From a virus, in the IMG/VR virus record IMGVR_UViG_3300034044_000040, positions 21,341 to 85,340 of that record: a stretch of DNA of 64,000 bases. One strand, given 5' to 3'. Made by a program: the position numbers and the translations under genes. Each line of letters opens with the position of its first letter. The stretch's first letter is position 1. This document shows, in pieces, positions 1-64,000 of this stretch. The notes under the pieces are model-generated. The model saw only the letters and a list, made by a program, of their open reading frames with translations. It had not been told where the DNA came from and did no database searches.

Positions 1-396
1 CTGTCCCTTCTGTCGTGGGGTGGCAACACAGATATGTTTGCGGAAAGCTGGAGCTTTGACGCCGCCAATGATCTGCAACCTCGTTTGGATGTGAACGCCC
101 GCCAAGGCTATCGTGGCACTCGCATTTCTGACCGGGCTGCAACCGGTGGGTTCACACCCGAAGCACAGCTTGAGGCGGATGCCGAATTCTGGAAGGATTA
201 TCTTGCAGGCACCTCGAAGACCTTCACCACTCGTGTTGGTACCGAGCGTGGCAACATGGTCGTGCTTTTCGCACCCAACGCGCAAACCACAGAGCAGCCG
301 TATTCTGATCGGAATGGCCTTCGCACGCTTGACAAATCAGTTTCCTTCAAACGCGGCCTGAACGGGGATGACGAAATCATCTTCGTATTCTGCTAA
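1..396 (+). CDS. Major tail tube protein, C-terminal part (partial)
   Basis: The frame is open from the first base, so the gene begins before the window; 131 residues remain. No family motif is decisive. The call rests on position: it lies immediately upstream of the frameshifting tail chaperone pair and the tape measure gene, where siphophages carry the tail tube gene. The C-terminus has alternating polar and hydrophobic residues and ends in IIFVFC. It could also be a tail completion protein. Confidence 0.55.
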   Translation: MSLLSWGGNTDMFAESWSFDAANDLQPRLDVNARQGYRGTRISDRAATGGFTPEAQLEADAEFWKDYLAGTSKTFTTRVGTERGNMVVLFAPNAQTTEQPYSDRNGLRTLDKSVSFKRGLNGDDEIIFVFC

Positions 397-411
397 TTGC
401 AACTGGTTGCA
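397..411 (+). repeat. Dispersed palindrome site 1 (TTGCAACTGGTTGCA)
   Basis: Exact TGCAAC-NN-GTTGCA site starting directly after the tail gene's stop codon and ending 6 bases before the ATG at 418. No Shine-Dalgarno sequence is visible there, so the site occupies the ribosome-binding position. Confidence 0.85.
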
Positions 412-417
412 CAAAAC

Positions 418-612
418 ATGTCCTCACCCCGCGCCATCAAGAAAAAGGTCCAGATTAAAACTTACGTGGTTTTGCTCCGGAACAACATGGCGCGGGATGG
501 GGAACCAAACAGCAGCATCATCGCTGTAAAACTGACGCGGGCCGCAGCCGAACTGGTGGCGAACAGCATCGCAGGCACTTGGATCGAGCGTCACGTAGCA
601 ACAAAAAACTGA
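418..612 (+). CDS. Small basic protein of unknown function in tail operon
   Basis: A 64-residue protein from ATG 418; a TTG at 397 in the same frame would add seven residues encoded by the palindrome. The N-terminus is basic (Arg/Lys in residues 4-10). It lies between the tail-tube-like gene and the tail chaperone gene, so a minor tail or assembly role is possible. No Shine-Dalgarno precedes either start. I do not recognise the family. Confidence 0.5.
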   Translation: MSSPRAIKKKVQIKTYVVLLRNNMARDGEPNSSIIAVKLTRAAAELVANSIAGTWIERHVATKN

Positions 613-656
613 TCCACCCACCCTACAAGCCAACTGGCAGCCAAGGAGTATATAAA

Positions 657-1073
657 ATGGCAATCAAGGCACTGAACCTTCACGACGTGAAGACCGTCAC
701 CCACCCGGATGACAAGAACGACCCCACGAAATGGGAGATTGCGGTGATCGACAGCCGCGTGCTTGGTATGATCCAAGACAAGGCGACCAAACTCACGGTT
801 GATGCGGACGATCCTGACGCAGACACCGGCGTGGAGGTCAGCCAGAATGAGGTGAACTTCCTGATTGTCCAATTCGGTCTCAAGGGGTGGTCGCATTTCA
901 TCGGTGAAAACGGCGATATCGTCTATGAGACAGAGGACAAGGTGCTGGGGTCGAAAAAATACAGCATCGCCAAATCTGACATTCTTTCGTCTATTCCGCA
1001 GGATGTGCTGCAATGGCTGGCCTCTGAGATCATGAAATTGAACACCTTGTCGGTCAAAGAGGGAAAGAAATAA
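657..1073 (+). CDS. Tail assembly chaperone (gpG-like)
   Basis: A 138-residue acidic protein with a clear AAGGAG ribosome-binding site at 643-648, so ATG 657 is preferred over upstream starts. Position just before the tape measure gene, small size and the -1 slippery heptamer a few codons before its stop match phage lambda gpG, which coats the tape measure during tail assembly. Identity is inferred from context and the frameshift signal, not from residue motifs. Confidence 0.8.
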   Translation: MAIKALNLHDVKTVTHPDDKNDPTKWEIAVIDSRVLGMIQDKATKLTVDADDPDADTGVEVSQNEVNFLIVQFGLKGWSHFIGENGDIVYETEDKVLGSKKYSIAKSDILSSIPQDVLQWLASEIMKLNTLSVKEGKK

Positions 1074-1480
1074 GGCAGGCTGTTCTGGCGCTTCGCCTGC
1101 TGCCCGACCGCGACTGCGCGACCTGCACACAGAGGCAAAAAACGGAATGGGGCTGTCATGAAGATAGTCCCATTCCAATTCTGTTTGATGATGAGGAGAC
1201 CACCCGGTGCCCTCGTTTGCCATTACATCCGGATCGTGGCGAATTGACTGGCCTTAGCGATTTGTTCTGGTATTATGGGCGCTATAAGAACAATTTACTG
1301 CCGGAAAGCGGTGGTCTGTTGGATCAGCCGGGGAAGCTCATGGAGCAGATACGGGTAATCGAGGCAGCCAACGCACACTGTGAAGACCTTGATCGTAGGA
1401 AGCGGGATGCTGAAGCCCGCAAGAACGCAAGGGGCGCGGGCACTGGCGGAAGACCGAAACCACAACCACGGCGCAGGTGA
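657..1480 (+). CDS. Tail assembly chaperone fusion by -1 frameshift (gpG-T-like)
   Basis: A tandem slip at GGGAAAG (1061-1067) moves ribosomes into the overlapping -1 frame, which is open through the gpG stop to 1480. The fusion would have 137 + 137 residues. The T-like extension is Cys-containing near its start (CATCTQR and GCHE segments) and ends in a basic Gly/Arg/Pro-rich tail. An internal TTG at 1217 is unlikely to be the true start because the frame is open upstream of it. In lambda the same arrangement makes a minor G-T protein that links chaperone and tape measure. Confidence 0.75.
1061..1067 (+). other. -1 ribosomal frameshift slippery site GGGAAAG
   Basis: The heptamer is in the right phase (G GGA AAG in the gpG frame). 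It is the same heptamer used by lambda gpG/gpGT. The zero-frame stop follows at 1071-1073. Confidence 0.8.
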
Positions 1481-1486
1481 TCCGTT

Positions 1487-4400
1487 ATGGCTACAAATCG
1501 TGAAATCATGTTCCTGTTCAAAGCTAGAGACGCCGCCCGCGCGGTGATCAAAGGCATGGGCACCAACTTCAAGCAAGTCGGGAAGGAAACGCAGAAGACC
1601 ACGAAAACCACGGTTGAATTGGAGAGCAAACACAAGCGGCTCCGGGCCGAGATCAGCAAGCTCAAAAAATCGCAGGCACAAATCCGCAAGGCCCGCGATG
1701 AAATGAACAAATTCAAGAAATCAATCGACGGGGCCAGAAATGCGAGCCGTGGGCTTAGCTCCATCAAATTGGGTGGTCTGGTAGGTGCTGTGAGTGTGGG
1801 CCTTGTCGTGCGGGACGCGCTGAGCACATATGCCGGGTTCGAACAACAGCTTGCCGCCGTGGGAGCGGTGTCAAACGCTACAGATGCGGAACTCAAAGCA
1901 CTCACCGAGACTGCAAAAGAGCTTGGTGCCACGACGGAATTCACCGGGAAGCAGGCGGGCGAAGGTCTGGAATTTCTGGTACGTGCAGGCTTCAGCGCCA
2001 AGCAGGCGATCACCGCGCTCCCCGCCACCCTTGACCTTGCGACCGCAGCCGCGATTGACTTGGGCCGATCATCCGACATCGTGTCGAATATCATGGCGAC
2101 CTTCCAAATCCCGATTGATCAGACGAGCCGGGCCACGGACATCCTCGCCACCGTGAACAGCTCTGCCAACACAAATGTGTTGCAACTCGCTGAAGCCATG
2201 AAATTTGCAGGCCCCATCGCTTCCGGCTTCGGGGTCAATATCAATGAGACAGCCGCAGCCATCGGTGTTCTCGGAGACAGCGGCTTGCAGGGATCACTGG
2301 CTGGTACCGGTATCAGAATGGCACTGATTGACGCCAAGATGCTGGCAGCTGGAACCAACACCAGACGGGCACAGGAGGCGTTTGATAAGCTGGGTATTCC
2401 CAAGGATAAAATTGATCCCGAGAAAAATGGATTGAACGGGATGATCAAATCACTTCGGGATGCAGGTGCCACCACGGAAGACCTCGTTACCATCTTCGGC
2501 GCGCGGGCAGCCCCAGCCGTCCTGACCCTGATCCGGGGGTACGACAAGCTGAACAGCCTCACACAGAAGACCATCGACAACGTGGGTGAGAGCGCACGCC
2601 AAGCCGCCGCCATGCGTGACACTTTGCTGGGGGACTGGCGTGCACTGCGGTCCGCCATAGAGGGTGCATTCATCAAGATCGGTGAGCTTATCGGCCCTGC
2701 ACTGCGCGGGACCGTGCAGGCCGTGACCGCTATCGTGCAGGCGTTGCAGGGCGCGGAGGTGAGTTTCAAGAGATTTGAGGTCGTGGCACAAGCAACCGCA
2801 AAAGCGCTGAAGCTGGCGTTCAATTTCGTGGCACTCGTGGCCGCAGTGAAAGTTGCGTCTCTTGCGCTCAAGGGATTGAGTGTGACCATGGGTGTGGTGA
2901 CCGGAGGCGCAACCGGGGCAGCAGGGGCCTTGCGTCTTATCCCCGGTGCCCTGCGGCTCATTGGAGTAGCAATTCGCGCGGTTCCTATTCTGGGGTGGAT
3001 AGTGATCGCCGTGGAAGGCATTCAGCAGCTGATGAAGACCACCTTCAAGTGGAAGGACACGACCATCAGTGTGAGGGACGTTATGAAGACCATCTGGAGC
3101 AAGATGACTTCCTTCATCACGGGGTTTACTGACGCAGCGAAGAAACGGTTCGGAGAATTTGTGCAGGGGGTTAAGGACGCGGCTGCAAAAATAAGTGGCG
3201 CGCTTGAGCCAATCAGAACCGCATTCACTTCTGTCTTGGGGTTTGTGAAAACCACCATAAACACGCTGGTAGGAGGGGTGTTCGGTTTGGTTGAGGCGAT
3301 CCGCGTCATCCTCAGCAACCTTCCCGCCGTATTCAAGGGAGCGTTCCAGCTGGCTTTGAACGGAGCCGTGCAACTCATGGAGGACGGTCTCAATAAAATT
3401 CTGAACGGATTGAAATCCTTCCTTGGTGCGATTGACGCCGCCGTTCAGTTTGTGGGTGGTTCTTCTGATCTGGCGAGCAAGATCGGGTCTGTCGAACTGG
3501 GGAAACTCAAAGTAGAAATATCAGATGACGCGAAAGCCCTCCCCGGAAAGATCAAGCAGGCTTTCGTGGATAGTCAGCAGGATTATGTTGGGCAGATCGG
3601 AGATATCACAAAGAACGCGGTATCCAATGCAAAGGATGCGGCGCTGGGTGTCCTAACCCCGGTGCTTGATGAGACCGCCGCCCGTATCAGGGAAGCGGGG
3701 CAGTCCAAGCAAGACGACGCCAGAGCGCGGCGCACAGGTGCCACCAGCGACGTATTAACTGCACCGGTCACCCCACCCAAAGACCCGAACAATACCGGCG
3801 GAGGTGGAGGATCGTCCTCAGACAAAGCCAGCAAGCTGAAGGATATTGTCGGCGATATTGTCAACAAAAACAAAGAGACCGTGCAGCTGGCGCGGTTCTG
3901 GGGTCGTGAGCTTGACCTGCAAAAGGTGCAGCTGGAGGCGATAAACGCAGCCAAAGCCCAAGGCACCGTGCTTTCCAAGGAAGAACTTGCGACGATCCGC
4001 GAAACCACGAATGCAGCGCTGAACGCGCAGCAGGCACGCGAGATCATCAACGGATATGGTGGCCTGTTCAAGGACACATTCTCAAACGGTCTGAAATCGG
4101 CGCTGGATGAGGGCAAGCTGAATTTCAAATCATTCCTGTCCACGTTTGGGCAGCAGCTTCGCAACATGGCCATTGACAATTTCGTGAACATCATCAGCAA
4201 CAGTCTGAGCAGCCTAGGTGGCGCTGGGGGGGCCAGTGCAGGTGGAGGCGGCGGTTTTTTCGGTTCCATAATCGGGGGCCTCGGGAGCTTCTTTGGCGGA
4301 GGCGGAGGCGGAGGCGGATTTGCTTTCAAGGACGGTGGCATCATGTCATCGGCGGGTCGCATTCCCATCAACACATATTCGAAGGGTGGCATCGCCAATT

Positions 4401-4624
4401 CACCACAGCTGTCCATCTTCGGAGAGGGATCGGTACCAGAAGCATATGTCCCCGTTCCCTCCGGGCGCATCCCTGTTGAAATGAAGGGTGGTCAGGGGGG
4501 TGGAAACACGACTATACAGATGAACATCACCACCCCGGACGCCAACAGCTTCAGAAAATCGCAGCCGCAGATCATGGCTGATTTGCAACGAGAATTAAAC
4601 CGCCAAGGTAGGCGTAACAACTAA
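1487..4624 (+). CDS. Tail tape measure protein
   Basis: A 1045-residue protein that sets tail length and is ejected with the DNA. The N-terminal ~80 residues are Lys/Arg-rich and coiled-coil-like. Residues ~100-330 resemble the TP901 tape-measure core (a typical LEFLVRAGFSAKQA segment). A hydrophobic stretch lies near 440-510 (Gly/Ala/Val/Leu-rich, candidate membrane segments), then a helical region. The C-terminus holds poly-Gly runs (~915-945) followed by a KDGGI...SKGGI...FGEGSVPEAYVP segment typical of lambda gpH-type C-termini. AGGTGA precedes the ATG. Confidence 0.95.
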   Translation: MATNREIMFLFKARDAARAVIKGMGTNFKQVGKETQKTTKTTVELESKHKRLRAEISKLKKSQAQIRKARDEMNKFKKSIDGARNASRGLSSIKLGGLVGAVSVGLVVRDALSTYAGFEQQLAAVGAVSNATDAELKALTETAKELGATTEFTGKQAGEGLEFLVRAGFSAKQAITALPATLDLATAAAIDLGRSSDIVSNIMATFQIPIDQTSRATDILATVNSSANTNVLQLAEAMKFAGPIASGFGVNINETAAAIGVLGDSGLQGSLAGTGIRMALIDAKMLAAGTNTRRAQEAFDKLGIPKDKIDPEKNGLNGMIKSLRDAGATTEDLVTIFGARAAPAVLTLIRGYDKLNSLTQKTIDNVGESARQAAAMRDTLLGDWRALRSAIEGAFIKIGELIGPALRGTVQAVTAIVQALQGAEVSFKRFEVVAQATAKALKLAFNFVALVAAVKVASLALKGLSVTMGVVTGGATGAAGALRLIPGALRLIGVAIRAVPILGWIVIAVEGIQQLMKTTFKWKDTTISVRDVMKTIWSKMTSFITGFTDAAKKRFGEFVQGVKDAAAKISGALEPIRTAFTSVLGFVKTTINTLVGGVFGLVEAIRVILSNLPAVFKGAFQLALNGAVQLMEDGLNKILNGLKSFLGAIDAAVQFVGGSSDLASKIGSVELGKLKVEISDDAKALPGKIKQAFVDSQQDYVGQIGDITKNAVSNAKDAALGVLTPVLDETAARIREAGQSKQDDARARRTGATSDVLTAPVTPPKDPNNTGGGGGSSSDKASKLKDIVGDIVNKNKETVQLARFWGRELDLQKVQLEAINAAKAQGTVLSKEELATIRETTNAALNAQQAREIINGYGGLFKDTFSNGLKSALDEGKLNFKSFLSTFGQQLRNMAIDNFVNIISNSLSSLGGAGGASAGGGGGFFGSIIGGLGSFFGGGGGGGGFAFKDGGIMSSAGRIPINTYSKGGIANSPQLSIFGEGSVPEAYVPVPSGRIPVEMKGGQGGGNTTIQMNITTPDANSFRKSQPQIMADLQRELNRQGRRNN

Positions 4625-4634
4625 GGAGATCACC

Positions 4635-5651
4635 ATGGCTTTGCTTTGGTTCGACGGATTTGATGAACTTCCTGACAGCGGGCAGGGCACATACCTGACA
4701 TCCGCCGGGTATTTGTTCGCCCTCGGTGTCAGCCACACCGTGGGTCGGGGTAACAAGGGACGTTGCGTTGACCTCACCGGGAACACGTCGCAGTTGCAGC
4801 GCTATGTCGGAAGCACCTCGGAGATATTCACAGGCTTCGGCTTCAAATACGACGGGTCGCTGGTCGTGGACAATGTGGTATCCTTCGCGCGGGATACGGG
4901 GCAGGCCATAGAGGTGGGGCTGAAGGTGCAGCGCACTTTATCCAACGGGCTTCAGCTGACCAATGAGGACGGAAGCGTCATTCACGGGCAAACTGTCGGC
5001 AATATCATCCAGCAAAATGTGTGGGCCTACCTTGAGCATCATATCGTGTTCAACGGGGTGGCATCAAAATGGGTGTGCCGCGTCAACAACCAACAGGTGG
5101 CTGACATCACGTTTGACGGTACCGGCCTCACGATGGATCGGGTGGCATTTGACAAGCAGGCGTCGGGGTCGCATTTCATTGACGACCTTTACATACTGGA
5201 CACCTCCGGGACCACGAACATTGATTTTCTCGGGGACGTATTCGTGGAAAACATTCCTCTGGCTTCGGACGCCTCGCCCATACAATTCACCCCGGTGGGA
5301 TCGGTGGTGAATTTTTCAGCGATCAATGAGACTGGGCCATCTGATGACAACAAATATACCGTTTCATCTGCGGTGGGGGCGCGGGACATGTTCAATGTTG
5401 CGGGCCTTAACATTCTCGTGGATCAGGTATTCGCAGTCATGGTTGGTATCCGGCACAGGAAGATCGGCTCCGGTGCGGTCACCGTGCGGGCGGTTCTAAA
5501 CGACGGTACTGTGGATACGCTGGGGGCTGAATTCGCACCTGATACCGATTTCAGGACCGACTTTTTGTCATTCTCTGAAACCCCGAGTGGCAGCCCGTGG
5601 ACCATCAATGATTTCAACAACATAACCGTCGGTTATGAGATCGCGAGCTAA
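4635..5651 (+). CDS. Tail virion protein, unknown
   Basis: A 338-residue protein with a strong ribosome-binding site (AAGGAG at 4623). It lies between the tape measure and DUF2460 genes, a position not occupied in the R. capsulatus GTA. Residues 1-200 (LWFDGFDE start, ...VDDLYILDTSG) read like a jelly-roll, concanavalin-like beta domain; the C-terminal ~120 residues form a second beta-rich unit. It may decorate the tail tip. I do not recognise a named family. Confidence 0.6.
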   Translation: MALLWFDGFDELPDSGQGTYLTSAGYLFALGVSHTVGRGNKGRCVDLTGNTSQLQRYVGSTSEIFTGFGFKYDGSLVVDNVVSFARDTGQAIEVGLKVQRTLSNGLQLTNEDGSVIHGQTVGNIIQQNVWAYLEHHIVFNGVASKWVCRVNNQQVADITFDGTGLTMDRVAFDKQASGSHFIDDLYILDTSGTTNIDFLGDVFVENIPLASDASPIQFTPVGSVVNFSAINETGPSDDNKYTVSSAVGARDMFNVAGLNILVDQVFAVMVGIRHRKIGSGAVTVRAVLNDGTVDTLGAEFAPDTDFRTDFLSFSETPSGSPWTINDFNNITVGYEIAS

Positions 5652-5654
5652 CAG

Positions 5655-6875
5655 GTGGCGGAAGAGACAAGAATATTTAACGTATGGCCGAAAATACTGG
5701 GGCTTACCCGCAAATATGCGGTCGTGAGCCACCTTGTGGTCAGGACCATGCGGAAAAAATGGCCGGGCCAAATCAGCAACACGCAGCTGGCTATGACCCA
5801 GATACACGTCCGCGCGATCCGCAAGGTCAAGCAGACGTACAACAACCACCAAGAGATTGACGTGTCCGGGCTTACGGTTCGGGTTATCAGACCAAATCTC
5901 ATCGACTTCACATGGCTGGATGATATCATGTTTATGGAAAACACAGTGTTCCCCCACAATATTTCTTACAATTCTGATGGCGCGGAACTTTTTTCGACAG
6001 ACGTAAACGGGTCCGACAGTGGGCATGAGCAGCGGTTCTCAAGATGGGAAGAACCGCTCATGGAGTACAATGTGGCATATGGTGTCCGCACCATGGAGCA
6101 GCTTCACGAATTGAAACGGTTGTTCCGGGCAGTGCAGGGCCAGCGCATCGGGTTCAGGTTTCGTGATCCCATAGATTACACGTCCAGCTTCGCGATAGCT
6201 GAGGAGGCCCGTGAACCAGAAGACATCACGCCGTATGATCAGGTGATCGGCACCGGGGATGCGGTGACCAAAGACTTCCAACTTGTGAAGTCCTACGAAT
6301 ACAACGGCCAGCCTGCCATGCGCACCATCCGGAAGCCGGAGCAAGGCACCGTGGTGATCGCCGCAAACGGCGTGCAGTATCCGGACGGCACGTACACGGT
6401 CGATCATTCCACAGGCGTTGTGACCCTCGGTGCCCGCCAGACGAAAACCGTAGGGGGGACGGTCACGATGACCCGCGTGGACACGACCACGCGCACCATC
6501 ACATGGGATGACACGTCGGTGCTCGCAGGACTTATCGTAGGGGATTACGTGCAGATTTCAGGTTTCGATGACGTGCTGAACCGGGTGCCAGAGAGCGATC
6601 CTTGGGTTGTGCAGAGCATCAATGACACTACGAAGACCATAAAATTCGGCGTGGCTACCGGGAGTGACACGTCTCTTGGCGTCAACGAGGCAAAAATTGG
6701 TATGATCACGATCACCACCCTAGAAGCGCCGCCTCCGGGGTGGGTTGTGACCGCAGGTTATTTCTTCCATATACCAGTGCGTTTCACGACAGACCGGCTG
6801 CCCATCCAGCTTGAGACATATGGCGTAGGCTCCGCGAATGAAGTGAAGCTGCGCGAGATCAGAGGTGACGGGTGA
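5655..6875 (+). CDS. Distal tail protein, DUF2460 family, enlarged
   Basis: The family core is clear: FPHNISYNSDGAELFST near residue 95, RWEEPLMEYNVAYGVRT near 130, FRFRDPIDYTSSF near 170, DQVIGTGDAVTKDFQLVK near 195, and the closing FHIPVRFTTDRL near 375. DUF2460 proteins such as R. capsulatus GTA gp12 are about half as long and form the distal tail ring. This one has ~90 extra N-terminal residues and an insertion of ~75 residues before the final strand. The start is GTG at 5655, three bases after the previous stop. Confidence 0.88.
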   Translation: MAEETRIFNVWPKILGLTRKYAVVSHLVVRTMRKKWPGQISNTQLAMTQIHVRAIRKVKQTYNNHQEIDVSGLTVRVIRPNLIDFTWLDDIMFMENTVFPHNISYNSDGAELFSTDVNGSDSGHEQRFSRWEEPLMEYNVAYGVRTMEQLHELKRLFRAVQGQRIGFRFRDPIDYTSSFAIAEEAREPEDITPYDQVIGTGDAVTKDFQLVKSYEYNGQPAMRTIRKPEQGTVVIAANGVQYPDGTYTVDHSTGVVTLGARQTKTVGGTVTMTRVDTTTRTITWDDTSVLAGLIVGDYVQISGFDDVLNRVPESDPWVVQSINDTTKTIKFGVATGSDTSLGVNEAKIGMITITTLEAPPPGWVVTAGYFFHIPVRFTTDRLPIQLETYGVGSANEVKLREIRGDG

Positions 6876-7723
6876 TGGCAACGACGGATGAATTTTTTAA
6901 CGCGCTGCGCAGGCCACACGCAGGCGTCTGCATGTGCTGGGAGGTCATACCCACGGGGGGTGGCACTACCTTGCGGTTCACCAACCATGACAAGCCGGTC
7001 ACGGTGAGTGGCAACACGTTTACACCCTCAAGCTCATTCTCTGGATCGGCGGTGACAGGGCGCGAGGGCCTGAGCGTGGATAACCTCACCATCGCGGCCC
7101 TGACCTCAGAAGACATGACGGAGGAAGACCTGCTCGCAGGCGTATGGGATGACGCAGAGATTTTCGTGTATCTCGCACATTGGGATCACCCGGAGTACGG
7201 GCTTCATATCCTGAAGCGCGGATGGCTTGGTGAGGTGAAGACTACGGGGACCGCATTTGAAACGGAAGTGCGGGGACTGGCGGAGCGCCTTCAGAGGGTG
7301 CTTGGCAAGACGTACACTATAGAATGCGGTGCACAGCTGGGAGACGCCCGGTGCAAGGTGGACCTCACGCCGTTCACACATGACGCCAATGTGGTTGGGG
7401 TGGTTGACGCCAGAGTATTCAAGACGGACATCCCGCAACCGGATCGCTATTTTCAATATGGAACTGCACAATTTTTGACCGGCAACAACGCGGGCCGTAA
7501 GGTGGAAATTCTCGGGCATCAGAACCGGTTCGATGGCAACTGGATCACGCTGTTGGAAAAAATGCCGTTCCCTATTTCCCGCGACGATACGGTTCGGTTG
7601 GTGCGTGGTTGTGATAAACTGTTTTCCACCTGCCGGGATGATTACAACAACGTGCTCAACTTCAGGGGTTTCAAAGACATGCCAACGGAAGCGGAAGCAC
7701 TCGAAACTCCAATTGCGAGATAA
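6875..7723 (+). CDS. Tail hub protein, DUF2163 / phage_BR0599
   Basis: A 282-residue homologue of GTA gp13, with DUF2163 at the N-terminus and BR0599 at the C-terminus. Four cysteines (Cys151, Cys160, Cys246, Cys253) are spaced as in the C-terminal domain of lambda gpL, where four cysteines bind an iron-sulfur cluster, so a cluster is likely here (inference). The ATG overlaps the previous TGA; a GTG three bases upstream is an alternative start. Confidence 0.9.
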   Translation: MATTDEFFNALRRPHAGVCMCWEVIPTGGGTTLRFTNHDKPVTVSGNTFTPSSSFSGSAVTGREGLSVDNLTIAALTSEDMTEEDLLAGVWDDAEIFVYLAHWDHPEYGLHILKRGWLGEVKTTGTAFETEVRGLAERLQRVLGKTYTIECGAQLGDARCKVDLTPFTHDANVVGVVDARVFKTDIPQPDRYFQYGTAQFLTGNNAGRKVEILGHQNRFDGNWITLLEKMPFPISRDDTVRLVRGCDKLFSTCRDDYNNVLNFRGFKDMPTEAEALETPIAR

Positions 7724-7729
7724 CGGGAT

Positions 7730-8275
7730 ATGACACACCATCCGCTGACACAATTGCCCAAGGCGATACTGCACGCGACGGACAAAACCGCGACAGGTTT
7801 GGAGGTGGTGGAGTGTGCCCGCACCTATATAGGGACGCCCTATGGGGATTATGGCCGCAAGAAAGGGTTCACCATGGATTGCATAGGGTTGCCCCTGACG
7901 GTTGGGCATGAGCTTGGCATATTTCACGGTGACTTTGACAGATATTCTCCGACCCCGAAACAGAGATACGCCATGGATGTGGCGGATGGGCACATGGGCG
8001 ATGTTATCTGGACCCGGCCAGGATGGCCTGATAAGCCGGACTGGTATGCAGACTTGCAACCCGTTGCAACGCAGGCTGGCGATGTGGGCCTTTTTTGGTT
8101 TTCAAACCGCGCGGAGCCACAGCATTTTGCGATATTCGGGGTACATCCCCTCACCGGTGGGCCAACGATGATACATGCGCATTCTCGGTATAAAAAATGC
8201 GTAGAGGCCACGATGGATGAATTTTGGGCACGGCGGTTGGTGCGCACTTACAGGTTACCAAACGTGAAAGGATGA
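7730..8275 (+). CDS. NlpC/P60 family tail peptidoglycan peptidase
   Basis: A 181-residue homologue of GTA gp14, a tail-associated cell-wall peptidase that helps breach peptidoglycan during entry. The catalytic Cys is in MDCIG (Cys51) and the His in QHFAI (His132). IGTPYGDYG before the Cys is typical of phage NlpC/P60 proteins. Residues 109-113 (LQPVA) are encoded by dispersed palindrome site 2, lying between Cys and His in a loop-like segment. Confidence 0.9.
   Translation: MTHHPLTQLPKAILHATDKTATGLEVVECARTYIGTPYGDYGRKKGFTMDCIGLPLTVGHELGIFHGDFDRYSPTPKQRYAMDVADGHMGDVIWTRPGWPDKPDWYADLQPVATQAGDVGLFWFSNRAEPQHFAIFGVHPLTGGPTMIHAHSRYKKCVEATMDEFWARRLVRTYRLPNVKG
8054..8068 (+). repeat. Dispersed palindrome site 2 (TTGCAACCCGTTGCA)
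   Basis: Exact copy inside the NlpC/P60 gene, read as LQPVA. The identity with site 13 extends to 28 bases (8055-8082 against 44489-44516). Confidence 0.9.
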
Positions 8276-8279
8276 CGAT

Positions 8280-10763
8280 ATGGCAACGCTCGCACTAAAT
8301 CTCGCGGTTGGTATCGCTGGGCAAATCCTGTTTTCCTATCTGGCACCGAAACCGCCAGATCAGGAAGGCCCTCGGCTTGCCGACCTCAACATCCCGGCGG
8401 TCAGCCCCGGCAACCCAGTGAACCGGGTGTGGGGCAAAATGAAGGTGCCCGCTCAGCTGATATGGGCACCCGGCCTTGAGGAGACCAAGCACACCAAAAA
8501 GGTAAAAGGTGGCAAGGGCGGCAAGAAATCACAGAAGCAGATCACATACACCTATTCGGCGTCCCTAGCGGCGGCGGTGGGGGAGGGCGAACTCACCATC
8601 ACCGCCATCTTCGGCAATGAGAAAATCATCTGGAGCGGTGACGTTGATCTGGACGATTTCAATGCGTCTCGGGATGCTTACCGCGCCGAGCGGCTGGCGC
8701 ATTGGACCTCCTATTATACCGCCCAGACCTTCGGGGAGAACGAGGATCGCACTCACTCCCCGGAGACCGTCACCCGTTTGGCAACCAACCGGACAAATCA
8801 GGACGTGGCGAACTGGGAAAAACAGAATGACCCGACACGTGACTGGCCCGCGTATGACCAACTCACACGGTACTCCGGGTCAGAAACCCAGAACCCCGAC
8901 CCCACTATGGAAAGTTATCTCGGCGTGGGGGAGGTGCCTGCATATAGGGGAACCTGTTATTTCGTCATAGACAATCTTCAGCTTGCGGATTTTGGCAACA
9001 GCATCCCGCAATTTCGCGTAGAGGTGAAGGATCGTGACGGTAAAGTATCCATGAAGGATATCGTGGTTGATCTGTGCACGGAAGCAGGGCTGGTGGAGGG
9101 AGACACTTTTGAGGTTGCCCCGGACCTTACCACCATGCAGATCGAGGGGTTCACGTTGTCCAGACTGACTTCACCCCGTGAAGCGATTGATATGTTGGTC
9201 AATGTGTTCCCGTTCAACGCATCTGAGGCGGGCAACTCCATCCTGTTCAGGGGGCAGGACCGCTTGCCGCTGGCAGCCATAGACTGGAATGATCTTCGCG
9301 CCTATGGGGACGGGGACAGCCCCGGCAATAAACTGGAACGGCTGCGCACGGATGACCTTCAGCTTCCGAGAGAAATAAAACTTTCATATCAGGACGTTAA
9401 TCGTAATTTTTCGAAAAACACTGCGGTGTCATCCCGGCAGGTATCTCAATCAAACTCGGTGCAGACCAGCGACCTTCCCGTTGCCACTGAACCTTGCATC
9501 ATGAAGAAGGCAGCTGAGACTGCCATGGCCACGGTGATATCGGAGCGCAACAGCTATGCGTGCACGGTACCTGCAAAATATCTGCGCCTGAAAGCTGGCG
9601 ACGTGGTTCACCTTCCCGTGTCGGCCACGGAATACAAGGTTGCGCGGATCATCCAGCTTGACGTCGGGAAGAATTTGCTCCTCGAAATGAAACTGTCGGA
9701 TCACGTCATGTCGCGCTCCGATATCGTGTCAATTGCGGATGACAGTGTGGCTGGCGCGCAACAGGTCATACCATTTGCTGACACCGCAGGGTATGTCATG
9801 GATGTGCCAAGTCTGGATGACACCCTGCAAGACACAGGGGTATATGTGGCCTTTTCCCCCAACACCACGAACTGGAGCGGCGGGGGGTTGTTCCGCGACA
9901 CCAATTCAGGCTCAGAAACCCCACTATTTGGGCAGAACCTCGGCACCACATCGGGCACCTCATGGGAATTGGAGGTCAGCACGACGAACGACACTCATGC
10001 AGGAAATGCGGTATCCGCGCTGCCAAGTGCATCCCCTTATCTCGTGGATCGGGAAAACAAATTGGAGGTGGTATTCACATCACCTGATCCTCAGTTTACG
10101 GGACAGACCTTCGAGCAGGCGGTTTCCGGAACCGACAATGTGTTTCTTGTCGGTGACGAGATAGTGCAGGCGCTCAGCGTGGAGCAAGTGGACGATAATT
10201 TTTTCATCTTCAGTGACCTCATACGGGGCCTTCGTGGTACGGAATGGGCGGCGCATTTTCATGTGGAGGATGAGCGGGTCGTGCATCTTGTCAACTCCGC
10301 ACTTGAGCGCTGGATACTGCCGACCACGCTGTTGGAAAAAGATGTGGATTATCGCGTCGTTTCCGATGGCATGGACGTGCTGGCGCAAGGCACTGAAACA
10401 CTCACGTTTGCCGCAGCCAGTGATCGCGCATTTGCTCCGGCCATTATTGATGTGCAGCGCACCATCACAGGAGACCTCACGGTATCGCTCGATCCCCGCC
10501 CCCGATACAATTCCGGGTGGTTGAATGGAGAAGGCACAGCAACCATTGATGACGACAATTACACGGTGGAGATATACGACGCCCCGGCCTATGGGGCAGC
10601 AAATCTCATACGCACAACGACACTTGTAGGGAGCAGAATTTTTACCTATACTGCAACCGACCAAATTGCAGATTTCGGTACCGCGCAGAGCATGATAAAT
10701 CTGAAGATCACTCAGCAGGGCAAAGACGCGCGCTCCGGTTTCCCAAATTATTCCATCGTGTAA
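8280..10763 (+). CDS. GTA-gp15-like baseplate / host-specificity protein
   Basis: An 827-residue protein directly after the NlpC/P60 gene, in the position of R. capsulatus GTA gp15, the large central baseplate protein. The hydrophobic N-terminus resembles the gpJ/megatron start: ALNLAVGIAGQILFSYL, then a basic KGGKGGKK loop, then QITYTYSASLAAAVGEGE. The C-terminal part has beta-rich repeats. It is shorter than the GTA protein (over 1,200 residues). Confidence 0.88.
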   Translation: MATLALNLAVGIAGQILFSYLAPKPPDQEGPRLADLNIPAVSPGNPVNRVWGKMKVPAQLIWAPGLEETKHTKKVKGGKGGKKSQKQITYTYSASLAAAVGEGELTITAIFGNEKIIWSGDVDLDDFNASRDAYRAERLAHWTSYYTAQTFGENEDRTHSPETVTRLATNRTNQDVANWEKQNDPTRDWPAYDQLTRYSGSETQNPDPTMESYLGVGEVPAYRGTCYFVIDNLQLADFGNSIPQFRVEVKDRDGKVSMKDIVVDLCTEAGLVEGDTFEVAPDLTTMQIEGFTLSRLTSPREAIDMLVNVFPFNASEAGNSILFRGQDRLPLAAIDWNDLRAYGDGDSPGNKLERLRTDDLQLPREIKLSYQDVNRNFSKNTAVSSRQVSQSNSVQTSDLPVATEPCIMKKAAETAMATVISERNSYACTVPAKYLRLKAGDVVHLPVSATEYKVARIIQLDVGKNLLLEMKLSDHVMSRSDIVSIADDSVAGAQQVIPFADTAGYVMDVPSLDDTLQDTGVYVAFSPNTTNWSGGGLFRDTNSGSETPLFGQNLGTTSGTSWELEVSTTNDTHAGNAVSALPSASPYLVDRENKLEVVFTSPDPQFTGQTFEQAVSGTDNVFLVGDEIVQALSVEQVDDNFFIFSDLIRGLRGTEWAAHFHVEDERVVHLVNSALERWILPTTLLEKDVDYRVVSDGMDVLAQGTETLTFAAASDRAFAPAIIDVQRTITGDLTVSLDPRPRYNSGWLNGEGTATIDDDNYTVEIYDAPAYGAANLIRTTTLVGSRIFTYTATDQIADFGTAQSMINLKITQQGKDARSGFPNYSIV

Positions 10764-10775
10764 CGGAGCCTGATC

Positions 10776-12209
10776 ATGTCAACCACCGCCCGCCTCGGCC
10801 TCGCACTTATGGCCACGTCAACGCTATCGAAAGAGACGGTGTTCAATGAGGCGGTGGCCACGCTGGACGCCCTCGTGCACCCGAAAGCGCTATCCGCGAC
10901 CATCGCATCCCCTCCGGGCACGCCGTCGCTGGGTGACGTCTATATCATACCTGTCGGAGCCACCGGGGCATGGGCGGGACATGACAACAAGATCGCGGTG
11001 TATACCACGGGGTGGAAATACCTTGATCCCATTTCCGGGTTTTTTATATGGGTGGCGGACACGGCGAAAACCTACAGATATGATGAAGTCACATTGGCGT
11101 GGGTCGAAAACGTGCTCACGGTATCCAATCTGACAGACCTCACGGATGTGGATGCTGGTGATCTTAGCACCGGGGCCTTACTGAGATATGATGCGACGGC
11201 GGGTAAGTATGCATTGCAACTGGTTGCACTCGACGACCTCAGCAACGTGTCAGCCGCTGCCCCCAATGACGGGCAGGTGCTGGCATGGGTCAGCGCGAAC
11301 GCCGCGTGGGAGGTATCTGATGTGCCCCCGATGACTGGTGCCGCTATCAAGGCAGCCTATGAGGGGGAAGCGAACACGAACGCCTTCACCGATGCTGAAA
11401 AGACGAAGCTGGCGGGGCTTGATGGATCGAAATACTTGGGCACCTATGTGAGCCTGACCGCCCTCAACGCTGCACAACCTGCACCGGCGATAGGGTCGTA
11501 TGCCCATGTTGATGCTGGAGCAGGCTCAGATGTGCAGCTGTATATCTGGGATAATGACGACGCCAAATTCGTTGTGTCAGCAGGTGGCGGCGGAACCATG
11601 ACAGGGGCTGCCATCAAAGTGGCCTATGAAGGGGAACCTGACACAAACGCCTTCACGGACGCAGAGAAAGCGAAGCTGGCAGGCGTGGAGGCGGGGGCCA
11701 CGGCGGACCAGACAGATCAGGAGATCGTGACCGCCTACAATGCAGTGGTGGCGCAGGTAACCGGCCCCGAGATTACGGCTGGCACGGCAACCACGGTGCG
11801 CAGGTTCAGCCCGAAAGATGTAACGGATATGGTGCTTGCACACGCGCCAGCAGGAGGCACACCCCCTCCGGCCCCCTATGACGTCAGGTTAGGGTTCACC
11901 GCCACACCAACCGCAGGGCAGGTGATTGATACGATAATGGTGGTTCGCGATATCAATTTTCCCGCAGATTTCTCAGGGTCACTTGGCACAATTGGTACGC
12001 TGCCCACGGCAAACATGATCCTGACGTTAAAGGCGGACGGTGTGGCCGTAGGCACCACCACAATAGACACGGCGGGGGTGTTCACGTTCGCGACGACGGG
12101 GGGAACAACACAGACTATCGCTACCGGAGCGATCCTCACGCTGGAAGCACCAGCCACCGCTGATGCGACAGCTGCGAATGCTGCGTTTACCCTCATGGGG
12201 ACAGTATAA
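10776..12209 (+). CDS. Tail fibre protein with internal 30-residue repeats
   Basis: A 477-residue protein. The N-terminal ~100 residues resemble fibre attachment regions (ASPPGTPSLGDVYIIPVGATGAW; phage DUF2793-like). Two copies of a 30-residue motif (TGAAIK.AYEGE..TNAFTDAEK.KLAG) lie at residues ~186-215 and ~275-304. Such repeats are common in trimeric phage fibres. The C-terminal domain is Thr/Ala-rich beta sequence. Palindrome site 3 encodes LQLVA near residue 147. Confidence 0.8.
   Translation: MSTTARLGLALMATSTLSKETVFNEAVATLDALVHPKALSATIASPPGTPSLGDVYIIPVGATGAWAGHDNKIAVYTTGWKYLDPISGFFIWVADTAKTYRYDEVTLAWVENVLTVSNLTDLTDVDAGDLSTGALLRYDATAGKYALQLVALDDLSNVSAAAPNDGQVLAWVSANAAWEVSDVPPMTGAAIKAAYEGEANTNAFTDAEKTKLAGLDGSKYLGTYVSLTALNAAQPAPAIGSYAHVDAGAGSDVQLYIWDNDDAKFVVSAGGGGTMTGAAIKVAYEGEPDTNAFTDAEKAKLAGVEAGATADQTDQEIVTAYNAVVAQVTGPEITAGTATTVRRFSPKDVTDMVLAHAPAGGTPPPAPYDVRLGFTATPTAGQVIDTIMVVRDINFPADFSGSLGTIGTLPTANMILTLKADGVAVGTTTIDTAGVFTFATTGGTTQTIATGAILTLEAPATADATAANAAFTLMGTV
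11214..11228 (+). repeat. Dispersed palindrome site 3 (TTGCAACTGGTTGCA)
   Basis: Exact site inside the fibre gene, read LQLVA, with centre dinucleotide TG. Confidence 0.85.
11331..11687 (+). repeat. Two 90-base coding repeats in fibre gene
   Basis: Copies at 11331-11420 and 11598-11687 encode near-identical 30-residue units in the same frame. They differ mostly at third codon positions, which suggests an old duplication kept under protein-level selection. Confidence 0.85.
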
Positions 12210-13159
12210 TGCTACTGTCGATCCCCGGATATATCGGTTCCTACAGCCCCCCACCAGCATCAGGAGGTCCGTTGAAGCAGTATTGGCGCTTCGAGTTTTC
12301 CACAGGGTATTCGAGTGAATTCACTTCAATACAAGAGCTTGAAATATACTCAGACGAAACCACCAACATCGCCGCCAGTGCAACGGTGACCACGCCTTCC
12401 ACGTTGCAGCCAAGCTCGTCCATACAAGGACTTGTGGATGGTAACCTGACCAACGAGGCCCCCGGTGGGGTAGTATATAACAGTGGTACCATAAGAAGGC
12501 TGGCTGATTTCGCGTTTCCCGGACCTGTAAATCTGCACCATATCCGCCGGTATGACCGGGCTGATACGAACAGCACGTATGCGATATCGCACACCACTGC
12601 GATGGTGAAGGTGTCACACTCTGATGATGGAGTAAATTACACGCCGTATTTTGTGGGGTTCGATCCAGCCACCAAACCCGCGTCATGGCACACGTTCAAC
12701 GCCCCTTATGTTGACGGAATTACCGCAAACACGCCGAACAGCCATTGTGGTATTGAGATCACAACTTCACAAAGCGGGAACCGGTGGAGCGGGATGCGGG
12801 TGAACTCGTACTACGCGGGCGGTGTGGAACAAGTCGGTCCAACAGCTGGCGCAGTAGCGTCTTATGAAACATCAACTCACACTGGCAGCGCCAGCTTCAA
12901 GGCGTCAAGACTGCTGGTGAATGACACAAATCGCTGGGTGTCAATGGATGCCACAGGATTGGCGTTACAGGGGGTATTTTTTGAAATGGCTACCCCGGCG
13001 GTGATAGACAGGGTGGATATTACCTCCACTCAGTACAACAACAACATGCCGAAGGACTTCTCTTTGTTGGTGGGAAATGGTAAGACTTTCGTGTCCGCCC
13101 TTGACAGGGTTGGCGAACCAGCGTGGGGTACAGGGGAACTCAGGCAATATAATGTGTAG
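12209..13159 (+). CDS. Tail adhesin with discoidin-like domain
   Basis: A 316-residue protein whose ATG overlaps the previous stop (TAATG). After a Pro/Gly linker (residues ~8-20) the sequence WRFEFSTGYSSEFTSIQELEI and later LADFAFPGPVNLHHIRRY look like F5/8 type C (galactose-binding) folds; a second similar unit may cover residues ~210-316. Such domains bind surface glycans, so it is a candidate receptor-binding component. The fold call is by eye. Confidence 0.6.
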   Translation: MLLSIPGYIGSYSPPPASGGPLKQYWRFEFSTGYSSEFTSIQELEIYSDETTNIAASATVTTPSTLQPSSSIQGLVDGNLTNEAPGGVVYNSGTIRRLADFAFPGPVNLHHIRRYDRADTNSTYAISHTTAMVKVSHSDDGVNYTPYFVGFDPATKPASWHTFNAPYVDGITANTPNSHCGIEITTSQSGNRWSGMRVNSYYAGGVEQVGPTAGAVASYETSTHTGSASFKASRLLVNDTNRWVSMDATGLALQGVFFEMATPAVIDRVDITSTQYNNNMPKDFSLLVGNGKTFVSALDRVGEPAWGTGELRQYNV

Positions 13160-13253
13160 GCACGACGCATGAGCAAACTGCTCTGGATGGTTTTAATAAT
13201 TAACACCTGCCATATTTTGAAATATGCCGGGCTAATCACGAAGGAACGCAAAA

Positions 13254-14309
13254 ATGTCAAATATTCTATTCGCAGGCAATGATCTGAGTGCCTATGCTGG
13301 CCAAGGTGCAGTCACTTTTGACACGACAACCGTTCTGCATGATCCAAAGTACGCAGACGGGGAAATCGTGATCAGTGCTAAAGACAAGGCATTTGGTTTT
13401 TTTAGGGAACCTGTGATACTCGGTGGCAGTTGCTGGGTACACTTCAGGGTACACTGGGGTACCGTTGTTTCATTCTTGCGGTATGTCAGGAACTCATATG
13501 CCACTACCGACATCGTTGGCTTGTATGACCAGTCAAATCCTTCGGCGCGCCCTCTTGGTGTACGGTTTAATATGACATCTGGTGATCAGCCGGTCGGGTT
13601 ACAGGCGTTTTCCGGCACTGATCTCGCCGGTGCAGACCAGCTGGTGGGTAACGTGCACCTGACCGGGCAAGATAAGACGTTCACCGTGGACGTCAATGCC
13701 ACCCTTGATCCCATATTTGGTAAAATTCTCATGTATTTTGATGGGGTGTTGGTGCTGTCATATTATGGTGACACGACGCTATCTGGCCAAATTACTGAAT
13801 GGAACGCATTCTATCACCAGTCACCCGCAGTGCAGACCAACGTAACAGGTAAACTATGGATAAGTGAGGGGTTGGCGTCCAAGGTTTCAACCATTGGGCA
13901 GCGGGTTGCTTCCTTGCGCCCCATTGCAGATGGTGATCGGGCGGAATGGACTGGCAACTTTGACAACGTGAACGATCTTATCCCAGACGATGGCACCACC
14001 CTATCATCTAATACGCCGGAGGCGGTACATTTGATGCAACTCAGTGCCTTGGACGCCACGTTGCCGCTGGACCTGTCTGTCACCTCGCTCGTAACTTCGG
14101 TACGGGGATCGGACAATGGGACAGGAGCAGTAACCGGAATTGAGCACGCCGTGAAATCCGGTGGGGTTGAAGCCTTCGGCACGACCCATAGTATTGCGAC
14201 CGTCGTTCAGACTGATCAGGAAATGTGGGACGTGAACCCGGTCACCGGGCTGCCGTGGACGAAAGCGGAAATCGACGCGATACAGGTCGGTGTGAAAGCA
14301 AAAGCATAA
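13254..14309 (+). CDS. Tail/fibre-associated protein, unknown
   Basis: A 351-residue beta-rich protein with an AAGGAA ribosome-binding site. Features such as FFREPVILGGSCWVHFRVHWG and KILMYFDGVLVLSYYGD suggest a concanavalin-like jelly roll resembling the product at 4635-5651. It lies in the fibre cluster. No catalytic signature is visible. Confidence 0.6.
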   Translation: MSNILFAGNDLSAYAGQGAVTFDTTTVLHDPKYADGEIVISAKDKAFGFFREPVILGGSCWVHFRVHWGTVVSFLRYVRNSYATTDIVGLYDQSNPSARPLGVRFNMTSGDQPVGLQAFSGTDLAGADQLVGNVHLTGQDKTFTVDVNATLDPIFGKILMYFDGVLVLSYYGDTTLSGQITEWNAFYHQSPAVQTNVTGKLWISEGLASKVSTIGQRVASLRPIADGDRAEWTGNFDNVNDLIPDDGTTLSSNTPEAVHLMQLSALDATLPLDLSVTSLVTSVRGSDNGTGAVTGIEHAVKSGGVEAFGTTHSIATVVQTDQEMWDVNPVTGLPWTKAEIDAIQVGVKAKA

Positions 14310-14318
14310 GGCGGTGTC

Positions 14319-15155
14319 ATGACTATATCTGTCACAAACGTCAGCACGGTAGCCATCCTCGGAGGTCAGCCGAGCGTGAACCGCGCCGAGGTATACGCCA
14401 TCTTGTCGCGTCCATTCGATGGGTTGGGGGTGTCTGCCACATCCACGTTAGCTGTACTTGCCAGTGGCACCGGGGTGGGTGTGTCATCATATGTGGGTAA
14501 CGTGGTTCTTTCCCTTCCCGTTGTACCTGATCCTGTGCCGACGGACATCCGGTTTTTCGGAGGCCCTGAGAGTGATGAGCTTCACGTGATACCAGCGAAT
14601 GTGACAGAGGTAGAATTCAGGCTATGGGGAGCAACGGGGGGCGCTGGGCACGGTTTCTCACCCGCCAGCACCCTCACCACGGCAGGCGGCGGTTACGTGG
14701 CTGGCAAAGTGGCTGTGGTGGCAGGGGACACGATCACGATACGCACCGGAAGGAAGGGTACAGGAGGTAGCGCAGTATCCAAGATATTGGGCACTGGCGG
14801 GTGGCCAGACGGGAAAGACGGGGAGTATGATCTGGCGCACGATTGCTATGGCGGCGGACAGGGCGGATCGACGCAGATATTGCTTAACGGAACCCTGATC
14901 GGACAGGCCGGAGGTTCACCCGGTACAGGCGGCTGGCCATTGGGCGGATCGAACGTGCCCCCGCAAACTGGTTTCCTCGACCCCATTGTGACAGATCAGA
15001 TTATCGAGGCCCCCATAAACAACATCATGGGAGGGTCAAACAATTTCCTTGACGGTGACCCGGTGGGAGGCTTCGGCGTGTTGAACACACATCCGGATGA
15101 CCCAACCATAAACGACGGGCAGGACGGGGTGGCGTGGCTTCGGTATTTCGAATAA
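14319..15155 (+). CDS. Gly-rich tail adhesin
   Basis: A 278-residue protein. Residues ~100-250 are rich in Gly-Gly and Gly-Thr-Gly segments (GGGYVAGKV, GGGQGGS, GGSPGTGGW), like the glycine-rich receptor-binding adhesins of T-even and marine phages, where polyglycine-helix loops contact the host. The N-terminal ~70 residues look like an attachment domain. It is the last gene of the tail cluster, as expected for a host-range determinant. Confidence 0.65.
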   Translation: MTISVTNVSTVAILGGQPSVNRAEVYAILSRPFDGLGVSATSTLAVLASGTGVGVSSYVGNVVLSLPVVPDPVPTDIRFFGGPESDELHVIPANVTEVEFRLWGATGGAGHGFSPASTLTTAGGGYVAGKVAVVAGDTITIRTGRKGTGGSAVSKILGTGGWPDGKDGEYDLAHDCYGGGQGGSTQILLNGTLIGQAGGSPGTGGWPLGGSNVPPQTGFLDPIVTDQIIEAPINNIMGGSNNFLDGDPVGGFGVLNTHPDDPTINDGQDGVAWLRYFE

Positions 15156-15234
15156 CCCACGGTCAAAGCGCCCGGAATATTGACTTTCACACGTGTAGGT
15201 GGATAGAACAGACGACAGAGCTAGGAGACCTCGG

Positions 15235-15528
15235 ATGAGTATTAGTGATCACCCAGACGCAATGTTTGAAATAACACGCCGTGATCTTGATGACATCATC
15301 GAGACCGCCGCCGAAAGAGGTGCGAAAAAGGCCCTTAATGCGATTGGTTTGGATGACGAGGCGGCGGTGAAGGACGTTGCCGAGCTTCGTGGGTTGATGC
15401 AGGTTTGGCGTGATGCGCGCAAGACGGCCCTCATGACGGTCGTGAAAACGATCACCACGGCATTACTGGGTGTCCTCGCTCTGGGGGTGGCAATCCAGCT
15501 TGGTGTCATCGGGGTAGGTAGGAAATAA
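15235..15528 (+). CDS. Small membrane protein, DUF6127-like, holin candidate
   Basis: A 97-residue protein; ATG 15235 is chosen because AGGAG sits at 15223-15227. The N-terminal half is charged and helical (ITRRDLDDIIETAAERGAKKAL). A single hydrophobic segment (TALLGVLALGVAIQLGVIGV) lies at ~72-92. Similar small proteins occur at the tail-lysis junction of alphaproteobacterial phages and GTAs. A holin or membrane-anchor role is inferred. Confidence 0.6.
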   Translation: MSISDHPDAMFEITRRDLDDIIETAAERGAKKALNAIGLDDEAAVKDVAELRGLMQVWRDARKTALMTVVKTITTALLGVLALGVAIQLGVIGVGRK

Positions 15529-15529
15529 T

Positions 15530-15544
15530 TTGCAACCCGTTGCA
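15530..15544 (+). repeat. Dispersed palindrome site 4 (TTGCAACCCGTTGCA)
   Basis: Intergenic, just after the stop of the small membrane protein. It is followed by an imperfect extra half-site. Its right-hand TTGCAA (15540-15545) is 17 bases from TAATAC (15563-15568), a possible promoter for the next gene. Confidence 0.88.
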
Positions 15545-15641
15545 ACCCGCTGCACGGTATTTTAATACGGAAATTGATTATGCCCCGCCAAACGTGTAGG
15601 GTATCGACATAAACGAGGACCACCCACCGGAGGACCGCAAT

Positions 15642-16394
15642 ATGATGCACGAAGACGACCAAGAAGCAGAAAACCCGGTTACAGGTAGGCCGGTGCACGT
15701 GATCGCGCTGATAGGGCCTGCTGGCGCAGGGAAAACCACGGTCGCCACGGAATTGCAAACTTCCTATCGCATGACCAGATTTAGGTTCGCTGACACCCTG
15801 AAAAACATGATCGAATTGTTGGGGTGCACGCGCGAGCACATTGATGGGAGCCTCAAAGAAAAACCCCTGTCCCTGCTATGTGGTGCTACCACTCGACACG
15901 CCATGCAGACGCTGGGCACGGAATGGCGTGATATGCTGGGGCCACAGGGAAAGTATCTATGGGCCATCCAAACCACAGAGGCCATAAGAAAAGAGGCGGA
16001 CAGCGCGGCTGGAGAAACAGAGCCGCTGCCTGTCGTGGTGGATGACGCCCGTTTTCCCCACGAGATAGAGACGCTTCGCGCCGCCGGTTTCAAAGTGCGG
16101 GTGGTGCTGGTATGGGACAGCCGGAGGCGCTATCCTTTTTTTCGCATGTGGCTTGCCCGGAGGTGGTGGGGCCGCGCCCTCATGAAGTTGGTGCCGTACA
16201 TGTATCTGCATGAGAGTGAGGCACACTGGCCCGTCATGCGTGAAGATGACGAGATCGACAATTCAGGCACCGTGGATGATCTTCGCAGGAAGGTGCATTC
16301 ACTTGCAAAGCGCCAACAACAGGAACACTTTTTTGAGATCGGTGCACAATCCAGAGTGACCCTCACGAAAAAGAAACAACCACAGCAAGGATAA
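15642..16394 (+). CDS. Deoxynucleoside monophosphate kinase-like P-loop protein
   Basis: A 250-residue protein. Walker A (GPAGAGKTT) lies at residues ~24-32 and is followed by FRFADTLKNMIELLG, the pattern of phage dNMP kinases such as T4 gp1. GTEWRDMLGP and VVVDDARFPHEIE fit the family's nucleotide-binding and lid regions. It would raise dNDP supply for replication, although it sits in the lysis region. GGAGG precedes ATG 15642. Confidence 0.75.
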   Translation: MMHEDDQEAENPVTGRPVHVIALIGPAGAGKTTVATELQTSYRMTRFRFADTLKNMIELLGCTREHIDGSLKEKPLSLLCGATTRHAMQTLGTEWRDMLGPQGKYLWAIQTTEAIRKEADSAAGETEPLPVVVDDARFPHEIETLRAAGFKVRVVLVWDSRRRYPFFRMWLARRWWGRALMKLVPYMYLHESEAHWPVMREDDEIDNSGTVDDLRRKVHSLAKRQQQEHFFEIGAQSRVTLTKKKQPQQG

Positions 16395-16398
16395 TCCG

Positions 16399-17094
16399 AT
16401 GGATATGAAATCTGTACAGACACAGCTTCGCGCGAAAGGGTATCGCGTTGGCAAGGTAGACGGCATCGGTGGACCCGCCACGGCGCGTGCGGTGCAGGAA
16501 ATGCTGAAGGATCAGGGCTTTGACTTCGCCGTATCCGCCACGCCAAAAAAGATCACGGCGGTAACGCCGGTGGGTGGGCAGAAAAAATCCAAGAAACAGA
16601 AGGTGTCGGCTCCTGCACTTGTGGGGTTCACAAAAAGAGAAGCGCTGGAACTCGCGCCGGTGCATCCAGACCTGATCAAAGTTATCACGCGGGCGAAGGA
16701 GACCTGCCCGGAGAAGTTTGGTGTGTTCGATGGCATCCGCACGGCGCAGGATCAGAACGCCCTTTTCCGGAGAAAAGCATCACAGAAAGATGGGTACAGG
16801 AACAAATCAACGCACCAGATGCAAGCCACCGGATACAGCCACGCGGCTGATCTTGTGCCTTTGGTCAATGGTGAATGGGATTGGGATTGGGATATCCTGT
16901 ATGTGATCGCGGAGCATATGCATGACGCCGCAGTGGAACTGGACGTACAGATCAGGTGGGGCGGATGCTGGAAGCATATCAACCCGCTCAAGGGATCGCC
17001 GGAAAACTGGGTAGCGGAATACGTGAAGCGCAAGCTGGCTGCCAACAAGCGGGCATTCAACGACGGCCCCCATTATGAACTGTATGGATATTGA
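16399..17094 (+). CDS. Endolysin: peptidoglycan-binding domain plus M15-type peptidase
   Basis: A 231-residue protein. Residues 1-40 form a PG_binding_1-type repeat (VQTQLRAKGYRVGKVDGIGG). After a Lys-rich linker, residues ~80-230 resemble L-alanyl-D-glutamate / VanY-type M15 peptidases: GVFDGIRTAQDQNALF, then GYSHAADL for the first metal ligands (His, Asp) and WGGCWKHI for the last His. No signal peptide is seen, so release through a holin is expected. Confidence 0.85.
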   Translation: MDMKSVQTQLRAKGYRVGKVDGIGGPATARAVQEMLKDQGFDFAVSATPKKITAVTPVGGQKKSKKQKVSAPALVGFTKREALELAPVHPDLIKVITRAKETCPEKFGVFDGIRTAQDQNALFRRKASQKDGYRNKSTHQMQATGYSHAADLVPLVNGEWDWDWDILYVIAEHMHDAAVELDVQIRWGGCWKHINPLKGSPENWVAEYVKRKLAANKRAFNDGPHYELYGY

Positions 17095-17338
17095 CATGTT
17101 ACAGCACCTCGTAAAGTGGTTGATCGGCGGACAGTCCGGATCACGTGAGTTTGCCACGCTGGCGTGGTTCCTGTGGTTGGCGCTGACCGTGTATCTCTTG
17201 TCGCAGGGGAACGAAGTCACGATATCCTCCATGACATACACGGTGTGGATCACGGTCACCCCGCTCGCGTGGGGCTGGATGGGTGTCGCATTTTTCGGGA
17301 AAAAAGTGCTGGATAAATTCAGGCCGGAGGAAGATTGA
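17075..17338 (+). CDS. Holin-like membrane protein
   Basis: An 87-residue protein with two hydrophobic segments (FATLAWFLWLALTVYLL; YTVWITVTPLAWGWMGVAFF) and a charged C-terminus. In-frame starts exist at 17075, 17084 and 17096; the last would avoid overlap with the endolysin gene. Its position between endolysin and spanins fits a class II holin, or a GTA-like DUF3154 protein. Confidence 0.65.
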   Translation: MNCMDIDMLQHLVKWLIGGQSGSREFATLAWFLWLALTVYLLSQGNEVTISSMTYTVWITVTPLAWGWMGVAFFGKKVLDKFRPEED

Positions 17339-17694
17339 TGGGGGCGATCATTCTGAGATTGGCGACAAGCCGCGTCGGCATCGTGGTGATTATCGTGGCG
17401 GCTTTGTTCACATGGCACAAAATTGACAAGGGCAGTGCGGTGCGCAAGGCGATCATCGGATATGTCGCGGATGTGGAGCTTTCAGCCGAACGTGCAGAGA
17501 ATGAAAGACTTGCCAGCATATTGGCGCGAGAGCGCAGCGCGAATACCAAACTTCAACAGCAGATCGACGCCGCAGAGACGACGGCGGCGTCTGCCCGTGA
17601 ACGGATCAGAAACTATGAAGAAGAAAATCCCTCGCCTGTCGGGTGCCGTGCTGATGCTGCTTTTATTGAGCGCTTGCGCGGGGTTAAAAAATAG
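17338..17694 (+). CDS. i-spanin (Rz-like)
   Basis: A 118-residue protein: N-terminal membrane anchor (~residues 13-27, VGIVVIIVAALFTW), then a periplasmic coiled coil rich in Ala, Glu, Arg and Gln (~45-95). The start overlaps the upstream TGA. The o-spanin gene begins inside it in another frame, the usual Rz/Rz1 arrangement. The pair fuses inner and outer membranes in the last lysis step. Confidence 0.8.
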   Translation: MGAIILRLATSRVGIVVIIVAALFTWHKIDKGSAVRKAIIGYVADVELSAERAENERLASILARERSANTKLQQQIDAAETTAASARERIRNYEEENPSPVGCRADAAFIERLRGVKK

Positions 17695-17902
17695 AGCAGC
17701 GGAGGCGGGTGCCACGATTGGCAGTGCCCGCGTGACCTATGCACCCACGTTCCCCCGGTATTGCCGCGAGCATACATACGTGGACGCCAGACCGGGTGAC
17801 CGGCATGATGTGCTGGTTCTGAAATATGATGACGCCTTGGTCGCGGAACACGGTCGCACGACTTTTTGCGCGCAGTGGTATGATGAGAATTACCCATCCT
17901 GA
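17615..17902 (+). CDS. o-spanin lipoprotein (Rz1-like)
   Basis: A 95-residue protein beginning at ATG 17615 within the i-spanin gene. The signal is MKKKIPRL followed by hydrophobic residues and a lipobox LLSAC, giving a lipidated Cys near residue 21. The mature part is longer than many Rz1 proteins and has two further cysteines (in RYCREH and TFCAQW). Outer-membrane anchoring is expected. Confidence 0.8.
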   Translation: MKKKIPRLSGAVLMLLLLSACAGLKNRAAEAGATIGSARVTYAPTFPRYCREHTYVDARPGDRHDVLVLKYDDALVAEHGRTTFCAQWYDENYPS

Positions 17903-17910
17903 TTTTTTTG

Positions 17911-17925
17911 TTGCAACCCGTTGCA
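17911..17925 (+). repeat. Dispersed palindrome site 5 (TTGCAACCCGTTGCA)
   Basis: Intergenic, 8 bases after the o-spanin stop and upstream of the terminator at 17997. Confidence 0.9.
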
Positions 17926-17996
17926 CAAGGTGGTAGGTATTAGGGGACATCATGTTCATATTTGCCGTTTTGCATGATGCTGGTTGAACACTCTAT

Positions 17997-18035
17997 ACGC
18001 CTCGCAGGGTTCGCGCCCGCGAGGCGTCACTTTTT
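17997..18035 (+). terminator. Rho-independent terminator ending the late lysis operon
   Basis: Perfect 9-bp stem ACGCCTCGC / GCGAGGCGT (17997-18005 with 18019-18027), followed by CACTTTTTAC. It separates the lysis genes from the first early-type promoter. Confidence 0.85.
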
Positions 18036-18075
18036 ACAGACCAAGTGTTCACTGAATAATCATTCATTTTTTCTC

Positions 18076-18103
18076 TTGCAAATAATCGTGGTTGTGGTAT
18101 TGT
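18076..18103 (+). promoter_or_regulatory. Early-type phage promoter P1
   Basis: TTGCAA (18076-18081), 16-bp spacer with the conserved AATCGTGGTTGTGG, and TATTGT (18098-18103) with TGG directly upstream (extended -10). It drives the AAA+ gene. Confidence 0.85.
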
Positions 18104-18144
18104 GATCTTGTCGAAAGGTTAATTACACACATAGAGAGGGTACC

Positions 18145-19872
18145 ATGACTAACATTCCAACGACTACTACCATGACGCAAGAGCAAGCGGAGCAGCGTAA
18201 CGCTGATGCGTTCAACGAAAAGCTCCGCGTGCTTGACGCCGCAGCGTGTGGCGTCATCCTTTGCCGCACACGTGAACCACATCGCGCCATCGAGGCCGTT
18301 CGCAACTATGCGTTTTCCCGTGAAGGTATGGGATTTTCAAACTGGACGCCACTTTACGGATGGGAAACCTATGATCGGGCTGATCCACTGAAAGACCCGG
18401 ACACGGACGGTGAGCAGAACCCAGTGCCCGCCTTGCACAAAATCGGCGGCATCGGGTCGGGGCAGGGTATGCCCAACGGTTTCTATACCGTATTTTTCCC
18501 GCATTTCTGGCTCAAGGATAATGTGGGCGCACGGGTGCCAATCATCTATACGCTGAAAGAATACGTGCGCCTGTTCTCTGAGACAAAGCGCCGCCTCGTG
18601 CTGATCGCACCGGTCGGGTACACATTGCCCACAGAGATCGCGGAAGATGTCGTGGTTCTAGATTTCGATACACCCAGCTTTGCAGAATTGCGGGCCAGTC
18701 TCGATTTCCTTCTGGACACGCTGGCAAACAATCCGAACATCGGCGACGATAGCAAGCGCCGCGTCGTGGCCAAGGGTATCTCGAACATAAGCGACGAGGA
18801 CAAGCGCCGTATCGTGGCTGCGGGCATGGGCATGAGCCAGCAGGAATTCGAGACCGCAGTGAGCCGCGCCCTTGTCACATATCGCAGGCAGCTCCCTGCC
18901 CTTCCGATTGACGGCATCGTTGACGAGGTTATGTCGGTGAAAACCGAGGTGGTCAAACGCTCCGAGGTTCTTGAGGTCATGCCAACCACGGGCATGGATC
19001 AGGTCGGCGGGCTGGATAACCTGAAGGAATGGGTTGTGAAGCGCAGGGCGTGTTTCTCTACCGAGGCGAAAGAATTCGGCATTGAGGCACCGAAAGGGGC
19101 TGGTCTGTTCGGACCTCCGGGGACCGGCAAAAGCCTCAGCGCCAAGGCCATCGCGTCCTCACTCGGGCTGCCCCTGATCAAGTTTGACGTGGGCCGCGTG
19201 TTCCAGTCCCTTGTCGGGCAATCTGAGGAGCGTGTCAGGGCATCCCTGAAGATGCTCGACAGTCTCGCGCCCTGCGTCGTTTTGCTGGACGAGATTGACA
19301 AAGCCTTCCAAACCAACTCAGGCGGCGATAGCGGGGTATCCCAGCGCGTGCTCGGGGCCATCTTGACCCACATGCAGGAAAGTAGCTCCCCTATCTTCTG
19401 GGTGTTCTCAGCCAACCGTGTTGACCGGCTTCCACCTGAATTGCTGCGCAGGGGTCGCTTGGATGAAATATTCGCGGTCACGGTTCCGGACGAGGACGAG
19501 CGGCTGGAAATCCTGAAAATCCATCTGAACAAGCGCAAGCAAAAGGCGGATGATATTCCGGAACTCGACGCCGCCGTCGCAGCATCAGAAGGGTACGTGC
19601 CTGCGGAAATTGAACAGGCGGTCAAGGATGCGCTGATCGAGGCGTTCACCAACGGTGGAGCTATCACTGGACCACTGATCGCGGAGCAGCTGGCGAACAT
19701 GAAACCATTGTCTGAGGCGTTCGCGGAAGATTTCAACGCCATGCAGCAATGGGCGGAAAACAATGCACGCCCTGCGTCGGCGCGGATCAAGCGGGCCTTA
19801 CCGCTGGTTCGGGATCGCGCAAGCCGCCCCTCCTCAGCAGGTGGCGGGCGTGCGGTACAGATTGGGGCATAG
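18145..19872 (+). CDS. Ycf46-like AAA+ ATPase
   Basis: A 575-residue protein. The N-terminal ~270 residues lack an obvious enzyme motif (LVLIAPVGYTLPTEIAEDVVVLDF segment), then comes DQVGGLDNLKEWVVKR and a full AAA module: Walker A GPPGTGKS (~323-330), Walker B VVLLDEID (~377-384), sensor SAN, arginine fingers in LLRRGRLDE. N-domain pattern plus GGLDNLKEW match the Ycf46 family of cyanobacteria and plastids. It lies upstream of DUF1257 and DUF2997 genes, its usual partners. Its role in phages is unknown; remodelling of a host complex is plausible. Confidence 0.85.
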   Translation: MTNIPTTTTMTQEQAEQRNADAFNEKLRVLDAAACGVILCRTREPHRAIEAVRNYAFSREGMGFSNWTPLYGWETYDRADPLKDPDTDGEQNPVPALHKIGGIGSGQGMPNGFYTVFFPHFWLKDNVGARVPIIYTLKEYVRLFSETKRRLVLIAPVGYTLPTEIAEDVVVLDFDTPSFAELRASLDFLLDTLANNPNIGDDSKRRVVAKGISNISDEDKRRIVAAGMGMSQQEFETAVSRALVTYRRQLPALPIDGIVDEVMSVKTEVVKRSEVLEVMPTTGMDQVGGLDNLKEWVVKRRACFSTEAKEFGIEAPKGAGLFGPPGTGKSLSAKAIASSLGLPLIKFDVGRVFQSLVGQSEERVRASLKMLDSLAPCVVLLDEIDKAFQTNSGGDSGVSQRVLGAILTHMQESSSPIFWVFSANRVDRLPPELLRRGRLDEIFAVTVPDEDERLEILKIHLNKRKQKADDIPELDAAVAASEGYVPAEIEQAVKDALIEAFTNGGAITGPLIAEQLANMKPLSEAFAEDFNAMQQWAENNARPASARIKRALPLVRDRASRPSSAGGGRAVQIGA

Positions 19873-19880
19873 GTACCCTC

Positions 19881-19964
19881 ACGCGCCTGTCCCTTTCGAT
19901 GAATGGCAGGCGCGTGCGCCCCAATACCCGGTGGGAGCTAACCCCTCCCACCGGGGCCTTATTT
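19881..19964 (+). terminator. Tandem terminator hairpins after AAA+ gene
   Basis: The first stem is ACGCGCCTG / CAGGCGCGT (19881-19889 with 19907-19915). The second is the 11-bp CCCGGTGGGAG / CTCCCACCGGG (19927-19937 with 19945-19955), followed by GCCTTATTT. Confidence 0.75.
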
Positions 19965-19985
19965 CCGATGTTATAGGAGGCCAAT

Positions 19986-20645
19986 ATGCTATTACACACG
20001 ACAACCGGGTCTGAGACCTTCGACACAGGGTCATGCAAGTACCAAGTCGTGGTCATGCCCACGAGAAATCTGAGGTTACCAAAAGAGGTGTTCATTTCCA
20101 TGGCTGCACGGTCACCGGGTAATGAATGTAATATACGGACCGCGAGGATGCAGAAGATAGCGGTGGTAGCGGGGTCCATGGTCGATTTCGGGACTTGGTG
20201 GCAGTCGGTATATGAGGTACCAGACGGCCTGATACTCAAGGTGTTCGGACAGCGAACCATGCGTGCAAGCTCATATGGTGCGCGTGGTGGTAACCTCACG
20301 CAAACGGGCGCGCTGTTAATCAAAACAAGAGCGGATGCAGCCCTGAGAAGTATTCAATGTCAGACGACCGGGAACACGCGCGCCACGTTCAGCGATGTCA
20401 GGATCGAGGGACGATTTGACGTATTGTCGCTCAGGGATGCGGTGCAACAAGGGGTGATCATAAACATGTCCTATGCAAAACAGTTCGTTGCACATCAGGA
20501 TATTGCTGCCCTGTTCAGGGAAACCCTGATGGATGCGGAGATCGCTGCCCCGGCACAGGCTGCAACGGTGACGGTTCGCAATGATGAAGGTAATGAGGTG
20601 CAGATAACGACAAGAAAACGACGCCGCGCCATAAATTTCGATTAA
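19986..20645 (+). CDS. Unknown protein in the Ycf46 cassette
   Basis: A 219-residue protein with a strong ribosome-binding site (AGGAGG at 19976). No catalytic motif or membrane segment is seen. The C-terminus is basic (TTRKRRRAINFD), and several Gln/Asn-rich strands suggest an alpha/beta fold. It sits after the terminators that follow the AAA+ gene and before promoter P2, so it depends on read-through from P1. Confidence 0.6.
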   Translation: MLLHTTTGSETFDTGSCKYQVVVMPTRNLRLPKEVFISMAARSPGNECNIRTARMQKIAVVAGSMVDFGTWWQSVYEVPDGLILKVFGQRTMRASSYGARGGNLTQTGALLIKTRADAALRSIQCQTTGNTRATFSDVRIEGRFDVLSLRDAVQQGVIINMSYAKQFVAHQDIAALFRETLMDAEIAAPAQAATVTVRNDEGNEVQITTRKRRRAINFD

Positions 20646-20653
20646 AATATGTC

Positions 20654-20681
20654 TTGCAAATAATCGTGGCCGTGGTATTAT
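20654..20681 (+). promoter_or_regulatory. Early-type phage promoter P2
   Basis: TTGCAA (20654-20659), 16-bp spacer with AATCGTGGCCGTGG, TATTAT (20676-20681). A downstream ATCAGAGAGAAAGG resembles the shared initial transcribed sequence. Confidence 0.85.
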
Positions 20682-20713
20682 AAAGTATAGATCAGAGAGA
20701 AAGGAAAACATCT

Positions 20714-21181
20714 ATGTCACACACAACAACTCTTCGCGGGGTTCAGATCACGAACCCAACAGCCATTCAGCGTGCAGTCGCAGACCTTGTTAGTCAAGGC
20801 ATCCAGATCGAGCTTCTGGAAAACGCGACACCGCGCATGTATTACAAGCGCCAAGAAAACGAAATTGGCAAATGCGACTACGTGCTCAAAATCGCAAACT
20901 CACGCTATGACGTGGGGCTGAAGTGGAACGCCAAGGAAAAGCAGTACGACGCAATCATGGACACATGGGCCGGTGAGGTGGCTGGTCAAATTGGCGCGAC
21001 CTGCCCTGCACCCCGTGATGCGGGCAAACAAGGTGAGCACGCCATCGGAAAATTCACCCAGCGTTACCTCCTGCACGCCGCGAAGATTTCGGCGATGAAT
21101 GAGGGGTATTCCGTTATCGGTGAAAACATCGGTGATGATGGTGCCATCCAGCTGGAACTCGCAGTGGACAATTACGCATAG
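20714..21181 (+). CDS. DUF1257 (Ycf35-like) protein
   Basis: A 155-residue protein. Family hallmarks are the MSHTT start, YDVGLKWNAKEKQYDAI in the middle, FTQRYLLHAAKI, and the closing GYSVIGENIGDDGAIQLEL. DUF1257/Ycf35 genes occur in cyanobacteria, plastids and various bacteria, often near a Ycf46-type ATPase and a DUF2997 gene, as here. The biochemical function is not established. Confidence 0.8.
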   Translation: MSHTTTLRGVQITNPTAIQRAVADLVSQGIQIELLENATPRMYYKRQENEIGKCDYVLKIANSRYDVGLKWNAKEKQYDAIMDTWAGEVAGQIGATCPAPRDAGKQGEHAIGKFTQRYLLHAAKISAMNEGYSVIGENIGDDGAIQLELAVDNYA

Positions 21182-21231
21182 TCAAAACTGACCGTGCGGA
21201 CAAATCGTAGATTAGAAAGAAGGATAACGAC

Positions 21232-21435
21232 ATGAAAACGATCACAGTGACAATTCCACAGTATGGATCACCAAAGGTGGAGGCCAATGGTTTTGACGGT
21301 GAGGGTTGTGCAGCCGCCACCAAGCCGATTGAACAGGCCCTGTCCGGAAACATCAAAGCTGATGTGGAATACAAGCCGGAATGGTCAAACCCGGAAACCC
21401 ACTCAGAGCATGAGGAGGAAACCCTGAAATGGTAA
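21232..21435 (+). CDS. DUF2997-like small protein
   Basis: A 67-residue protein. VTIPQYGSPKVEANGFDGEGCAAATKPIEQAL fits the DUF2997 pattern (beta hairpin, GF.G..C, helix ending in EQALG/S). It belongs to the Ycf46-DUF1257-DUF2997 cassette. GAAAGAAGGA precedes the ATG. Confidence 0.75.
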   Translation: MKTITVTIPQYGSPKVEANGFDGEGCAAATKPIEQALSGNIKADVEYKPEWSNPETHSEHEEETLKW

Positions 21436-21776
21436 CGCAGGTGATCACGATCACTCGGGACGGGGTTCTGTCGGGTTTGCAAGTCAAACCCGGCAAGGGC
21501 TTGGACCTTCGCCAATTCGGAAAGGCAGATATAGTCCGCGCATCTGAAATCGCGTGGGATGGTGAAGTACAAGCGTGGTTCGTTGACGTCATACAGGAGG
21601 CCGGTCGGGGTAAACTCACAGTCGCCAAGTGGCGCAAGGCTGGATTGCAGGGTGATCCTGCTCACGCGAATAGCACTGAAGCTGATGATGAGGTATACAT
21701 GTTCGACGGTTACGACGACGCCGTGGCAGCAGAAATCGAGTATCTCAACGCGCTCCGGTGGCAGGGTATCTACTGA
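21429..21776 (+). CDS. Unknown partner of the DUF1257/DUF2997 pair
   Basis: A 115-residue protein overlapping the DUF2997 gene by 7 bases, with GAGGAGG just upstream. The pattern is VLSGLQVKPGKGLDLRQFGKAD, then IVRASEIAWDGEVQAWFVDV and GKLTVAKWRKAG. I believe similar proteins accompany DUF1257/DUF2997 genes elsewhere, but this is from memory. Its function is unknown. Confidence 0.65.
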   Translation: MVTQVITITRDGVLSGLQVKPGKGLDLRQFGKADIVRASEIAWDGEVQAWFVDVIQEAGRGKLTVAKWRKAGLQGDPAHANSTEADDEVYMFDGYDDAVAAEIEYLNALRWQGIY

Positions 21777-22118
21777 TCCCGAAAACTTTTCGTTGCAACC
21801 CGTTGCATAATTCAAGACAGCCAAAGGGCACGACGGAAATGTACACAAGCTATGGGGAGTGCTGATAATGTGCTCCCCACATATGGTGTAAAGGGGAAAA
21901 TCTGATAAAATTTATACCGCTCACAAAATGATTGACGTATACCAAATTGTTGCACATAGTGGGCGACACCTGCCAGACATCCCGAACCGATACAGGGCAA
22001 AATAATTGGCAGGTATTCAACCTTAACAGAGCTGGGCGCGAACCCGTTCTGTAGCTAAAACGGCAGGATCACCCTGCATATGTATGAAGCACGGCCTTTC
22101 GCGGGCCATTGATAACGT
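21777..22118 (+). other. Gene-free interval upstream of the replication initiator
   Basis: This 342-base stretch holds no convincing gene. It carries palindrome site 6 and a weak possible promoter: TTGACG (21932-21937), 17 bases, CATAGT (21955-21960). It also has AT-rich patches at 21880-21930 and small hairpins (GCAGG / CCCTGC near 22063). Confidence 0.6.
21793..21807 (+). repeat. Dispersed palindrome site 6 (TTGCAACCCGTTGCA)
   Basis: Exact intergenic copy 16 bases after the end of the Ycf46 cassette. Confidence 0.9.
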
Positions 22119-23627
22119 ATGGGCACACCGATAATGAATAACACAGAGAGCGTCGTAATCAATTTTGATCCGATAGGGCCAACACGTGTTGGGGACAAAT
22201 TTGAAAGAGGGCTGTCGGGTGACAAGATAACACCCCTTGATCGCCAGAGCGTTGTGCAACATTTGAGCCGGGTGTGGAGAGCGCACCTCACACCCACAGA
22301 GGGATGGGTGATGTTGTATATCCTAGACAGATCAGTTGATTGGGGTAAACCCACATTTAAGGCGAGCCATGGCAACGTGATAAATGGTGCACCCGGATAT
22401 GCAGGCGTCGGCATGGGTAGATCAGCTTACCTCAGCGTGTTATCCTCTTTGGAGAAAAAAGGGGCCATTATCCGGAAGCCTTTGGCAAAATGCACAGAGA
22501 TCGGCATAAATTTTAAGTGGAACCCGGAGGATAAAACCATGTTGCTGCCCGTTCCAAAGCGCAAGCAGTCCGGAAAACAGGACGCCTCACCCGTCCGGAA
22601 AACCGGACTATACCCGTCCGGAAAACCGGACACAGAAGAAAGAGAGTTAAAGAAAGAAAGTACCCTTACCGGATCGCCTTCGGCTCACCGGGGTGGTTTT
22701 GAAAATTCTCTTTCCGGAAAAGACAAAAAACCAGAAATTTTGCCGGACGAAAATTGCAACCCGTTGCAGCGGGGCAAAGAGGCCACAGACACCATCCGGG
22801 ATCGGCTGACTACCATGCAATCTTCGATGACACGCAAAACAGTTGTGGCTGCGGAAGTCTCGAAAACAAAAAAGAAACCGAACGCCGCCGACATGGAGCG
22901 CGTGTTCGTGCTCGCAATGAAAGAAACTTTTCCAGACATCAACCACGTGCGGTGGGGCAAGGTTCAGAAGGCTAAGGTGAAACGTGCGATGGCTGCATAT
23001 TCTTTTGACAACACGATCACGCTTCCCGCTCTGATCGACTGGGGCGTCAGAAACTGGAAACCTCTGCTATCCGGACCCTTCAGTTTCATGACAAACGCCT
23101 GTGACGTGCCCTCGATAAATTATCTGCTGTCGGAGGGCGTGACCCGGCTTTTGGCCAGTGCATACGCGAGCAAATCCCTAAAGGCCCTCGCGAACGATTT
23201 TGAGGTGGACGAATTGACCCGCCTGAAGGCACGCGGCATGACTGAGGAAGAGGCCCTCGCACATATCGGCGAGGCCCGCGCGGCGCGCAGGATGCGTGAG
23301 GAGAACGAGAAAATAAAGCGGGATGCTGCAAATAAGCTGGCACAGGCTGCGGATAGAGAAGATCGCGCGGCGCGTCTTGAGGGTATCGGGGAAAAACTTC
23401 TGGAGGCTGGGGTGCCCGTCACTCCGGTTGCCGCGAAAAAACCGGGGCAGGTGTGGGGTGGTCAGGCCATACCGCATCCCGATAGTCCAGCGATGCGAGA
23501 AAAACGCAGACTTGCCCGTGCCTACACAGAGAGGGTTGAAACACCTGCACAAACAAGGACACCTCGCAAGTGGGAAGATGTGGTCGCATTGAGAAATGCT
23601 GCTCGGGGTACAAATCAAGATGACTGA
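22119..23627 (+). CDS. Replication initiator, O-like winged-helix protein
   Basis: A 502-residue protein. Residues ~35-130 resemble a phage replication-protein-O winged helix (DRSVDWGKPTFKAS, GMGRSAYLSVLSSLEKKGAIIRK). The middle is Lys/Ser-rich and low complexity, encoded by three iterons. The C-terminal half is helical and charged, with a long Arg/Glu/Ala helix near 385-420. It lies directly upstream of a loader-like gene and a DnaB-like helicase, the lambda O-P order. ATG 22134 is an alternative start; neither has a strong Shine-Dalgarno. Confidence 0.75.
   Translation: MGTPIMNNTESVVINFDPIGPTRVGDKFERGLSGDKITPLDRQSVVQHLSRVWRAHLTPTEGWVMLYILDRSVDWGKPTFKASHGNVINGAPGYAGVGMGRSAYLSVLSSLEKKGAIIRKPLAKCTEIGINFKWNPEDKTMLLPVPKRKQSGKQDASPVRKTGLYPSGKPDTEERELKKESTLTGSPSAHRGGFENSLSGKDKKPEILPDENCNPLQRGKEATDTIRDRLTTMQSSMTRKTVVAAEVSKTKKKPNAADMERVFVLAMKETFPDINHVRWGKVQKAKVKRAMAAYSFDNTITLPALIDWGVRNWKPLLSGPFSFMTNACDVPSINYLLSEGVTRLLASAYASKSLKALANDFEVDELTRLKARGMTEEEALAHIGEARAARRMREENEKIKRDAANKLAQAADREDRAARLEGIGEKLLEAGVPVTPVAAKKPGQVWGGQAIPHPDSPAMREKRRLARAYTERVETPAQTRTPRKWEDVVALRNAARGTNQDD
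22568..22631 (+). repeat. Iterons: three GTCCGGAAAACMGGAC repeats, candidate replication origin
   Basis: Three 16-base units at 22568-22583, 22593-22608 and 22616-22631 (spacing 25 and 23 bases). Units 2 and 3 are identical; unit 1 differs at one base. Each is itself an inverted repeat (GTCCGG, AAAA, CCGGAC). A partial copy, TTCCGGAAAAGAC, lies in the AT-rich stretch 22696-22750. The layout resembles the lambda ori inside gene O. Confidence 0.75.
22754..22768 (+). repeat. Dispersed palindrome site 7 (TTGCAACCCGTTGCA)
   Basis: Exact copy within the initiator gene, about 120 bases after the iterons, read C-N-P-L-Q. Confidence 0.9.
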
Positions 23628-24153
23628 GCTTGAAACCCATCATAGAAAATCGCTGACGGATGCCGGGATCGGGGCCGTGTATCACGATCAGGGGTTGTCC
23701 GATGCTGGCACGCAGGGCGAAACCCTGAAGAAATTTTTGATCAGCGGCGGCGGTGACGAAATGAAGTATCAGGGGGGCAGCCTCATGCTGCACGGGTATT
23801 CCCGCAATGCAGTCACACTTCTGGCACGGGCGCTTCACCTACACGGGTGTGGTGTTCGCATGGTCAGCCTATCAAAACTGGTCACGCTGCGCCGCCGCAA
23901 TAACGAGGCGTGGGAGGACATCGTGGATTGCAGGGCACTGTTCATCATTCCGGCGCAAACCAACCGTGACAATCCGCTATCCCCTTGGCAGGCAGACGAG
24001 ACGGAAGATTTCCTGCTCACCCGTGCACAGGGACAAAAATCCGTCGTCATGTGTTTCGATGACGCACTTCCAGAAAAACCTTGGTGGTCTGATGACTTCC
24101 TGAAATCACTTGCAAAATATGCAACCGTGATGAACGCCGGAGACAAAAAATGA
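23620..24153 (+). CDS. Helicase-loader-like protein with degenerate P-loop
   Basis: A 177-residue protein starting at ATG 23620, overlapping the initiator's stop. The segment GGSLMLHGYSRNAVTLLARALHLHGCGVRMVSLSKL aligns by eye with the DnaC/IstB pattern (LxGxxGTGKThLAxAL), but the Gly-Lys-Thr is replaced. Its place between initiator and DnaB-like helicase is that of lambda P or DnaC. If it loads helicase, it probably does so without ATP binding. Loader function is inferred. Confidence 0.5.
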   Translation: MTELETHHRKSLTDAGIGAVYHDQGLSDAGTQGETLKKFLISGGGDEMKYQGGSLMLHGYSRNAVTLLARALHLHGCGVRMVSLSKLVTLRRRNNEAWEDIVDCRALFIIPAQTNRDNPLSPWQADETEDFLLTRAQGQKSVVMCFDDALPEKPWWSDDFLKSLAKYATVMNAGDKK

Positions 24154-25439
24154 GTGCAGGTCTACAAACATTATCGGCCCTGATCACGACGCAAAGTCGC
24201 GACCTTTATCGGTCGATGACCACCAATTTTTTCGTTGAAGATGAGGTTCCAGCGTGGAATTTTTTCACGCAATATACGGATCGGTACGGGGCCTTCCCTT
24301 CCCTGCAAGTGATGCAGGAAAACGGGTTTCCTCTACCAGAACCCTCCGGCACCGCTCAGTATCATCGTGATCAGCTGCAAGATCGTTTCGCCTATAATCA
24401 TTGGATGCAACACAGCGAGGAATTTTTCCAGAGGGTGCAGGGTGGTTACATGTCAGAGGCCCGTGACATTCTAGAGGATATTCTGTTCGGATGGCGCGGC
24501 ATGGATACGGTGCGTGATACCTTCACCTTGCAGGATGCCATTTCCATGGTCGTCGAAGATTACCAGATAGCACGCGATCTACACGGGCAGCTGCGTGGTA
24601 TCACATATGGTTGGTCTGAACTGGATGACCGCACCGGCGGGTGCAGGGATGGGGACGTGGCCACCATTGTTGCGAGACCCGGCGCGGGGAAGACGTTCAC
24701 GATCCTCAAGATGGCAGCCCACGCATGGGAGCAGGGAAATCCCGTGGTTGTGGTATCCATGGAGATGAACGCAATAGAGATGGCACGCCGCATACTTTCC
24801 ATGGGATCGGGCGTGTCCGCAGACTTCATCCAACGCGGCACGCTGTCAGAGTGGGGTGAGGAGGTGATGATGGCCAGCGTCGAGCGTGTTGCAAACATGC
24901 CACCTTTTCACCTTTTGGTTGGTAACCTGACGAAATCGGTGCGCGACGTGGACATGCTGATCCAAGAGCACAGCCCACGGGCAGTGTATGTCGATGCAGG
25001 GTACCTGTTGAACCCGGCGGGGAAGAAGCCGGGTGCGAGGCGGTTTGAACTCGCAGCTGAGACCATACGCGAACTCAAAGACCTCGCGATGCGCCGCAGC
25101 AAGCCGATCATCCAGACCGTGCAATTCAATCGACAACAGAAACAAGATGAGGATATGAGCCTAGACAACATCGGGCAAACCGATGAGATCGGGCAAATAA
25201 GCTCACTCGTTCTGGGGATGAAAAAAGGGGCCGCGCCAAATGAGAGCACAAGGCGCAGATACACTGTCGTAAAAAACAGGCATGGTGAAGATTACTGGGG
25301 GTTTGAAACCAATTTCCAGCATTCCCCTTTCAACATGGATTTTATTGACGAAGGTGACGGTGGGGACAACGATCCTGACGGCGAGTATGACGGAACGCAG
25401 GGCGATCAGCCGGTCACAAATGAATGGAGCCGCGTATGA
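24150..25439 (+). CDS. DnaB-like replicative helicase
   Basis: A 429-residue protein. The N-terminal ~130 residues are a shortened helical domain; the RecA-like domain begins with ITYGWSELDDRTGGCRDGD, then Walker A ARPGAGKT (~176-183), PVVVVSMEM (H1a-like), a Walker B strand near YVDAGYLL, and a conserved QFNRQQ segment. It overlaps the loader-like and polymerase genes by 4 bases each, indicating translational coupling. Confidence 0.88.
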   Translation: MSAGLQTLSALITTQSRDLYRSMTTNFFVEDEVPAWNFFTQYTDRYGAFPSLQVMQENGFPLPEPSGTAQYHRDQLQDRFAYNHWMQHSEEFFQRVQGGYMSEARDILEDILFGWRGMDTVRDTFTLQDAISMVVEDYQIARDLHGQLRGITYGWSELDDRTGGCRDGDVATIVARPGAGKTFTILKMAAHAWEQGNPVVVVSMEMNAIEMARRILSMGSGVSADFIQRGTLSEWGEEVMMASVERVANMPPFHLLVGNLTKSVRDVDMLIQEHSPRAVYVDAGYLLNPAGKKPGARRFELAAETIRELKDLAMRRSKPIIQTVQFNRQQKQDEDMSLDNIGQTDEIGQISSLVLGMKKGAAPNESTRRRYTVVKNRHGEDYWGFETNFQHSPFNMDFIDEGDGGDNDPDGEYDGTQGDQPVTNEWSRV

Positions 25440-28321
25440 CTATTTCAACAACCATAGCAACCCCACTTTTCGGGGGTGACGCGCATGACCGCGAGATTGA
25501 GCAAGTCCAAAAAGAATGGGGACATCCACAGCGTGGCAACGCAGATGCACCAATTTTGGTTCTTTGTGATGCACCCAGCATAGTGGCTGCACGCCAGTCA
25601 CTCCCGATGGAAATGCCGCTCCACAAGATGTGGGCACAGATGGCACTTGAGCACGGGTTCCAACAGGAGGATTTCTATTTCATCGGGCTGTGCCCACCAA
25701 TTCCTAAGTCAGTTGGAAAATCCAAAAAGAAGGAATGGGATTTTATCAAGCCCTACGCGCGTGAGGTGCGAAGGATAATTGATCACATGAACCCCAAACT
25801 CATCATCGCCACGGGGAACAATGCGCTGCGTGCCCTCGCCGGTAAATCCATGGCAATCACGAAAAGTCGCGGCATGTTTCACGACCTGTCTGATGCCCAC
25901 CTTTACAAACTAGGTGCTGACGGCGAGATCATGTCACCTCGGGAAGTGGATATACCGGGCGTTTCCGCCCCCGTGTTCCCGATGCTGTCACCCAAACTGG
26001 TTTCCATACAACCGGATTACCGCCCGATCATGGATGCAGACTTAGGCACCCTGAGCCGGGTCAAACGAGGTGATTGGGATGTGGCAACCCTTGCCGATAT
26101 CCCCACGGATTATCGGTGGGTAACAGACTTGCAATTTCTGCTCGATAACCCGCCGACGGCGATTGCATGGGACACAGAGACAACAGGTCTCAATCCCCTA
26201 GCGGAGGATTTCCGGGTCATCACGGTTCAGCTTACGGTGAAAAGCGGGCAGACATTCCTGTGCCGTGTGTGTGCAGATTATTTTCCTGAGAAATTTCCAG
26301 ATCAAACAGAAGCGGATATCCTGCGCCTGCGTGGCCAGCTGAAACAGCTCATGGAAAACCCGTTCATAAAGAAAATAGGGCAGGGTGCGAAATACGATTT
26401 CAAGGTCATGCGCTCCATGGGGATAGAAGTTTGCGGCTGGGAATGGGACACCGAGTTGATGGCCCGGTTCGTGAATGAAAATTTCATGACCTACAGTCTG
26501 GACGATCTGATCCGGATATACGTGCCCGCGATGGCAGGATATGCGGATCACTTCAATGAAACCGTGGATAAATCGAACATGATGGCCGTCCCTCCGGAAA
26601 CGGAATACGACGCCAGCGGAAGGATCGTCAGGGCCGGAATGCGGGAATATGCTGGTGGAGATAGTGACGCTACCTTCAGGCTGGCACAGGCGCTGAAGCC
26701 GATGCTCATGAAGGACAAGGGAAACCTTCACGTCATGCGTAAGGTTCACATGCGCGGGCTGCTCGCCTTCACGAAAGTGACGGAGACCTACGGGTTCACT
26801 TTCGACACAGCCGCACTTCAGATTTTCCGCGCAGACTTGGAGGAATTCGTTGCCACGGAGACACGCGCGCTTGTCCGCATGGTGCCAGCAAAAGTCCGCA
26901 GGAAGTATCTCGGGGACAAACAAGGTTTCAAGTTTTCAAGAGCGGATTGTGTTATAGACACCCTGTTCGGATACTGGGATGAAAATGACAAATTCCATAA
27001 GGGGGACGGCTTTGGCCTGAAGCCGAAAGTGTTCACGGACGGAACCGCAGATGAGCCGCGCCGCTGCGACAGAATTCCGTCAACCTCCTCAAAAACGCAT
27101 CTGCCCTATTTCCTGACTGAAAAGGGACCGGGTGGCAGGTTCGTGGAGAGGTACATCGAACTCGCAAAAGCCACGAAAATGCTGGACACTTACGCCAAGG
27201 GGTTTGAAAAAGTCATAAAAAAAGGTGAGCAGGGTGCGCTGGACCCGGAGCCAAGGAACGTGATCCTTCCGCAGTACAATTTCAAGACGAACACCAAGAG
27301 AACCCAGTCTATTGATCCGAACGGACAGAATTTTCCGAAGCGTGGTAAATTTGCGAAAGCCTTCCGGAGACTGATAATTGCACCACCGGGTAAAATGCTG
27401 ATCGCCTCGGACCTCAGCCAAGCGGAATTGCGTATCGCCGCGTGGATGGCAAACGAACCGACCATGCTGCAAATCTATCGGGACGGTCTTGATATTCACG
27501 TTGCCACGGCAGCACTCGTGTTGCGCATGACCATTGAGCAATTCATGGGGCAGGACAGGGCATTTTTCAAAAAACATCGCCAGAACGCCAAGCCAACGAA
27601 TTTCGGATACATCTACGGGGCCATGGCACCCACTTTCGTGCAGGTCGCAAAAACGGAGTATGGTGTGGACTTCACGCTTGCGGAAGCAGAAGAGATCAGG
27701 GACGTCTTTTTCTCAACGTATAGCGGTTTGGAGGAATGGCACCGGGCAACGAAAGAATTCGTTCACGCCAACGGTTACGTGAAATCACTCCACGGGTTGA
27801 CCCGCCACCTCCCATCCATATGGTCTGAAGATTGGAAGGTCATGTCAGGCGCAGAACGCAACGCGATAAACAGCCCGGTGCAGAATTTTGGCTCAGACTT
27901 GGGGGTCATGGCACTGACGCGACTGGCAGCACAGGCAGACCCAAATCTGATCCGGCCCGTAGGGTTTATCCATGACCAGCTGATCGCAGAGGTTGATGAG
28001 AACTATTACATCGAAGGCATGGGGTGGTTGAAATGGATAATGGAAAATCCGCCGCTTGAAGAATTTTTCGGTCTCACTCCACCATTGCCGATTATCTCTG
28101 ATCCTGAGTGGGGCAGAAACTTGGCAGACAGCACGGAACTCGGGGACGCTGAACAATCCATGAAGGACGCAGTTGCAGAACACGTCGCACGCCCGCCGTG
28201 GTGGGATCGTGATGAAGAAGCGGTATGGGATCGGTTCATGGCCAACAACGACGTTCCGGACTATACGGTTCGCGATGTAACTGGGGCCATGCGGCGTCAA
28301 CACCTCGTGCTCACATCGTAA
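25436..28321 (+). CDS. DNA polymerase A with N-terminal UDG-like domain
   Basis: A 961-residue fusion. Residues ~35-180 resemble a uracil-DNA glycosylase-type domain (ILVLCDAPS, FYFIGLCPP, KLIIATGNNALRALAG) with altered catalytic positions. The 3'-5' exonuclease starts at DTETTGL (~245). Polymerase motifs are A: ASDLSQAELR (~657), B: RQNAKPTNFGYIYG (~721), C: FIHDQL (~845), where the usual HDE is HDQ. ATG 25436 overlaps the helicase stop (ATGA). It is the phage replicative polymerase. Confidence 0.92.
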   Translation: MTISTTIATPLFGGDAHDREIEQVQKEWGHPQRGNADAPILVLCDAPSIVAARQSLPMEMPLHKMWAQMALEHGFQQEDFYFIGLCPPIPKSVGKSKKKEWDFIKPYAREVRRIIDHMNPKLIIATGNNALRALAGKSMAITKSRGMFHDLSDAHLYKLGADGEIMSPREVDIPGVSAPVFPMLSPKLVSIQPDYRPIMDADLGTLSRVKRGDWDVATLADIPTDYRWVTDLQFLLDNPPTAIAWDTETTGLNPLAEDFRVITVQLTVKSGQTFLCRVCADYFPEKFPDQTEADILRLRGQLKQLMENPFIKKIGQGAKYDFKVMRSMGIEVCGWEWDTELMARFVNENFMTYSLDDLIRIYVPAMAGYADHFNETVDKSNMMAVPPETEYDASGRIVRAGMREYAGGDSDATFRLAQALKPMLMKDKGNLHVMRKVHMRGLLAFTKVTETYGFTFDTAALQIFRADLEEFVATETRALVRMVPAKVRRKYLGDKQGFKFSRADCVIDTLFGYWDENDKFHKGDGFGLKPKVFTDGTADEPRRCDRIPSTSSKTHLPYFLTEKGPGGRFVERYIELAKATKMLDTYAKGFEKVIKKGEQGALDPEPRNVILPQYNFKTNTKRTQSIDPNGQNFPKRGKFAKAFRRLIIAPPGKMLIASDLSQAELRIAAWMANEPTMLQIYRDGLDIHVATAALVLRMTIEQFMGQDRAFFKKHRQNAKPTNFGYIYGAMAPTFVQVAKTEYGVDFTLAEAEEIRDVFFSTYSGLEEWHRATKEFVHANGYVKSLHGLTRHLPSIWSEDWKVMSGAERNAINSPVQNFGSDLGVMALTRLAAQADPNLIRPVGFIHDQLIAEVDENYYIEGMGWLKWIMENPPLEEFFGLTPPLPIISDPEWGRNLADSTELGDAEQSMKDAVAEHVARPPWWDRDEEAVWDRFMANNDVPDYTVRDVTGAMRRQHLVLTS

Positions 28322-28359
28322 TTCACCTCATAATTACCGTATAAAATGGAAAATATGTG

Positions 28360-28387
28360 TTGACAATAATCGTGGGTGTGGTATCTT
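28360..28387 (+). promoter_or_regulatory. Early-type phage promoter P3
   Basis: TTGACA (28360-28365), 16-bp spacer with AATCGTGGGTGTGG, TATCTT (28382-28387), then GTCAGATATAACAGAGAAAGG. Confidence 0.85.
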
Positions 28388-28421
28388 GTAGTAGTCAGAT
28401 ATAACAGAGAAAGGATTTATC

Positions 28422-28871
28422 ATGACGAGAGTACCACAGGCCAGCGTCACAGTACGGTCCCGCACTCCACGCGCGATAAACGTCGCCGAGGAAGTGCCCG
28501 TTGCCACGACCGTTGACATCGCCCGCGAATTGATCGCAGATATTGTACGCGCAAACGCGGAGAAGAACCGGCAGGGACGTATTGAAGCTGCGAAGAAAAA
28601 AGAGCTTCACAGCCTGATGGCCAAGCATGGCATCGAAAACATTCGCCACGAAGTGGATAATGAATTGATCGAAGCTGTCATCGCCGCAGGCGAGAAGACT
28701 ACGATTGATGTTGCTGCACTGTATAATGCCGTCGAGCTTCCGGTTTTCCTGTCCACCGTATCGGCCACACAAGGCGCGGTGAAAGAAAAATGTGGATCAA
28801 ACGTGCTGGCGATGGTATCAACGGCGAAAGCAACTGATCCCGTGCTCAGCGTGAAAAAGGTTAAAGCCTGA
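28422..28871 (+). CDS. Unknown early protein
   Basis: A 149-residue protein with its own promoter and an AAAGGA ribosome-binding site. It has an Ala/Glu/Lys helical core near residues 35-85 and no cysteine-rich or catalytic motif. It stands between DNA polymerase and primase genes but is transcribed separately, so strong early expression is likely. A DNA-binding or processivity role cannot be told from sequence. Confidence 0.6.
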   Translation: MTRVPQASVTVRSRTPRAINVAEEVPVATTVDIARELIADIVRANAEKNRQGRIEAAKKKELHSLMAKHGIENIRHEVDNELIEAVIAAGEKTTIDVAALYNAVELPVFLSTVSATQGAVKEKCGSNVLAMVSTAKATDPVLSVKKVKA

Positions 28872-28893
28872 GCACCTTCATACTTGACGAGTT

Positions 28894-28974
28894 CGCTGGC
28901 CACCTTTCTCGTCTGACATAGTAGAACTGGCCAGCGCGGGGCGTCTCTGTTTCTGTCCGGAGACGCCCCATTAT
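28894..28974 (+). terminator. Double-hairpin terminator
   Basis: The outer stem is CGCTGGCCA / TGGCCAGCG (28894-28902 with 28928-28936). The inner terminator stem is GGGGCGTCTC / GAGACGCCCC (28938-28947 with 28960-28969), followed by ATTATTT. It ends six bases before palindrome site 8. Confidence 0.8.
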
Positions 28975-28989
28975 TTGCAACGGGTTGCA
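28975..28989 (+). repeat. Dispersed palindrome site 8 (TTGCAACGGGTTGCA)
   Basis: Reverse-orientation copy (centre GG) between the terminator and the primase ATG at 28994, taking the ribosome-binding position. Confidence 0.9.
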
Positions 28990-28993
28990 CGTA

Positions 28994-30070
28994 ATGAAAG
29001 AAAACGATCTTCGCCTCATCCTGAAACGCCTGAACATTGAAATGGGCACGCCGAACCATTCAGGGTGGGGGCACACATCCTGCCCATTTGCCCCTTGGAA
29101 GCACAAAGGTGGCGTTGACCGTTCGCAGGGGTTCGCCGTGAAGGTAGAGGATGGGGGGCTGTCAGCATTCACTTGCCCCGCCTGTAAATCACACGGTCGC
29201 ATAGACACCCTCGCAAAAGAGCTTGGGCGGCTGCGGCAGGTGGATTACACACCAGTCATAAACGACATCAATAAGATCGAAATGCTGCGCATGACAATGC
29301 TGCCACCATGGGAGCAGCGCGCCATTCAATGCAGCGTGGAAACGCTACCGGAGCCTCTGGACCCAGACGTGTACGATCCCCTTGATATCTTCGATGACAT
29401 ATCAGCACACAGCGAAGCCGTAGAATTTATGGAGCAGCGGCGTGTCAGCCAAGAGGCAGCCGACCGGGCGTGCATCCGTTTTGATCCAGACAAACGGCGC
29501 ATCGTATTTCCCGTCCGGGATCGTGAGGGGCGGCTCTATGGGTTTACCGGGAGGACCGTAATTCCAGATCACAAACCGAAGGTGCTCGATTACGCAAATC
29601 TGCCGAAACGCATGTTGATTTTGGGTGAACACACATGGAAAGCGGATAGGCAGACCCTTATTGTCGAGGGCCTGTTCGCCTATGCAAGATTTCTGACCGA
29701 GGGTGCGGATGCGATATACAATGTCGGGGCGTTGCTGGGGTCAGAGGTGACACCCGGAAAGGCAGCCATACTCCGCAAATGGGCGCGGCCCACCCACCTG
29801 ATATTGGACCCTGACCCGGCGGGTGATGCCGGTATATTCGGCAAAATGAAAAAGACAGGCAGGGTGCTATCGAACGGGGAAGAGGAAGTCCGGAGGGACG
29901 TTGAGAGCGGAGCCTTATGGATGCTGGCGGAACACATGCCCGTGTATGTGCCTGAGTATCCCGAGGGGGTTACCGATCCGGATGATCTCACCATGGAGCA
30001 GATCGTGACCATGACGACGGGGCAGTTTCCCGTGCCGAAGCCGAAGAAATTATTTTCACGTAGTACCTAG
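28994..30070 (+). CDS. DnaG-type primase (zinc ribbon plus TOPRIM)
   Basis: A 358-residue protein. Zinc-ribbon residues appear near the N-terminus (CPFAPWKH, then CPACKSHG). The TOPRIM core shows TLIVEGLFAYA for the catalytic Glu and LILDPDPAGDAG for the DxD motif. It makes RNA primers for the DnaB-like helicase and PolA machinery. The ATG follows palindrome site 8 with no Shine-Dalgarno; an in-frame TTG at 28985 lies inside the palindrome. Confidence 0.88.
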   Translation: MKENDLRLILKRLNIEMGTPNHSGWGHTSCPFAPWKHKGGVDRSQGFAVKVEDGGLSAFTCPACKSHGRIDTLAKELGRLRQVDYTPVINDINKIEMLRMTMLPPWEQRAIQCSVETLPEPLDPDVYDPLDIFDDISAHSEAVEFMEQRRVSQEAADRACIRFDPDKRRIVFPVRDREGRLYGFTGRTVIPDHKPKVLDYANLPKRMLILGEHTWKADRQTLIVEGLFAYARFLTEGADAIYNVGALLGSEVTPGKAAILRKWARPTHLILDPDPAGDAGIFGKMKKTGRVLSNGEEEVRRDVESGALWMLAEHMPVYVPEYPEGVTDPDDLTMEQIVTMTTGQFPVPKPKKLFSRST

Positions 30071-30144
30071 TATACGATTGACAAACAAACTGTGACGTAG
30101 TAGAGGTGGTATGTCACATCGTGCAACAGGGGATTGCATACGAA

Positions 30145-30444
30145 ATGCTGCCAGATACATCATCAGTCGTGAAAGAAATAGCTTCCCGCCTCATGCGGGA
30201 TGGTTGCGTCACCACAATGACGAGCACCGGCAGACGCCTGTTTCTGATATCCTCACGCACTTTGAAAATGGATGAACCGGGCATATTGGTTTCCCTCGAA
30301 AAAGGGGGCTGCCATTTCTGGGATGGCAAGGAACAAATAAACCAATTTAAGCTGATATCCTCTGGCTTTGACACTGAAACCTCTGCTATATTGGCAGGTG
30401 TTCTACACGCAGTGAACGAAGAAATAGGCCACGCAGGCCGATAA
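30145..30444 (+). CDS. Unknown small protein
   Basis: A 99-residue protein from ATG 30145; an in-frame GTG at 30106 would add 13 residues. A TTGACA at 30078 and TTGACAAACAAAC similarity to the 54132 promoter suggest local transcription. Start choice is uncertain because no clear ribosome-binding site precedes either. A degenerate palindrome (TGCAAC, six bases, TTGCA) lies at 30122-30138. No family recognised. Confidence 0.5.
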   Translation: MLPDTSSVVKEIASRLMRDGCVTTMTSTGRRLFLISSRTLKMDEPGILVSLEKGGCHFWDGKEQINQFKLISSGFDTETSAILAGVLHAVNEEIGHAGR

Positions 30445-30508
30445 TATCAAAACAGGGCCATACACGCCCATCAGGACCAAAAAGTCCACGAACCTCGGAG
30501 TAATAAAA

Positions 30509-31690
30509 ATGACTATACAACCACCTCGTGCCCCACTCGGGGGAGCATCTGTTCCACAGGGTACCCGCCCTCAGCGTGACCTTTCATGGGTTAAGACAGG
30601 TCAAGCGGCACGCACCACAGGTCAAGCCGTGCAGCATGACAATGAAATTCGCCGCGAGCAGCGGCAAAAAGAATACAAATGGCCAAACAGGTTCTTTCTG
30701 AAATCCGCCCCGGATCAGAACGGTGCCGGTCACATCGGTGATATCATCATCTTGGACGCGGAACCCGGCCCTCATTATTTTGAACACATGATGCCGAACG
30801 ACAAGGGGTGGAAACAAATCCCCGTGCCTTGCGCCAAAGAGTTTGACAACTGCCCATTATGTCCGCCAAACGGCACGGATGAAAGTGCCTATGTCATGTT
30901 GTTGACGGTACTGAACCTTCAGGGGTACTGGTCAAAAAAGGAAAACCGCCAAATCCATCCGACGCGCGAATTGTTGGTGGTTAAAGTCGGTCAGCACAAT
31001 GATTTCTATCAACTCAAAGAAATGTTTGGCACCCTTCGCGGCCTTCAACTTCGCATGTTCCGGAACGGGCAGCGCTCACCCCGGATCGGCGCGATTGACG
31101 GGCTTTCTCAGATACTGGACGGCACTTTCAAACCTCAGCAGCACACGGATGAAGCCATCGTTGGTTACCTGACCCAGATGAACAAGATGGGGCCTGATAC
31201 CTATGTGAACCAACAGCGAAAAACCATCGAAAAATACCCTGCCGGTCACATGGCGCAGCCCTTTGAGTATGCAGAGTTTCTTGAGCGCCCTGATGTGGAA
31301 GCCATGCGTCAGCGGTGGGGCGGATCACCCCCGCTCGGGGCCTATGCGGGTGATGACAGCAGCCAATGGGGCAACAACGCGCCGCCAGTGGCCCAGCCAC
31401 CCGCAGGATACCCGCCTGTTGGAGCACACCCCCCAGCTGGAGCATCTGCCCCCATCCCCACGACCGTTGCCCCCACGACCATTGGGGCCTTTGCGCCTAC
31501 GCAGTCAGGAAGTATCCAGCCCACATCCGGCATACAGCCCACTACGATCCAGCCCGGTGCTCAGCCACAACAACCCGGCATACCACCCATGACAATGGCA
31601 GCGCCGGTGAGAGACCGCACACCACCGCAGACTGAGAACCCACCTGCCGTCGCATCCGCAACAATTGATGATGACGAAATACCGTTCTAG
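30509..31690 (+). CDS. Single-stranded DNA-binding protein-like
   Basis: A 393-residue protein. The central region has a zinc-binding-like CAKEFDNCPLCPPNG and strands reminiscent of phage gp32-type cores (WPNRFFLKS, RELLVVKVGQ, LRGLQLRMFRNG). Residues ~285-375 are Pro/Gln/Thr-rich linker, and the protein ends in DDDEIPF, the acidic tip typical of bacterial SSBs that recruits partners. It most likely coats ssDNA for the replication and recombination enzymes around it. Confidence 0.75.
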   Translation: MTIQPPRAPLGGASVPQGTRPQRDLSWVKTGQAARTTGQAVQHDNEIRREQRQKEYKWPNRFFLKSAPDQNGAGHIGDIIILDAEPGPHYFEHMMPNDKGWKQIPVPCAKEFDNCPLCPPNGTDESAYVMLLTVLNLQGYWSKKENRQIHPTRELLVVKVGQHNDFYQLKEMFGTLRGLQLRMFRNGQRSPRIGAIDGLSQILDGTFKPQQHTDEAIVGYLTQMNKMGPDTYVNQQRKTIEKYPAGHMAQPFEYAEFLERPDVEAMRQRWGGSPPLGAYAGDDSSQWGNNAPPVAQPPAGYPPVGAHPPAGASAPIPTTVAPTTIGAFAPTQSGSIQPTSGIQPTTIQPGAQPQQPGIPPMTMAAPVRDRTPPQTENPPAVASATIDDDEIPF

Positions 31691-31851
31691 GGGGTAGCTC
31701 AAAGGCTGGATGACTTTTCTGTTTTCAAGACGGCCTCTAAATGTCAACGAAACCAGTGGAGGGGAGGGCGCGACACATATTTGGCATGATCAGATATACG
31801 TCACGTCCCCCCACTCCTACAGATACACCGTATTTTGCAACGGGTTGCACA
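31691..31851 (+). other. Short non-coding interval before SF2 helicase
   Basis: The frame of the helicase is open back to ATG 31741, but this stretch codes for low-complexity sequence and its last part is palindrome site 9. I see no promoter match. Confidence 0.4.
31835..31849 (+). repeat. Dispersed palindrome site 9 (TTGCAACGGGTTGCA)
   Basis: Copy with centre GG ending two bases before the helicase ATG at 31852, where a Shine-Dalgarno would be expected. Confidence 0.9.
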
Positions 31852-33300
31852 ATGAACCAATTGATCCCACCTCACGTAGACGCCGCCACCCTTTCAGGGT
31901 GGTTTTACGTGCCGTATTCAGCACTTGGAGGTGAGCGTGGCGTGCGGGAGGAAAAGGGACTGCTCACGATAAAATCGCCATATGCTGAGGACATTGACGA
32001 ACCCATTCGCATGTACAAGGACATCCCCTCGCGCGCCCTGCTCGGTATACCCCGCGCCTATGCCTTAGAGCGGTTCCCTTGGCTGTCCTACACAGACAAG
32101 AGGACATTTGGCGAAGATATATTACCCACACCAAAACGACCTGATCCAAATCATCCAGCGGTCAAGGAACCTGAACGGCAAAAGAAATTTATACTCGCCC
32201 TGCACGACGCCGCCAGAGCACATGGAAGTTTCATGGCACAGGCCGCGACGGGTTCCGGAAAAACAGTATGCGCCCTTGACGCCGCCGCAGAAATGGGACG
32301 GAAGACACTTGTTTTGGTGCATCTTGAGCGGTTGCGGGACCAATGGCTTGACGAAATCAAGGACAAGCTCGGGGTTCCGGAGGCTCGCATCGGTATAGTG
32401 CAGGGTCCAACCTGTGAATATATCGGAAAGGATTTCGTTGTCGGGTTGATGCCTAGCCTGTCACAGCGGAAAGATTATCCACGTGACTTCTATCAGTCGT
32501 TCGGCACCGTCATTGTGGACGAGGTGCATCGCGTTGGCACTCCACTCCTCAGCAAATGCGTACCACTTTTTCCGGCATATTATCGGTGGGGTTTTTCTGC
32601 CACGATCAAGCGGCGGGATGGTATGGATAAGGTGGCGTTCAACCACATCGGACCCCTGCGGGTGACGTCAAAGGCGACCGCGCTGGCATGTTCGGTGTAC
32701 GTGAAGCGATACAAAACGCAGAGAAAACTATGGGGCAACAGCCCGATCCAGAGAGCCAAATGCCTCGCATCGGACCCTGATCGCAACGCCATGCTGGTGG
32801 ACCTTATACGCAGGAATTACGCTGTCGGAAGGAACATGCTGATCATCGGAAAATATGTGGACCACCTGCAAGACCTGATGGAGGAATGCATCAGACAAGG
32901 GGTACCACAAACAGCTTGCGGCCAATTTACCGGGGAGAAACTGCAACGGCAGTGGACCAATACGAATAACGGCTGGCGGCTGGTCACAACGAAGCGTATC
33001 AAGGTGAAGAAAGAGGAGTTTGATCACATAAAAAAACACAGTCAGCTGATCTTCGCAACCTATGGCATGTTCAAAGAAGGGATCGACGTCCCTCGTCTCG
33101 ATTGTGGAATTGACGTGTTGCCACAGAGCGAAGCCACACAGGTTATAGGCCGTATCCGCCGCCCCCTTGAGGGAAAACCGCAACCGTACTGGATCACCCC
33201 GCTGGACGTTAGCTGTCCGATTTCACGCCGCATGTTTGATAAACGGAGGGTAGATTATCACACAACCGGGTGTAGGATAGTCGAGAGCCAGAAAATTTAA
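31852..33300 (+). CDS. Superfamily 2 DNA helicase
   Basis: A 482-residue protein from ATG 31852 (in-frame ATG 31741 adds 37 residues). Motifs: I AATGSGKT (~131-138), Ia TLVLVHLERL, II DEVH (~223), III FSATIKR, V FATYGMFKEGIDVP, VI QVIGRIRR. This is a UvsW/XPB-like arrangement. It may resolve branched intermediates with the RecA-like and RuvC-like proteins downstream. Confidence 0.88.
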   Translation: MNQLIPPHVDAATLSGWFYVPYSALGGERGVREEKGLLTIKSPYAEDIDEPIRMYKDIPSRALLGIPRAYALERFPWLSYTDKRTFGEDILPTPKRPDPNHPAVKEPERQKKFILALHDAARAHGSFMAQAATGSGKTVCALDAAAEMGRKTLVLVHLERLRDQWLDEIKDKLGVPEARIGIVQGPTCEYIGKDFVVGLMPSLSQRKDYPRDFYQSFGTVIVDEVHRVGTPLLSKCVPLFPAYYRWGFSATIKRRDGMDKVAFNHIGPLRVTSKATALACSVYVKRYKTQRKLWGNSPIQRAKCLASDPDRNAMLVDLIRRNYAVGRNMLIIGKYVDHLQDLMEECIRQGVPQTACGQFTGEKLQRQWTNTNNGWRLVTTKRIKVKKEEFDHIKKHSQLIFATYGMFKEGIDVPRLDCGIDVLPQSEATQVIGRIRRPLEGKPQPYWITPLDVSCPISRRMFDKRRVDYHTTGCRIVESQKI

Positions 33301-33316
33301 AATATGAGAGAACACC

Positions 33317-33874
33317 ATGACCCAGAAAGATGACCGCAATAATCGCCGTGCAGACCGGTACGAAACGGATGAAATATATCGCAACAAGGCGCAGAACAGG
33401 TCGCGAGCCTCGTACCGCCAGAAAACCGGCATGTCCCTGCGCGATCCACGCGAGAACCTGAGCCATCTTGATGACTTTGGAAAGACGCGCATGACACACC
33501 TTCCGGGCGGGGACGCTTACCGGTGGGTTTTCACAAAGATGGAAGTCGCTGAGGTATTCGGCAGAACCCCGAAGATGTTCTACCGGTGGGTTAATGACGG
33601 GCGTTTCCCTGCCCCGGTGGTGACCGCGATAGACTATCCAATCACACGGGATTATAAGAACCAGATGGGTGTCAAGGTTCCTCAGACCGTGGAGGTCTAT
33701 ACCGCAGAAGAGGTTAAGGCTGCACTCCTCGTGCTGGGCCAGCATCTTTCGGAGGTCGCATACTATCGAAATGATCACGAAACGCAGCGCCGCAATCTCT
33801 ACGCTGTCATGCAGACCGCACGAAAAAGCATCGGCCTTCCTGAATTTGCCGATACGAAAGGGGGCAAAAAATGA
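33317..33874 (+). CDS. Helix-turn-helix DNA-binding protein
   Basis: A 185-residue protein. The segment FTKMEVAEVFGRTPKMFYRWVNDGRFPAPVV (~69-99) looks like a winged-helix / excisionase-type HTH. The N-terminal 60 residues are highly basic (many Arg/Lys). It sits in the replication-recombination operon, overlapping the next gene by 4 bases. It could regulate phage transcription and is one candidate ligand for the dispersed palindrome (inference only). Confidence 0.6.
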   Translation: MTQKDDRNNRRADRYETDEIYRNKAQNRSRASYRQKTGMSLRDPRENLSHLDDFGKTRMTHLPGGDAYRWVFTKMEVAEVFGRTPKMFYRWVNDGRFPAPVVTAIDYPITRDYKNQMGVKVPQTVEVYTAEEVKAALLVLGQHLSEVAYYRNDHETQRRNLYAVMQTARKSIGLPEFADTKGGKK

Positions 33875-34236
33875 GCGCACAAATCCGAGACAGAACCCCA
33901 CGGGCGGTGGATATCACACCATCTGAAGATGATCAGCCACTCACCGGGGTGATTGGGTACGCCATAGCCAGACGCACAGCATACGGCAATGAAGCGGAGA
34001 CCCTTGAGGAAATCAGGGTGCCGATATTTCACACCGCCCCGGCGCGGGTCCGCGTATCCGGATCAGTCACACAGAATTTGGGTGATTACAATTCAGCCCG
34101 CGTGGAGGTGTCGGTGGAAATGCCGTGCCTACCGGAAGCCACAGAGGTCCAGCGCGTGTATCACATGCTATCAGCCCAAGTGGATGAAATGTGCCGTCGT
34201 GAACTGGCGGTCGCAACCGGCCAACAAGTCTCTTGA
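33871..34236 (+). CDS. Unknown protein in recombination operon
   Basis: A 121-residue protein with the phrase RVRVSGSVTQNLGDYNSARVEVSVEMPCLPE, a beta-sheet-rich pattern. A helical C-terminus follows. It overlaps the HTH gene by 4 bases and precedes the RecA-like gene by 8 bases, so it is co-expressed with them. Its function is unknown; a recombination accessory role is possible. Confidence 0.6.
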   Translation: MSAQIRDRTPRAVDITPSEDDQPLTGVIGYAIARRTAYGNEAETLEEIRVPIFHTAPARVRVSGSVTQNLGDYNSARVEVSVEMPCLPEATEVQRVYHMLSAQVDEMCRRELAVATGQQVS

Positions 34237-34244
34237 GAAAGAAA

Positions 34245-35381
34245 ATGAATATGACACGTGATCGCAAACCCCCGAGCGCCAGTGAAGCAACACCTGCGGA
34301 GAACTTGGTTGATGCCAGTCAGGCGTTTCTAGAGCGGGGGGAACTCGGTGCCCTCATGGGGCAGGTATCAAAGATACACGGCCCGAACGTAATCCGGGCA
34401 GCAGAATTGCGGCCCCGTTTCAAGCACATACCCACGAACGTGTTTTCCCTTGACCTCGCGCTGCACGGTGGGTTCCCGGAAGGTGCCGTATCACTGGTAT
34501 ACGGGCGGGCCGGATCGGGCAAAACCACCATTTGTATGCGGACGCTGGCTTCAGCGCAAAAGAAATATCCTGACATGGCCACGGTATTTGTCGATATTGA
34601 GGGCACCTACCAGCCCGAATGGGGGGAACGTCACGGTATCGACAACAGCCGCCTCGCCTTGATCCAGCCTGACAGCGGGGAGCAAGCGCTCGATCTTGCA
34701 GCCGCAGCAGTATCTGCAAATGAAGTGTCGTGCATAGTGGTTGACAGTCTGGCAGCCCTTACCCCCATGAAAGAACTGAACAAGTCTATGGAAGACCTGA
34801 CAGTTGGGGAGCAGGGGAAGCTGATCGCAAGATTTTGCAGGGTCACCTGCGCAAAGCTGAATTCAGAGCGTCGGCGCGGACACAGACCGGCGTTGTTGTG
34901 GATTAATCAATGGCGGCAGAAAATCGGCGTGATGTTCGGTGATCCCCGCGTCCTACCCGGTGGTGAGGCGCAGCACTATACCGCATCCACAAAAGTTGAA
35001 ATGAAAAACAAAGAGCAAATGGGCAAGGATGCTGAGGGCAATCACATCGTTGATTACAACGAACATGCCTTCAAGGTGGACAAATCGAAGATCGGCGTCG
35101 GTATCCGCGAGGGTGAATTCACCATGATACGAAACCCGGATAATCCTCTGGGCATGGGGTTCATAGATGAGGCCCGCACCGTGATAAACTGGGCACGAAA
35201 GCACGACCTGATCACTGGCGGCGGGTCATCGTGGCGGGTGAACGACGTCGATACAAAATTTGGTAGGCTTCAGGAAATCGCGGATTATTTTTATTCCGAT
35301 GATGAATTCTACGACGCTTTCAAGCAACAGCTGATCCGGGCGTATCGGGTAAAATGTGATCTGAAAGAGGAGTATCTGTGA
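34245..35381 (+). CDS. RecA/UvsX-like recombinase
   Basis: A 378-residue protein. Walker A GRAGSGKTT (~86-94), Walker B CIVVDSLAALTP (~163-174), the Glu of VDIEGTYQPEW (~108) and WINQWRQKIGVMFGDP, equivalent to the RecA NQ(I/L)R..IG segment. It catalyses strand exchange for recombination-dependent replication or repair. ATG 34245 is preferred over TTG 34233. Confidence 0.88.
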   Translation: MNMTRDRKPPSASEATPAENLVDASQAFLERGELGALMGQVSKIHGPNVIRAAELRPRFKHIPTNVFSLDLALHGGFPEGAVSLVYGRAGSGKTTICMRTLASAQKKYPDMATVFVDIEGTYQPEWGERHGIDNSRLALIQPDSGEQALDLAAAAVSANEVSCIVVDSLAALTPMKELNKSMEDLTVGEQGKLIARFCRVTCAKLNSERRRGHRPALLWINQWRQKIGVMFGDPRVLPGGEAQHYTASTKVEMKNKEQMGKDAEGNHIVDYNEHAFKVDKSKIGVGIREGEFTMIRNPDNPLGMGFIDEARTVINWARKHDLITGGGSSWRVNDVDTKFGRLQEIADYFYSDDEFYDAFKQQLIRAYRVKCDLKEEYL

Positions 35382-35776
35382 CCTTACCAACACCAAAACG
35401 ATTGGGCGGTGGTAACCGGCAGCACGCCAGTGTCAGGCGCTCCAAAGAGCAGGAGGCCAGCACCGCTTTACGGATGGGCGGTCGGGTCACGAAGCAATCT
35501 GGGGGTGGAATTTTCGAAAAAGGTGACGTTCGGGTAAAATCGGTGGTACGGGTTGAAAGCAAGACAACGAAAAATAAATCTTTTTCGGTGACCGCGCAGA
35601 TCATTGACAAGATCGAAACACAGGCGCTGGCCTCCGGGGAGGTACCAGTCGTGGACGTGGAGATAGACAACGCGGGAACACCACGCAGCGTGTATGTTGT
35701 GCCTCAGTGGGCGCTTGATGGCATTATTCAGGAATTACAGGAATTACGAGGTAGGGATAGGGATGGGACTTCTTAA
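35378..35776 (+). CDS. PD-(D/E)XK-like nuclease, putative resolvase
   Basis: A 132-residue protein beginning at GTG 35378, overlapping the previous TGA, with AAGAGGAG upstream. The segment GGRVTKQSGGGIFEKGDVRVKSVVRVESKTTKNKSFSV has the spacing of an Asp followed by E-x-K, typical of small PD-(D/E)XK nucleases. It lies between RecA-like and Cas4/RecB-like genes. I infer junction or flap cleavage. Confidence 0.6.
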   Translation: MTLPTPKRLGGGNRQHASVRRSKEQEASTALRMGGRVTKQSGGGIFEKGDVRVKSVVRVESKTTKNKSFSVTAQIIDKIETQALASGEVPVVDVEIDNAGTPRSVYVVPQWALDGIIQELQELRGRDRDGTS

Positions 35777-36722
35777 AGGATTGATTGGCGCGGCGCGGGG
35801 TGAGGCTCATGTTGAAAACATTCCAGCGTCAAATGACGGTGCCTCCATCCTAAACCCTCACACCGAGGAGCCGGGACTGGTGGAGAATTATGTTCTGGGA
35901 TTTCTTGACCGGTACGACACCAGACCAGAGCGCTCACGAGACGCCGGGACAGACGGGTATATGCACGTGTCGTCCCTGATAAATATGTCCTGCCAGCGGC
36001 GCTCGGTCCTGATGCAGATACATGGTACTGAGCACTGGGAAAATGTATCAGGTGGGCACAGAATAATGTGGGCACAGGGGCGCGCCACGGAGGATCATAT
36101 TCGTAAGGGCGTCATAGCCAGCCGGGAGGGCAAGGGAATTTACGGATCATGGAAGTGCAAGTGCGGACATGCTGAGCATCTGGGGGATATGCCAAACAAA
36201 AAACACGTATGTGCGAAATGTGAACACCCGCTCACGGTGTACCATGAACCGGTGCTATTTGATGATGATTACATGCTCACGGGATCGCCTGATCTTACCC
36301 TCATACTTCCGCAAGATTATCTTCTGGTCAATGAAATCAAGTCCATGACACCTGACATGTTCGACGATCTCACGCAGCCGGTACCTGATCACGTGGCGCA
36401 GGTGCTGATGTATCGTGAAATGTTGCGCAGGAAGGGGTTCAAGGTGCACACCCACGCGGTCATTATCTATGGCAGAAAGCAATTCAAGTGGGGCGGCGCG
36501 TTCAACAAGAACAAGAATAATCGGGTGTATAAGGAATACCATGTTGACGCCACCACTCCGGCGAGCCAAGCCACGGTCGCAGCGTGCTATGCCACCGCAG
36601 AGACGATAAAACGGCACACCGCAGCCCGCGCGGTGCCCCCACGCGAACGCTGTATTTCAAGTGATAGCACGCTCGCGAAGAAGTGCCCCGTAGCACATAT
36701 TTGTTTCAATTTGAGGGAATAA
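35763..36722 (+). CDS. Cas4/RecB-like PD-(D/E)XK exonuclease
   Basis: A 319-residue protein from ATG 35763. Core: LTGSPDLTLIL (Asp) and LLVNEIKSM (E-x-K) near residues 178-203. Cysteines CKCG and CAKC (~134-155) suggest a zinc ribbon insertion. C-terminal cysteines in ERCISS, KKCPVAHICF resemble the iron-sulfur Cys set of Cas4/AddB-type nucleases. It probably resects DNA ends for the RecA-like protein. Confidence 0.75.
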   Translation: MGLLKGLIGAARGEAHVENIPASNDGASILNPHTEEPGLVENYVLGFLDRYDTRPERSRDAGTDGYMHVSSLINMSCQRRSVLMQIHGTEHWENVSGGHRIMWAQGRATEDHIRKGVIASREGKGIYGSWKCKCGHAEHLGDMPNKKHVCAKCEHPLTVYHEPVLFDDDYMLTGSPDLTLILPQDYLLVNEIKSMTPDMFDDLTQPVPDHVAQVLMYREMLRRKGFKVHTHAVIIYGRKQFKWGGAFNKNKNNRVYKEYHVDATTPASQATVAACYATAETIKRHTAARAVPPRERCISSDSTLAKKCPVAHICFNLRE

Positions 36723-36724
36723 CC

Positions 36725-37315
36725 ATGCAGATCAGAGATAGAGCCTCCCCGGCCCGCGCCATTTTTTTGGAGGGTGCAACCCGTTGCACGCATGTCACCA
36801 ATCCGCATCCCGTGTTAGGTATAGACGCTTCCGCCAGCAAAATAGGTTTTGCCGTTGCATGGGATGGGTACATCAAAACATGGCTGTACAAGCCGAAAGG
36901 AACTGGCGTGGTCAGAATTGATGAGCACTACAGGAACATCAAGGAAGTGGTTGATCTTTATGACATCCGCACGGCAGCGATAGAGGGATATTCCTTCGGG
37001 TCGCGCGCCAGTCAGGCGCACACCACGGGTGAATGTGGTGGGGCCGTGAAACTCGGCTTGCGGCACAAAGGGGTGCAGCTGATTTTGGTATCACCAAACA
37101 CCTTGAAAATGTATGTCACATCGAAGGGAAACAGCCCGAAGAACGCGATACCCCTTGGCCTCTATAAATTATGGGGGCTTGACATCACGCAGGAAGATGA
37201 GGCTGACGCCGCCGGGATCGCCATGCTCGGGGCCGCGTATTATCACGCTGACGCATTCACCCTTTTGAAATATCAGCAAAAAGCCATGAAAGGGGTCAAT
37301 CCGGTGAACGACTAG
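36725..37315 (+). CDS. RuvC-like Holliday junction resolvase
   Basis: A 196-residue protein, RNase H fold: LGIDASASKIGFAV supplies the first Asp (~37), TAAIEGYSFG the Glu (~85), and QEDEADAAGIA the final acidic pair (~157). GAGGGA precedes the ATG. Residues ~17-22 (GATRCT) are encoded by palindrome site 10, upstream of the first catalytic strand. Likely role: junction resolution before packaging. Confidence 0.85.
   Translation: MQIRDRASPARAIFLEGATRCTHVTNPHPVLGIDASASKIGFAVAWDGYIKTWLYKPKGTGVVRIDEHYRNIKEVVDLYDIRTAAIEGYSFGSRASQAHTTGECGGAVKLGLRHKGVQLILVSPNTLKMYVTSKGNSPKNAIPLGLYKLWGLDITQEDEADAAGIAMLGAAYYHADAFTLLKYQQKAMKGVNPVND
36775..36788 (+). repeat. Dispersed palindrome site 10 (TGCAACCCGTTGCA)
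   Basis: Exact core near the 5' end of the RuvC-like gene, read A-T-R-C in a different frame from the other coding copies. Confidence 0.85.
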
Positions 37316-37335
37316 CGAGGATATACAGTGCAGCG

Positions 37336-37349
37336 TGCAACCCGTTGCA
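37336..37349 (+). repeat. Dispersed palindrome site 11 (TGCAACCCGTTGCA)
   Basis: Intergenic copy ending 8 bases before the -35 of promoter P4, an upstream operator position. Confidence 0.9.
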
Positions 37350-37357
37350 ATTTTCTC

Positions 37358-37385
37358 TTGCATATAATCGTGGTTGTGGTATTGT
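37358..37385 (+). promoter_or_regulatory. Early-type phage promoter P4
   Basis: TTGCAT (37358-37363), 16-bp spacer with AATCGTGGTTGTGG, TATTGT (37380-37385). Confidence 0.85.
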
Positions 37386-37456
37386 ATGCATAGTGCAGGG
37401 GGGCATGAGCGCCATCGTGTACATCATCAACAATGTAAAGTCAGGAGACACACACA

Positions 37457-38797
37457 ATGACATCTAACACGCAGAACATCAAAGTCGGAATGATCGCCAC
37501 GTTCGGTGGATATTCCGATCTGGAGGAAGGAATGGAAGCCATCCTTCCAGAGGGGCAGCGTATCGTCATCGCGGACATCAAACCAAACGGTGCCGGGTAC
37601 ACGGTCGTCGCCATCAACGAAGAGGGCCAGCGGCTGAACGCCGATGGTGAGGTATGGAAAGAGGGCGATGCTGTGCTTGGGGACACCCTTTTCCCCTCAG
37701 AAATTCTTGACATCGAAGACCCCACACCTACCCCGGCTGAAGCAGACACAACGGAAGCTGCCCCGGAAACTGAAGCCGCCGCACCTGCGGAAGTCTTCGA
37801 AGATGATTTCACCGCAGCCGCAGTCAAAAAAATGACCGGGCCTCAACTCGTGGACATCGCGAGCCGATATGGCGTTGCAGTCCCCGATGGGTTTGCAAAA
37901 ATGCTGGTCAAAAACAAGCGCGACGTGATCCTTGCATGGCTGGCGGAACAGGAAGCCAAAGAAGACGCAGACGAAACCGCCACCGATGAAGCGGAAACAC
38001 CTGAAACTGAAGCCCCAGATACTGAGGTGGTTTCTACCATGCCCGATATGGTGCCAGCCACCGCACCTGTCACCGCCGTGTCTGATATGGATCGGGTCAA
38101 CGAACTGACTGCGGAAAAGGATGCAGTGCAGGCCGTGAAAGACCTGATTTCTCAGGAAAACCGCATCCTCTATGATCAGGGGTGCTTGCTGACCTATATC
38201 AACGAAACCGGCATGTACAAATCATACGGCTTCGAAGGCAAGAAAGGGTTCGAAGATTTCTGCGAGAAATATCTCGACATCAAATATCGCAAGGCGCGGT
38301 ACCTGATCGACATTTTCCAGACGTTCAAACAGATCGGCATCAACGTGGCCAGTCTGGATGCAATCGGCTGGTCGAAAGCGGCTGTTTTGGCCCGTATCCC
38401 GGTTGATCAGCTGGAGGCAAACATCGAAAGCCTGCTGGCGCTGGCCCAGTCAGAAACCCGTGATGCGCTGATCGAGCACGTCAAGGAAAACTACGAGATT
38501 GCCACCCGCGCCGATACCGTGAAGGCTACCACCTTCCGGTTCAAGGTGTTGGAAGCTGATGCGGACGTGGTTACCGCTGCCCTCGATCACGCCAAGACCT
38601 TGGTGGAAGACGGCGACCTGAACAAAGCGTTTGTGCACATGTGCGGGGACTGGATGAACAACGCGGAGGGTACCGATCTTGATATGGATACCTTCTTTGA
38701 TCTGGCCATCGCTCGGTTCGGCGCGGACGCCCTCATGGTCAAACTGGACGCGCTTTCGGCGGAGCCTGCGGAAGAAACTCAGGCAGAGGCCGGATGA
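37457..38797 (+). CDS. Acidic protein with SAP/HeH-like helix pair
   Basis: A 446-residue protein. Residues ~1-90 are beta-rich; ~92-120 and ~175-210 are acidic Pro/Ala/Glu/Thr linkers. Between them MTGPQLVDIASRYGV ... KNKRDVILAWLAEQ resembles a SAP or HeH nucleic-acid-binding helix pair. Residues ~230-300 (ILYDQGCLLTYINETGMYKSYGF, FEDFCEKYLDIKYRKARYLI) form a helical domain seen in some phage and plasmid proteins. CAGGAGA precedes the ATG. Function unknown; nucleic-acid binding is likely. Confidence 0.65.
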   Translation: MTSNTQNIKVGMIATFGGYSDLEEGMEAILPEGQRIVIADIKPNGAGYTVVAINEEGQRLNADGEVWKEGDAVLGDTLFPSEILDIEDPTPTPAEADTTEAAPETEAAAPAEVFEDDFTAAAVKKMTGPQLVDIASRYGVAVPDGFAKMLVKNKRDVILAWLAEQEAKEDADETATDEAETPETEAPDTEVVSTMPDMVPATAPVTAVSDMDRVNELTAEKDAVQAVKDLISQENRILYDQGCLLTYINETGMYKSYGFEGKKGFEDFCEKYLDIKYRKARYLIDIFQTFKQIGINVASLDAIGWSKAAVLARIPVDQLEANIESLLALAQSETRDALIEHVKENYEIATRADTVKATTFRFKVLEADADVVTAALDHAKTLVEDGDLNKAFVHMCGDWMNNAEGTDLDMDTFFDLAIARFGADALMVKLDALSAEPAEETQAEAG

Positions 38798-38841
38798 TAT
38801 AGGGTCGGGAGGGAGACCTCCTGACCTCCCTTCCGATCCAA

Positions 38842-38878
38842 GGCCCCATGTGCGCGAGTGTGTGGGGTCATTTTTTTC
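38842..38878 (+). terminator. Rho-independent terminator
   Basis: GGCCCCA / TGGGGTC stem (38842-38848 with 38863-38869) followed by A and seven T. A second GGGAGG / CCTCCC hairpin lies just upstream. Confidence 0.8.
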
Positions 38879-38890
38879 AAACACATGGAC

Positions 38891-38980
38891 TTTTTTTCAA
38901 AAACATGAACTTTTTTCTTGCAAACAATCGTGGGTGTGGTATTCTATATATGTCAGATAGAGAAACTTAGGAGACAGACC
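38891..38980 (+). repeat. 90-bp promoter-leader block, copy A
   Basis: All 90 bases match 49749-49838. The block includes promoter P5 and the ribosome-binding site (TTAGGAGACAGACC), ending just before the start codon. Confidence 0.95.
38918..38945 (+). promoter_or_regulatory. Early-type phage promoter P5
   Basis: TTGCAA (38918-38923), 16-bp spacer with AATCGTGGGTGTGG, TATTCT (38940-38945), then TATATATGTCAGATAGAG. Confidence 0.9.
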
Positions 38981-38981
38981 A

Positions 38982-39167
38982 ATGAAATATTTATCACAAC
39001 TCGCGCAGATCGACATGCAGATCACGGAAGCACAGAAGATCATCGCATACGGCATGATGGATATGCACCAACTGGATCGCCTGCGGGGCCAGCTGGAGCA
39101 CCTGAAAAGGACCAAGCGCAGACTTCAGAAGCAGATCAAGCGCCAGTATCGGGGGGCATTCTCATGA
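38982..39167 (+). CDS. Small coiled-coil protein, unknown
   Basis: A 61-residue, mostly helical, Lys/Arg/Gln-rich protein with an AGGAG ribosome-binding site. First gene behind promoter P5. It overlaps the next gene by 4 bases. Small size and strong promoter suggest an early host-takeover product, but nothing specific can be said. Confidence 0.6.
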   Translation: MKYLSQLAQIDMQITEAQKIIAYGMMDMHQLDRLRGQLEHLKRTKRRLQKQIKRQYRGAFS

Positions 39168-39430
39168 ACCCGCTACAAGCCGCAAAACTGATCGCCGAAC
39201 AGGTCGATAGTAATGACCACACAGGGGCAGTTATCACACTGGCGAAGGCAACCTTGCACAGTCAGACTGAGCTTCAGGCCCTGAGCCGCATTCAAGCGCA
39301 ACACGAGCGCCTTGGCTACCTGCCAGAGCACGCAATCCACGAGCGCAACCAGATACAATCCCGGTTGCTGGAGCGCATCGGGCGGCAGCTGATCCGCAAG
39401 GATTACGAAATGATAAGGATGGCCTTCTGA
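39164..39430 (+). CDS. Small helical protein, unknown
   Basis: An 88-residue protein whose ATG 39164 overlaps the previous stop (ATGA). It is predicted all-helical, rich in Gln, Ile, Arg and Glu. No motif is seen. It ends in a TGATG junction with the next gene, so the operon is coupled. Confidence 0.6.
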   Translation: MNPLQAAKLIAEQVDSNDHTGAVITLAKATLHSQTELQALSRIQAQHERLGYLPEHAIHERNQIQSRLLERIGRQLIRKDYEMIRMAF

Positions 39431-40125
39431 TGAAACCTAGAATTATCACAGAGCATGTGTGCCCTCCGGGGCCACTTCGCTCATTTGACTGGAGCGCGTG
39501 GTGGAACGGCGATGATAACTCATCCTTAGAAGGCCACGGTGTCACCGAGGAGGGGGCCGTGATTGACCTCCTCATCATGTCCGCCGCCAATGAGCATGAC
39601 ATCGAGCAAGAGGTGCTGGTGGAAATGGCATTTGAACAATGGAAGGCTGAGAACGAGAAGACCGAGAAATCCGATCTTGCGGCAGTCGTCAAGCCGATGG
39701 AGTGGGTCGAAGACCTTAAAGGGCTTTATTGCGTGACCGACGTTGGACGGTATGATGTATTCAAATGCTCTGGAGGTAAGTGGCGCTGGCACGTGGGGTA
39801 TGATAGCAACAGAACCGGGCTGGAAGATACTGAAACACTGGCTAAGGCGGCAGCACAGGCGGATTTCGATAAGCGCTATCTTGAAAAAATCACCATCCGC
39901 CCCGCACATGAGGTAGCAGCCGAGGCCAGAGAGGCGGCGCTGCGGGAAGCGTTCGATAAACTATCTGAAATAATCGCAAACGAGGATAGCGACGGGATCA
40001 GCGCCGAAGGCAATTATTCAGAATCAGTCATGGAGAACCAGAGAAAATTTCTTGATGGCATCAGCCGGGCAAGGCTTGCGGTTTACGCCCTATTCACACC
40101 CACAAAGGAGCCGACCGATGACTAA
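39430..40125 (+). CDS. Unknown mosaic early protein
   Basis: A 231-residue protein. The middle segment (PMEWVEDLKGLYCVTDVGRYDVFKCSGGKWRWHVGYDS) resembles small beta domains found in lambdoid Ead/DUF551-like proteins; a charged helix follows (~155-230). Such genes are common in phage accessory regions and have no assigned activity. Confidence 0.6.
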   Translation: MKPRIITEHVCPPGPLRSFDWSAWWNGDDNSSLEGHGVTEEGAVIDLLIMSAANEHDIEQEVLVEMAFEQWKAENEKTEKSDLAAVVKPMEWVEDLKGLYCVTDVGRYDVFKCSGGKWRWHVGYDSNRTGLEDTETLAKAAAQADFDKRYLEKITIRPAHEVAAEAREAALREAFDKLSEIIANEDSDGISAEGNYSESVMENQRKFLDGISRARLAVYALFTPTKEPTDD

Positions 40126-40396
40126 ACCAGATGGGCAGAACGATGAAATGAGCGGGGCTTTAAATGCGCTTATGGATTACGAGCAAGCTGACGCGGATGG
40201 CGTAATGGTACTCGTCTCAAGGCAGGCCATTCATGAAGTTGTTGCCGAATACAAGGTTCTCACCTCCAAGTTGGATGACCTGCGACCTCTGCTGGCGGTT
40301 GCCACTGAAGTCTCATTGTACGGTGCAAACGTAGCACGACTACGGAAACTCGATGAACTGATATCTGGGTTGTATAAGGGGAAGTCAAATGGCTGA
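40118..40396 (+). CDS. Small helical protein, unknown
   Basis: A 92-residue protein overlapping its neighbours on both sides by 8 bases. It is acidic with a C-terminal helix; no motif is recognised. Start ATG 40118 has AAGGAG eight bases upstream. Confidence 0.55.
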   Translation: MTKPDGQNDEMSGALNALMDYEQADADGVMVLVSRQAIHEVVAEYKVLTSKLDDLRPLLAVATEVSLYGANVARLRKLDELISGLYKGKSNG

Positions 40397-40670
40397 TAAA
40401 TTACCTGACCGCATGTACATTTCGCCACATAATTCAGGGGCTGTCGGTGGAAATTGGCACAACGCCAGCACGATACCGATCCGGGGGCTGGTGAAGTACA
40501 TCCGGGCTTCCATGATGCTCGTCTTAGACAGTGACGAAATCACCGCTCTGCGTGCCGAGAATGAACGGCTGCGGAAGGCGTTGGACGAAATAGCGTGCAA
40601 CCATCACTCGCGCAATTTGCTATGGTGGCAGATGGCCGCCCGCGCCGCCCTATCGGAGACAGAAACATGA
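40389..40670 (+). CDS. Small protein with C-terminal coiled coil, unknown
   Basis: A 93-residue protein. The N-terminus is Gly/Asn-rich; residues ~48-75 form a short coiled coil (EITALRAENERLRKALDEI). Overlaps the next gene by 4 bases. Confidence 0.55.
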   Translation: MADKLPDRMYISPHNSGAVGGNWHNASTIPIRGLVKYIRASMMLVLDSDEITALRAENERLRKALDEIACNHHSRNLLWWQMAARAALSETET

Positions 40671-40927
40671 ACAGAGAAACAAAACCCTCGCGCCCAGAAT
40701 GCGCATGGGGGATAAAAATGAAATATTACAACTGCGACGAATGGTTTCTGTGGGCAAGAGTGTTCACGTACCGGCGAGACGCTATAGATTATTATAACCG
40801 ATTCCAAGGCGACCCGAATGCATACCGACGTGAGAGAAGGCGCGGAATTGTGAAGGCAGTGCGCGTGACGATTTCGGAGACAGAAACCACCCCGGCCAAT
40901 AACGGCCAAACCAAAGAAGGAAACTGA
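40667..40927 (+). CDS. Small basic/aromatic protein, unknown
   Basis: An 86-residue protein from ATG 40667 (overlapping the previous stop). It is rich in Arg, Tyr and Trp (MKYYNCDEWFLWARVFTYRR), compatible with a compact nucleic-acid- or protein-binding domain. Its C-terminal segment (TISETETTPAN) echoes the end of the preceding protein, a sign of local duplication. Confidence 0.55.
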   Translation: MNRETKPSRPECAWGIKMKYYNCDEWFLWARVFTYRRDAIDYYNRFQGDPNAYRRERRRGIVKAVRVTISETETTPANNGQTKEGN

Positions 40928-40928
40928 A

Positions 40929-41675
40929 ATGAAATTCATCAAAAAATATATCGTCTATATCGTGGCGGCGCTTTCCGCCCTTGTGGCTCTTGCCATTTAC
41001 ACGGGATCGGCCAAGGCGGGTAGCATCACCACGACTATCCTAGACTCCGTGGTGATTGCACCACAAAAATCCGATCCATGGACAGGCCCCCTGATCGGCG
41101 CGGGCGCAGGCGTCCTGCACTCGACACAGAAAATCAGGACACCGACGGTGACTGATCTGCCTCCGGGTGATTATGACCTGCCACCAGAACTCGTGGGTAA
41201 TCCTGATTTGAACACCCTACCAAGCTGTCGCGGCTTTTCACGGGACTGTGCTTCCCGGCGTAACGGTGCCGGTGATATCACCCAGACATGGCTTACCGAT
41301 GGGATGGCGCTGCAAACTGGCACGCACACCACGAAGCGGAGCCGCACGGATGCTGCGGGCACGGCATACCTCGGATACCGGCACAATTTCTACCCCGTGG
41401 TGATCGGTGCCGTGGGATCGGCGACTTACAACTTTGGAAATGATGCGTGGCTGTTCAATGCAGAAGCACAGGCTGGCGTTGGCTACGGGAAAACACTGAT
41501 CTATGCCCTCGCGGGGCCGAGCAGCTACGACAAGAAACGTGGATACGTCGCGGGTCTTGGCGTTGACAGGATGATCACCACCAAAATGGGCGTGAGCGCG
41601 AAATATTACCACGGTGAATATGGTCACGGTAAATCACTTGACTATGGCCTGCTATCGGTGTTCTTTAATCTCTGA
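40929..41675 (+). CDS. Exported barrel-like envelope protein
   Basis: A 248-residue protein. The N-terminus is a signal sequence or anchor (KKYIVYIVAALSALVALAIY, then AKAGS as a possible signal peptidase I site near 31). The C-terminal ~110 residues alternate polar and hydrophobic residues with Gly/Tyr turns (AYLGYRHNFYPVVIG, YVAGLGVDRMITTKMG) and end in FFNL, a Phe-containing terminus typical of outer-membrane barrels. A role in superinfection exclusion is possible. AAGGAA precedes the ATG. Confidence 0.6.
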   Translation: MKFIKKYIVYIVAALSALVALAIYTGSAKAGSITTTILDSVVIAPQKSDPWTGPLIGAGAGVLHSTQKIRTPTVTDLPPGDYDLPPELVGNPDLNTLPSCRGFSRDCASRRNGAGDITQTWLTDGMALQTGTHTTKRSRTDAAGTAYLGYRHNFYPVVIGAVGSATYNFGNDAWLFNAEAQAGVGYGKTLIYALAGPSSYDKKRGYVAGLGVDRMITTKMGVSAKYYHGEYGHGKSLDYGLLSVFFNL

Positions 41676-41703
41676 CATCCTCGTCACATAGTTGCCTCCA
41701 ACT

Positions 41704-41740
41704 GCCCGTCACCCTTCTGTTCCGGTGACGGGCTTTTTTT
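41704..41740 (+). terminator. Rho-independent terminator
   Basis: Perfect 10-bp stem GCCCGTCACC / GGTGACGGGC (41704-41713 with 41724-41733) followed by seven T. Confidence 0.93.
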
Positions 41741-41749
41741 GTAAATTAT

Positions 41750-41764
41750 TTGCAACCCGTTGCA
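41750..41764 (+). repeat. Dispersed palindrome site 12 (TTGCAACCCGTTGCA)
   Basis: Lies between a strong terminator (ends 41740) and promoter P6 (starts 41773). Confidence 0.92.
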
Positions 41765-41772
41765 TTTTTTCC

Positions 41773-41800
41773 TTGCAAACAATCGTGGGTGTGGTATTCT
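41773..41800 (+). promoter_or_regulatory. Early-type phage promoter P6
   Basis: TTGCAA (41773-41778), 16-bp spacer with AATCGTGGGTGTGG, TATTCT (41795-41800), then AGGTCAGATAGAGAAAGG. Confidence 0.9.
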
Positions 41801-41831
41801 ATAGAGGTCAGATAGAGAAAGGAACGGACCC

Positions 41832-42257
41832 ATGAAATACCGCATTTACCAAATATGCCTGAGCACAGCAGACGCCGCACTGATCAACGACAAGGGCTGG
41901 TGTGGTTCAGAGCTTGCACATTCATACGCCAAGGTAACCATGCTCATGAGCGACGAGGCCATGGAGAAGGTGGAAGAGCACATCAGCACATTGTGTGACC
42001 TCGGCAAATACGCGCACGTCGCAGATATCGAAGCGGAGACGCTGGACGACGTGTTCCACATCGGGAACATCGGAAATTGCGACCATTGCAACATCACCAA
42101 GCACGCACCCATGCAGAGCATATCTGTTGGCAACGTGATCATCGACGCTGAGGATCGGGCGCACCTGTGCTGCCCACTCGGATGGCTTGATCTCGATGAG
42201 CGTACACGCAACGCAGTGCTGGCATCCGCCATACTGCTCCAAGACAATGTAGAATGA
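41832..42257 (+). CDS. Unknown early protein
   Basis: A 141-residue acidic protein, first behind P6. Several cysteines and histidines occur (NCDHCNITKH near 82-91; LCCPLG near 112-117), so a structural metal site is possible. No known family seen. Confidence 0.6.
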   Translation: MKYRIYQICLSTADAALINDKGWCGSELAHSYAKVTMLMSDEAMEKVEEHISTLCDLGKYAHVADIEAETLDDVFHIGNIGNCDHCNITKHAPMQSISVGNVIIDAEDRAHLCCPLGWLDLDERTRNAVLASAILLQDNVE

Positions 42258-42270
42258 GGAGGGACTGAAA

Positions 42271-42519
42271 ATGGCTACTACAAACCCATTTATCGGATAC
42301 GACACACTGCGGCTGGAAGTGCAGGCGGGGGTATATTACGCGGATATCACGCACCCATCCTGCAACATGCGCCTGATCCTCGGGGACGCGGATGCAGTTG
42401 CGAGCGTATTTGACGCCAATAAAGTGCAGCACTTCACATACGGTGACGACCTCGTGCTGAACTCCGGGAAATTCGACGAACTGATGGTCGCTTTCCGCAA
42501 GAGGAGTGTCCTAGTATGA
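42271..42519 (+). CDS. Small protein, unknown
   Basis: An 82-residue alpha/beta protein with an upstream GGAGGG. It overlaps the next ORF by 4 bases. No motif. Confidence 0.55.
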   Translation: MATTNPFIGYDTLRLEVQAGVYYADITHPSCNMRLILGDADAVASVFDANKVQHFTYGDDLVLNSGKFDELMVAFRKRSVLV

Positions 42520-42698
42520 TACGCACATGGATGGATCACCTGAAGCCGGGGGAACGCCCCCTCGGTGAGGGGCGGCTTGCATGGTGTGCCTCACGATCAA
42601 GTGGGGGACACGTCGTCAAGATTGTCACGGGCAAGAGCACGCGCGAAGCAGCAATTTTAGCAGTAGGAGGAACCCCAGATGACCACAGCGAAGCATAA
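42516..42698 (+). CDS. Very small protein, unknown
   Basis: A 60-residue protein coupled to its neighbours (ATGA overlap at the start, 20-base overlap with the next gene). Basic/Gly-rich. Confidence 0.5.
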   Translation: MIRTWMDHLKPGERPLGEGRLAWCASRSSGGHVVKIVTGKSTREAAILAVGGTPDDHSEA

Positions 42699-42960
42699 AT
42701 TCAAAGTGGGTGACAAGGTGATCTACACCAACGACTTCGGTGTGGTATGGCTGAAGACCATATCGGCATTGTACACCCTGAACGGTGAGCCGAGATATCA
42801 GTATGAGGATACGGACACCCCGTGGTGCTCGATACCGGAAGGCAATTTTTGCCGGGCTGATGCTCATGATATCTCTGCTCATGAAAGAGGTGACGAGGCG
42901 TTCCTGCAAGGAAAATACGGGTTCACGCCCACGCCGGAGCAGCTGGGTGGGTGCTATTGA
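42679..42960 (+). CDS. Small beta-rich protein, unknown
   Basis: A 93-residue protein with TAGGAGGA upstream. KFKVGDKVIYTNDFGVVW resembles an SH3-like or KOW-like strand pattern, seen in small phage modulators. Three cysteines lie in the C-terminal half. No named family. Confidence 0.55.
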   Translation: MTTAKHKFKVGDKVIYTNDFGVVWLKTISALYTLNGEPRYQYEDTDTPWCSIPEGNFCRADAHDISAHERGDEAFLQGKYGFTPTPEQLGGCY

Positions 42961-43017
42961 CAGCACCCACCCACGGCTTCCACCACATCCACGCCACATC
43001 GAAGAGGGAGAATTGGA

Positions 43018-43185
43018 ATGTCTGAGAGCATGATAGATAAAGCGATCCAAGCGCTGATCGCCGAGCGGGTGAAGGAAGCAGAAAATCGCCTGTTCATCCG
43101 GCTGTGCGAATTTGCAGAGCAGCAGGATCATAGCGTCGGCAGGAAGTTATGGAACAACAAATACAACATTCTGGGGAGGCACTGA
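43018..43185 (+). CDS. Very small helical protein, unknown
   Basis: A 55-residue protein from ATG 43018 with GAGGGAG ribosome-binding site. Charged amphipathic helix (IDKAIQALIAERVKEAENRLF). Supported by the ribosome-binding site and by the tight junction with the next gene (1 base). Confidence 0.5.
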   Translation: MSESMIDKAIQALIAERVKEAENRLFIRLCEFAEQQDHSVGRKLWNNKYNILGRH

Positions 43186-43186
43186 C

Positions 43187-43381
43187 ATGGGTGATGTTAT
43201 CCTTGGTATCCTTGTGCTGGGTTGGCTCGCCCCCAAGATGATGGCAGATATCGCAGTCAGGATAGAGTACCACATGATCGCATCGCGTAAAAAGTTACAT
43301 GATGCACTTCATGCCAAAGAGGTGCGGCGTAGAGCCAAAAATATTCGCAGGATCAGGAACACAAAATTCAAGGATGTTTGA
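43187..43381 (+). CDS. Small membrane-associated protein, unknown
   Basis: A 64-residue protein: hydrophobic N-terminus (VILGILVLGWLAPKMM) then a strongly basic tail (RRRAKNIRRIRNTKF). The topology suggests insertion in the inner membrane with a cytoplasmic basic domain. Confidence 0.55.
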   Translation: MGDVILGILVLGWLAPKMMADIAVRIEYHMIASRKKLHDALHAKEVRRRAKNIRRIRNTKFKDV

Positions 43382-43382
43382 A

Positions 43383-43478
43383 ATGGGTATTCAAATCAGT
43401 CACGAAAATATGGCAACATCATCATCTGACGAGCGTGCACTAATAGGACGGGAAGTGGCGCTGGAGGCACTGATATGA
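43383..43478 (+). CDS. Micro-ORF, 31 residues
   Basis: Starts one base after the previous stop and overlaps the next gene by 4 bases (ATGA). Its last bases contain GGAGG (43463-43467), which acts as the ribosome-binding site of the hydrolase gene. It may serve mainly as a coupling leader. Confidence 0.35.
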   Translation: MGIQISHENMATSSSDERALIGREVALEALI

Positions 43479-43852
43479 CCCCGCTGATGTGTCTTGCCTT
43501 GGCCATTTATTTTGAAGCCAGATCGGAGCCAGTGGATGGGCAGGGGGCCGTGGCAGATGTGATAATGAACCGGGTTGCCGATGATAGGTACCCGGACAAC
43601 GTGTGCGATGTCGTGTATGAGCACGGGGCATTTTCATGGACATCTGATGGCAAACCGGACGTACCTGCCGCTGGGGAAGCGTGGACCCTCGCGACGGATA
43701 TCGCGGCAAGCTCACTGACCTCAGAGACCCGGTGGGTCCAAGCCACTCACTATCACGCAACATATGTAAACCCTGCATGGGCGAATGATTATGTGTTTGA
43801 AATTCAGGTCGGGGATCATCTGTTTTTCGTCAACGACACACCGTTCAAATGA
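43475..43852 (+). CDS. SleB-like cell-wall hydrolase (Hydrolase_2)
   Basis: A 125-residue protein. LALAIYFEARSEPVDGQGAVADVIMNRV and YPDNVCDVV, then GAFSW, are hallmarks of the SleB/Hydrolase_2 family, where the Glu of YFEAR is the presumed catalytic residue of a lytic transglycosylase-like fold. It is a second wall-active enzyme, far from the lysis cassette and in an early operon. The hydrophobic N-terminus (MCLALAIYF) is part of the fold rather than a clear signal. Confidence 0.8.
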   Translation: MTPLMCLALAIYFEARSEPVDGQGAVADVIMNRVADDRYPDNVCDVVYEHGAFSWTSDGKPDVPAAGEAWTLATDIAASSLTSETRWVQATHYHATYVNPAWANDYVFEIQVGDHLFFVNDTPFK

Positions 43853-43864
43853 TGAAAATAGTGC

Positions 43865-43892
43865 TTGCATACAATCGTGGTTGTGGTATTCT
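43865..43892 (+). promoter_or_regulatory. Early-type phage promoter P7
   Basis: TTGCAT (43865-43870), 16-bp spacer with AATCGTGGTTGTGG, TATTCT (43887-43892), then GATGTCAGATGCG. Confidence 0.9.
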
Positions 43893-43928
43893 ATAGATGT
43901 CAGATGCGACAAAGAAAGGAACCTCGAC

Positions 43929-44270
43929 ATGACAGCCACGATTGAACCAGTATTCGCCCCCAACATTGACGTAACGCCTGAGCATCGGCGCGCCCAAGGG
44001 GTCAAGGATTACAAAAAAGCGTTCATGGATGAGGCAGAAAAGCAATCACTCATCACTGGCCCCTACGACATGTGGGAGCACTACGCCACCGTCGGTTATC
44101 GCGAAGACGCATATGGTCGCGATCACGTATCGGATGAGGGTCGCGAGTTTTGTCGCGTGATGATGGCCCGCGCCAAAGAGGCAGACAAACGCCGCCTGCC
44201 CATGGCTGATCCCATTGATCCCCGCACTGGGCTGCCCCGCGTGGGGACAGCAAGCCATGCAGGGTTGTGA
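43929..44270 (+). CDS. Unknown early protein
   Basis: A 113-residue charged, helical protein, first behind P7, with AAAGGAACC upstream. No motif recognised. Confidence 0.6.
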   Translation: MTATIEPVFAPNIDVTPEHRRAQGVKDYKKAFMDEAEKQSLITGPYDMWEHYATVGYREDAYGRDHVSDEGREFCRVMMARAKEADKRRLPMADPIDPRTGLPRVGTASHAGL

Positions 44271-44373
44271 TGAATTGGTGTAATCGCTACAAAAGAAAAG
44301 CTGCCACCGTAAATCGTTGTGGTCATATGGCAGTGTAAAAGGCACCACGACCCCATGAAAAAAGGATTATGCA

Positions 44374-45015
44374 ATGAGCGACACACAGAAAGATGACGAG
44401 GCACCATCTAAAAACAACGCCGAAACACCGCAAAACGAAGCCACGGAAAGCAAGGATGTGGCAGACGATCAAAGCACACCGGACGAAGTGCAACCCGTTG
44501 CAACGCAGGCTGGCGAAAAAGCTGGAAAATCCAAGGGCAAAGGCGGGCGCAAGACGAAGAAGTCAGCGAAAAAAGCGGATGCCGCCAACGATCCCATTGT
44601 CCTGTTGTTTGCAGGCCATGGGGCCAGTGATCTTGAGCGCATTGAAGATCGGGAATTCACTACACTGCGCGTCGGTCGCAAGTGGTATGACACCCTCATG
44701 GAAGCGAAAGCGTCAGGTGTGGGACCACTGATCATCAACGCGCATCGGACAGATGATGACCCTGACAAGCCAGATGCACCCAGCAAGGCCGGGGAACATG
44801 TCGGCGCTTTCGAAGTCATCGGTGTTGACCTCGTTCCTTACTACAGTCAGGCACTGGCAGTGTCGGCCTTCACGGAACACCTTTGCCTACTCGGGTCTTC
44901 CCGGTCGAAACTTGATGAGGTCATCACGGCCTTGTACACCACCGAGAAGATCGCCGCAGTCTCGGGTGATCCAGACGACGGCTTCACCATCATCAGCCTG
45001 AAACGGGTGGCCTAA
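44374..45015 (+). CDS. Unknown protein with disordered N-terminus, possibly ASCH-like
   Basis: A 213-residue protein. Residues 1-72 are disordered, acidic then Lys-rich (KGKGGRKTKKSAKK). The folded part contains DREFTTLRVGRKWYDTLMEAK and HVGAFEVIGVDLVPY, spaced as in ASCH RNA-binding domains (weak, by eye). Residues ~39-47 (VQPVATQAG) are encoded by a 28-base stretch shared with the NlpC/P60 gene. Confidence 0.55.
   Translation: MSDTQKDDEAPSKNNAETPQNEATESKDVADDQSTPDEVQPVATQAGEKAGKSKGKGGRKTKKSAKKADAANDPIVLLFAGHGASDLERIEDREFTTLRVGRKWYDTLMEAKASGVGPLIINAHRTDDDPDKPDAPSKAGEHVGAFEVIGVDLVPYYSQALAVSAFTEHLCLLGSSRSKLDEVITALYTTEKIAAVSGDPDDGFTIISLKRVA
44489..44502 (+). repeat. Dispersed palindrome site 13 (TGCAACCCGTTGCA)
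   Basis: Coding copy read VQPVA. It shares 28 identical bases with site 2 (44489-44516 and 8055-8082). Confidence 0.9.
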
Positions 45016-45092
45016 AATACCGGCGACCGCCGTAAAAAGGTGACAGCCCGGAGAGGACGGGCACATCATTCACAGTAAAAGAGGGGATTAAC

Positions 45093-45473
45093 ATGGCAAA
45101 GGCAACATATCAGACCAAGGCGGCTGCTACCCGCGCTGCCAACACGTTTGAGAGAGACTTGATGTCAGCATTGCGCGAGATCGACGATCTGAGGCAGCAA
45201 AATGCGAAGCTCCAGCAAGAGATCGAAATGAAGACACGTCTGGCCACGCGCCTGAACGAAACCGCAGAGGAGCGATATCGCCAGTTGGCGGATATCAAAT
45301 CATCCACCACCTTCCATCAGGAAGAAGTGCGACGTCTCAAGAGCATCAAGAGTGACCTTGAAACGTCCCTCGCGCGAGCAGATAATGAAATAATGTCTCT
45401 GAAAGGTCAGCTTGGCGGCATGGAGCGGGCAATCGTGGCACTCGTGCACCCCAGCACCGGGGGGCGCACATGA
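45093..45473 (+). CDS. Coiled-coil protein, unknown
   Basis: A 126-residue, almost fully helical protein with heptad-like Leu/Ile spacing from ~20 to 115. GAGGGG upstream. Overlaps the next gene by 4 bases. Confidence 0.6.
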   Translation: MAKATYQTKAAATRAANTFERDLMSALREIDDLRQQNAKLQQEIEMKTRLATRLNETAEERYRQLADIKSSTTFHQEEVRRLKSIKSDLETSLARADNEIMSLKGQLGGMERAIVALVHPSTGGRT

Positions 45474-45724
45474 TACAGAGCATCAGATATCGCATAAACA
45501 ACGTCAGATCGTCTCTGAGTGTAACTCTGATGATACTGGCCACCCGTATCTCACCGGATGATTATACCACGCTATGGGGCTGCCGTGGCCTGAAGATGGC
45601 GCAGCGATGCATGGAGTTGGAAAAGGAAACACAAAAATGCCTAACGAGCGTTTCCTATAAATTCGAACCTCATCATGTGCCGATACCGAAAAAGACACGC
45701 CGCCGGGAGGTGACGCCCCTTTGA
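45470..45724 (+). CDS. Small basic protein, unknown
   Basis: An 84-residue protein with a basic C-terminus (KKTRRREV) and three cysteines. Its end overlaps the -35 of the following promoter. Confidence 0.5.
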   Translation: MIQSIRYRINNVRSSLSVTLMILATRISPDDYTTLWGCRGLKMAQRCMELEKETQKCLTSVSYKFEPHHVPIPKKTRRREVTPL

Positions 45725-45748
45725 CATGAAAATAAGGTGTAGTATGCT
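45721..45748 (+). promoter_or_regulatory. Divergent member of the early promoter family
   Basis: TTGACA (45721-45726), 16-bp spacer (AATAAGGTGTAG in the conserved position), TATGCT (45743-45748), then ATAAAAACG. Confidence 0.8.
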
Positions 45749-45788
45749 ATAAAAACGCCACAGATTGTTTGCTTACCGGGATATAACC

Positions 45789-46079
45789 ATGGAGAAAACC
45801 AACATGATCACCGCAGACGACATGCGCAGAACCAGCGCAGATGATTTCGATATTGATGACATGAAAAACATGCGCAGGCAGTTCATCATGGCGTCAGCGT
45901 CGGAGAGACCACAGCCCATCACACGCCAGTGCATGGCAAGGATGCTGGTGCAGTTTGGGATGCCGGAGTGGGAGCACGGCAAGAAATACGCGCTTTCTCA
46001 CGCTGGAGAAATGCTGAACCGTATGACGAAAATGGGCCTGCTGGTGAAGACTTCCAGCGGGAAATGGGTGGTCGCATGA
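45789..46079 (+). CDS. Small protein, possible winged helix
   Basis: A 96-residue protein. The C-terminal half (ITRQCMARMLVQFGM ... AGEMLNRMTKMGLLVKTSSGKWVV) reads as a winged-helix pattern with a final strand pair. Possible transcription or replication regulator; by-eye call. Starts at 45789; ATG 45804 is an alternative. Confidence 0.5.
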   Translation: MEKTNMITADDMRRTSADDFDIDDMKNMRRQFIMASASERPQPITRQCMARMLVQFGMPEWEHGKKYALSHAGEMLNRMTKMGLLVKTSSGKWVVA

Positions 46080-46273
46080 GATCGGATATCGCAGACGTGG
46101 AATGCATCCTGCACCACATGACGGACAAAGCGATCAAGGTGTCAGAGTATGAGGGCGCGGAGGAGGTATGGCTGCCCCTCAGCCTGATCGAGTACACCCG
46201 CGATACGCAGAACCCACGCATCGTGACCGTGACAGCGCCACAGTGCCTGCTCGAAGAAAAAGGATTGCTGTGA
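46076..46273 (+). CDS. Small protein, unknown
   Basis: A 65-residue alpha/beta protein translationally coupled to both neighbours (overlap of 4 bases upstream, 1 base downstream). No motif. Confidence 0.5.
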   Translation: MRSDIADVECILHHMTDKAIKVSEYEGAEEVWLPLSLIEYTRDTQNPRIVTVTAPQCLLEEKGLL

Positions 46274-46695
46274 TGCTCGTGGTATTTGATCTTGATGGCA
46301 CGTTGTCAGACCCTACCCACAGGGAGCACCACGCGAAGGCCCGCGAATGGGATAAATTTCATGCCGCGTGCGGTGGGGATGCGCCGAAGAGTGAGATCAT
46401 GGAAATCCTGTACGGGATGCGCGCCATGGGACATCGCGTGGAGATATGGACGGGCAGATGGGAGAGCGCGCGTGAGACCACTCTGGATTGGTTGTACACC
46501 TACGGGCTTCAGTTGCCGTCAGATCAGCTGCTCATGCGCGAAGACAATGACTTCCGGCCAGATACCGTGCTAAAAGGCGAGTGGATTGTGAACCGTGGTA
46601 GACCTCGCCTTGTATTCGAGGATCGCGACAGCATGGTCAAATATTATCGAGGGTTGGGCATCACCTGCGTCCAAGTGGCACCGGGTGATTTCTGA
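46273..46695 (+). CDS. HAD-family phosphatase
   Basis: A 140-residue protein: motif I FDLDGTLSD (~5-13), motif II in IWTGRWESAR (Thr), and a C-terminal acidic motif in FEDRDSMVKYY. Similar to the 3'-phosphatase half of polynucleotide kinases and to phage HAD proteins. Substrate unknown; nucleic-acid 3' ends or nucleotides are possible. Confidence 0.8.
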   Translation: MLVVFDLDGTLSDPTHREHHAKAREWDKFHAACGGDAPKSEIMEILYGMRAMGHRVEIWTGRWESARETTLDWLYTYGLQLPSDQLLMREDNDFRPDTVLKGEWIVNRGRPRLVFEDRDSMVKYYRGLGITCVQVAPGDF

Positions 46696-46696
46696 T

Positions 46697-47080
46697 ATGA
46701 AACAGCTGAACAGACGAGGATTTCTTACAGCGGTCGCAGCGACGGCGACGTCCACCCTTCTGCCTGCCATACCTTCCCACGTGCGCGCAAGAAAGCCTGC
46801 CAGAGCAATGATATTGCCAATGGAAGTTGAATACGACATCAGGGCGCAGGTATATAAATTAACACGTCACATCGTGTTTCCCGCGTTTACTCGTGATGCA
46901 CGCACCGGGAGGCCAGATATAGCGTACATGGTGGCACACATCACCGTGGGTAAACAGGACTTGCCAGCCTCGGGCGGGGAACCTGACTACGACCATTTCA
47001 GCAGTTTATTTCTTGAAGATATACTGCCCGTTCTGAATGACGATTTTGATATTCCTGAAACGCTAGTGAGCATCATATAG
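46697..47080 (+). CDS. Tat-signal exported protein, unknown
   Basis: A 127-residue protein with an N-terminal twin-arginine signal: NRRGFLTAVAATATSTLLPAIP, giving R-R-x-F-L, a hydrophobic core and a likely cleavage site near residues 28-32 (HVRARK follows). The mature part is ~95 residues, acidic toward the C-terminus. Tat export implies folding before secretion. No family recognised. Confidence 0.65.
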   Translation: MKQLNRRGFLTAVAATATSTLLPAIPSHVRARKPARAMILPMEVEYDIRAQVYKLTRHIVFPAFTRDARTGRPDIAYMVAHITVGKQDLPASGGEPDYDHFSSLFLEDILPVLNDDFDIPETLVSII

Positions 47081-47093
47081 AGGAGATTTCAGC

Positions 47094-47246
47094 ATGGGTA
47101 GTGTATTCTGGAGCATCGTAATCATCATTTTTCTGATATGTGCCTATCCAATCATCGGCATGATCATGGAACACCTGATAAGACGGAACGCCTTCAAGGG
47201 CGGGGCGCGCGAGCTTCTGAAATCCAGCAAGCGCAGGGACAAATAG
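47094..47246 (+). CDS. Small single-span membrane protein
   Basis: A 50-residue protein: hydrophobic N-terminal segment (VFWSIVIIIFLICAYPIIGMI) and a basic tail (LLKSSKRRDK). AGAGGAGA precedes the ATG. It follows the Tat-signal gene, so both may act at the membrane. Confidence 0.6.
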   Translation: MGSVFWSIVIIIFLICAYPIIGMIMEHLIRRNAFKGGARELLKSSKRRDK

Positions 47247-47247
47247 C

Positions 47248-47559
47248 ATGACCCCGTTAACCCCTCTGGTCGTGAACAAGGTGTGGGGAACCCTCCGCGA
47301 AACCCATCCTTCACGGTTCAGGAGAGCAGATTTGATCGCTTGCTTCTGCACACACCTCCCAAACTGCAACACCGATCCAGACCTCATGGAAGATGTGCGG
47401 TGCAAATCTATAACCCTTCTGCGCGGTGCGAAGAAACGCCAGTATATAAGGTTTGACGAGGCGATAAGAAAATGGGAATGGGTGCCCTCATCGGAGCAGA
47501 GCAAGACGTTATTGGACCTGATGAATGATCCTGATTACGAAAATATTAGAACGCCTTGA
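47248..47559 (+). CDS. Small protein, unknown
   Basis: A 103-residue protein. Pattern WGTLRETHPSRFRRADL ... RFDEAIRKWEWVP suggests a small winged-helix-like fold, but no family is clear. Confidence 0.55.
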   Translation: MTPLTPLVVNKVWGTLRETHPSRFRRADLIACFCTHLPNCNTDPDLMEDVRCKSITLLRGAKKRQYIRFDEAIRKWEWVPSSEQSKTLLDLMNDPDYENIRTP

Positions 47560-47656
47560 TAAATAATAGAATATCTTTACACGCCGAGGAGGAGACTATG
47601 TGGTTGGCACGCCAAATACGTGCGATATAATGCAAGTGAAAAGAGGAGATCACTTG

Positions 47657-48421
47657 ATGGCTAAACGACAGGCTTCCAAACGGCAGAAACGCGATAATGC
47701 ACGGGATCGTGAAGACAGCTCCTACCGGCGAAAAAACCCAGCGCAGATCAGGCTACCAGCCTTGGAAGCCCAGACAGCCACCCAGAAAAAAATGATAAGC
47801 ATGATCACGACGAACTCGCAGACATTTGCTGTGGGGCCAGCTGGTACGGGAAAAACCTATATTGCTGCACGTAAGGCCGCAGACTTGTACGACCAAAAGC
47901 AGGTGCGTAAAATTGTGATATCACGCCCGAATACGCCCACCGGTCGCAGCTTGGGATTTTTCCCCGGCACTCTGGAAGAGAAAATCGCACCTTGGGCGGT
48001 CCCTGTCATTGAGGTGCTGGAAGCCTCGCTTGGAAAATCGCATGTTGAACACCTCTTGAAGACTGGCAAGATAGAGGTGGCACCCTTCGAGACCATGCGC
48101 GGGCGCACCTTTGATGACGCCTTCATCATATTGGATGAGGCCCAGAACACCACGCCGCATGAAATGAAAATGTTTCTCACCCGTGTAGGTGCCCGCAGCA
48201 CCTTGATCGTCAGCGGCGACGTGTCACAGTCCGACTTACAAGGCAACAGCCTTGATGGATTGACAATGGCATTGCAACTGGTTGCAAAATTTGACCTGCC
48301 CGTCGGCGTGGTGGAATTCACCACGGAGGATGTCGTGCGCTCAGACATATCCGCGCAGTGGGTTGTGGCGTTTTACAGGCATGAGGCAGCCAATGGGAGA
48401 GGGCTTGATCGGGTGGCATGA
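47657..48421 (+). CDS. phoH: PhoH-like ATPase
   Basis: A 254-residue protein. Walker A VGPAGTGKT (~57-65), VRKIVISRPNTPTGRSLGFFPG, FIILDEAQNTTP (Walker B) and IVSGDVSQSDL are the PhoH signature. The N-terminal ~40 residues are very basic. PhoH is common in marine phages; its role is unsettled (RNA-related ATPase suspected). Palindrome site 14 encodes LQLVA near residue 206. Confidence 0.92.
   Translation: MAKRQASKRQKRDNARDREDSSYRRKNPAQIRLPALEAQTATQKKMISMITTNSQTFAVGPAGTGKTYIAARKAADLYDQKQVRKIVISRPNTPTGRSLGFFPGTLEEKIAPWAVPVIEVLEASLGKSHVEHLLKTGKIEVAPFETMRGRTFDDAFIILDEAQNTTPHEMKMFLTRVGARSTLIVSGDVSQSDLQGNSLDGLTMALQLVAKFDLPVGVVEFTTEDVVRSDISAQWVVAFYRHEAANGRGLDRVA
48272..48286 (+). repeat. Dispersed palindrome site 14 (TTGCAACTGGTTGCA)
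   Basis: Coding copy in the phoH gene, read LQLVA, with centre TG. Confidence 0.85.
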
Positions 48422-48457
48422 TCCTGTCATGAGCAGATAATCCTTCTCATTTTTTTC

Positions 48458-48485
48458 TTGCATATAATCGTGGTTGTGGTATGCT
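48458..48485 (+). promoter_or_regulatory. Early-type phage promoter P8
   Basis: TTGCAT (48458-48463), 16-bp spacer with AATCGTGGTTGTGG, TATGCT (48480-48485), then ACATGTCAGAAAAGAGAAAGG. Confidence 0.9.
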
Positions 48486-48517
48486 GTACATGTCAGAAAA
48501 GAGAAAGGATGATCACA

Positions 48518-49189
48518 ATGGCTTATGCAGCACAAAGAGCACAGCGTCAGGTGGACTTGGACCACATATCCGATCTACCACAATCCGCCATCGCGAAGGA
48601 ACTTGAGGCGCTTACCTCAAAGCTGAGCGAACGCAGCCGTGAGTTTGCACTGTCCCTGTTGTCCCAGTACGGCAAGCGAGGACTTACATCCAAACAGGAC
48701 TATTGGATGCGCAAACTGTACCGGCAGGCCGTGGAGGGCGAGAAGCCTCTGGCGCAGGTATCAGTTGGCGACCTCACAGGGGTCGAAAATCTTCTGAACA
48801 CCGCTAAAAGCAACGGGCTGAAATACCCACGCATCACCATGGAGACCTCGGAAGGTAACCCGGTCCAGATATCAATGGCGGGGAGCAGATCGAAGGCACC
48901 CGGCAGTCTGAACATCACGGACGGCGGGCGCTACGGGTCGAACACGTGGTACGGTCGCGTGATTGACGGTAGGATGACAATATCGCCACGTGCATTGGAA
49001 GCGCATCCTGATGAGACGAAAGATGTGTGCCTTCTGTTGTCTAGGTTGGCAAGCACCCCGAAGGAAACGATCACTGAATATGGCCGGATGTCAGGATACT
49101 GCGCGTGCTGCGGTCGCAAACTCACTGATCCCGCATCCATGAAGTTGGGTATGGGGCCTGTATGCGCAAGCCGTTTCGGCTTAGTATGA
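48518..49189 (+). CDS. Protein with C-terminal DUF6011-like zinc motif
   Basis: A 223-residue protein from ATG 48518 (AAAGGA spacing favours it over ATG 48509). The last 30 residues, SGYCACCGRKLTDPASMKLGMGPVCASRFG, form the DUF6011-type four-Cys finger seen in many phage and actinobacterial proteins. The middle is beta-rich. Probably nucleic-acid binding; function unknown. Confidence 0.7.
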   Translation: MAYAAQRAQRQVDLDHISDLPQSAIAKELEALTSKLSERSREFALSLLSQYGKRGLTSKQDYWMRKLYRQAVEGEKPLAQVSVGDLTGVENLLNTAKSNGLKYPRITMETSEGNPVQISMAGSRSKAPGSLNITDGGRYGSNTWYGRVIDGRMTISPRALEAHPDETKDVCLLLSRLASTPKETITEYGRMSGYCACCGRKLTDPASMKLGMGPVCASRFGLV

Positions 49190-49210
49190 AATTTTGAGGA
49201 GGATATGATC

Positions 49211-49726
49211 ATGGCATTACCGGAATGGGCAGAAGCCGACGGAATATATACACTTTTTTATAAGGGGTATCACGCCCTCACGAAGCAACCGGTGGAAATC
49301 GTCAGCGCGGTCATCACGGCAATGGGCGTCCAGAATTATGGCCCGTTGAAGGGGCACATCCTGTACAAGCTGACCCTGTATTACGAACTGAAAAAAGGGA
49401 CACGCGCCTATGAGCGCCGCGTCACCAACGGTATATCCAAACCGGGTCCGGACGGGCGGCACTATAGGAAGGTGGAACGAGGTGGTCTATCCCTCAGTGA
49501 GGCACAGCTTCTGGCCTGCGTGCATCTGCCTTGTGATGAGGGCGAACTTGATCGTGAGGCCAGTGAGCAGGGGTGGGGGCATCGTGAGTACACGGATACG
49601 GTCGAACACGCTGAGCGCCAGCAGGAACTCGAAATTGCAGCCCATCAGTTTCGCGATTTTCACAAGGCCCAGAAGATAATGGCAGACCTCAATCAATTCA
49701 TGAGGAAAGGTGGTGGTTTGTCCTGA
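49211..49726 (+). CDS. Unknown protein
   Basis: A 171-residue protein. GAGGAGG at 49196-49202 favours ATG 49211 over 49205. N-terminal half beta-rich, C-terminal half a charged helix (ERQQELEIAAHQFRDFHKAQKI). No motif. Confidence 0.6.
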   Translation: MALPEWAEADGIYTLFYKGYHALTKQPVEIVSAVITAMGVQNYGPLKGHILYKLTLYYELKKGTRAYERRVTNGISKPGPDGRHYRKVERGGLSLSEAQLLACVHLPCDEGELDREASEQGWGHREYTDTVEHAERQQELEIAAHQFRDFHKAQKIMADLNQFMRKGGGLS

Positions 49727-49748
49727 TATGGGACGCTAGGGATAGGCA

Positions 49749-49838
49749 TTTTTTTCAAAAACATGAACTTTTTTCTTGCAAACAATCGTGGGTGTGGTAT
49801 TCTATATATGTCAGATAGAGAAACTTAGGAGACAGACC
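49749..49838 (+). repeat. 90-bp promoter-leader block, copy B
   Basis: Identical over 90 bases to 38891-38980, ending at the start codon of the next gene. Includes promoter P9 and the ribosome-binding site. Confidence 0.95.
49776..49803 (+). promoter_or_regulatory. Early-type phage promoter P9
   Basis: TTGCAA (49776-49781), 16-bp spacer with AATCGTGGGTGTGG, TATTCT (49798-49803); identical to P5. Confidence 0.9.
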
Positions 49839-49839
49839 C

Positions 49840-50256
49840 ATGACACGTACAGCCAAAACCACAAAAGTCACCCTCGCGAAGATCAAATCAGCGCAGAAGC
49901 GCCACGCGCGCCAGCTGGCCAAGATCGAGGCTGGTCTGATCGAAGCAGGCACCGTGTATGTAAAGAACGCGATCCAATACAAAGTCCGCAAGGATGGAGT
50001 GCATGAGCGTATGCCGACACGTGATCACCCGGTAACGCGGGAAGAGGTGGTGTTCATGCTGACCAATGTTAGAGCACTGGAACAGGAAGACGTGCTGCAT
50101 TTCATCGGTAAAGGGGCCATGGATTTTATGCTTCAGCATGACCTGTTGCGCAAGTTGGAAGATGGCTTGCTCTGGATCACCACCAACGCGCAACGTAAAT
50201 ACGGTCTCCAAAATCCCATGCTTCCATCAGGTGTCAGGGCACGATACGTGAAGTAA
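49840..50256 (+). CDS. Basic protein, unknown
   Basis: A 138-residue protein with a strongly basic N-terminal helix (~1-35) and a helical core. First and only gene between P9 and a terminator, so a one-gene operon. It may bind nucleic acid. No family recognised. Confidence 0.6.
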   Translation: MTRTAKTTKVTLAKIKSAQKRHARQLAKIEAGLIEAGTVYVKNAIQYKVRKDGVHERMPTRDHPVTREEVVFMLTNVRALEQEDVLHFIGKGAMDFMLQHDLLRKLEDGLLWITTNAQRKYGLQNPMLPSGVRARYVK

Positions 50257-50273
50257 TAAATGTTAAACGGCAG

Positions 50274-50305
50274 AAAGACCGATGGGGTGTGCTCATCGGT
50301 CTTTT
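50274..50305 (+). terminator. Rho-independent terminator
   Basis: Stem AAAGACCGAT / ATCGGTCTTT (50274-50283 with 50295-50304) ending in T-rich sequence. Confidence 0.9.
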
Positions 50306-50318
50306 CGTGTCACTAACG

Positions 50319-50332
50319 TGCAACCCGTTGCA
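50319..50332 (+). repeat. Dispersed palindrome site 15 (TGCAACCCGTTGCA)
   Basis: Lies between the terminator and the ribonucleotide reductase gene. Confidence 0.9.
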
Positions 50333-50446
50333 GTCGTTTTGTATGGACCTTCCCCTGCGCATGTGCTTGTATAGAAAAGCTGTTTCAACCAGCACTGGCG
50401 AATACACTTTCCCCTAATGAGCACAATTAACCTTTGGAGCCTCCAC

Positions 50447-53179
50447 ATGTTTGATACTGTCACTACGCAGTTTATTGCCCCTGAAACCTCACGCCCGCTG
50501 CATCCCACCATGGGGCAGGGTGTGGCTGAAAGGACGTATTTACGTCGCGTTTTTACGGACCCACAAAAAGCAAGCATCGGCAATGACGGCCTGCATCTGA
50601 ACCCGAGCGATCCAGATTTTCAAAAGTGGTATGTTGCCGCTCTGAATTCGAATGTGCCGGTGGCAGTGTGCGATGACGCAACACATGTAGGCCATGCCCC
50701 TGATACCAGATGGGAAGAATGGCACGAAGTCGCACACCGGGTTGCACTTGGAAATGTTTCATTGCTGCGAACGCTGGCGGACAACACCCCGCATGAAGAA
50801 GGGCTGAATTATATCCGAGACACTCGCAGGAAACTTGCCGATACCACCGCAGTCCCGGAGCATACAATGATGGCGAACGCAATCGCGAACGGGTCACTGC
50901 TGATGTCCGGGCGGCACCTACAGCAGGGTGATGCGAACCAAGCCAACAGGAATATGGAGGTGTTCACGAACTGCGCGACAGCTTCCACCAGCTTCGCCCT
51001 GTTCATGCTGCTACTCAATGGATCAGGAGTAGGCCGGGATTACTCTGACGCGATGATGGCGGTAGACTGGGCAAAGGATATGCCCATGATCGTCCCGGTG
51101 CTGAAGGAAGATCATCCAGATTTCATATGGGGCAGGCATGTATCGGTGAGGGACGCAAAGCACCTCTACAAAACGGGGAAAGACATATACTGGCATGAGG
51201 TCGAGGACAGCCGGGAGGGGTGGGGCAAAGCGATAGAGGCTCTTGAACTGACAACCTACCGCAATGGGCGCAATCGGAAGAAGATAAAACGGGACGTTCG
51301 GGTGAATGTGCTCGTGCTGGATTTCTCAAAAGTGCGGGAAGAAGGGAAACCTATTATGGGGATGCAGGGCCGACCGTCATCCGGCCCTGCCCCCCTGATG
51401 GATGCAATCGAGAAGATCGCGCGGATCAGGGGCACCGGCCTGAAGCCGTGGCTTGCCACCCTGTACATGGATCATTACCTTGCGGAGCCGGTCCTTGTGG
51501 GTGGGGCACGACGATCTGCCCGCATGTCCACGAAGAACTGGAGGGACGAGGACATCCTCGAATTCATCGGGGTGAAACGCCCCATTGAATATGAGGGTAT
51601 GACCATGGAAGACGTGCAGGAACATCAGAAAAATCTGGTAGCCTCCGGTAGGACACTTCCCATGTCTTTCCTGTGGTCATCCAACAATTCAGTGGCCGTG
51701 GACGCGGATTTTTGGGCGCGGGTGAAAGGGCCGATCACCTCAGACCAGATGACTATCAAGGCCAAGATGGTGTACGAATATGCTTGCCAATGTGCCTACG
51801 GCGACGGGACCGGAGAGCCGGGATTTGTGAACGTGGATCGGCTGACCACGAAAGACGAGGGGCTTGGTCTCGGGGAAGAGGAACCCGCCACCGCATTCCG
51901 CGACGGCGAATATATCGGGTCACTGCGGTATCAGGTCAGTGGTAGCACGAAGGAACTGATGCGTGACCTGCATGACCGGTTCAAGGATATGCCGTACCAC
52001 TATATCGTGAACCCTTGTGGAGAAATTGTGTTATGCATTCTCGGGGGGTTCTGCGTCATCGCGGACGTGGTGCCTTTCCATGCTTCATCCATAATCGAAG
52101 CCACGGAAGTCGCGAAGACAGCAGCTCGCGCACTGATACGTGTCAACACCATGGACAGTATATACAATGCTGAGGTGCACCGCACAAACCGCATCGGCGT
52201 CGGAGTGACGGGGATACACGAAGCCGCTTGGAAATTTTTCAGGTGCGGGTTCCGCGACTTGCTGGCACCCGACTTTCAGAAATATGCAGCCTTGTATCCT
52301 TCCTTTGACGAAATGGTGCCGGACAGCGACGATCTGATTGAATTCTTTTCCCAGCACGAAAACCCTGCAATTCGTGCCGCCGCCTTCTGGGATTGGTTGG
52401 GTGATATGGCACGTGCTGTGGAGAAAGAGGCGACACGATACGCGAAGGCACTCGGGGTCAACGTGCCGCACACGTTCCTGACTGTGAAGCCGTCCGGGTC
52501 AGTTTCTAAACTGTTTGGCCTGTCGGAGGGCTGGCACCTACCCGCCATGCGCCATTATATCAGGTGGGTGCAGTATCATAAAAACAGCCCCATGCTGGAT
52601 GAGTACCGGGCCGCAGGCTATCCAGTCCGCGAACTGCAATCCTACCGTGACCACTTCATCGTAGGGTTCCCCACTGAACCTGCGATGTGCGGACTTGATG
52701 GGGTGAATGATCACCTCGTGACGGCGGGCGAGGCCACCATGGCTGAGCAATTCACATGGCTGCGGATGGGCGAATTTTTCCTGATGGAAGGGGGGTCAGC
52801 AAAGGATTGGCTGGATCACGAAGGGAACATGGATAGCTTCCTGTCTGGCAAGCGGGATCGGGGCGTCGAACCCATAGGGAACCAGATCAGTTACACCATG
52901 AAATACGTTCCTGAAGAGACCAGCTTTGAGCATTTCAAATCCGCCATCCTCAACTATCAACCCTACGTCCGGTGTGTCAGCGTGATGCCGCAATCCATGA
53001 CTGCTGCCTACGAATATCTACCGGAGGAACAGGTCAGCATCGTGGACTATCAGAAATTGCTGGCAGACGTGCGCCGGGAAAACAGCACACCCTCTGAGGA
53101 TGTGGGGATCGAGCACCTTGATTGCTCCACTGGGGCGTGCCCCATCGCATTCACGGATGCCAACAAGGAAGACTTGTAG
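50447..53179 (+). CDS. nrdJ: Class II (adenosylcobalamin-dependent) ribonucleotide reductase
   Basis: A 910-residue enzyme making deoxyribonucleotides. Seen: FTNCATASTSFALFMLLLNGSGVGRDYSD near the N-terminal active-site Cys, NPCGEIVL (~522) with the radical-transfer Cys and Glu, VKPSGSVSKLFG (~687), and a C-terminal Cys pair in DCSTGACP for re-reduction. No class I small subunit or activase gene lies nearby, which with the sequence pattern favours class II. GGAG supports ATG 50447 over 50417. Confidence 0.9.
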   Translation: MFDTVTTQFIAPETSRPLHPTMGQGVAERTYLRRVFTDPQKASIGNDGLHLNPSDPDFQKWYVAALNSNVPVAVCDDATHVGHAPDTRWEEWHEVAHRVALGNVSLLRTLADNTPHEEGLNYIRDTRRKLADTTAVPEHTMMANAIANGSLLMSGRHLQQGDANQANRNMEVFTNCATASTSFALFMLLLNGSGVGRDYSDAMMAVDWAKDMPMIVPVLKEDHPDFIWGRHVSVRDAKHLYKTGKDIYWHEVEDSREGWGKAIEALELTTYRNGRNRKKIKRDVRVNVLVLDFSKVREEGKPIMGMQGRPSSGPAPLMDAIEKIARIRGTGLKPWLATLYMDHYLAEPVLVGGARRSARMSTKNWRDEDILEFIGVKRPIEYEGMTMEDVQEHQKNLVASGRTLPMSFLWSSNNSVAVDADFWARVKGPITSDQMTIKAKMVYEYACQCAYGDGTGEPGFVNVDRLTTKDEGLGLGEEEPATAFRDGEYIGSLRYQVSGSTKELMRDLHDRFKDMPYHYIVNPCGEIVLCILGGFCVIADVVPFHASSIIEATEVAKTAARALIRVNTMDSIYNAEVHRTNRIGVGVTGIHEAAWKFFRCGFRDLLAPDFQKYAALYPSFDEMVPDSDDLIEFFSQHENPAIRAAAFWDWLGDMARAVEKEATRYAKALGVNVPHTFLTVKPSGSVSKLFGLSEGWHLPAMRHYIRWVQYHKNSPMLDEYRAAGYPVRELQSYRDHFIVGFPTEPAMCGLDGVNDHLVTAGEATMAEQFTWLRMGEFFLMEGGSAKDWLDHEGNMDSFLSGKRDRGVEPIGNQISYTMKYVPEETSFEHFKSAILNYQPYVRCVSVMPQSMTAAYEYLPEEQVSIVDYQKLLADVRRENSTPSEDVGIEHLDCSTGACPIAFTDANKEDL

Positions 53180-53222
53180 CACGTGGTTGCTGGCGCACGG
53201 ATCATCACGTGACAGAACATAG

Positions 53223-53252
53223 TGCCCCGGCTGGATCAGTGCCGGGGCATAT
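53223..53252 (+). terminator. Possible terminator hairpin
   Basis: Perfect 9-bp stem TGCCCCGGC / GCCGGGGCA (53223-53231 with 53241-53249) but only a weak T-tract (TATCTATT). Confidence 0.6.
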
Positions 53253-53255
53253 CTA

Positions 53256-53283
53256 TTGCAACCCGGATCAGCTATGGTAATCT
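53256..53283 (+). promoter_or_regulatory. Promoter built on a palindrome half-site
   Basis: TTGCAACCCG (half of the dispersed palindrome) supplies TTGCAA as -35; 16 bases later TAATCT (53278-53283), preceded by TATGG. Confidence 0.6.
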
Positions 53284-53307
53284 GGATCAAACAGTTGGAG
53301 GTATGCC

Positions 53308-53538
53308 ATGCACACAAGCGACGATATGGGCAATGGTACGGAAGAGAGAACCAGAGACAATCTGATATCATTTGCAGCGATGAACATTGACGTCATGATG
53401 ATGCACATGGGATACCCGGCCCCGCAACGCTCGGAGCACATCGGGGAGCGGGTAAAGAAGATGCGCACCATGACCACGACGCAGATTGCCACGCGGCTGT
53501 TGATCGAGCTTCCCGCATCGGCATTTCATAAGGTGTGA
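53308..53538 (+). CDS. Small Met-rich protein, unknown
   Basis: A 76-residue protein with TTGGAGG upstream. Unusually many methionines (MNIDVMMMHMG). No known family. Confidence 0.55.
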   Translation: MHTSDDMGNGTEERTRDNLISFAAMNIDVMMMHMGYPAPQRSEHIGERVKKMRTMTTTQIATRLLIELPASAFHKV

Positions 53539-53542
53539 TAAA

Positions 53543-54148
53543 ATGAAAAAACCAATGATCACAGTGCCGCATGTCATTGACGAGACGGGCACTGAATTCC
53601 GACTGTACCCAAAAATATCCAAGCCGTTCATGAAAGCCATGGGATACCTGTACCCAGCGTTCGCCTCCTATGACAAGGCTGAGCGGGGATATAGTGCGTT
53701 CCACAATGGGAAATTCGTTGGATGTTTCGGAGGTCTCACGTTGCAGTCAGTACGGCGCAACCCTCTCCTAGTGGAGGACGGTTCTCAGCTGTTCATGCGA
53801 GCATTACTGGGAGGTCTTTCCATAGATGGGTACGCGCATCACTCATCCGTATGCGATCCGAGGAACTATGGCACCCTCAGATTGTGGAAGAAGCTCGGGC
53901 TTGGAGCAAAGCTGGACGGCAGGGGGAAGGCGCGATCTGCATTCGCTGATTTGGAAGGTGCGTCGGTACTTGACATGCTCATACAGGCAATAAATCGTGA
54001 TGAATATGATGAACATCGTGTCATCGCTTCCCGGAGGCTTGCACACCTCACGCCTGAAGACTTCATCCCCACGGAAGATGATTTTTCGAGCAGCTGCGCG
54101 GGGGTTTGTGTAAATTTGAACGTGATACTGCTTGACGAACAAACATAG
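53543..54148 (+). CDS. GNAT-like protein, weak match
   Basis: A 201-residue protein. GYSAFHNGKFVGCFGGLTL followed by DPRNYGTLRLWKKLGLG resembles the GNAT acetyltransferase core and its final N-helix (N.GT..L..KLG), but the acetyl-CoA loop (Q/RxxGxG/A) is not evident. It may be an inactive or highly divergent member. The last residues overlap the promoter at 54132. Confidence 0.45.
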   Translation: MKKPMITVPHVIDETGTEFRLYPKISKPFMKAMGYLYPAFASYDKAERGYSAFHNGKFVGCFGGLTLQSVRRNPLLVEDGSQLFMRALLGGLSIDGYAHHSSVCDPRNYGTLRLWKKLGLGAKLDGRGKARSAFADLEGASVLDMLIQAINRDEYDEHRVIASRRLAHLTPEDFIPTEDDFSSSCAGVCVNLNVILLDEQT

Positions 54149-54160
54149 GTGTGGTACCGT
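54132..54160 (+). promoter_or_regulatory. Divergent early-type promoter
   Basis: TTGACG (54132-54137), 17-bp spacer ending AGGTGTGG, TACCGT (54155-54160), then AAGAGGTAGAAAACG. Drives the HNH/ParB/Ibr cluster. Confidence 0.65.
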
Positions 54161-54189
54161 AAGAGGTAGAAAACGCAGGGGATGCATTT

Positions 54190-54714
54190 ATGAATGATAT
54201 GTTTGGTATGCCAGTGTGGCACTGGGATGCAGAAGGCTGGAATGATCGGGCCGTAGAATTTGAAGTGGTAACAGCGGTCAACAAAGGTTTGATCAAGCCT
54301 CGTGTCTGGTCTTGGCCTGTGCTGAAGGCGTACAATGGATCAAGTGGCGAAGAACGTATACGCGGGTGGCAAAAAACGTGGGCTGGTATCCACCTGAAAT
54401 TGATCCCCCCTCCCCGTACCTGCTCCATTTGCGGGTCAAGACGGGCGGTCCAGTATCATAACGAGGATTATCTCCGGCCTATGAACGCAAAACCTGTATG
54501 CTCAACGTGTCATAAGGTGTTACATAAACGGTTCTCGAATGAGGGTACGTGGCTGCGGTTGGTCAGAGATTGCGAGTACGATGGATGTTGGTTTTCTGAT
54601 CTGATATTGGGAAGAGAGAGGAGCATCGAGGAGGCGGAGGTGCAGCGTAGCAAATTACAGAAATGGAACATCGACGTTCCTGCCCCTCTATCTCGGGGCC
54701 TCACTGCCCTATAA
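54190..54714 (+). CDS. HNH-like zinc-finger endonuclease candidate
   Basis: A 174-residue protein. RTCSICGSRRAVQYHNEDYLRP then PVCSTCHKVLHKRF gives two CxxC pairs framing a His and a final H, the layout of phage HNH/zinc proteins. The N-terminal 70 residues (MPVWHWDAEGWNDRAVEFEVV) are unassigned. It precedes the ParB-like genes and could nick DNA for them (inference). Confidence 0.6.
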   Translation: MNDMFGMPVWHWDAEGWNDRAVEFEVVTAVNKGLIKPRVWSWPVLKAYNGSSGEERIRGWQKTWAGIHLKLIPPPRTCSICGSRRAVQYHNEDYLRPMNAKPVCSTCHKVLHKRFSNEGTWLRLVRDCEYDGCWFSDLILGRERSIEEAEVQRSKLQKWNIDVPAPLSRGLTAL

Positions 54715-54763
54715 GGATGATACACGCCTGCCCGGCATATTTTCACGCAGTACACTATGGACA

Positions 54764-54778
54764 TTGCAACCCGTTGCA
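54764..54778 (+). repeat. Dispersed palindrome site 16 (TTGCAACCCGTTGCA)
   Basis: Extends to an 18-base near-palindrome (ATTGCAACCCGTTGCAAT). Lies upstream of the first ParB-like start at 54820 (inside it if ATG 54757 is used). Confidence 0.9.
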
Positions 54779-54819
54779 ATTATGGTTCAGTAACAAGTGA
54801 AGCAACAGGCAGGCATCTC

Positions 54820-55458
54820 ATGCATATTGAGCTAGAGAAGCGGGCATTGGACGCGATTACTCCATACGCCCAAAACTCCAAACACCACGGCGAGGAAGAC
54901 GTCGCGCTGATCATGGCATCAATCGAACGGTTCGGGTTCAATGACCCAATAGCAGTCGATGAGGATGGGGTGATAATTGAGGGCCACGGTCGCTATGAAG
55001 CGGCCACAAACCTATCACTCGAACATGTCCCCGTTATAGTGTTGAGCGGTCTCACCGATGAGCAGAAGCGGATGTACCGCATAGCACACAACAAGATCGC
55101 ATTATCATCCACCTTCGATTTTGCAAAGTTGGCAGAAGCTCTAGGGCAGATCGCTGGCGACGACATAACGTACAACCACCTAGGGTTTTCCGACGCAGTT
55201 GCAGATAATTTGGTGAATGTGGTGTTCGGGGATGGCAGCCTGAAGGAACCATCCTTATCATCTGTTGAGCCGTTTGACGTAATTTGGGATACCAAGGAGC
55301 AACGGGACCGATGGCAGGGGTTCATGAAGCGGGTGCACGCAAATTTCCCAAATATGTCTGACGCGGAAGCACTCATCGAATTCATAGAGGAAAGCGGCAT
55401 ACTGAGCGGCATCCGGAACCTGTCCAATGAGGTAGAGGAGGTGACCCATGAGCAGTGA
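54820..55458 (+). CDS. ParB-like (ParB/Srx fold) protein 1
   Basis: A 212-residue protein from ATG 54820 (54757 possible). The ParB N-terminal fold is clear: ITPYAQNSKHH, IMASIERFGFNDPIAVDEDG, IIEGHGRYEAA, VPVIVLSGLTDEQKRMYRIAHNKI. The GHGR catalytic-type motif is present. The C-terminal ~100 residues lack a ParB HTH. It shares 29 identical bases (54916-54944 and 55553-55581) with the next gene. Phage ParB-like proteins often sit near terminase; nuclease, NTPase or regulatory roles have been suggested. Confidence 0.8.
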   Translation: MHIELEKRALDAITPYAQNSKHHGEEDVALIMASIERFGFNDPIAVDEDGVIIEGHGRYEAATNLSLEHVPVIVLSGLTDEQKRMYRIAHNKIALSSTFDFAKLAEALGQIAGDDITYNHLGFSDAVADNLVNVVFGDGSLKEPSLSSVEPFDVIWDTKEQRDRWQGFMKRVHANFPNMSDAEALIEFIEESGILSGIRNLSNEVEEVTHEQ

Positions 55459-56092
55459 CACTCTTGAGGTGACAACCAGAAAAGTGGCGGACCTCATCAG
55501 GGACGAGGAAAACCTCAAGGTACATCCCGTGCTCCAAATTGATCAGCTTGTCGCATCAATCGAACGGTTCGGGTTCAATGATCCTGTGGGTATCGACGAG
55601 CAAAATAATGTGCTGGAAGGTCACGGTCGCCTCCTAGCGGCTGATAAGATTGGCCTCGATGAAGTGCCTGTCGTGGTTATATCCGGGTTGACCGAAGCAG
55701 AGAAGCGAGGGTACCGGATCGCGCACAATCAGACCACCATGAATACGGGGATGAACCGTGACGCGGTTCGGAATGAGTTTCAGGCACTGAACCTGAGCAG
55801 CGATGACTATATGAGCGTAGGTTACGCACAGGATGACGTACTGTTCCTATCGGATATGTTCGATGGGGACGCGAATTCAGACATGGATCATAACGGTCAC
55901 GAGCGTGATAATGTGAGTTCGTTCCTACCTCCGGTGGTGAGGACGTCTATCACGTTTGACAATGACGCGCAGTTTGACAAGTTTCAGGATTTCCAGATGG
56001 CGCTGAGATCGCGGTACCCGGAGGGTGCCACCATAGCGGATCGGTTAATGCTGTTTGTCGATGAATATGAGGGACAGCTGGATGGCCACTAA
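55448..56092 (+). CDS. ParB-like (ParB/Srx fold) protein 2
   Basis: A 214-residue paralogue of the preceding protein: LVASIERFGFNDPVGIDEQN, EGHGRLLAADKIG, VPVVVISGLTEAEKRGYRIAHNQT. C-terminal half is unlike the first copy until a similar final segment (QFDKFQDFQMALRSRYPEG...), matching the end region WQGFMKRVHANFPN of copy 1. Overlaps the neighbours by 11 bases on both sides. Confidence 0.8.
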   Translation: MSSDTLEVTTRKVADLIRDEENLKVHPVLQIDQLVASIERFGFNDPVGIDEQNNVLEGHGRLLAADKIGLDEVPVVVISGLTEAEKRGYRIAHNQTTMNTGMNRDAVRNEFQALNLSSDDYMSVGYAQDDVLFLSDMFDGDANSDMDHNGHERDNVSSFLPPVVRTSITFDNDAQFDKFQDFQMALRSRYPEGATIADRLMLFVDEYEGQLDGH

Positions 56093-57254
56093 GGAAAATG
56101 TAGAATTTTTGGGCGTGAACGTCTATGAAGAGGCGAAACGGCGCATAAAATATTGCTACGCAAACTGGGATCACGTGTGGTTAAGTTTCAGCGGAGGCAA
56201 GGATAGCCTGTGCGTTCTATGGCTGATGCGCGAGGTGCTGGATGATATGGGATTGTCCCACGTCAAGGTTAATGCTTTTTTTCGTGACGAGGAAGTCATT
56301 CCAGACGATGTGATATCCTTCGTTCAAGGTTTCATAGAAAACCCTGATCTTTCATCGCGGTTCAACGTCGCGTATTTCGCGGTACCAATGGCCAGCCACA
56401 TATTCATGATGGGGGAACACTGGCCATATGTTCAGTGGGATAAATCGCGGGAGTGGTTGAGGGAGCCTCCGGAGTACGCCATACGCAAGCTGCATCCTGA
56501 AGATAAGCCCATGGATCAGCACGAAATGAACGGGCTGACCGCCGAGGTGTTGGGATTGAAGGGAAAAATTGCCATACTGAACGGCTTGCGTGCGGACGAA
56601 AGTTTGAACCGGTACCGATCCTGTGTGGCCAAGAAGGGACGATACAACTGGGTCATGGGGTCACCGGGGAAAGGTGAGAAAAATATCGCGTTCTGCAAGC
56701 CTATTTTCGACTGGGCGACTGGCGACTTGTTCAAGTATTTCAAAGAGAAAAACATCACGTATCCCTCAATATACGACACGCAGCTTTATTCCGGAGAGAG
56801 CCTGCGAGTGTCCACCCCCTTGCATGATCGCGCGTATCAATCGCTGGTTAAATTGCGCGTCACTCATCCTAAGTTCTATGAACAAATACTGCACATCTGG
56901 CCTGAAGTTGCCACGCATGAACGGTACTATTGTGCTGTGGATCGCTACGGGATCATTGATCGGTATCCGAAGTCGTGGGAGGGCATCATCCAATATATCG
57001 AGGATAATATTGACAGCCCCACGAACAAAGCAAGAGCCATGGAAGTGCTAAAAAATTGCAAGACCATGAAAGACAAGAACCGCAGACTGGGGCGATATGC
57101 TGATAAGGCGTTCGGCTTTCCATTGTTGCATGTGTTCAAGCAAATAGTGGCGGGGAGCTACATGAAGGGCATATCCACGGAACCTTTCCCTCCCCCGAGC
57201 TACATGGCGTATGAAGAAGCAGCTGAAAACCTTCGCGACGGCGGAAGAGATTAA
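56082..57254 (+). CDS. IbrA-like PP-loop (PAPS-reductase fold) protein
   Basis: A 390-residue protein. PP-loop SFSGGKDS (~35-42), GLRADESLNRY (~166), CKPIFDWATGDLF (~208), YDTQLYSGESLRVS (~230), then a DUF3440-like C-terminus. True PAPS reductases end with an ECGLH-type motif; none is seen, so sulfate assimilation is unlikely. The pattern and the IbrB-like neighbour match IbrA of E. coli, described as a co-regulator of immunoglobulin-binding (eib) genes. AMP-forming activity on an unknown substrate is expected from the fold. Confidence 0.8.
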   Translation: MATKENVEFLGVNVYEEAKRRIKYCYANWDHVWLSFSGGKDSLCVLWLMREVLDDMGLSHVKVNAFFRDEEVIPDDVISFVQGFIENPDLSSRFNVAYFAVPMASHIFMMGEHWPYVQWDKSREWLREPPEYAIRKLHPEDKPMDQHEMNGLTAEVLGLKGKIAILNGLRADESLNRYRSCVAKKGRYNWVMGSPGKGEKNIAFCKPIFDWATGDLFKYFKEKNITYPSIYDTQLYSGESLRVSTPLHDRAYQSLVKLRVTHPKFYEQILHIWPEVATHERYYCAVDRYGIIDRYPKSWEGIIQYIEDNIDSPTNKARAMEVLKNCKTMKDKNRRLGRYADKAFGFPLLHVFKQIVAGSYMKGISTEPFPPPSYMAYEEAAENLRDGGRD

Positions 57255-57264
57255 GGAATACCAC

Positions 57265-57795
57265 ATGTTCACAGATTTTGATAAACAGCCGATCAACCGG
57301 GTACAGTGGGTGCCAGTTGATCAGCTGAATGCCAATGACTACAATCCTAATCACGTTTTGGCGCAGGAAATGCGTCTTCTGAAGCATTCGATGCTGGAGC
57401 AGGGGTGGATACAGCCGGTGCTGGTCTCAAAAGCTGACGACGAGGATACCTACACCATCATCGACGGGTTTCATCGCGCCACCTTGGTGAAGACTGACAA
57501 GCACGTCTTTAATATGACGAACGGGTTCGTGCCTTGCGTGATCATGGACATGACAGTGCCTGAACGTAAAATGCTCACCGTCCGCATCAATCGGGCGAAA
57601 GGCTCACATAGCGCTGTGCGTATGCATGAGATCGTTGCCGGTCTGGTATCCGAACATGGCCTTCCTGTAGACGCGATCATGCGCGGAATTGGGGCCACGA
57701 GACATGAGGTCGATACTCTTCTGACGGAGAATTTGTTCAAAAAATTCGATGTGGACAACACACCGTACTCGGAAGCGTGGAAACCGAAGGACTAA
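57265..57795 (+). CDS. IbrB-like ParB-fold protein
   Basis: A 176-residue protein. WVPVDQLNANDYNPN, EMRLLKHSMLEQGWIQPVLVS, TIIDGFHRATL and MTVPERKMLTVRINRAKGSH define the IbrB branch of the ParB-like family (DGFHR in place of GHGR). It immediately follows the IbrA-like gene, as in E. coli. TAAGGAA favours ATG 57265; ATG 57211 would overlap the IbrA gene by 44 bases. Confidence 0.8.
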   Translation: MFTDFDKQPINRVQWVPVDQLNANDYNPNHVLAQEMRLLKHSMLEQGWIQPVLVSKADDEDTYTIIDGFHRATLVKTDKHVFNMTNGFVPCVIMDMTVPERKMLTVRINRAKGSHSAVRMHEIVAGLVSEHGLPVDAIMRGIGATRHEVDTLLTENLFKKFDVDNTPYSEAWKPKD

Positions 57796-57833
57796 CTACC
57801 ATCTTGCAGGTGGCGCATTCACGTGATTGGAAT

Positions 57834-57859
57834 AAACCTCACTTAGGTGGGGTTTTTTC
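57834..57859 (+). terminator. Rho-independent terminator
   Basis: AACCTCAC / GTGGGGTT stem (one wobble pair) around TTAG, followed by T-rich sequence. It ends the Ibr operon and sits just upstream of promoter P10. Confidence 0.8.
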
Positions 57860-57868
57860 ATTTTTTCC

Positions 57869-57896
57869 TTGCAAACAATCGTGGTTGTGTTATTCT
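57869..57896 (+). promoter_or_regulatory. Early-type phage promoter P10
   Basis: TTGCAA (57869-57874), 16-bp spacer with AATCGTGGTTGTG, TATTCT (57891-57896). Confidence 0.9.
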
Positions 57897-57924
57897 GATA
57901 AGGTAAGAAAGGGCGCACGACGAA

Positions 57925-57939
57925 TTGCAACCAGTTGCA
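57925..57939 (+). repeat. Dispersed palindrome site 17 (TTGCAACCAGTTGCA)
   Basis: The only CA-centred copy (the reverse of TG). It begins 28 bases after the P10 -10 element, so it would overlap the early transcribed region, a classic repressor position. Confidence 0.88.
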
Positions 57940-57979
57940 ACTAGATGTGGGTATACTATGTCAGAAGAGGGGTAACAGC

Positions 57980-58162
57980 ATGACACAACGACAAAAAGCA
58001 CACCGCACGCACACCATAGGCGTCAGCAATTTTGAGGCCATGGTGCACGACAGGATCATCCGGGAGCAGCGGCTCGCAGAAGACCCTGTGATGATCTTTC
58101 TCGACGACGAATGGGACGACGTATATGAGGATGTGCTCCGGGAGGCACGCGATGACGAGTAA
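57980..58162 (+). CDS. Small acidic protein, unknown
   Basis: A 60-residue protein behind P10 and palindrome site 17, with AGAGGGG upstream. Acidic C-terminus (DDEWDDVYEDVLREARDDE). No motif; charge pattern could mimic DNA. Confidence 0.55.
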   Translation: MTQRQKAHRTHTIGVSNFEAMVHDRIIREQRLAEDPVMIFLDDEWDDVYEDVLREARDDE

Positions 58163-58667
58163 GTTGCGCCCCGCCGCCACCCCAGAGCAACACCTCGGGT
58201 ACTACGGGAATAAACCCATAAAAAGCGATGTTGGTTTCGGTGGTTTCATCCGCACCAAGGATCACATGAAGCCACCTGCGAAGATACCGTGCAGGGAATG
58301 CCCGCTACGGAGAGACGCGGCACCGGGTTTTTTGGGAGGATATACCCCCGAAATGTACATTGCCGTGCTCCACAGCCCAGCCAGCCTCGCCTGTCACTGT
58401 TCCAAAGGGTTTCACACCGGGGAAATCGGCAAACAACGCCATTGCACCGGTGTCGCAGGGTACCGCGCCAACGTGGGCATCCTGCGTGGAGCAGCTGCGG
58501 ATACAGCAACTCGGGCGATGGAAAATTATCCCCGAGACCTCACAGAAGATTTCTTCTCAAGCCCGGAGGAATTTTACGCGCACCACAAACCGGGACAGAC
58601 CACTTCGCGCCAAGACGGCAATCCATATCCGCTGGACTGGGGCCACGACCAAGACGACGAACTGTAA
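58152..58667 (+). CDS. Cys-containing protein, unknown
   Basis: A 171-residue protein overlapping the previous gene by 11 bases. Cysteines and histidines (IPCRECPLRRD, ACHCSKGFH, QRHCTG) suggest a bound metal or [Fe-S]-like finger. Family DUF6283-like patterns (PCRECPWR) are similar; I cannot name it firmly. Confidence 0.6.
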   Translation: MTSKLRPAATPEQHLGYYGNKPIKSDVGFGGFIRTKDHMKPPAKIPCRECPLRRDAAPGFLGGYTPEMYIAVLHSPASLACHCSKGFHTGEIGKQRHCTGVAGYRANVGILRGAAADTATRAMENYPRDLTEDFFSSPEEFYAHHKPGQTTSRQDGNPYPLDWGHDQDDEL

Positions 58668-58690
58668 CAGGAAAAGAAAGGAAAACCGAA

Positions 58691-59035
58691 ATGGCACATG
58701 AATTCAATATCGGGGTAGTCGCAGAGCAAGATGTGGTGACCTCCCTGCCGGATAATGCATCCCGTATGACCGATGAAGAGGTGCAGGAATGCAACGAAAG
58801 TTTCTCGCATCTGGGGCCGATCAAGATGCAATGCGATATGAGCGGTACTTCTGTGCTGGCGTACAACAGGGACCGGACATACACGCAAATATTTGCCGGT
58901 GAAGCCGCACAGCATCTGATCTCACACACGGGCCTGACCCCGATGGGCAAAGGGTATTTCACACCTTCGCTGATACCGGGTGACGCCTATGTGACGTGGA
59001 CAGAGGTATATCAGGAGAATGGCTTTGACTTCTGA
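58691..59035 (+). CDS. Small protein, unknown
   Basis: A 114-residue protein with AAGGAAAACC upstream. Alpha/beta composition; no motif seen. Overlaps the next gene by 17 bases. Confidence 0.55.
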   Translation: MAHEFNIGVVAEQDVVTSLPDNASRMTDEEVQECNESFSHLGPIKMQCDMSGTSVLAYNRDRTYTQIFAGEAAQHLISHTGLTPMGKGYFTPSLIPGDAYVTWTEVYQENGFDF

Positions 59036-59324
59036 TCGCGAAATACCACCGTCTTGGCGAAAGGCGCTGGTTTCAAATGATGACTTGAACGAGATTACGC
59101 AAAGGTTGCGTGCCACGACGCTCACAACTTCGGCGTCTTTCGAGACCGCATCACGGGAGCTACTTGCGATGTCCAGAATACTGAACGCCTCCGAGGTACT
59201 GGATATCCTAAGTTGGTCTCGCGAGGACGTGCAGCCCGCCCCGGAAAGGGAAGAGGAGCAGGAGGAACACGTCACAAGCACCCGGCCCCGGCCTTCTGGC
59301 ACCCGTGACGTTGATCTGACGTGA
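59019..59324 (+). CDS. Small protein with acidic tail, unknown
   Basis: A 101-residue protein: helical N-terminal two-thirds, then Glu-rich (EREEEQEEH) and Arg/Pro-rich tail. No known family. Confidence 0.55.
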   Translation: MALTSDREIPPSWRKALVSNDDLNEITQRLRATTLTTSASFETASRELLAMSRILNASEVLDILSWSREDVQPAPEREEEQEEHVTSTRPRPSGTRDVDLT

Positions 59325-59346
59325 TCCGCGCCGCCAGCCTATAAAT

Positions 59347-59361
59347 TTGCAACCCGTTGCA
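59347..59361 (+). repeat. Dispersed palindrome site 18 (TTGCAACCCGTTGCA)
   Basis: Intergenic copy upstream of the 59413 gene. Confidence 0.9.
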
Positions 59362-59412
59362 ACTACACCACCCGCCCTCGTGGCACCGTAAGCAGCCATC
59401 CCGGAGTAGATA

Positions 59413-59844
59413 ATGGAGTTCACAGATACCACCCCGCCGCAAACAGACCCGATTGAAAAATATTGGTGGACCGGCAAGGGACATATCACCTTCTACGTGA
59501 TCCAGAATGTGCCGGGCGCTTTCGAGATAAACGTGGAGGATTACAGCGGTTGCGCAATCGGGATGGAAGAAATCATCGGCATAGAGTGGTGGATCGCGTC
59601 ACACACAGGGGAAGATGGCCGCGTGGCCCTGCTCAATCCCCCATTGCGTGAGGGCTGCCACTACACAATCACCAGCATAACCAGCAAGCACACACGCGGC
59701 GACGGATATACAACTGAAGACGAGATAGATTGGCGTTGGAAGAGTGTCAGCGAGACATGGTATTTGTGGGAGCGTGTCAGGCAGAAAATCAGCAACTGGT
59801 GGTGGCGCGGCGTCACGCAGTATATAACCCCCTCGCGCAGCTGA
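59413..59844 (+). CDS. Small Trp-rich protein, unknown
   Basis: A 143-residue protein with many Trp residues (YWWTGKGH, EWWIAS, WYLWERV, NWWWRGV). The arrangement suggests a compact beta domain. No family recognised. Confidence 0.55.
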   Translation: MEFTDTTPPQTDPIEKYWWTGKGHITFYVIQNVPGAFEINVEDYSGCAIGMEEIIGIEWWIASHTGEDGRVALLNPPLREGCHYTITSITSKHTRGDGYTTEDEIDWRWKSVSETWYLWERVRQKISNWWWRGVTQYITPSRS

Positions 59845-59881
59845 AGCAGATCGGCGCGCCATACATCGTGAGGAGAGAACA

Positions 59882-60088
59882 ATGAAAAGCAAATATGTCA
59901 CAGAGATCGACGGAAGGCTGTACGAGGCAACAGCGCTCCACGGTAATCCCGCCATACGAAAGCTCAACAAGAATGGGGGCACGGCAAGATGGGTGCGGGT
60001 GCTGTCACCCTTGGGTGTAAAGGTGATGCAGCAATTGGGTATCGAACCTGCCATGGCACCTGCGATAGGGCGGGAGAAAGACAAATGA
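59882..60088 (+). CDS. Small protein, unknown
   Basis: A 68-residue basic protein with GAGGAG upstream. Pattern MKSKYVTEIDGRLYEATALHG suggests a small beta unit. It overlaps the next gene by 4 bases. Confidence 0.55.
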   Translation: MKSKYVTEIDGRLYEATALHGNPAIRKLNKNGGTARWVRVLSPLGVKVMQQLGIEPAMAPAIGREKDK

Positions 60089-60234
60089 CCTTTCCGGAAA
60101 TCCTGCTTACGCTGATCTGGGTATTCATCATTGTGCTGGTCTGCATTCCCCCGAGATATGACCCGGCAATCAGGTGGCGCGAAAAACATGAGTGCGAAAA
60201 ACAAGACCAACAGACACGTGGCAGACACAGGTAA
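60085..60234 (+). CDS. Small single-span membrane protein
   Basis: A 49-residue protein: hydrophobic N-terminus (ILLTLIWVFIIVLVCIPP) then charged tail. Resembles the other phage micro-membrane proteins here (47094, 43187). Confidence 0.55.
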   Translation: MTFPEILLTLIWVFIIVLVCIPPRYDPAIRWREKHECEKQDQQTRGRHR

Positions 60235-60309
60235 CAGAACGGGGTGCATTTCATCCTGATCCCGGCAGGTTGTCATAATTCGTCATTTAACAAACATGCC
60301 CCATGGGCC

Positions 60310-60323
60310 TGCAACGGGTTGCA
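60310..60323 (+). repeat. Dispersed palindrome site 19 (TGCAACGGGTTGCA)
   Basis: Intergenic copy (centre GG) upstream of the terminase genes; its right half gives the -35 of the promoter at 60319. Confidence 0.9.
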
Positions 60324-60347
60324 AACTAAAGCGTGTCCGACTAATAT
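60319..60347 (+). promoter_or_regulatory. Terminase promoter overlapping palindrome site 19
   Basis: TTGCAA (60319-60324, last bases of the palindrome), 17 bases, TAATAT (60342-60347). A protein bound at the palindrome would cover the -35. Confidence 0.55.
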
Positions 60348-60407
60348 GCTACACGAGTGGCCCCGTACCAAGACACGGTGGCTGTGCAATTTTAGTAGAG
60401 CAGCAGC

Positions 60408-61307
60408 ATGGGGGCACCTCGGATGTCCGATCCTAGCGGCAGCACGCCCCCGAACCAGCGGGGAGGGCAGCCAGAAATTTCACAGGTGGTGGCTGAAAGG
60501 TTGGACCGCATCATTGCGGACCCAGACGGCGTGGTCAATCTAAACGAGGTTTACGACGGCCCAGCGGGGGCACTTCCACAGGAGGTGGCTGATCGCGTAA
60601 GATCAATCAACACATATAGCTCGGGGTACACGTGGCCTTTCATCAAGCAGGCCCTTCGATACATGGTGTTCTCTGGGGTACCACATGATCAGATAGCAAA
60701 AAAATTCAATGTGACGTGGCGCACCTGCCACCGTTGGATCACCCGGATGCAGAAGGAATGGGATGGGGACGTCCTGAACTTCAGCCCCCGTGCTCAGTTC
60801 GCCAAAAGTCTGCAACTCAAACAAATGGTAATCGAGCAGCTTCTACAGCAGGCGGCGGCACCCGGAAACACGGTCAGAGATAAGGTCCATGTTCTGACGC
60901 AGGTATCCCGCATCGACAATGACATCGCTGTGCTCATCAACATGGCCGGGGGATGGGCGGATCAGCCTCTATGCCAGCAGCAGTTACAATCCGCGAAAAC
61001 ACGGGACACCATCGAAGAAAGGTCAGAGGTTGAAACCATCGGGGACATGATGAAGAGTTTCATGCGGGGCGGCATGGAGGATGCTGAGATCATCGACGAT
61101 CCGGAAGACGAGAGAGGGGATCAAGAAACCCAAGCAGATGACCCAGAACCTGCCAGTCCAGAACCTGCTCGCGCAGTTGACCACACGTCAGAGAAAGCAC
61201 CTGAAGTTAGGGAACGTCGCGCCCCGACTGACATGATCCGAAACAGAGTGCGCCGGGTGACGAGCAGACCGGATGCATCATCCACAGACGACACGGATAA
61301 TCACTGA
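60408..61307 (+). CDS. Terminase small subunit
   Basis: A 299-residue protein. Residues ~75-125 hold a helix-turn-helix (FSGVPHDQIAKKFNVTWRTCHRWITRMQKEW) fitting a DNA-recognition domain; a helical core follows and the C-terminal ~100 residues are acidic then basic, low complexity. It overlaps the large-subunit start by one base. The call rests on HTH plus position. ATG 60423 is an alternative start. Confidence 0.75.
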   Translation: MGAPRMSDPSGSTPPNQRGGQPEISQVVAERLDRIIADPDGVVNLNEVYDGPAGALPQEVADRVRSINTYSSGYTWPFIKQALRYMVFSGVPHDQIAKKFNVTWRTCHRWITRMQKEWDGDVLNFSPRAQFAKSLQLKQMVIEQLLQQAAAPGNTVRDKVHVLTQVSRIDNDIAVLINMAGGWADQPLCQQQLQSAKTRDTIEERSEVETIGDMMKSFMRGGMEDAEIIDDPEDERGDQETQADDPEPASPEPARAVDHTSEKAPEVRERRAPTDMIRNRVRRVTSRPDASSTDDTDNH

Positions 61308-63313
61308 TGTACACGCCCCCACAGGATACCTTGGAGGAACAGCGCACCGCTCGGGATCGCGATATATGGCTCAGCGAGCAGAAGCAGCGTATGGAGCACA
61401 TCTACGCCAGCGCCCTTGCACGGGGGCACAAACGGGAAGGTGAGATATTTCGGTATGCAACGGAGCAGCTGATCCTGCACGACAACCAAATACCGTATGA
61501 AATGTTGTCCCGCATGAACAAGCAGCCGGTGACCATTGACGAGTTTGTGCAAAGCGACGAATTTCTCGGAGACTTAATGGATGTCTGGCCAATGCTGATG
61601 CGTGACCTGCGGCTGATGAACCCGGATGTGTTCGTGGGTGAACCCCCTTGTCATGAGGCATTGTTGGGTGGCGCGACGGGTACGGGTAAAACACACCTCA
61701 GTCAGATCACGAACATGTTCCAGCTGTATGGGTTCACCTGCTTCAACGAGGTACAGCGGATGTACCGGCTGGCAGCCAAGACCCCCATCGTATTCATGCT
61801 TCAATCCGTCAGCCCGACCATCACGAAGCGGGTTATATACAAGCCATTGCGCGACACCTTCACGGCAATGCCATATTTCCAGAAGAACATCACCTATGAC
61901 AGGTACAATGAGAGCACCCTGCTCATAGAGGGTGGCCTTGTGGTTGCTCCTATGGCGGCGAGCGTGCAATCTCTGGTAGGTCAGGCCATCCCCGGTGGCA
62001 TCCTCGACGAGGTGAACTTCATGTCAGTCGTGGAAAACTCCAAACAGGTGGCAGGGCCGCAGGGACTTGGTGGGTATTACAATCAGGCGGAAGTGGTATA
62101 CACGAACATTTCTCGCAGGCGTAAGCGCTCATTCCTGACGCGGGGATACAGCTTAGGTACCCTGTGCGTGGTGTCATCCACCAGATATAATGGTGACTTT
62201 CTCGACAAGCGCATTTCTGAGGTGGATGAGTTTGGGGAGAAAAACATCGTCACCCTGCGCAGGAAACAGTATGAGGTGGCACCGCAGGAACGGTATTCCG
62301 GTGATACCTTCACCTATATGATCTCATCCCCAGACACCCCCGGCAGGGTGATTGAGGCCGACGAGGTGGCAGGGGTGCATTACCCTGAAGGTGCCCGCCT
62401 TGAACAGGTTCCAATCGAACTGATAAATGACTTCAGGCGTGACCCGGAGGCAGCACAGCGCGACTATATGGGCATCGCAACTGATGCGATCACCCCCTTC
62501 ATCAGAAAGCGCCAGAAGATCAATGATGCTGTGAGCAGGGGAGCCGCCCGTGATCTGTTGCCCCTCATAGAGAGCGATCAGGTGGATTTGGCAGAAGACG
62601 GAATGCCAACATTCATACCGGAGAACTTCCCGAGAACGCGGGCACGCAGGAACAAGAGCCGGTGGGTGCATATCGACTTGAGCAGAGTGAATGACAGATG
62701 TGGCATCGCCATGCTGGCATTGGAGGGGTTCGTCAACAAAGCGATGGATGGCCCGGACGGTCTCACTGAAATACTGCCAAAATTCACCGTGGAGCTTGCG
62801 GTCGGCATCAAACCGTCAGTCGTGCGCGAGATCAACATCGCCGAGGTGCGGGCATGGGTGCTCCAGCTGGCAAGGGATTACGGCCTCAATATCGAGGGCA
62901 TCAGCTTTGATGGGTTTGACAGCCGAGAAACCATACAGGTGCTCAGGAACTCAGGTATGCGCGCCGGGACAGTGAGTATGGATCGGGACGTCACGCCGTA
63001 CCACACGCTCAGGGATGCATTGTACGAGGATCGTCTTGACATTCAGCCAGATATTGATCTTCTACTCACAGAGTTGAGAACCATCGAATACTACAAGGAG
63101 AAGAACAAAATTGACCACCCGCCCAACGGTACAAAGGACGTATCTGACTGCGTTGCCGGGGCCATAGCATCTGCCATGAAATCACGGGTGGTCAGAAACG
63201 GCATGGAGATCGTAAGTGGTGATCATCCTGAAGATGGAAGCACACAGCCTCCACGTTTCCGGGTTCGGAGAGAGCGCCACCGTATAGAGAGAAATCGGGA
63301 GAGACCCAGATGA
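61307..63313 (+). CDS. terL: Terminase large subunit
   Basis: A 668-residue packaging motor. ATPase: LLGGATGTGKTH (Walker A, ~122-130), a long ATPase core with GGILDEVNFMSV (acidic Walker B-like region, ~228), NTPase coupling strand VVSSTRYNG. RNase H nuclease: WVHIDLSRVNDRCG (Asp ~451), ISFDGFDSRE (Asp ~539) and KDVSDCVAGA (Asp ~609). It cleaves concatemers and pumps DNA into the prohead. Confidence 0.93.
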   Translation: MYTPPQDTLEEQRTARDRDIWLSEQKQRMEHIYASALARGHKREGEIFRYATEQLILHDNQIPYEMLSRMNKQPVTIDEFVQSDEFLGDLMDVWPMLMRDLRLMNPDVFVGEPPCHEALLGGATGTGKTHLSQITNMFQLYGFTCFNEVQRMYRLAAKTPIVFMLQSVSPTITKRVIYKPLRDTFTAMPYFQKNITYDRYNESTLLIEGGLVVAPMAASVQSLVGQAIPGGILDEVNFMSVVENSKQVAGPQGLGGYYNQAEVVYTNISRRRKRSFLTRGYSLGTLCVVSSTRYNGDFLDKRISEVDEFGEKNIVTLRRKQYEVAPQERYSGDTFTYMISSPDTPGRVIEADEVAGVHYPEGARLEQVPIELINDFRRDPEAAQRDYMGIATDAITPFIRKRQKINDAVSRGAARDLLPLIESDQVDLAEDGMPTFIPENFPRTRARRNKSRWVHIDLSRVNDRCGIAMLALEGFVNKAMDGPDGLTEILPKFTVELAVGIKPSVVREINIAEVRAWVLQLARDYGLNIEGISFDGFDSRETIQVLRNSGMRAGTVSMDRDVTPYHTLRDALYEDRLDIQPDIDLLLTELRTIEYYKEKNKIDHPPNGTKDVSDCVAGAIASAMKSRVVRNGMEIVSGDHPEDGSTQPPRFRVRRERHRIERNRERPR

Positions 63314-63918
63314 ACGTATTGCCGAACTTTATCAGAGCACCCGCCAGACGCATCAGACAGCGTATACTTCGAGCTTGGTATTCGGTGCAGAAATGGTGGT
63401 CATGTTTCATCGGGCTGCACTGCATAGAAGTCACTGAGGGTCGCGGGTTCACCCATATCAAATGCACGCGGTGTGATGCCTCAATCATGGCCACATGGGA
63501 CGTCCACACAGAAAGTGGCCCCACACCCGAGACAGTCTCTGGAAGTGACACGGTAGCGGATGCGGGTGGTAAACCATTGCAACTGGTTGCAAATGATCCT
63601 GCTTTGGATGCAGAGGGGCATCTGTTGTTGCCCGAAGATGTGACCGGGTTCACGGTGGTGTGCATGTTTTTCTACACCCCAACTGAGCAACTCAATCACG
63701 CGCTGGTGTATGCCCCTGCATATGACGCAGAACACGCGCGTATGGCAGCAGAGCAGACCCTCATGAGTTACATGGGTACGATTGGTTATGAGGTGCAGCA
63801 TCTTGATGTATGGGCCATCACCATATTCGAGGGCGAAGTGGACCCGGTGTGGGATGCAGGGCAGGAGGGATCAGAAGATCAACCATCCGCTGAAAATTCA
63901 GACGATCCCGACGCATAA
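63310..63918 (+). CDS. Unknown protein after terminase
   Basis: A 202-residue protein overlapping terL by 4 bases. N-terminal ~40 residues are basic/aromatic, then a CTRCD motif pairing with LHCIE as a possible zinc knuckle, and an acidic C-terminal tail. Residues ~91-95 are LQLVA, encoded by palindrome site 20. No family recognised. Confidence 0.6.
   Translation: MNVLPNFIRAPARRIRQRILRAWYSVQKWWSCFIGLHCIEVTEGRGFTHIKCTRCDASIMATWDVHTESGPTPETVSGSDTVADAGGKPLQLVANDPALDAEGHLLLPEDVTGFTVVCMFFYTPTEQLNHALVYAPAYDAEHARMAAEQTLMSYMGTIGYEVQHLDVWAITIFEGEVDPVWDAGQEGSEDQPSAENSDDPDA
63577..63591 (+). repeat. Dispersed palindrome site 20 (TTGCAACTGGTTGCA)
   Basis: Coding copy read LQLVA, with centre TG. Confidence 0.85.
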
Positions 63919-63923
63919 AGTTG

Positions 63924-63952
63924 TTGACGATCACACACGTGTAGCATATTCT
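63924..63952 (+). promoter_or_regulatory. Promoter for genes beyond the window (probably head genes)
   Basis: TTGACG (63924-63929), 17 bases, TATTCT (63947-63952). The spacer lacks the AATCGTGG element, so it is a different class from P1-P10 and may be a late promoter. A C-run and short CCCG / CGGG hairpin with TTTT follow. Confidence 0.55.
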
Positions 63953-64000
63953 ACCATTGTCCCCCCCCCGGATAGAGCGGGTTTTCCTTTCGTTTTCACG

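Follow-up and report, generated by a model that had tools for sequence, protein, structure and literature searches.

The window, a stretch of 64,000 nt (one strand) covering positions 21,341-85,340 of the IMG/VR record IMGVR_UViG_3300034044_000040 (about 85 kb), contains a single run of overlapping genes that, according to the ORF analysis, encodes an HNH protein, a pair of ParB-fold paralogues, the PP-loop protein IbrA, and IbrB. The features of the locus are:

54190..54714, + strand: HNH-type protein, motif C..C...H.EDY....C..CH...H, phrog_2340 endonuclease
54764..54779, no strand assigned: dispersed palindrome, one copy, TTGCAACCCGTTGCAA, within the ParB1 leader
54820..55458, + strand: ParB1, orphan ParB-fold protein, box II EGHGR, phrog_620
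55448..56092, + strand: ParB2, ParB1 paralogue, box II EGHGR, phrog_620 and phrog_498
56082..57254, + strand: IbrA, enzyme of the PP-loop ATP-pyrophosphatase type, residues 37-42 SGGKDS, PF01507, phrog_2302
57211..57795, + strand: IbrB, ParB/Srx-fold partner, DGFHR motif, phrog_2159
57834..57863, + strand: intrinsic-terminator-like hairpin and T-run, at the cluster end
57856..57911, + strand: phage-type promoter repeat, one of a family with 9-10 copies, lying downstream of IbrB
60408..61307, + strand: HTH protein at the place of a small terminase (role assigned from position; HTH_23 E=5e-4)
61307..63313, + strand: large terminase (TerL), homologous to the annotated RHph_I4 terminase

The ORFs of ParB1 and ParB2, like those of ParB2 and IbrA, overlap by 11 nt, and those of IbrA and IbrB by 44 nt, in agreement with a first-pass annotation that had described one coupled cluster of an HNH gene, two ParB-like paralogues and an IbrA/IbrB-like pair. 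An alternative ParB1 start is possible at 54757; the homologues, including the Rhizobium ParB, align from 54820, which favours the latter. An Rfam search found no RNA families in the locus. The promoter previously placed at 54132 was not returned by a sigma-70 scan; it resembles, only by eye, the phage promoter family (CTTGCA...TGTGGTA).

The ParB-fold proteins and the PP-loop enzyme

The HNH protein matches Pfam weakly and the phrog_2340 endonuclease with E=1.8e-7. The Pfam family ParB_N matches ParB1 (E=1e-4), ParB2 (E=0.031, below the cut-off) and IbrB (E=4.9e-7), and the PHROG ParB families are phrog_620 for ParB1 (E=6e-46) and ParB2 (E=4e-41) and phrog_2159 for IbrB (E=2e-68), ParB2 also matching, with E=2e-32, phrog_498, which is the ParB portion of a family of DNA methyltransferases. 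A ParABS partition system was rejected, since Pfam detected no HTH domain in the cluster's ParB-fold proteins and these score 25, 16 and 26 bits against the TIGR00180 cut-off of 58; no ParA adjacent to the cluster appeared among the matches listed (25 of 50 Pfam families).

The identification of the last two genes as an IbrA/IbrB pair, already proposed from the sequence, holds: the genes are adjacent and homologous to their namesakes, the matching Rhizobium phage proteins (L338C, RHph_I4) are annotated IbrA/IbrB and lie in the same gene order as here, IbrB is 35% identical to the IbrB of the E. coli phage PhiR5_2 and IbrA shows 27% identity over 259 aa, and the SGGKDS and DGFHR motifs are alike. 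Loci of the present kind are no two-gene island: their IbrA is of the long form, an HNH protein and one or two further ParB proteins accompany the pair, and they usually stand before the terminase. E. coli IbrAB is reported to co-activate prophage eib genes (Sandt 2002, as cited in PMC8065619), and in the literature searched, 'co-activators' and 'PAPS reductases' are the sole names given to the pair. Such genes are nonetheless common: the IbrA/IbrB-related records that were matched comprise 215 phage and 572 plasmid records, a mobile distribution over plasmids and prophages.

IbrA matches PAPS_reduct (PF01507, E=3.8e-10) and phrog_2302 (E=8.5e-98), and its PP-loop is canonical. Its AlphaFold2 model (pLDDT 91.5) is nearest in fold to the PAPS domain of FAD synthase, CysH and CysD, with tRNA thiolases, TilS and adenylyltransferases also among the nearest; phmmer gave no match in the PDB, and a viral scan with IbrA as a single-sequence query returned only a near-identical phage. 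The PP-loop adenine nucleotide alpha-hydrolase fold is thus common to CysH, CysD, FAD synthase and IbrA, but IbrA lacks the catalytic ECGLH Cys and is extended at its C terminus by some 130 residues of helical structure. The catalytic ECG(L/I)H occurs in 0 of 67 IbrA homologues, across which there is no invariant cysteine either, and on these motifs a canonical PAPS reductase, or a role in sulphur metabolism, was rejected. The earlier view that the protein lacks the ECGLH end of real PAPS reductases is therefore borne out, and a CysH match with an intact catalytic Cys, which would have contradicted that view, was not what the comparison gave.

Conservation of the cassette and its place before the terminase

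What is new here is the conservation of the ParB-IbrA-IbrB-HNH set, its linkage to the terminase and its alternation in one slot with a ParB-methyltransferase. A ParB gene lies within 2 kb upstream of IbrA in 70 of 71 non-redundant long-form loci and IbrB is present in all 71, its DG[F/Y]HR motif being found in 75/76 loci; in many actinophage members the upstream ParB is missing the box-II arginine (AGNHT). This HNH family occurs within 5 kb of IbrA in 65 of 78 non-redundant long-form loci, against 2 of 65 other IbrA loci, and in none of 18 ParB-methyltransferase cassettes; it tracks IbrA and not TerL. Cultured phages with the cassette include Daisy (Mycobacterium, host M. smegmatis), Kovu (Arthrobacter), 031MP004 (B. 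subtilis) and RHph_I4. Where TerL was detected (23 records), it lies within 6.5 kb downstream of the cassette on the same strand in 18, against 2.5 expected.

In one phage family, this phage and two relatives (G077, G075) carry ParB1-ParB2-IbrA-IbrB followed by TerL, and three IbrA-less members (G080, G076, G092) carry a ParB and a ParB fusion (phrog_5475), again followed by TerL. Modelling predicts the C-terminal half of the fusion to be a class I SAM methyltransferase, with closest resemblance to small-molecule or general methyltransferases; DNA is its putative substrate. The cassette of the fusion (phrog_620 plus phrog_5475, as in Pseudomonas SM1 and Gordonia Evaa) has a homologous ParB directly upstream of the modifying enzyme (17 of the 17 loci with sequence at that place, out of 18 fusion loci), as IbrA has here, and related phages carry it in the same position, ahead of TerS/TerL; the difference is that the fusion replaces ParB2-IbrA-IbrB, IbrA and this HNH family being found at none of these loci. 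The genome of this phage has no SAM methyltransferase of PF01555, and IbrA stands in that place. The slot just before the terminase is a general insertion region, so the alternation could be coincidental.

The dispersed palindrome

The palindrome in the ParB1 leader recurs across the window, where 21 sites match it with at most 2 mismatches and 0.47 would be expected, and its copies number 29 in this phage and 45 in a Rhizobium phage; it is a real operator-like repeat, and such palindromes sit in promoter regions of this phage family. The first-pass annotation saw in it an attractive target of the cluster, and that part did not stand: there are palindrome-rich relatives with no IbrA and IbrA phages elsewhere with no palindrome, a double dissociation by which it was rejected as the cassette's site and is not its obligatory target. 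Intersecting proteomes singled out no candidate for its reader, because the palindrome-rich genomes of sufficient length form one phage family sharing many genes.

Proposed modification of phage DNA and its alternatives

The conserved cassette usually stands ahead of the packaging genes and a ParB-methyltransferase fills the same spot; it is therefore probably an uncharacterised phage means of modifying or controlling phage DNA, and we give close to an even chance to its being a DNA-modification unit driven by adenylation. From the gene content, conservation, motifs, linkage and slot alternation observed, we infer an ATP chemistry, a DNA substrate and roles for the ParB and HNH proteins. IbrA would spend ATP, bound at the PP-loop, on activating either a base or a small-molecule acceptor (yielding AMP and PPi), with IbrB, a ParB-fold nucleotide-binding protein with DG[F/Y]HR, as its obligate partner; ParB1 and ParB2 would load the complex onto DNA or direct it there, a role proposed for the ParB domain of the ParB-DNA-methyltransferase cassettes, and the HNH protein would act on, or be guided by, the modified state. 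Because it stands immediately before the terminase, the cassette may act on DNA prior to packaging or in the course of it. The literature describes ParB-methyltransferase fusions in phages as well as NTP binding by ParB-fold proteins (PMC12704722). It also describes ParBc proteins that are fused to phage enzymes of DNA modification or encoded next to them, one such enzyme being a ligase that forms AMP and works on a DNA base (PMC12783734). In the CmoX/CmoY DNA hypermodification described there, a ParBc protein accompanies an enzyme that forms AMP and is proposed to adenylate the substrate, an arrangement that the present cassette would share; however, CmoY is not a PP-loop IbrA, and this phage is devoid of the PF01555-type methyltransferase. 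Among the neighbours of the cassette, no gene for precursor supply was identified.

Modification and transcription, both among the functions first suggested for the cluster, stay the leading readings. The main rival to modification, rather unlikely in our judgement, is that IbrA/IbrB and the ParB proteins co-activate late or moron genes of the phage, as is reported for E. coli IbrAB with eib. The homology to that pair, the operator-like palindromes and the location of the cassette before the terminase and structural genes, at the early-late junction that is often home to late regulators, are consistent with it. Nevertheless, no HTH was detected in any of the four proteins, the palindrome and IbrA occur separately, methyltransferase fusions fill the same slot, and a pure activator needs no strictly conserved PP-loop active site.

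An accessory role in packaging, with the ParB, IbrAB and HNH proteins aiding the terminase (e.g., by nicking, marking or site selection), agrees with the TerL linkage, with ParB adjoining the terminase in unrelated phages and with known cases of packaging HNH proteins that neighbour the terminase (PMC9658991), but it appears improbable: in Rhizobium phages the cassette is about 42 kb from TerL, other IbrA phages have the pair beside helicases, and the HNH family does not follow TerL. Quite improbable, too, is a host-directed enzyme, either for modifying tRNA or some host factor or for countering defence, which would suit the mobile distribution and the tRNA thiolases and TilS among the nearest folds; the steady coupling to ParB and HNH proteins points instead to DNA. 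Finally, a phosphorothioation-like sulphur insertion was rejected as very improbable: the parallel drawn earlier with Dnd/Ssp (DndC/SspD, DndB, SspE), where a PAPS-reductase-superfamily PP-loop enzyme likewise accompanies ParB-fold and HNH proteins, stands for composition and no further, since the DndC match (E=3.8e-4) is confined to the PP-loop, the missing ECGLH end and invariant cysteine in the 67 homologues disfavour Dnd-type chemistry, and a PADLOC scan of the 89 other predicted proteins, from a record that may be incomplete, listed no DndA, DndD, DndE or SspBC, so that the two are not homologous as systems.

Returning to DNA modification, a more specific proposal, put forward tentatively and somewhat unlikely as a whole, is that of an undescribed class in which a PP-loop IbrA that has no conserved cysteines, together with its obligate IbrB, would be guided by the orphan ParB proteins, be coupled to a dedicated HNH nuclease and carry out an adenylation-dependent base modification near packaging, IbrAB 'co-activation' being a downstream effect of the mark. 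Together, the conserved unit and the slot alternation make a puzzle of annotation into something testable, namely the proposal that IbrAB may be a DNA-modifying enzyme pair. Also in line with modification, other ParB partners include a 'DNA modification methylase' and a TGT/queuine transferase, the latter in phiFN37, where an IbrA-IbrB pair lies nearby as a separate unit.

The cassette as a conserved unit, usually upstream of the terminase

The window (bases 21341-85340 of the 85,340-base virus record) carries the following cluster:

About 54-58 kb, plus strand: HNH-type gene, two ParB-fold paralogues (ParB1, ParB2), PP-loop gene (IbrA) and a third ParB-fold gene (IbrB), from ORF calls

The last four genes overlap successively by 11, 11 and 44 nt, and family scans match ParB1 and ParB2 to ParB_N/phrog_620, IbrA to PAPS_reduct/phrog_2302, IbrB to ParB_N/phrog_2159 and the HNH protein to the phrog_2340 endonuclease. 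The gene order is identical in the Rhizobium phages RHph_I4 and L338C, where IbrA and IbrB are annotated as such (the first ParB of L338C appears as two short CDSs). The coupling of these five genes, proposed in the first-pass annotation, is thus borne out by ORFs, overlaps, family scans and gene order. ParB1 should start at 54820 rather than at 54757, since its homologues align from the former.

Conservation of the unit was assessed in 97 long-form (window-like) IbrA loci and 70 loci of other IbrAs, taken from IMG/VR and named phages. Among the non-redundant long-form loci with upstream sequence, a ParB1-type ParB lies within 2 kb upstream in 70 of 71, directly adjoining in 62 of those 71, and IbrB is present in all 71; other IbrAs have the upstream ParB in 30/61 loci and IbrB in 59/61. 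Of the long-form loci, 65/78 have a member of the window-type HNH family no more than 5 kb from IbrA, versus 2/65 of the others (Fisher p about 1e-24, uncorrected for relatedness). The HNH gene lies upstream in the group of the window phage, downstream of IbrB in many loci and, in some, between the two ibr genes. The unit occasionally also contains an inserted gene for a methyltransferase (phrog_11826) or for a GNAT-like protein (labelled by sequence inspection); HNH, methyltransferase or GNAT-like genes separate IbrA from IbrB in L036 (11645), L033 (4147) and L028 (11085). The DG[F/Y]HR motif is kept in 75/76 IbrBs, whereas the box-II arginine is often missing from the upstream ParB. An IbrA relative also occurs in 572 plasmid records, and in a Klebsiella plasmid (L015) a two-gene IbrA-IbrB pair adjoins fec and iro iron-uptake genes.

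The large terminase was detected via phrog_2 in 28/50 long-form IbrA records, and in 18 of the 23 mapped virus records it follows the cassette on the same strand at a distance of at most 6.5 kb, against 2.5 expected from random placement, which ignores shared ancestry; for other IbrAs the linkage is 7/16 versus 1.4 expected. The distance in the window is 4 kb. However, the linkage is not absolute: the RHph_I4 terminase lies about 42 kb from the cassette, and two viral terminase matches are on the opposite strand.

IbrA and the slot shared with a ParB-methyltransferase

IbrA was aligned in sets of 8 to 73 homologues, which conserve throughout the PP-loop SGGKDS (with a single S-for-G change, within a 13-sequence set), DxE (residues 69-71), GxRxxES...R and P..DW...D. 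None of its cysteines is invariant among 67 sequences; the commonest, at position 228, occurs in 51 of them and is a proline in the window. The first-pass annotation had noted that the CysH-type ECGLH end was missing, and it is indeed absent from all 67. AlphaFold2 models IbrA with confidence (pLDDT 91.5), the nearest solved folds being the FAD synthase PAPS domain, CysH, the ATP sulfurylase CysD and FMN adenylyltransferase. Motifs, cysteines and folds together favour adenylation without protein-borne sulphur.

In two relatives of the window phage (G077 and G075), ParB1-ParB2-IbrA-IbrB precedes the terminase, whereas three others (G080, G076 and G092), sharing terminase and replication or structural genes with the window phage, have a ParB, then a ParB-fusion of ~500-540 aa (phrog_5475), then the terminase. 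Across 18 fusion loci from a further scan, G092 included, the upstream ParB is found in all 17 that include that position, in most of them the terminase follows, and neither IbrA nor the window-type HNH occurs. In the model of the fusion (pLDDT 74), the N-terminal part has ParB structures as matches and the C-terminal half has class I SAM methyltransferases. ParB2-IbrA-IbrB therefore occupies the place held by a ParB-methyltransferase in relatives. In named phages, the same ParB type adjoins a DNA modification methylase or a TGT-like enzyme, or stands alone before the terminase. The Fusobacterium phage phiFN37 (L333) has an IbrA-IbrB pair, plus a ParB adjoining a TGT-like enzyme and a queuosine-precursor transporter.

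Possible functions of the cassette

Adenylation-based DNA modification is the reading we tentatively prefer; gene content, motifs, fold and linkage are observed, and all further steps we infer. Its strongest single argument is that a ParB-methyltransferase takes the place of IbrAB in one slot, the weakness being that gene turnover is frequent before the terminase and that the DNA substrate of the methyltransferase is putative. ParBc proteins have been reported as fusions with, or neighbours of, phage enzymes for DNA modification, an AMP-forming ligase among them (PMC12783734); a survey of ParB-methyltransferase fusions has been published (PMC12704722), in which a word search found no mention of PAPS. 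That the cassette regulates transcription instead ranks second and is unlikely; a packaging accessory is a doubtful proposition, a host-directed enzyme more doubtful still, and phosphorothioation highly improbable. The IbrA/IbrB pair is already known by name; no description of the ParB-IbrA-IbrB-HNH unit, its terminase linkage or the slot alternation was found in a limited open-access literature set. Two other genes of the phage are:

50417-53179: B12-dependent (class II) ribonucleotide reductase, common to G080 and the Rhizobium phages
18145-19869: AAA ATPase, conserved across the phage family and with matches to IetA defence models (PADLOC E=1e-21)

The dispersed palindrome and promoter-like sequences

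There are 29 copies of the dispersed 14-bp palindrome TGCAACNNGTTGCA in the 85-kb record (397-63592 in the window), 45 in RHph_I4 and 47 in L338C. Its centre is only CC, CA, GG or TG in the window phage and varied in RHph_I4, where 26/42 copies are intergenic (5.5% expected) and many precede a phage promoter-like sequence by about 10 bp. The palindrome is a dispersed operator-like element common to the family. The first-pass annotation had suggested it as an attractive but unproven target of the cassette. It is not an obligatory target of IbrAB, because it occurs 37 times in G076 and 48 in G080, both devoid of IbrA, and is not enriched as a repeat in the IbrA-bearing Bacillus, Arthrobacter and Mycobacterium phages examined. 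Two copies flank cassette genes:

54764: palindrome copy in the ParB1 leader
57925: palindrome copy downstream of the cluster

Given these positions, the cassette may itself be regulated by whatever reads the palindrome. A phage-specific promoter-like family, CTTGCAAACAATCGTGGTTGTGGTATTCTAT, has 9-10 copies within 18063-57911, with an unusually conserved spacer, and a 95-bp promoter region is duplicated with 99% identity (38891-38985 and 49749-49843).
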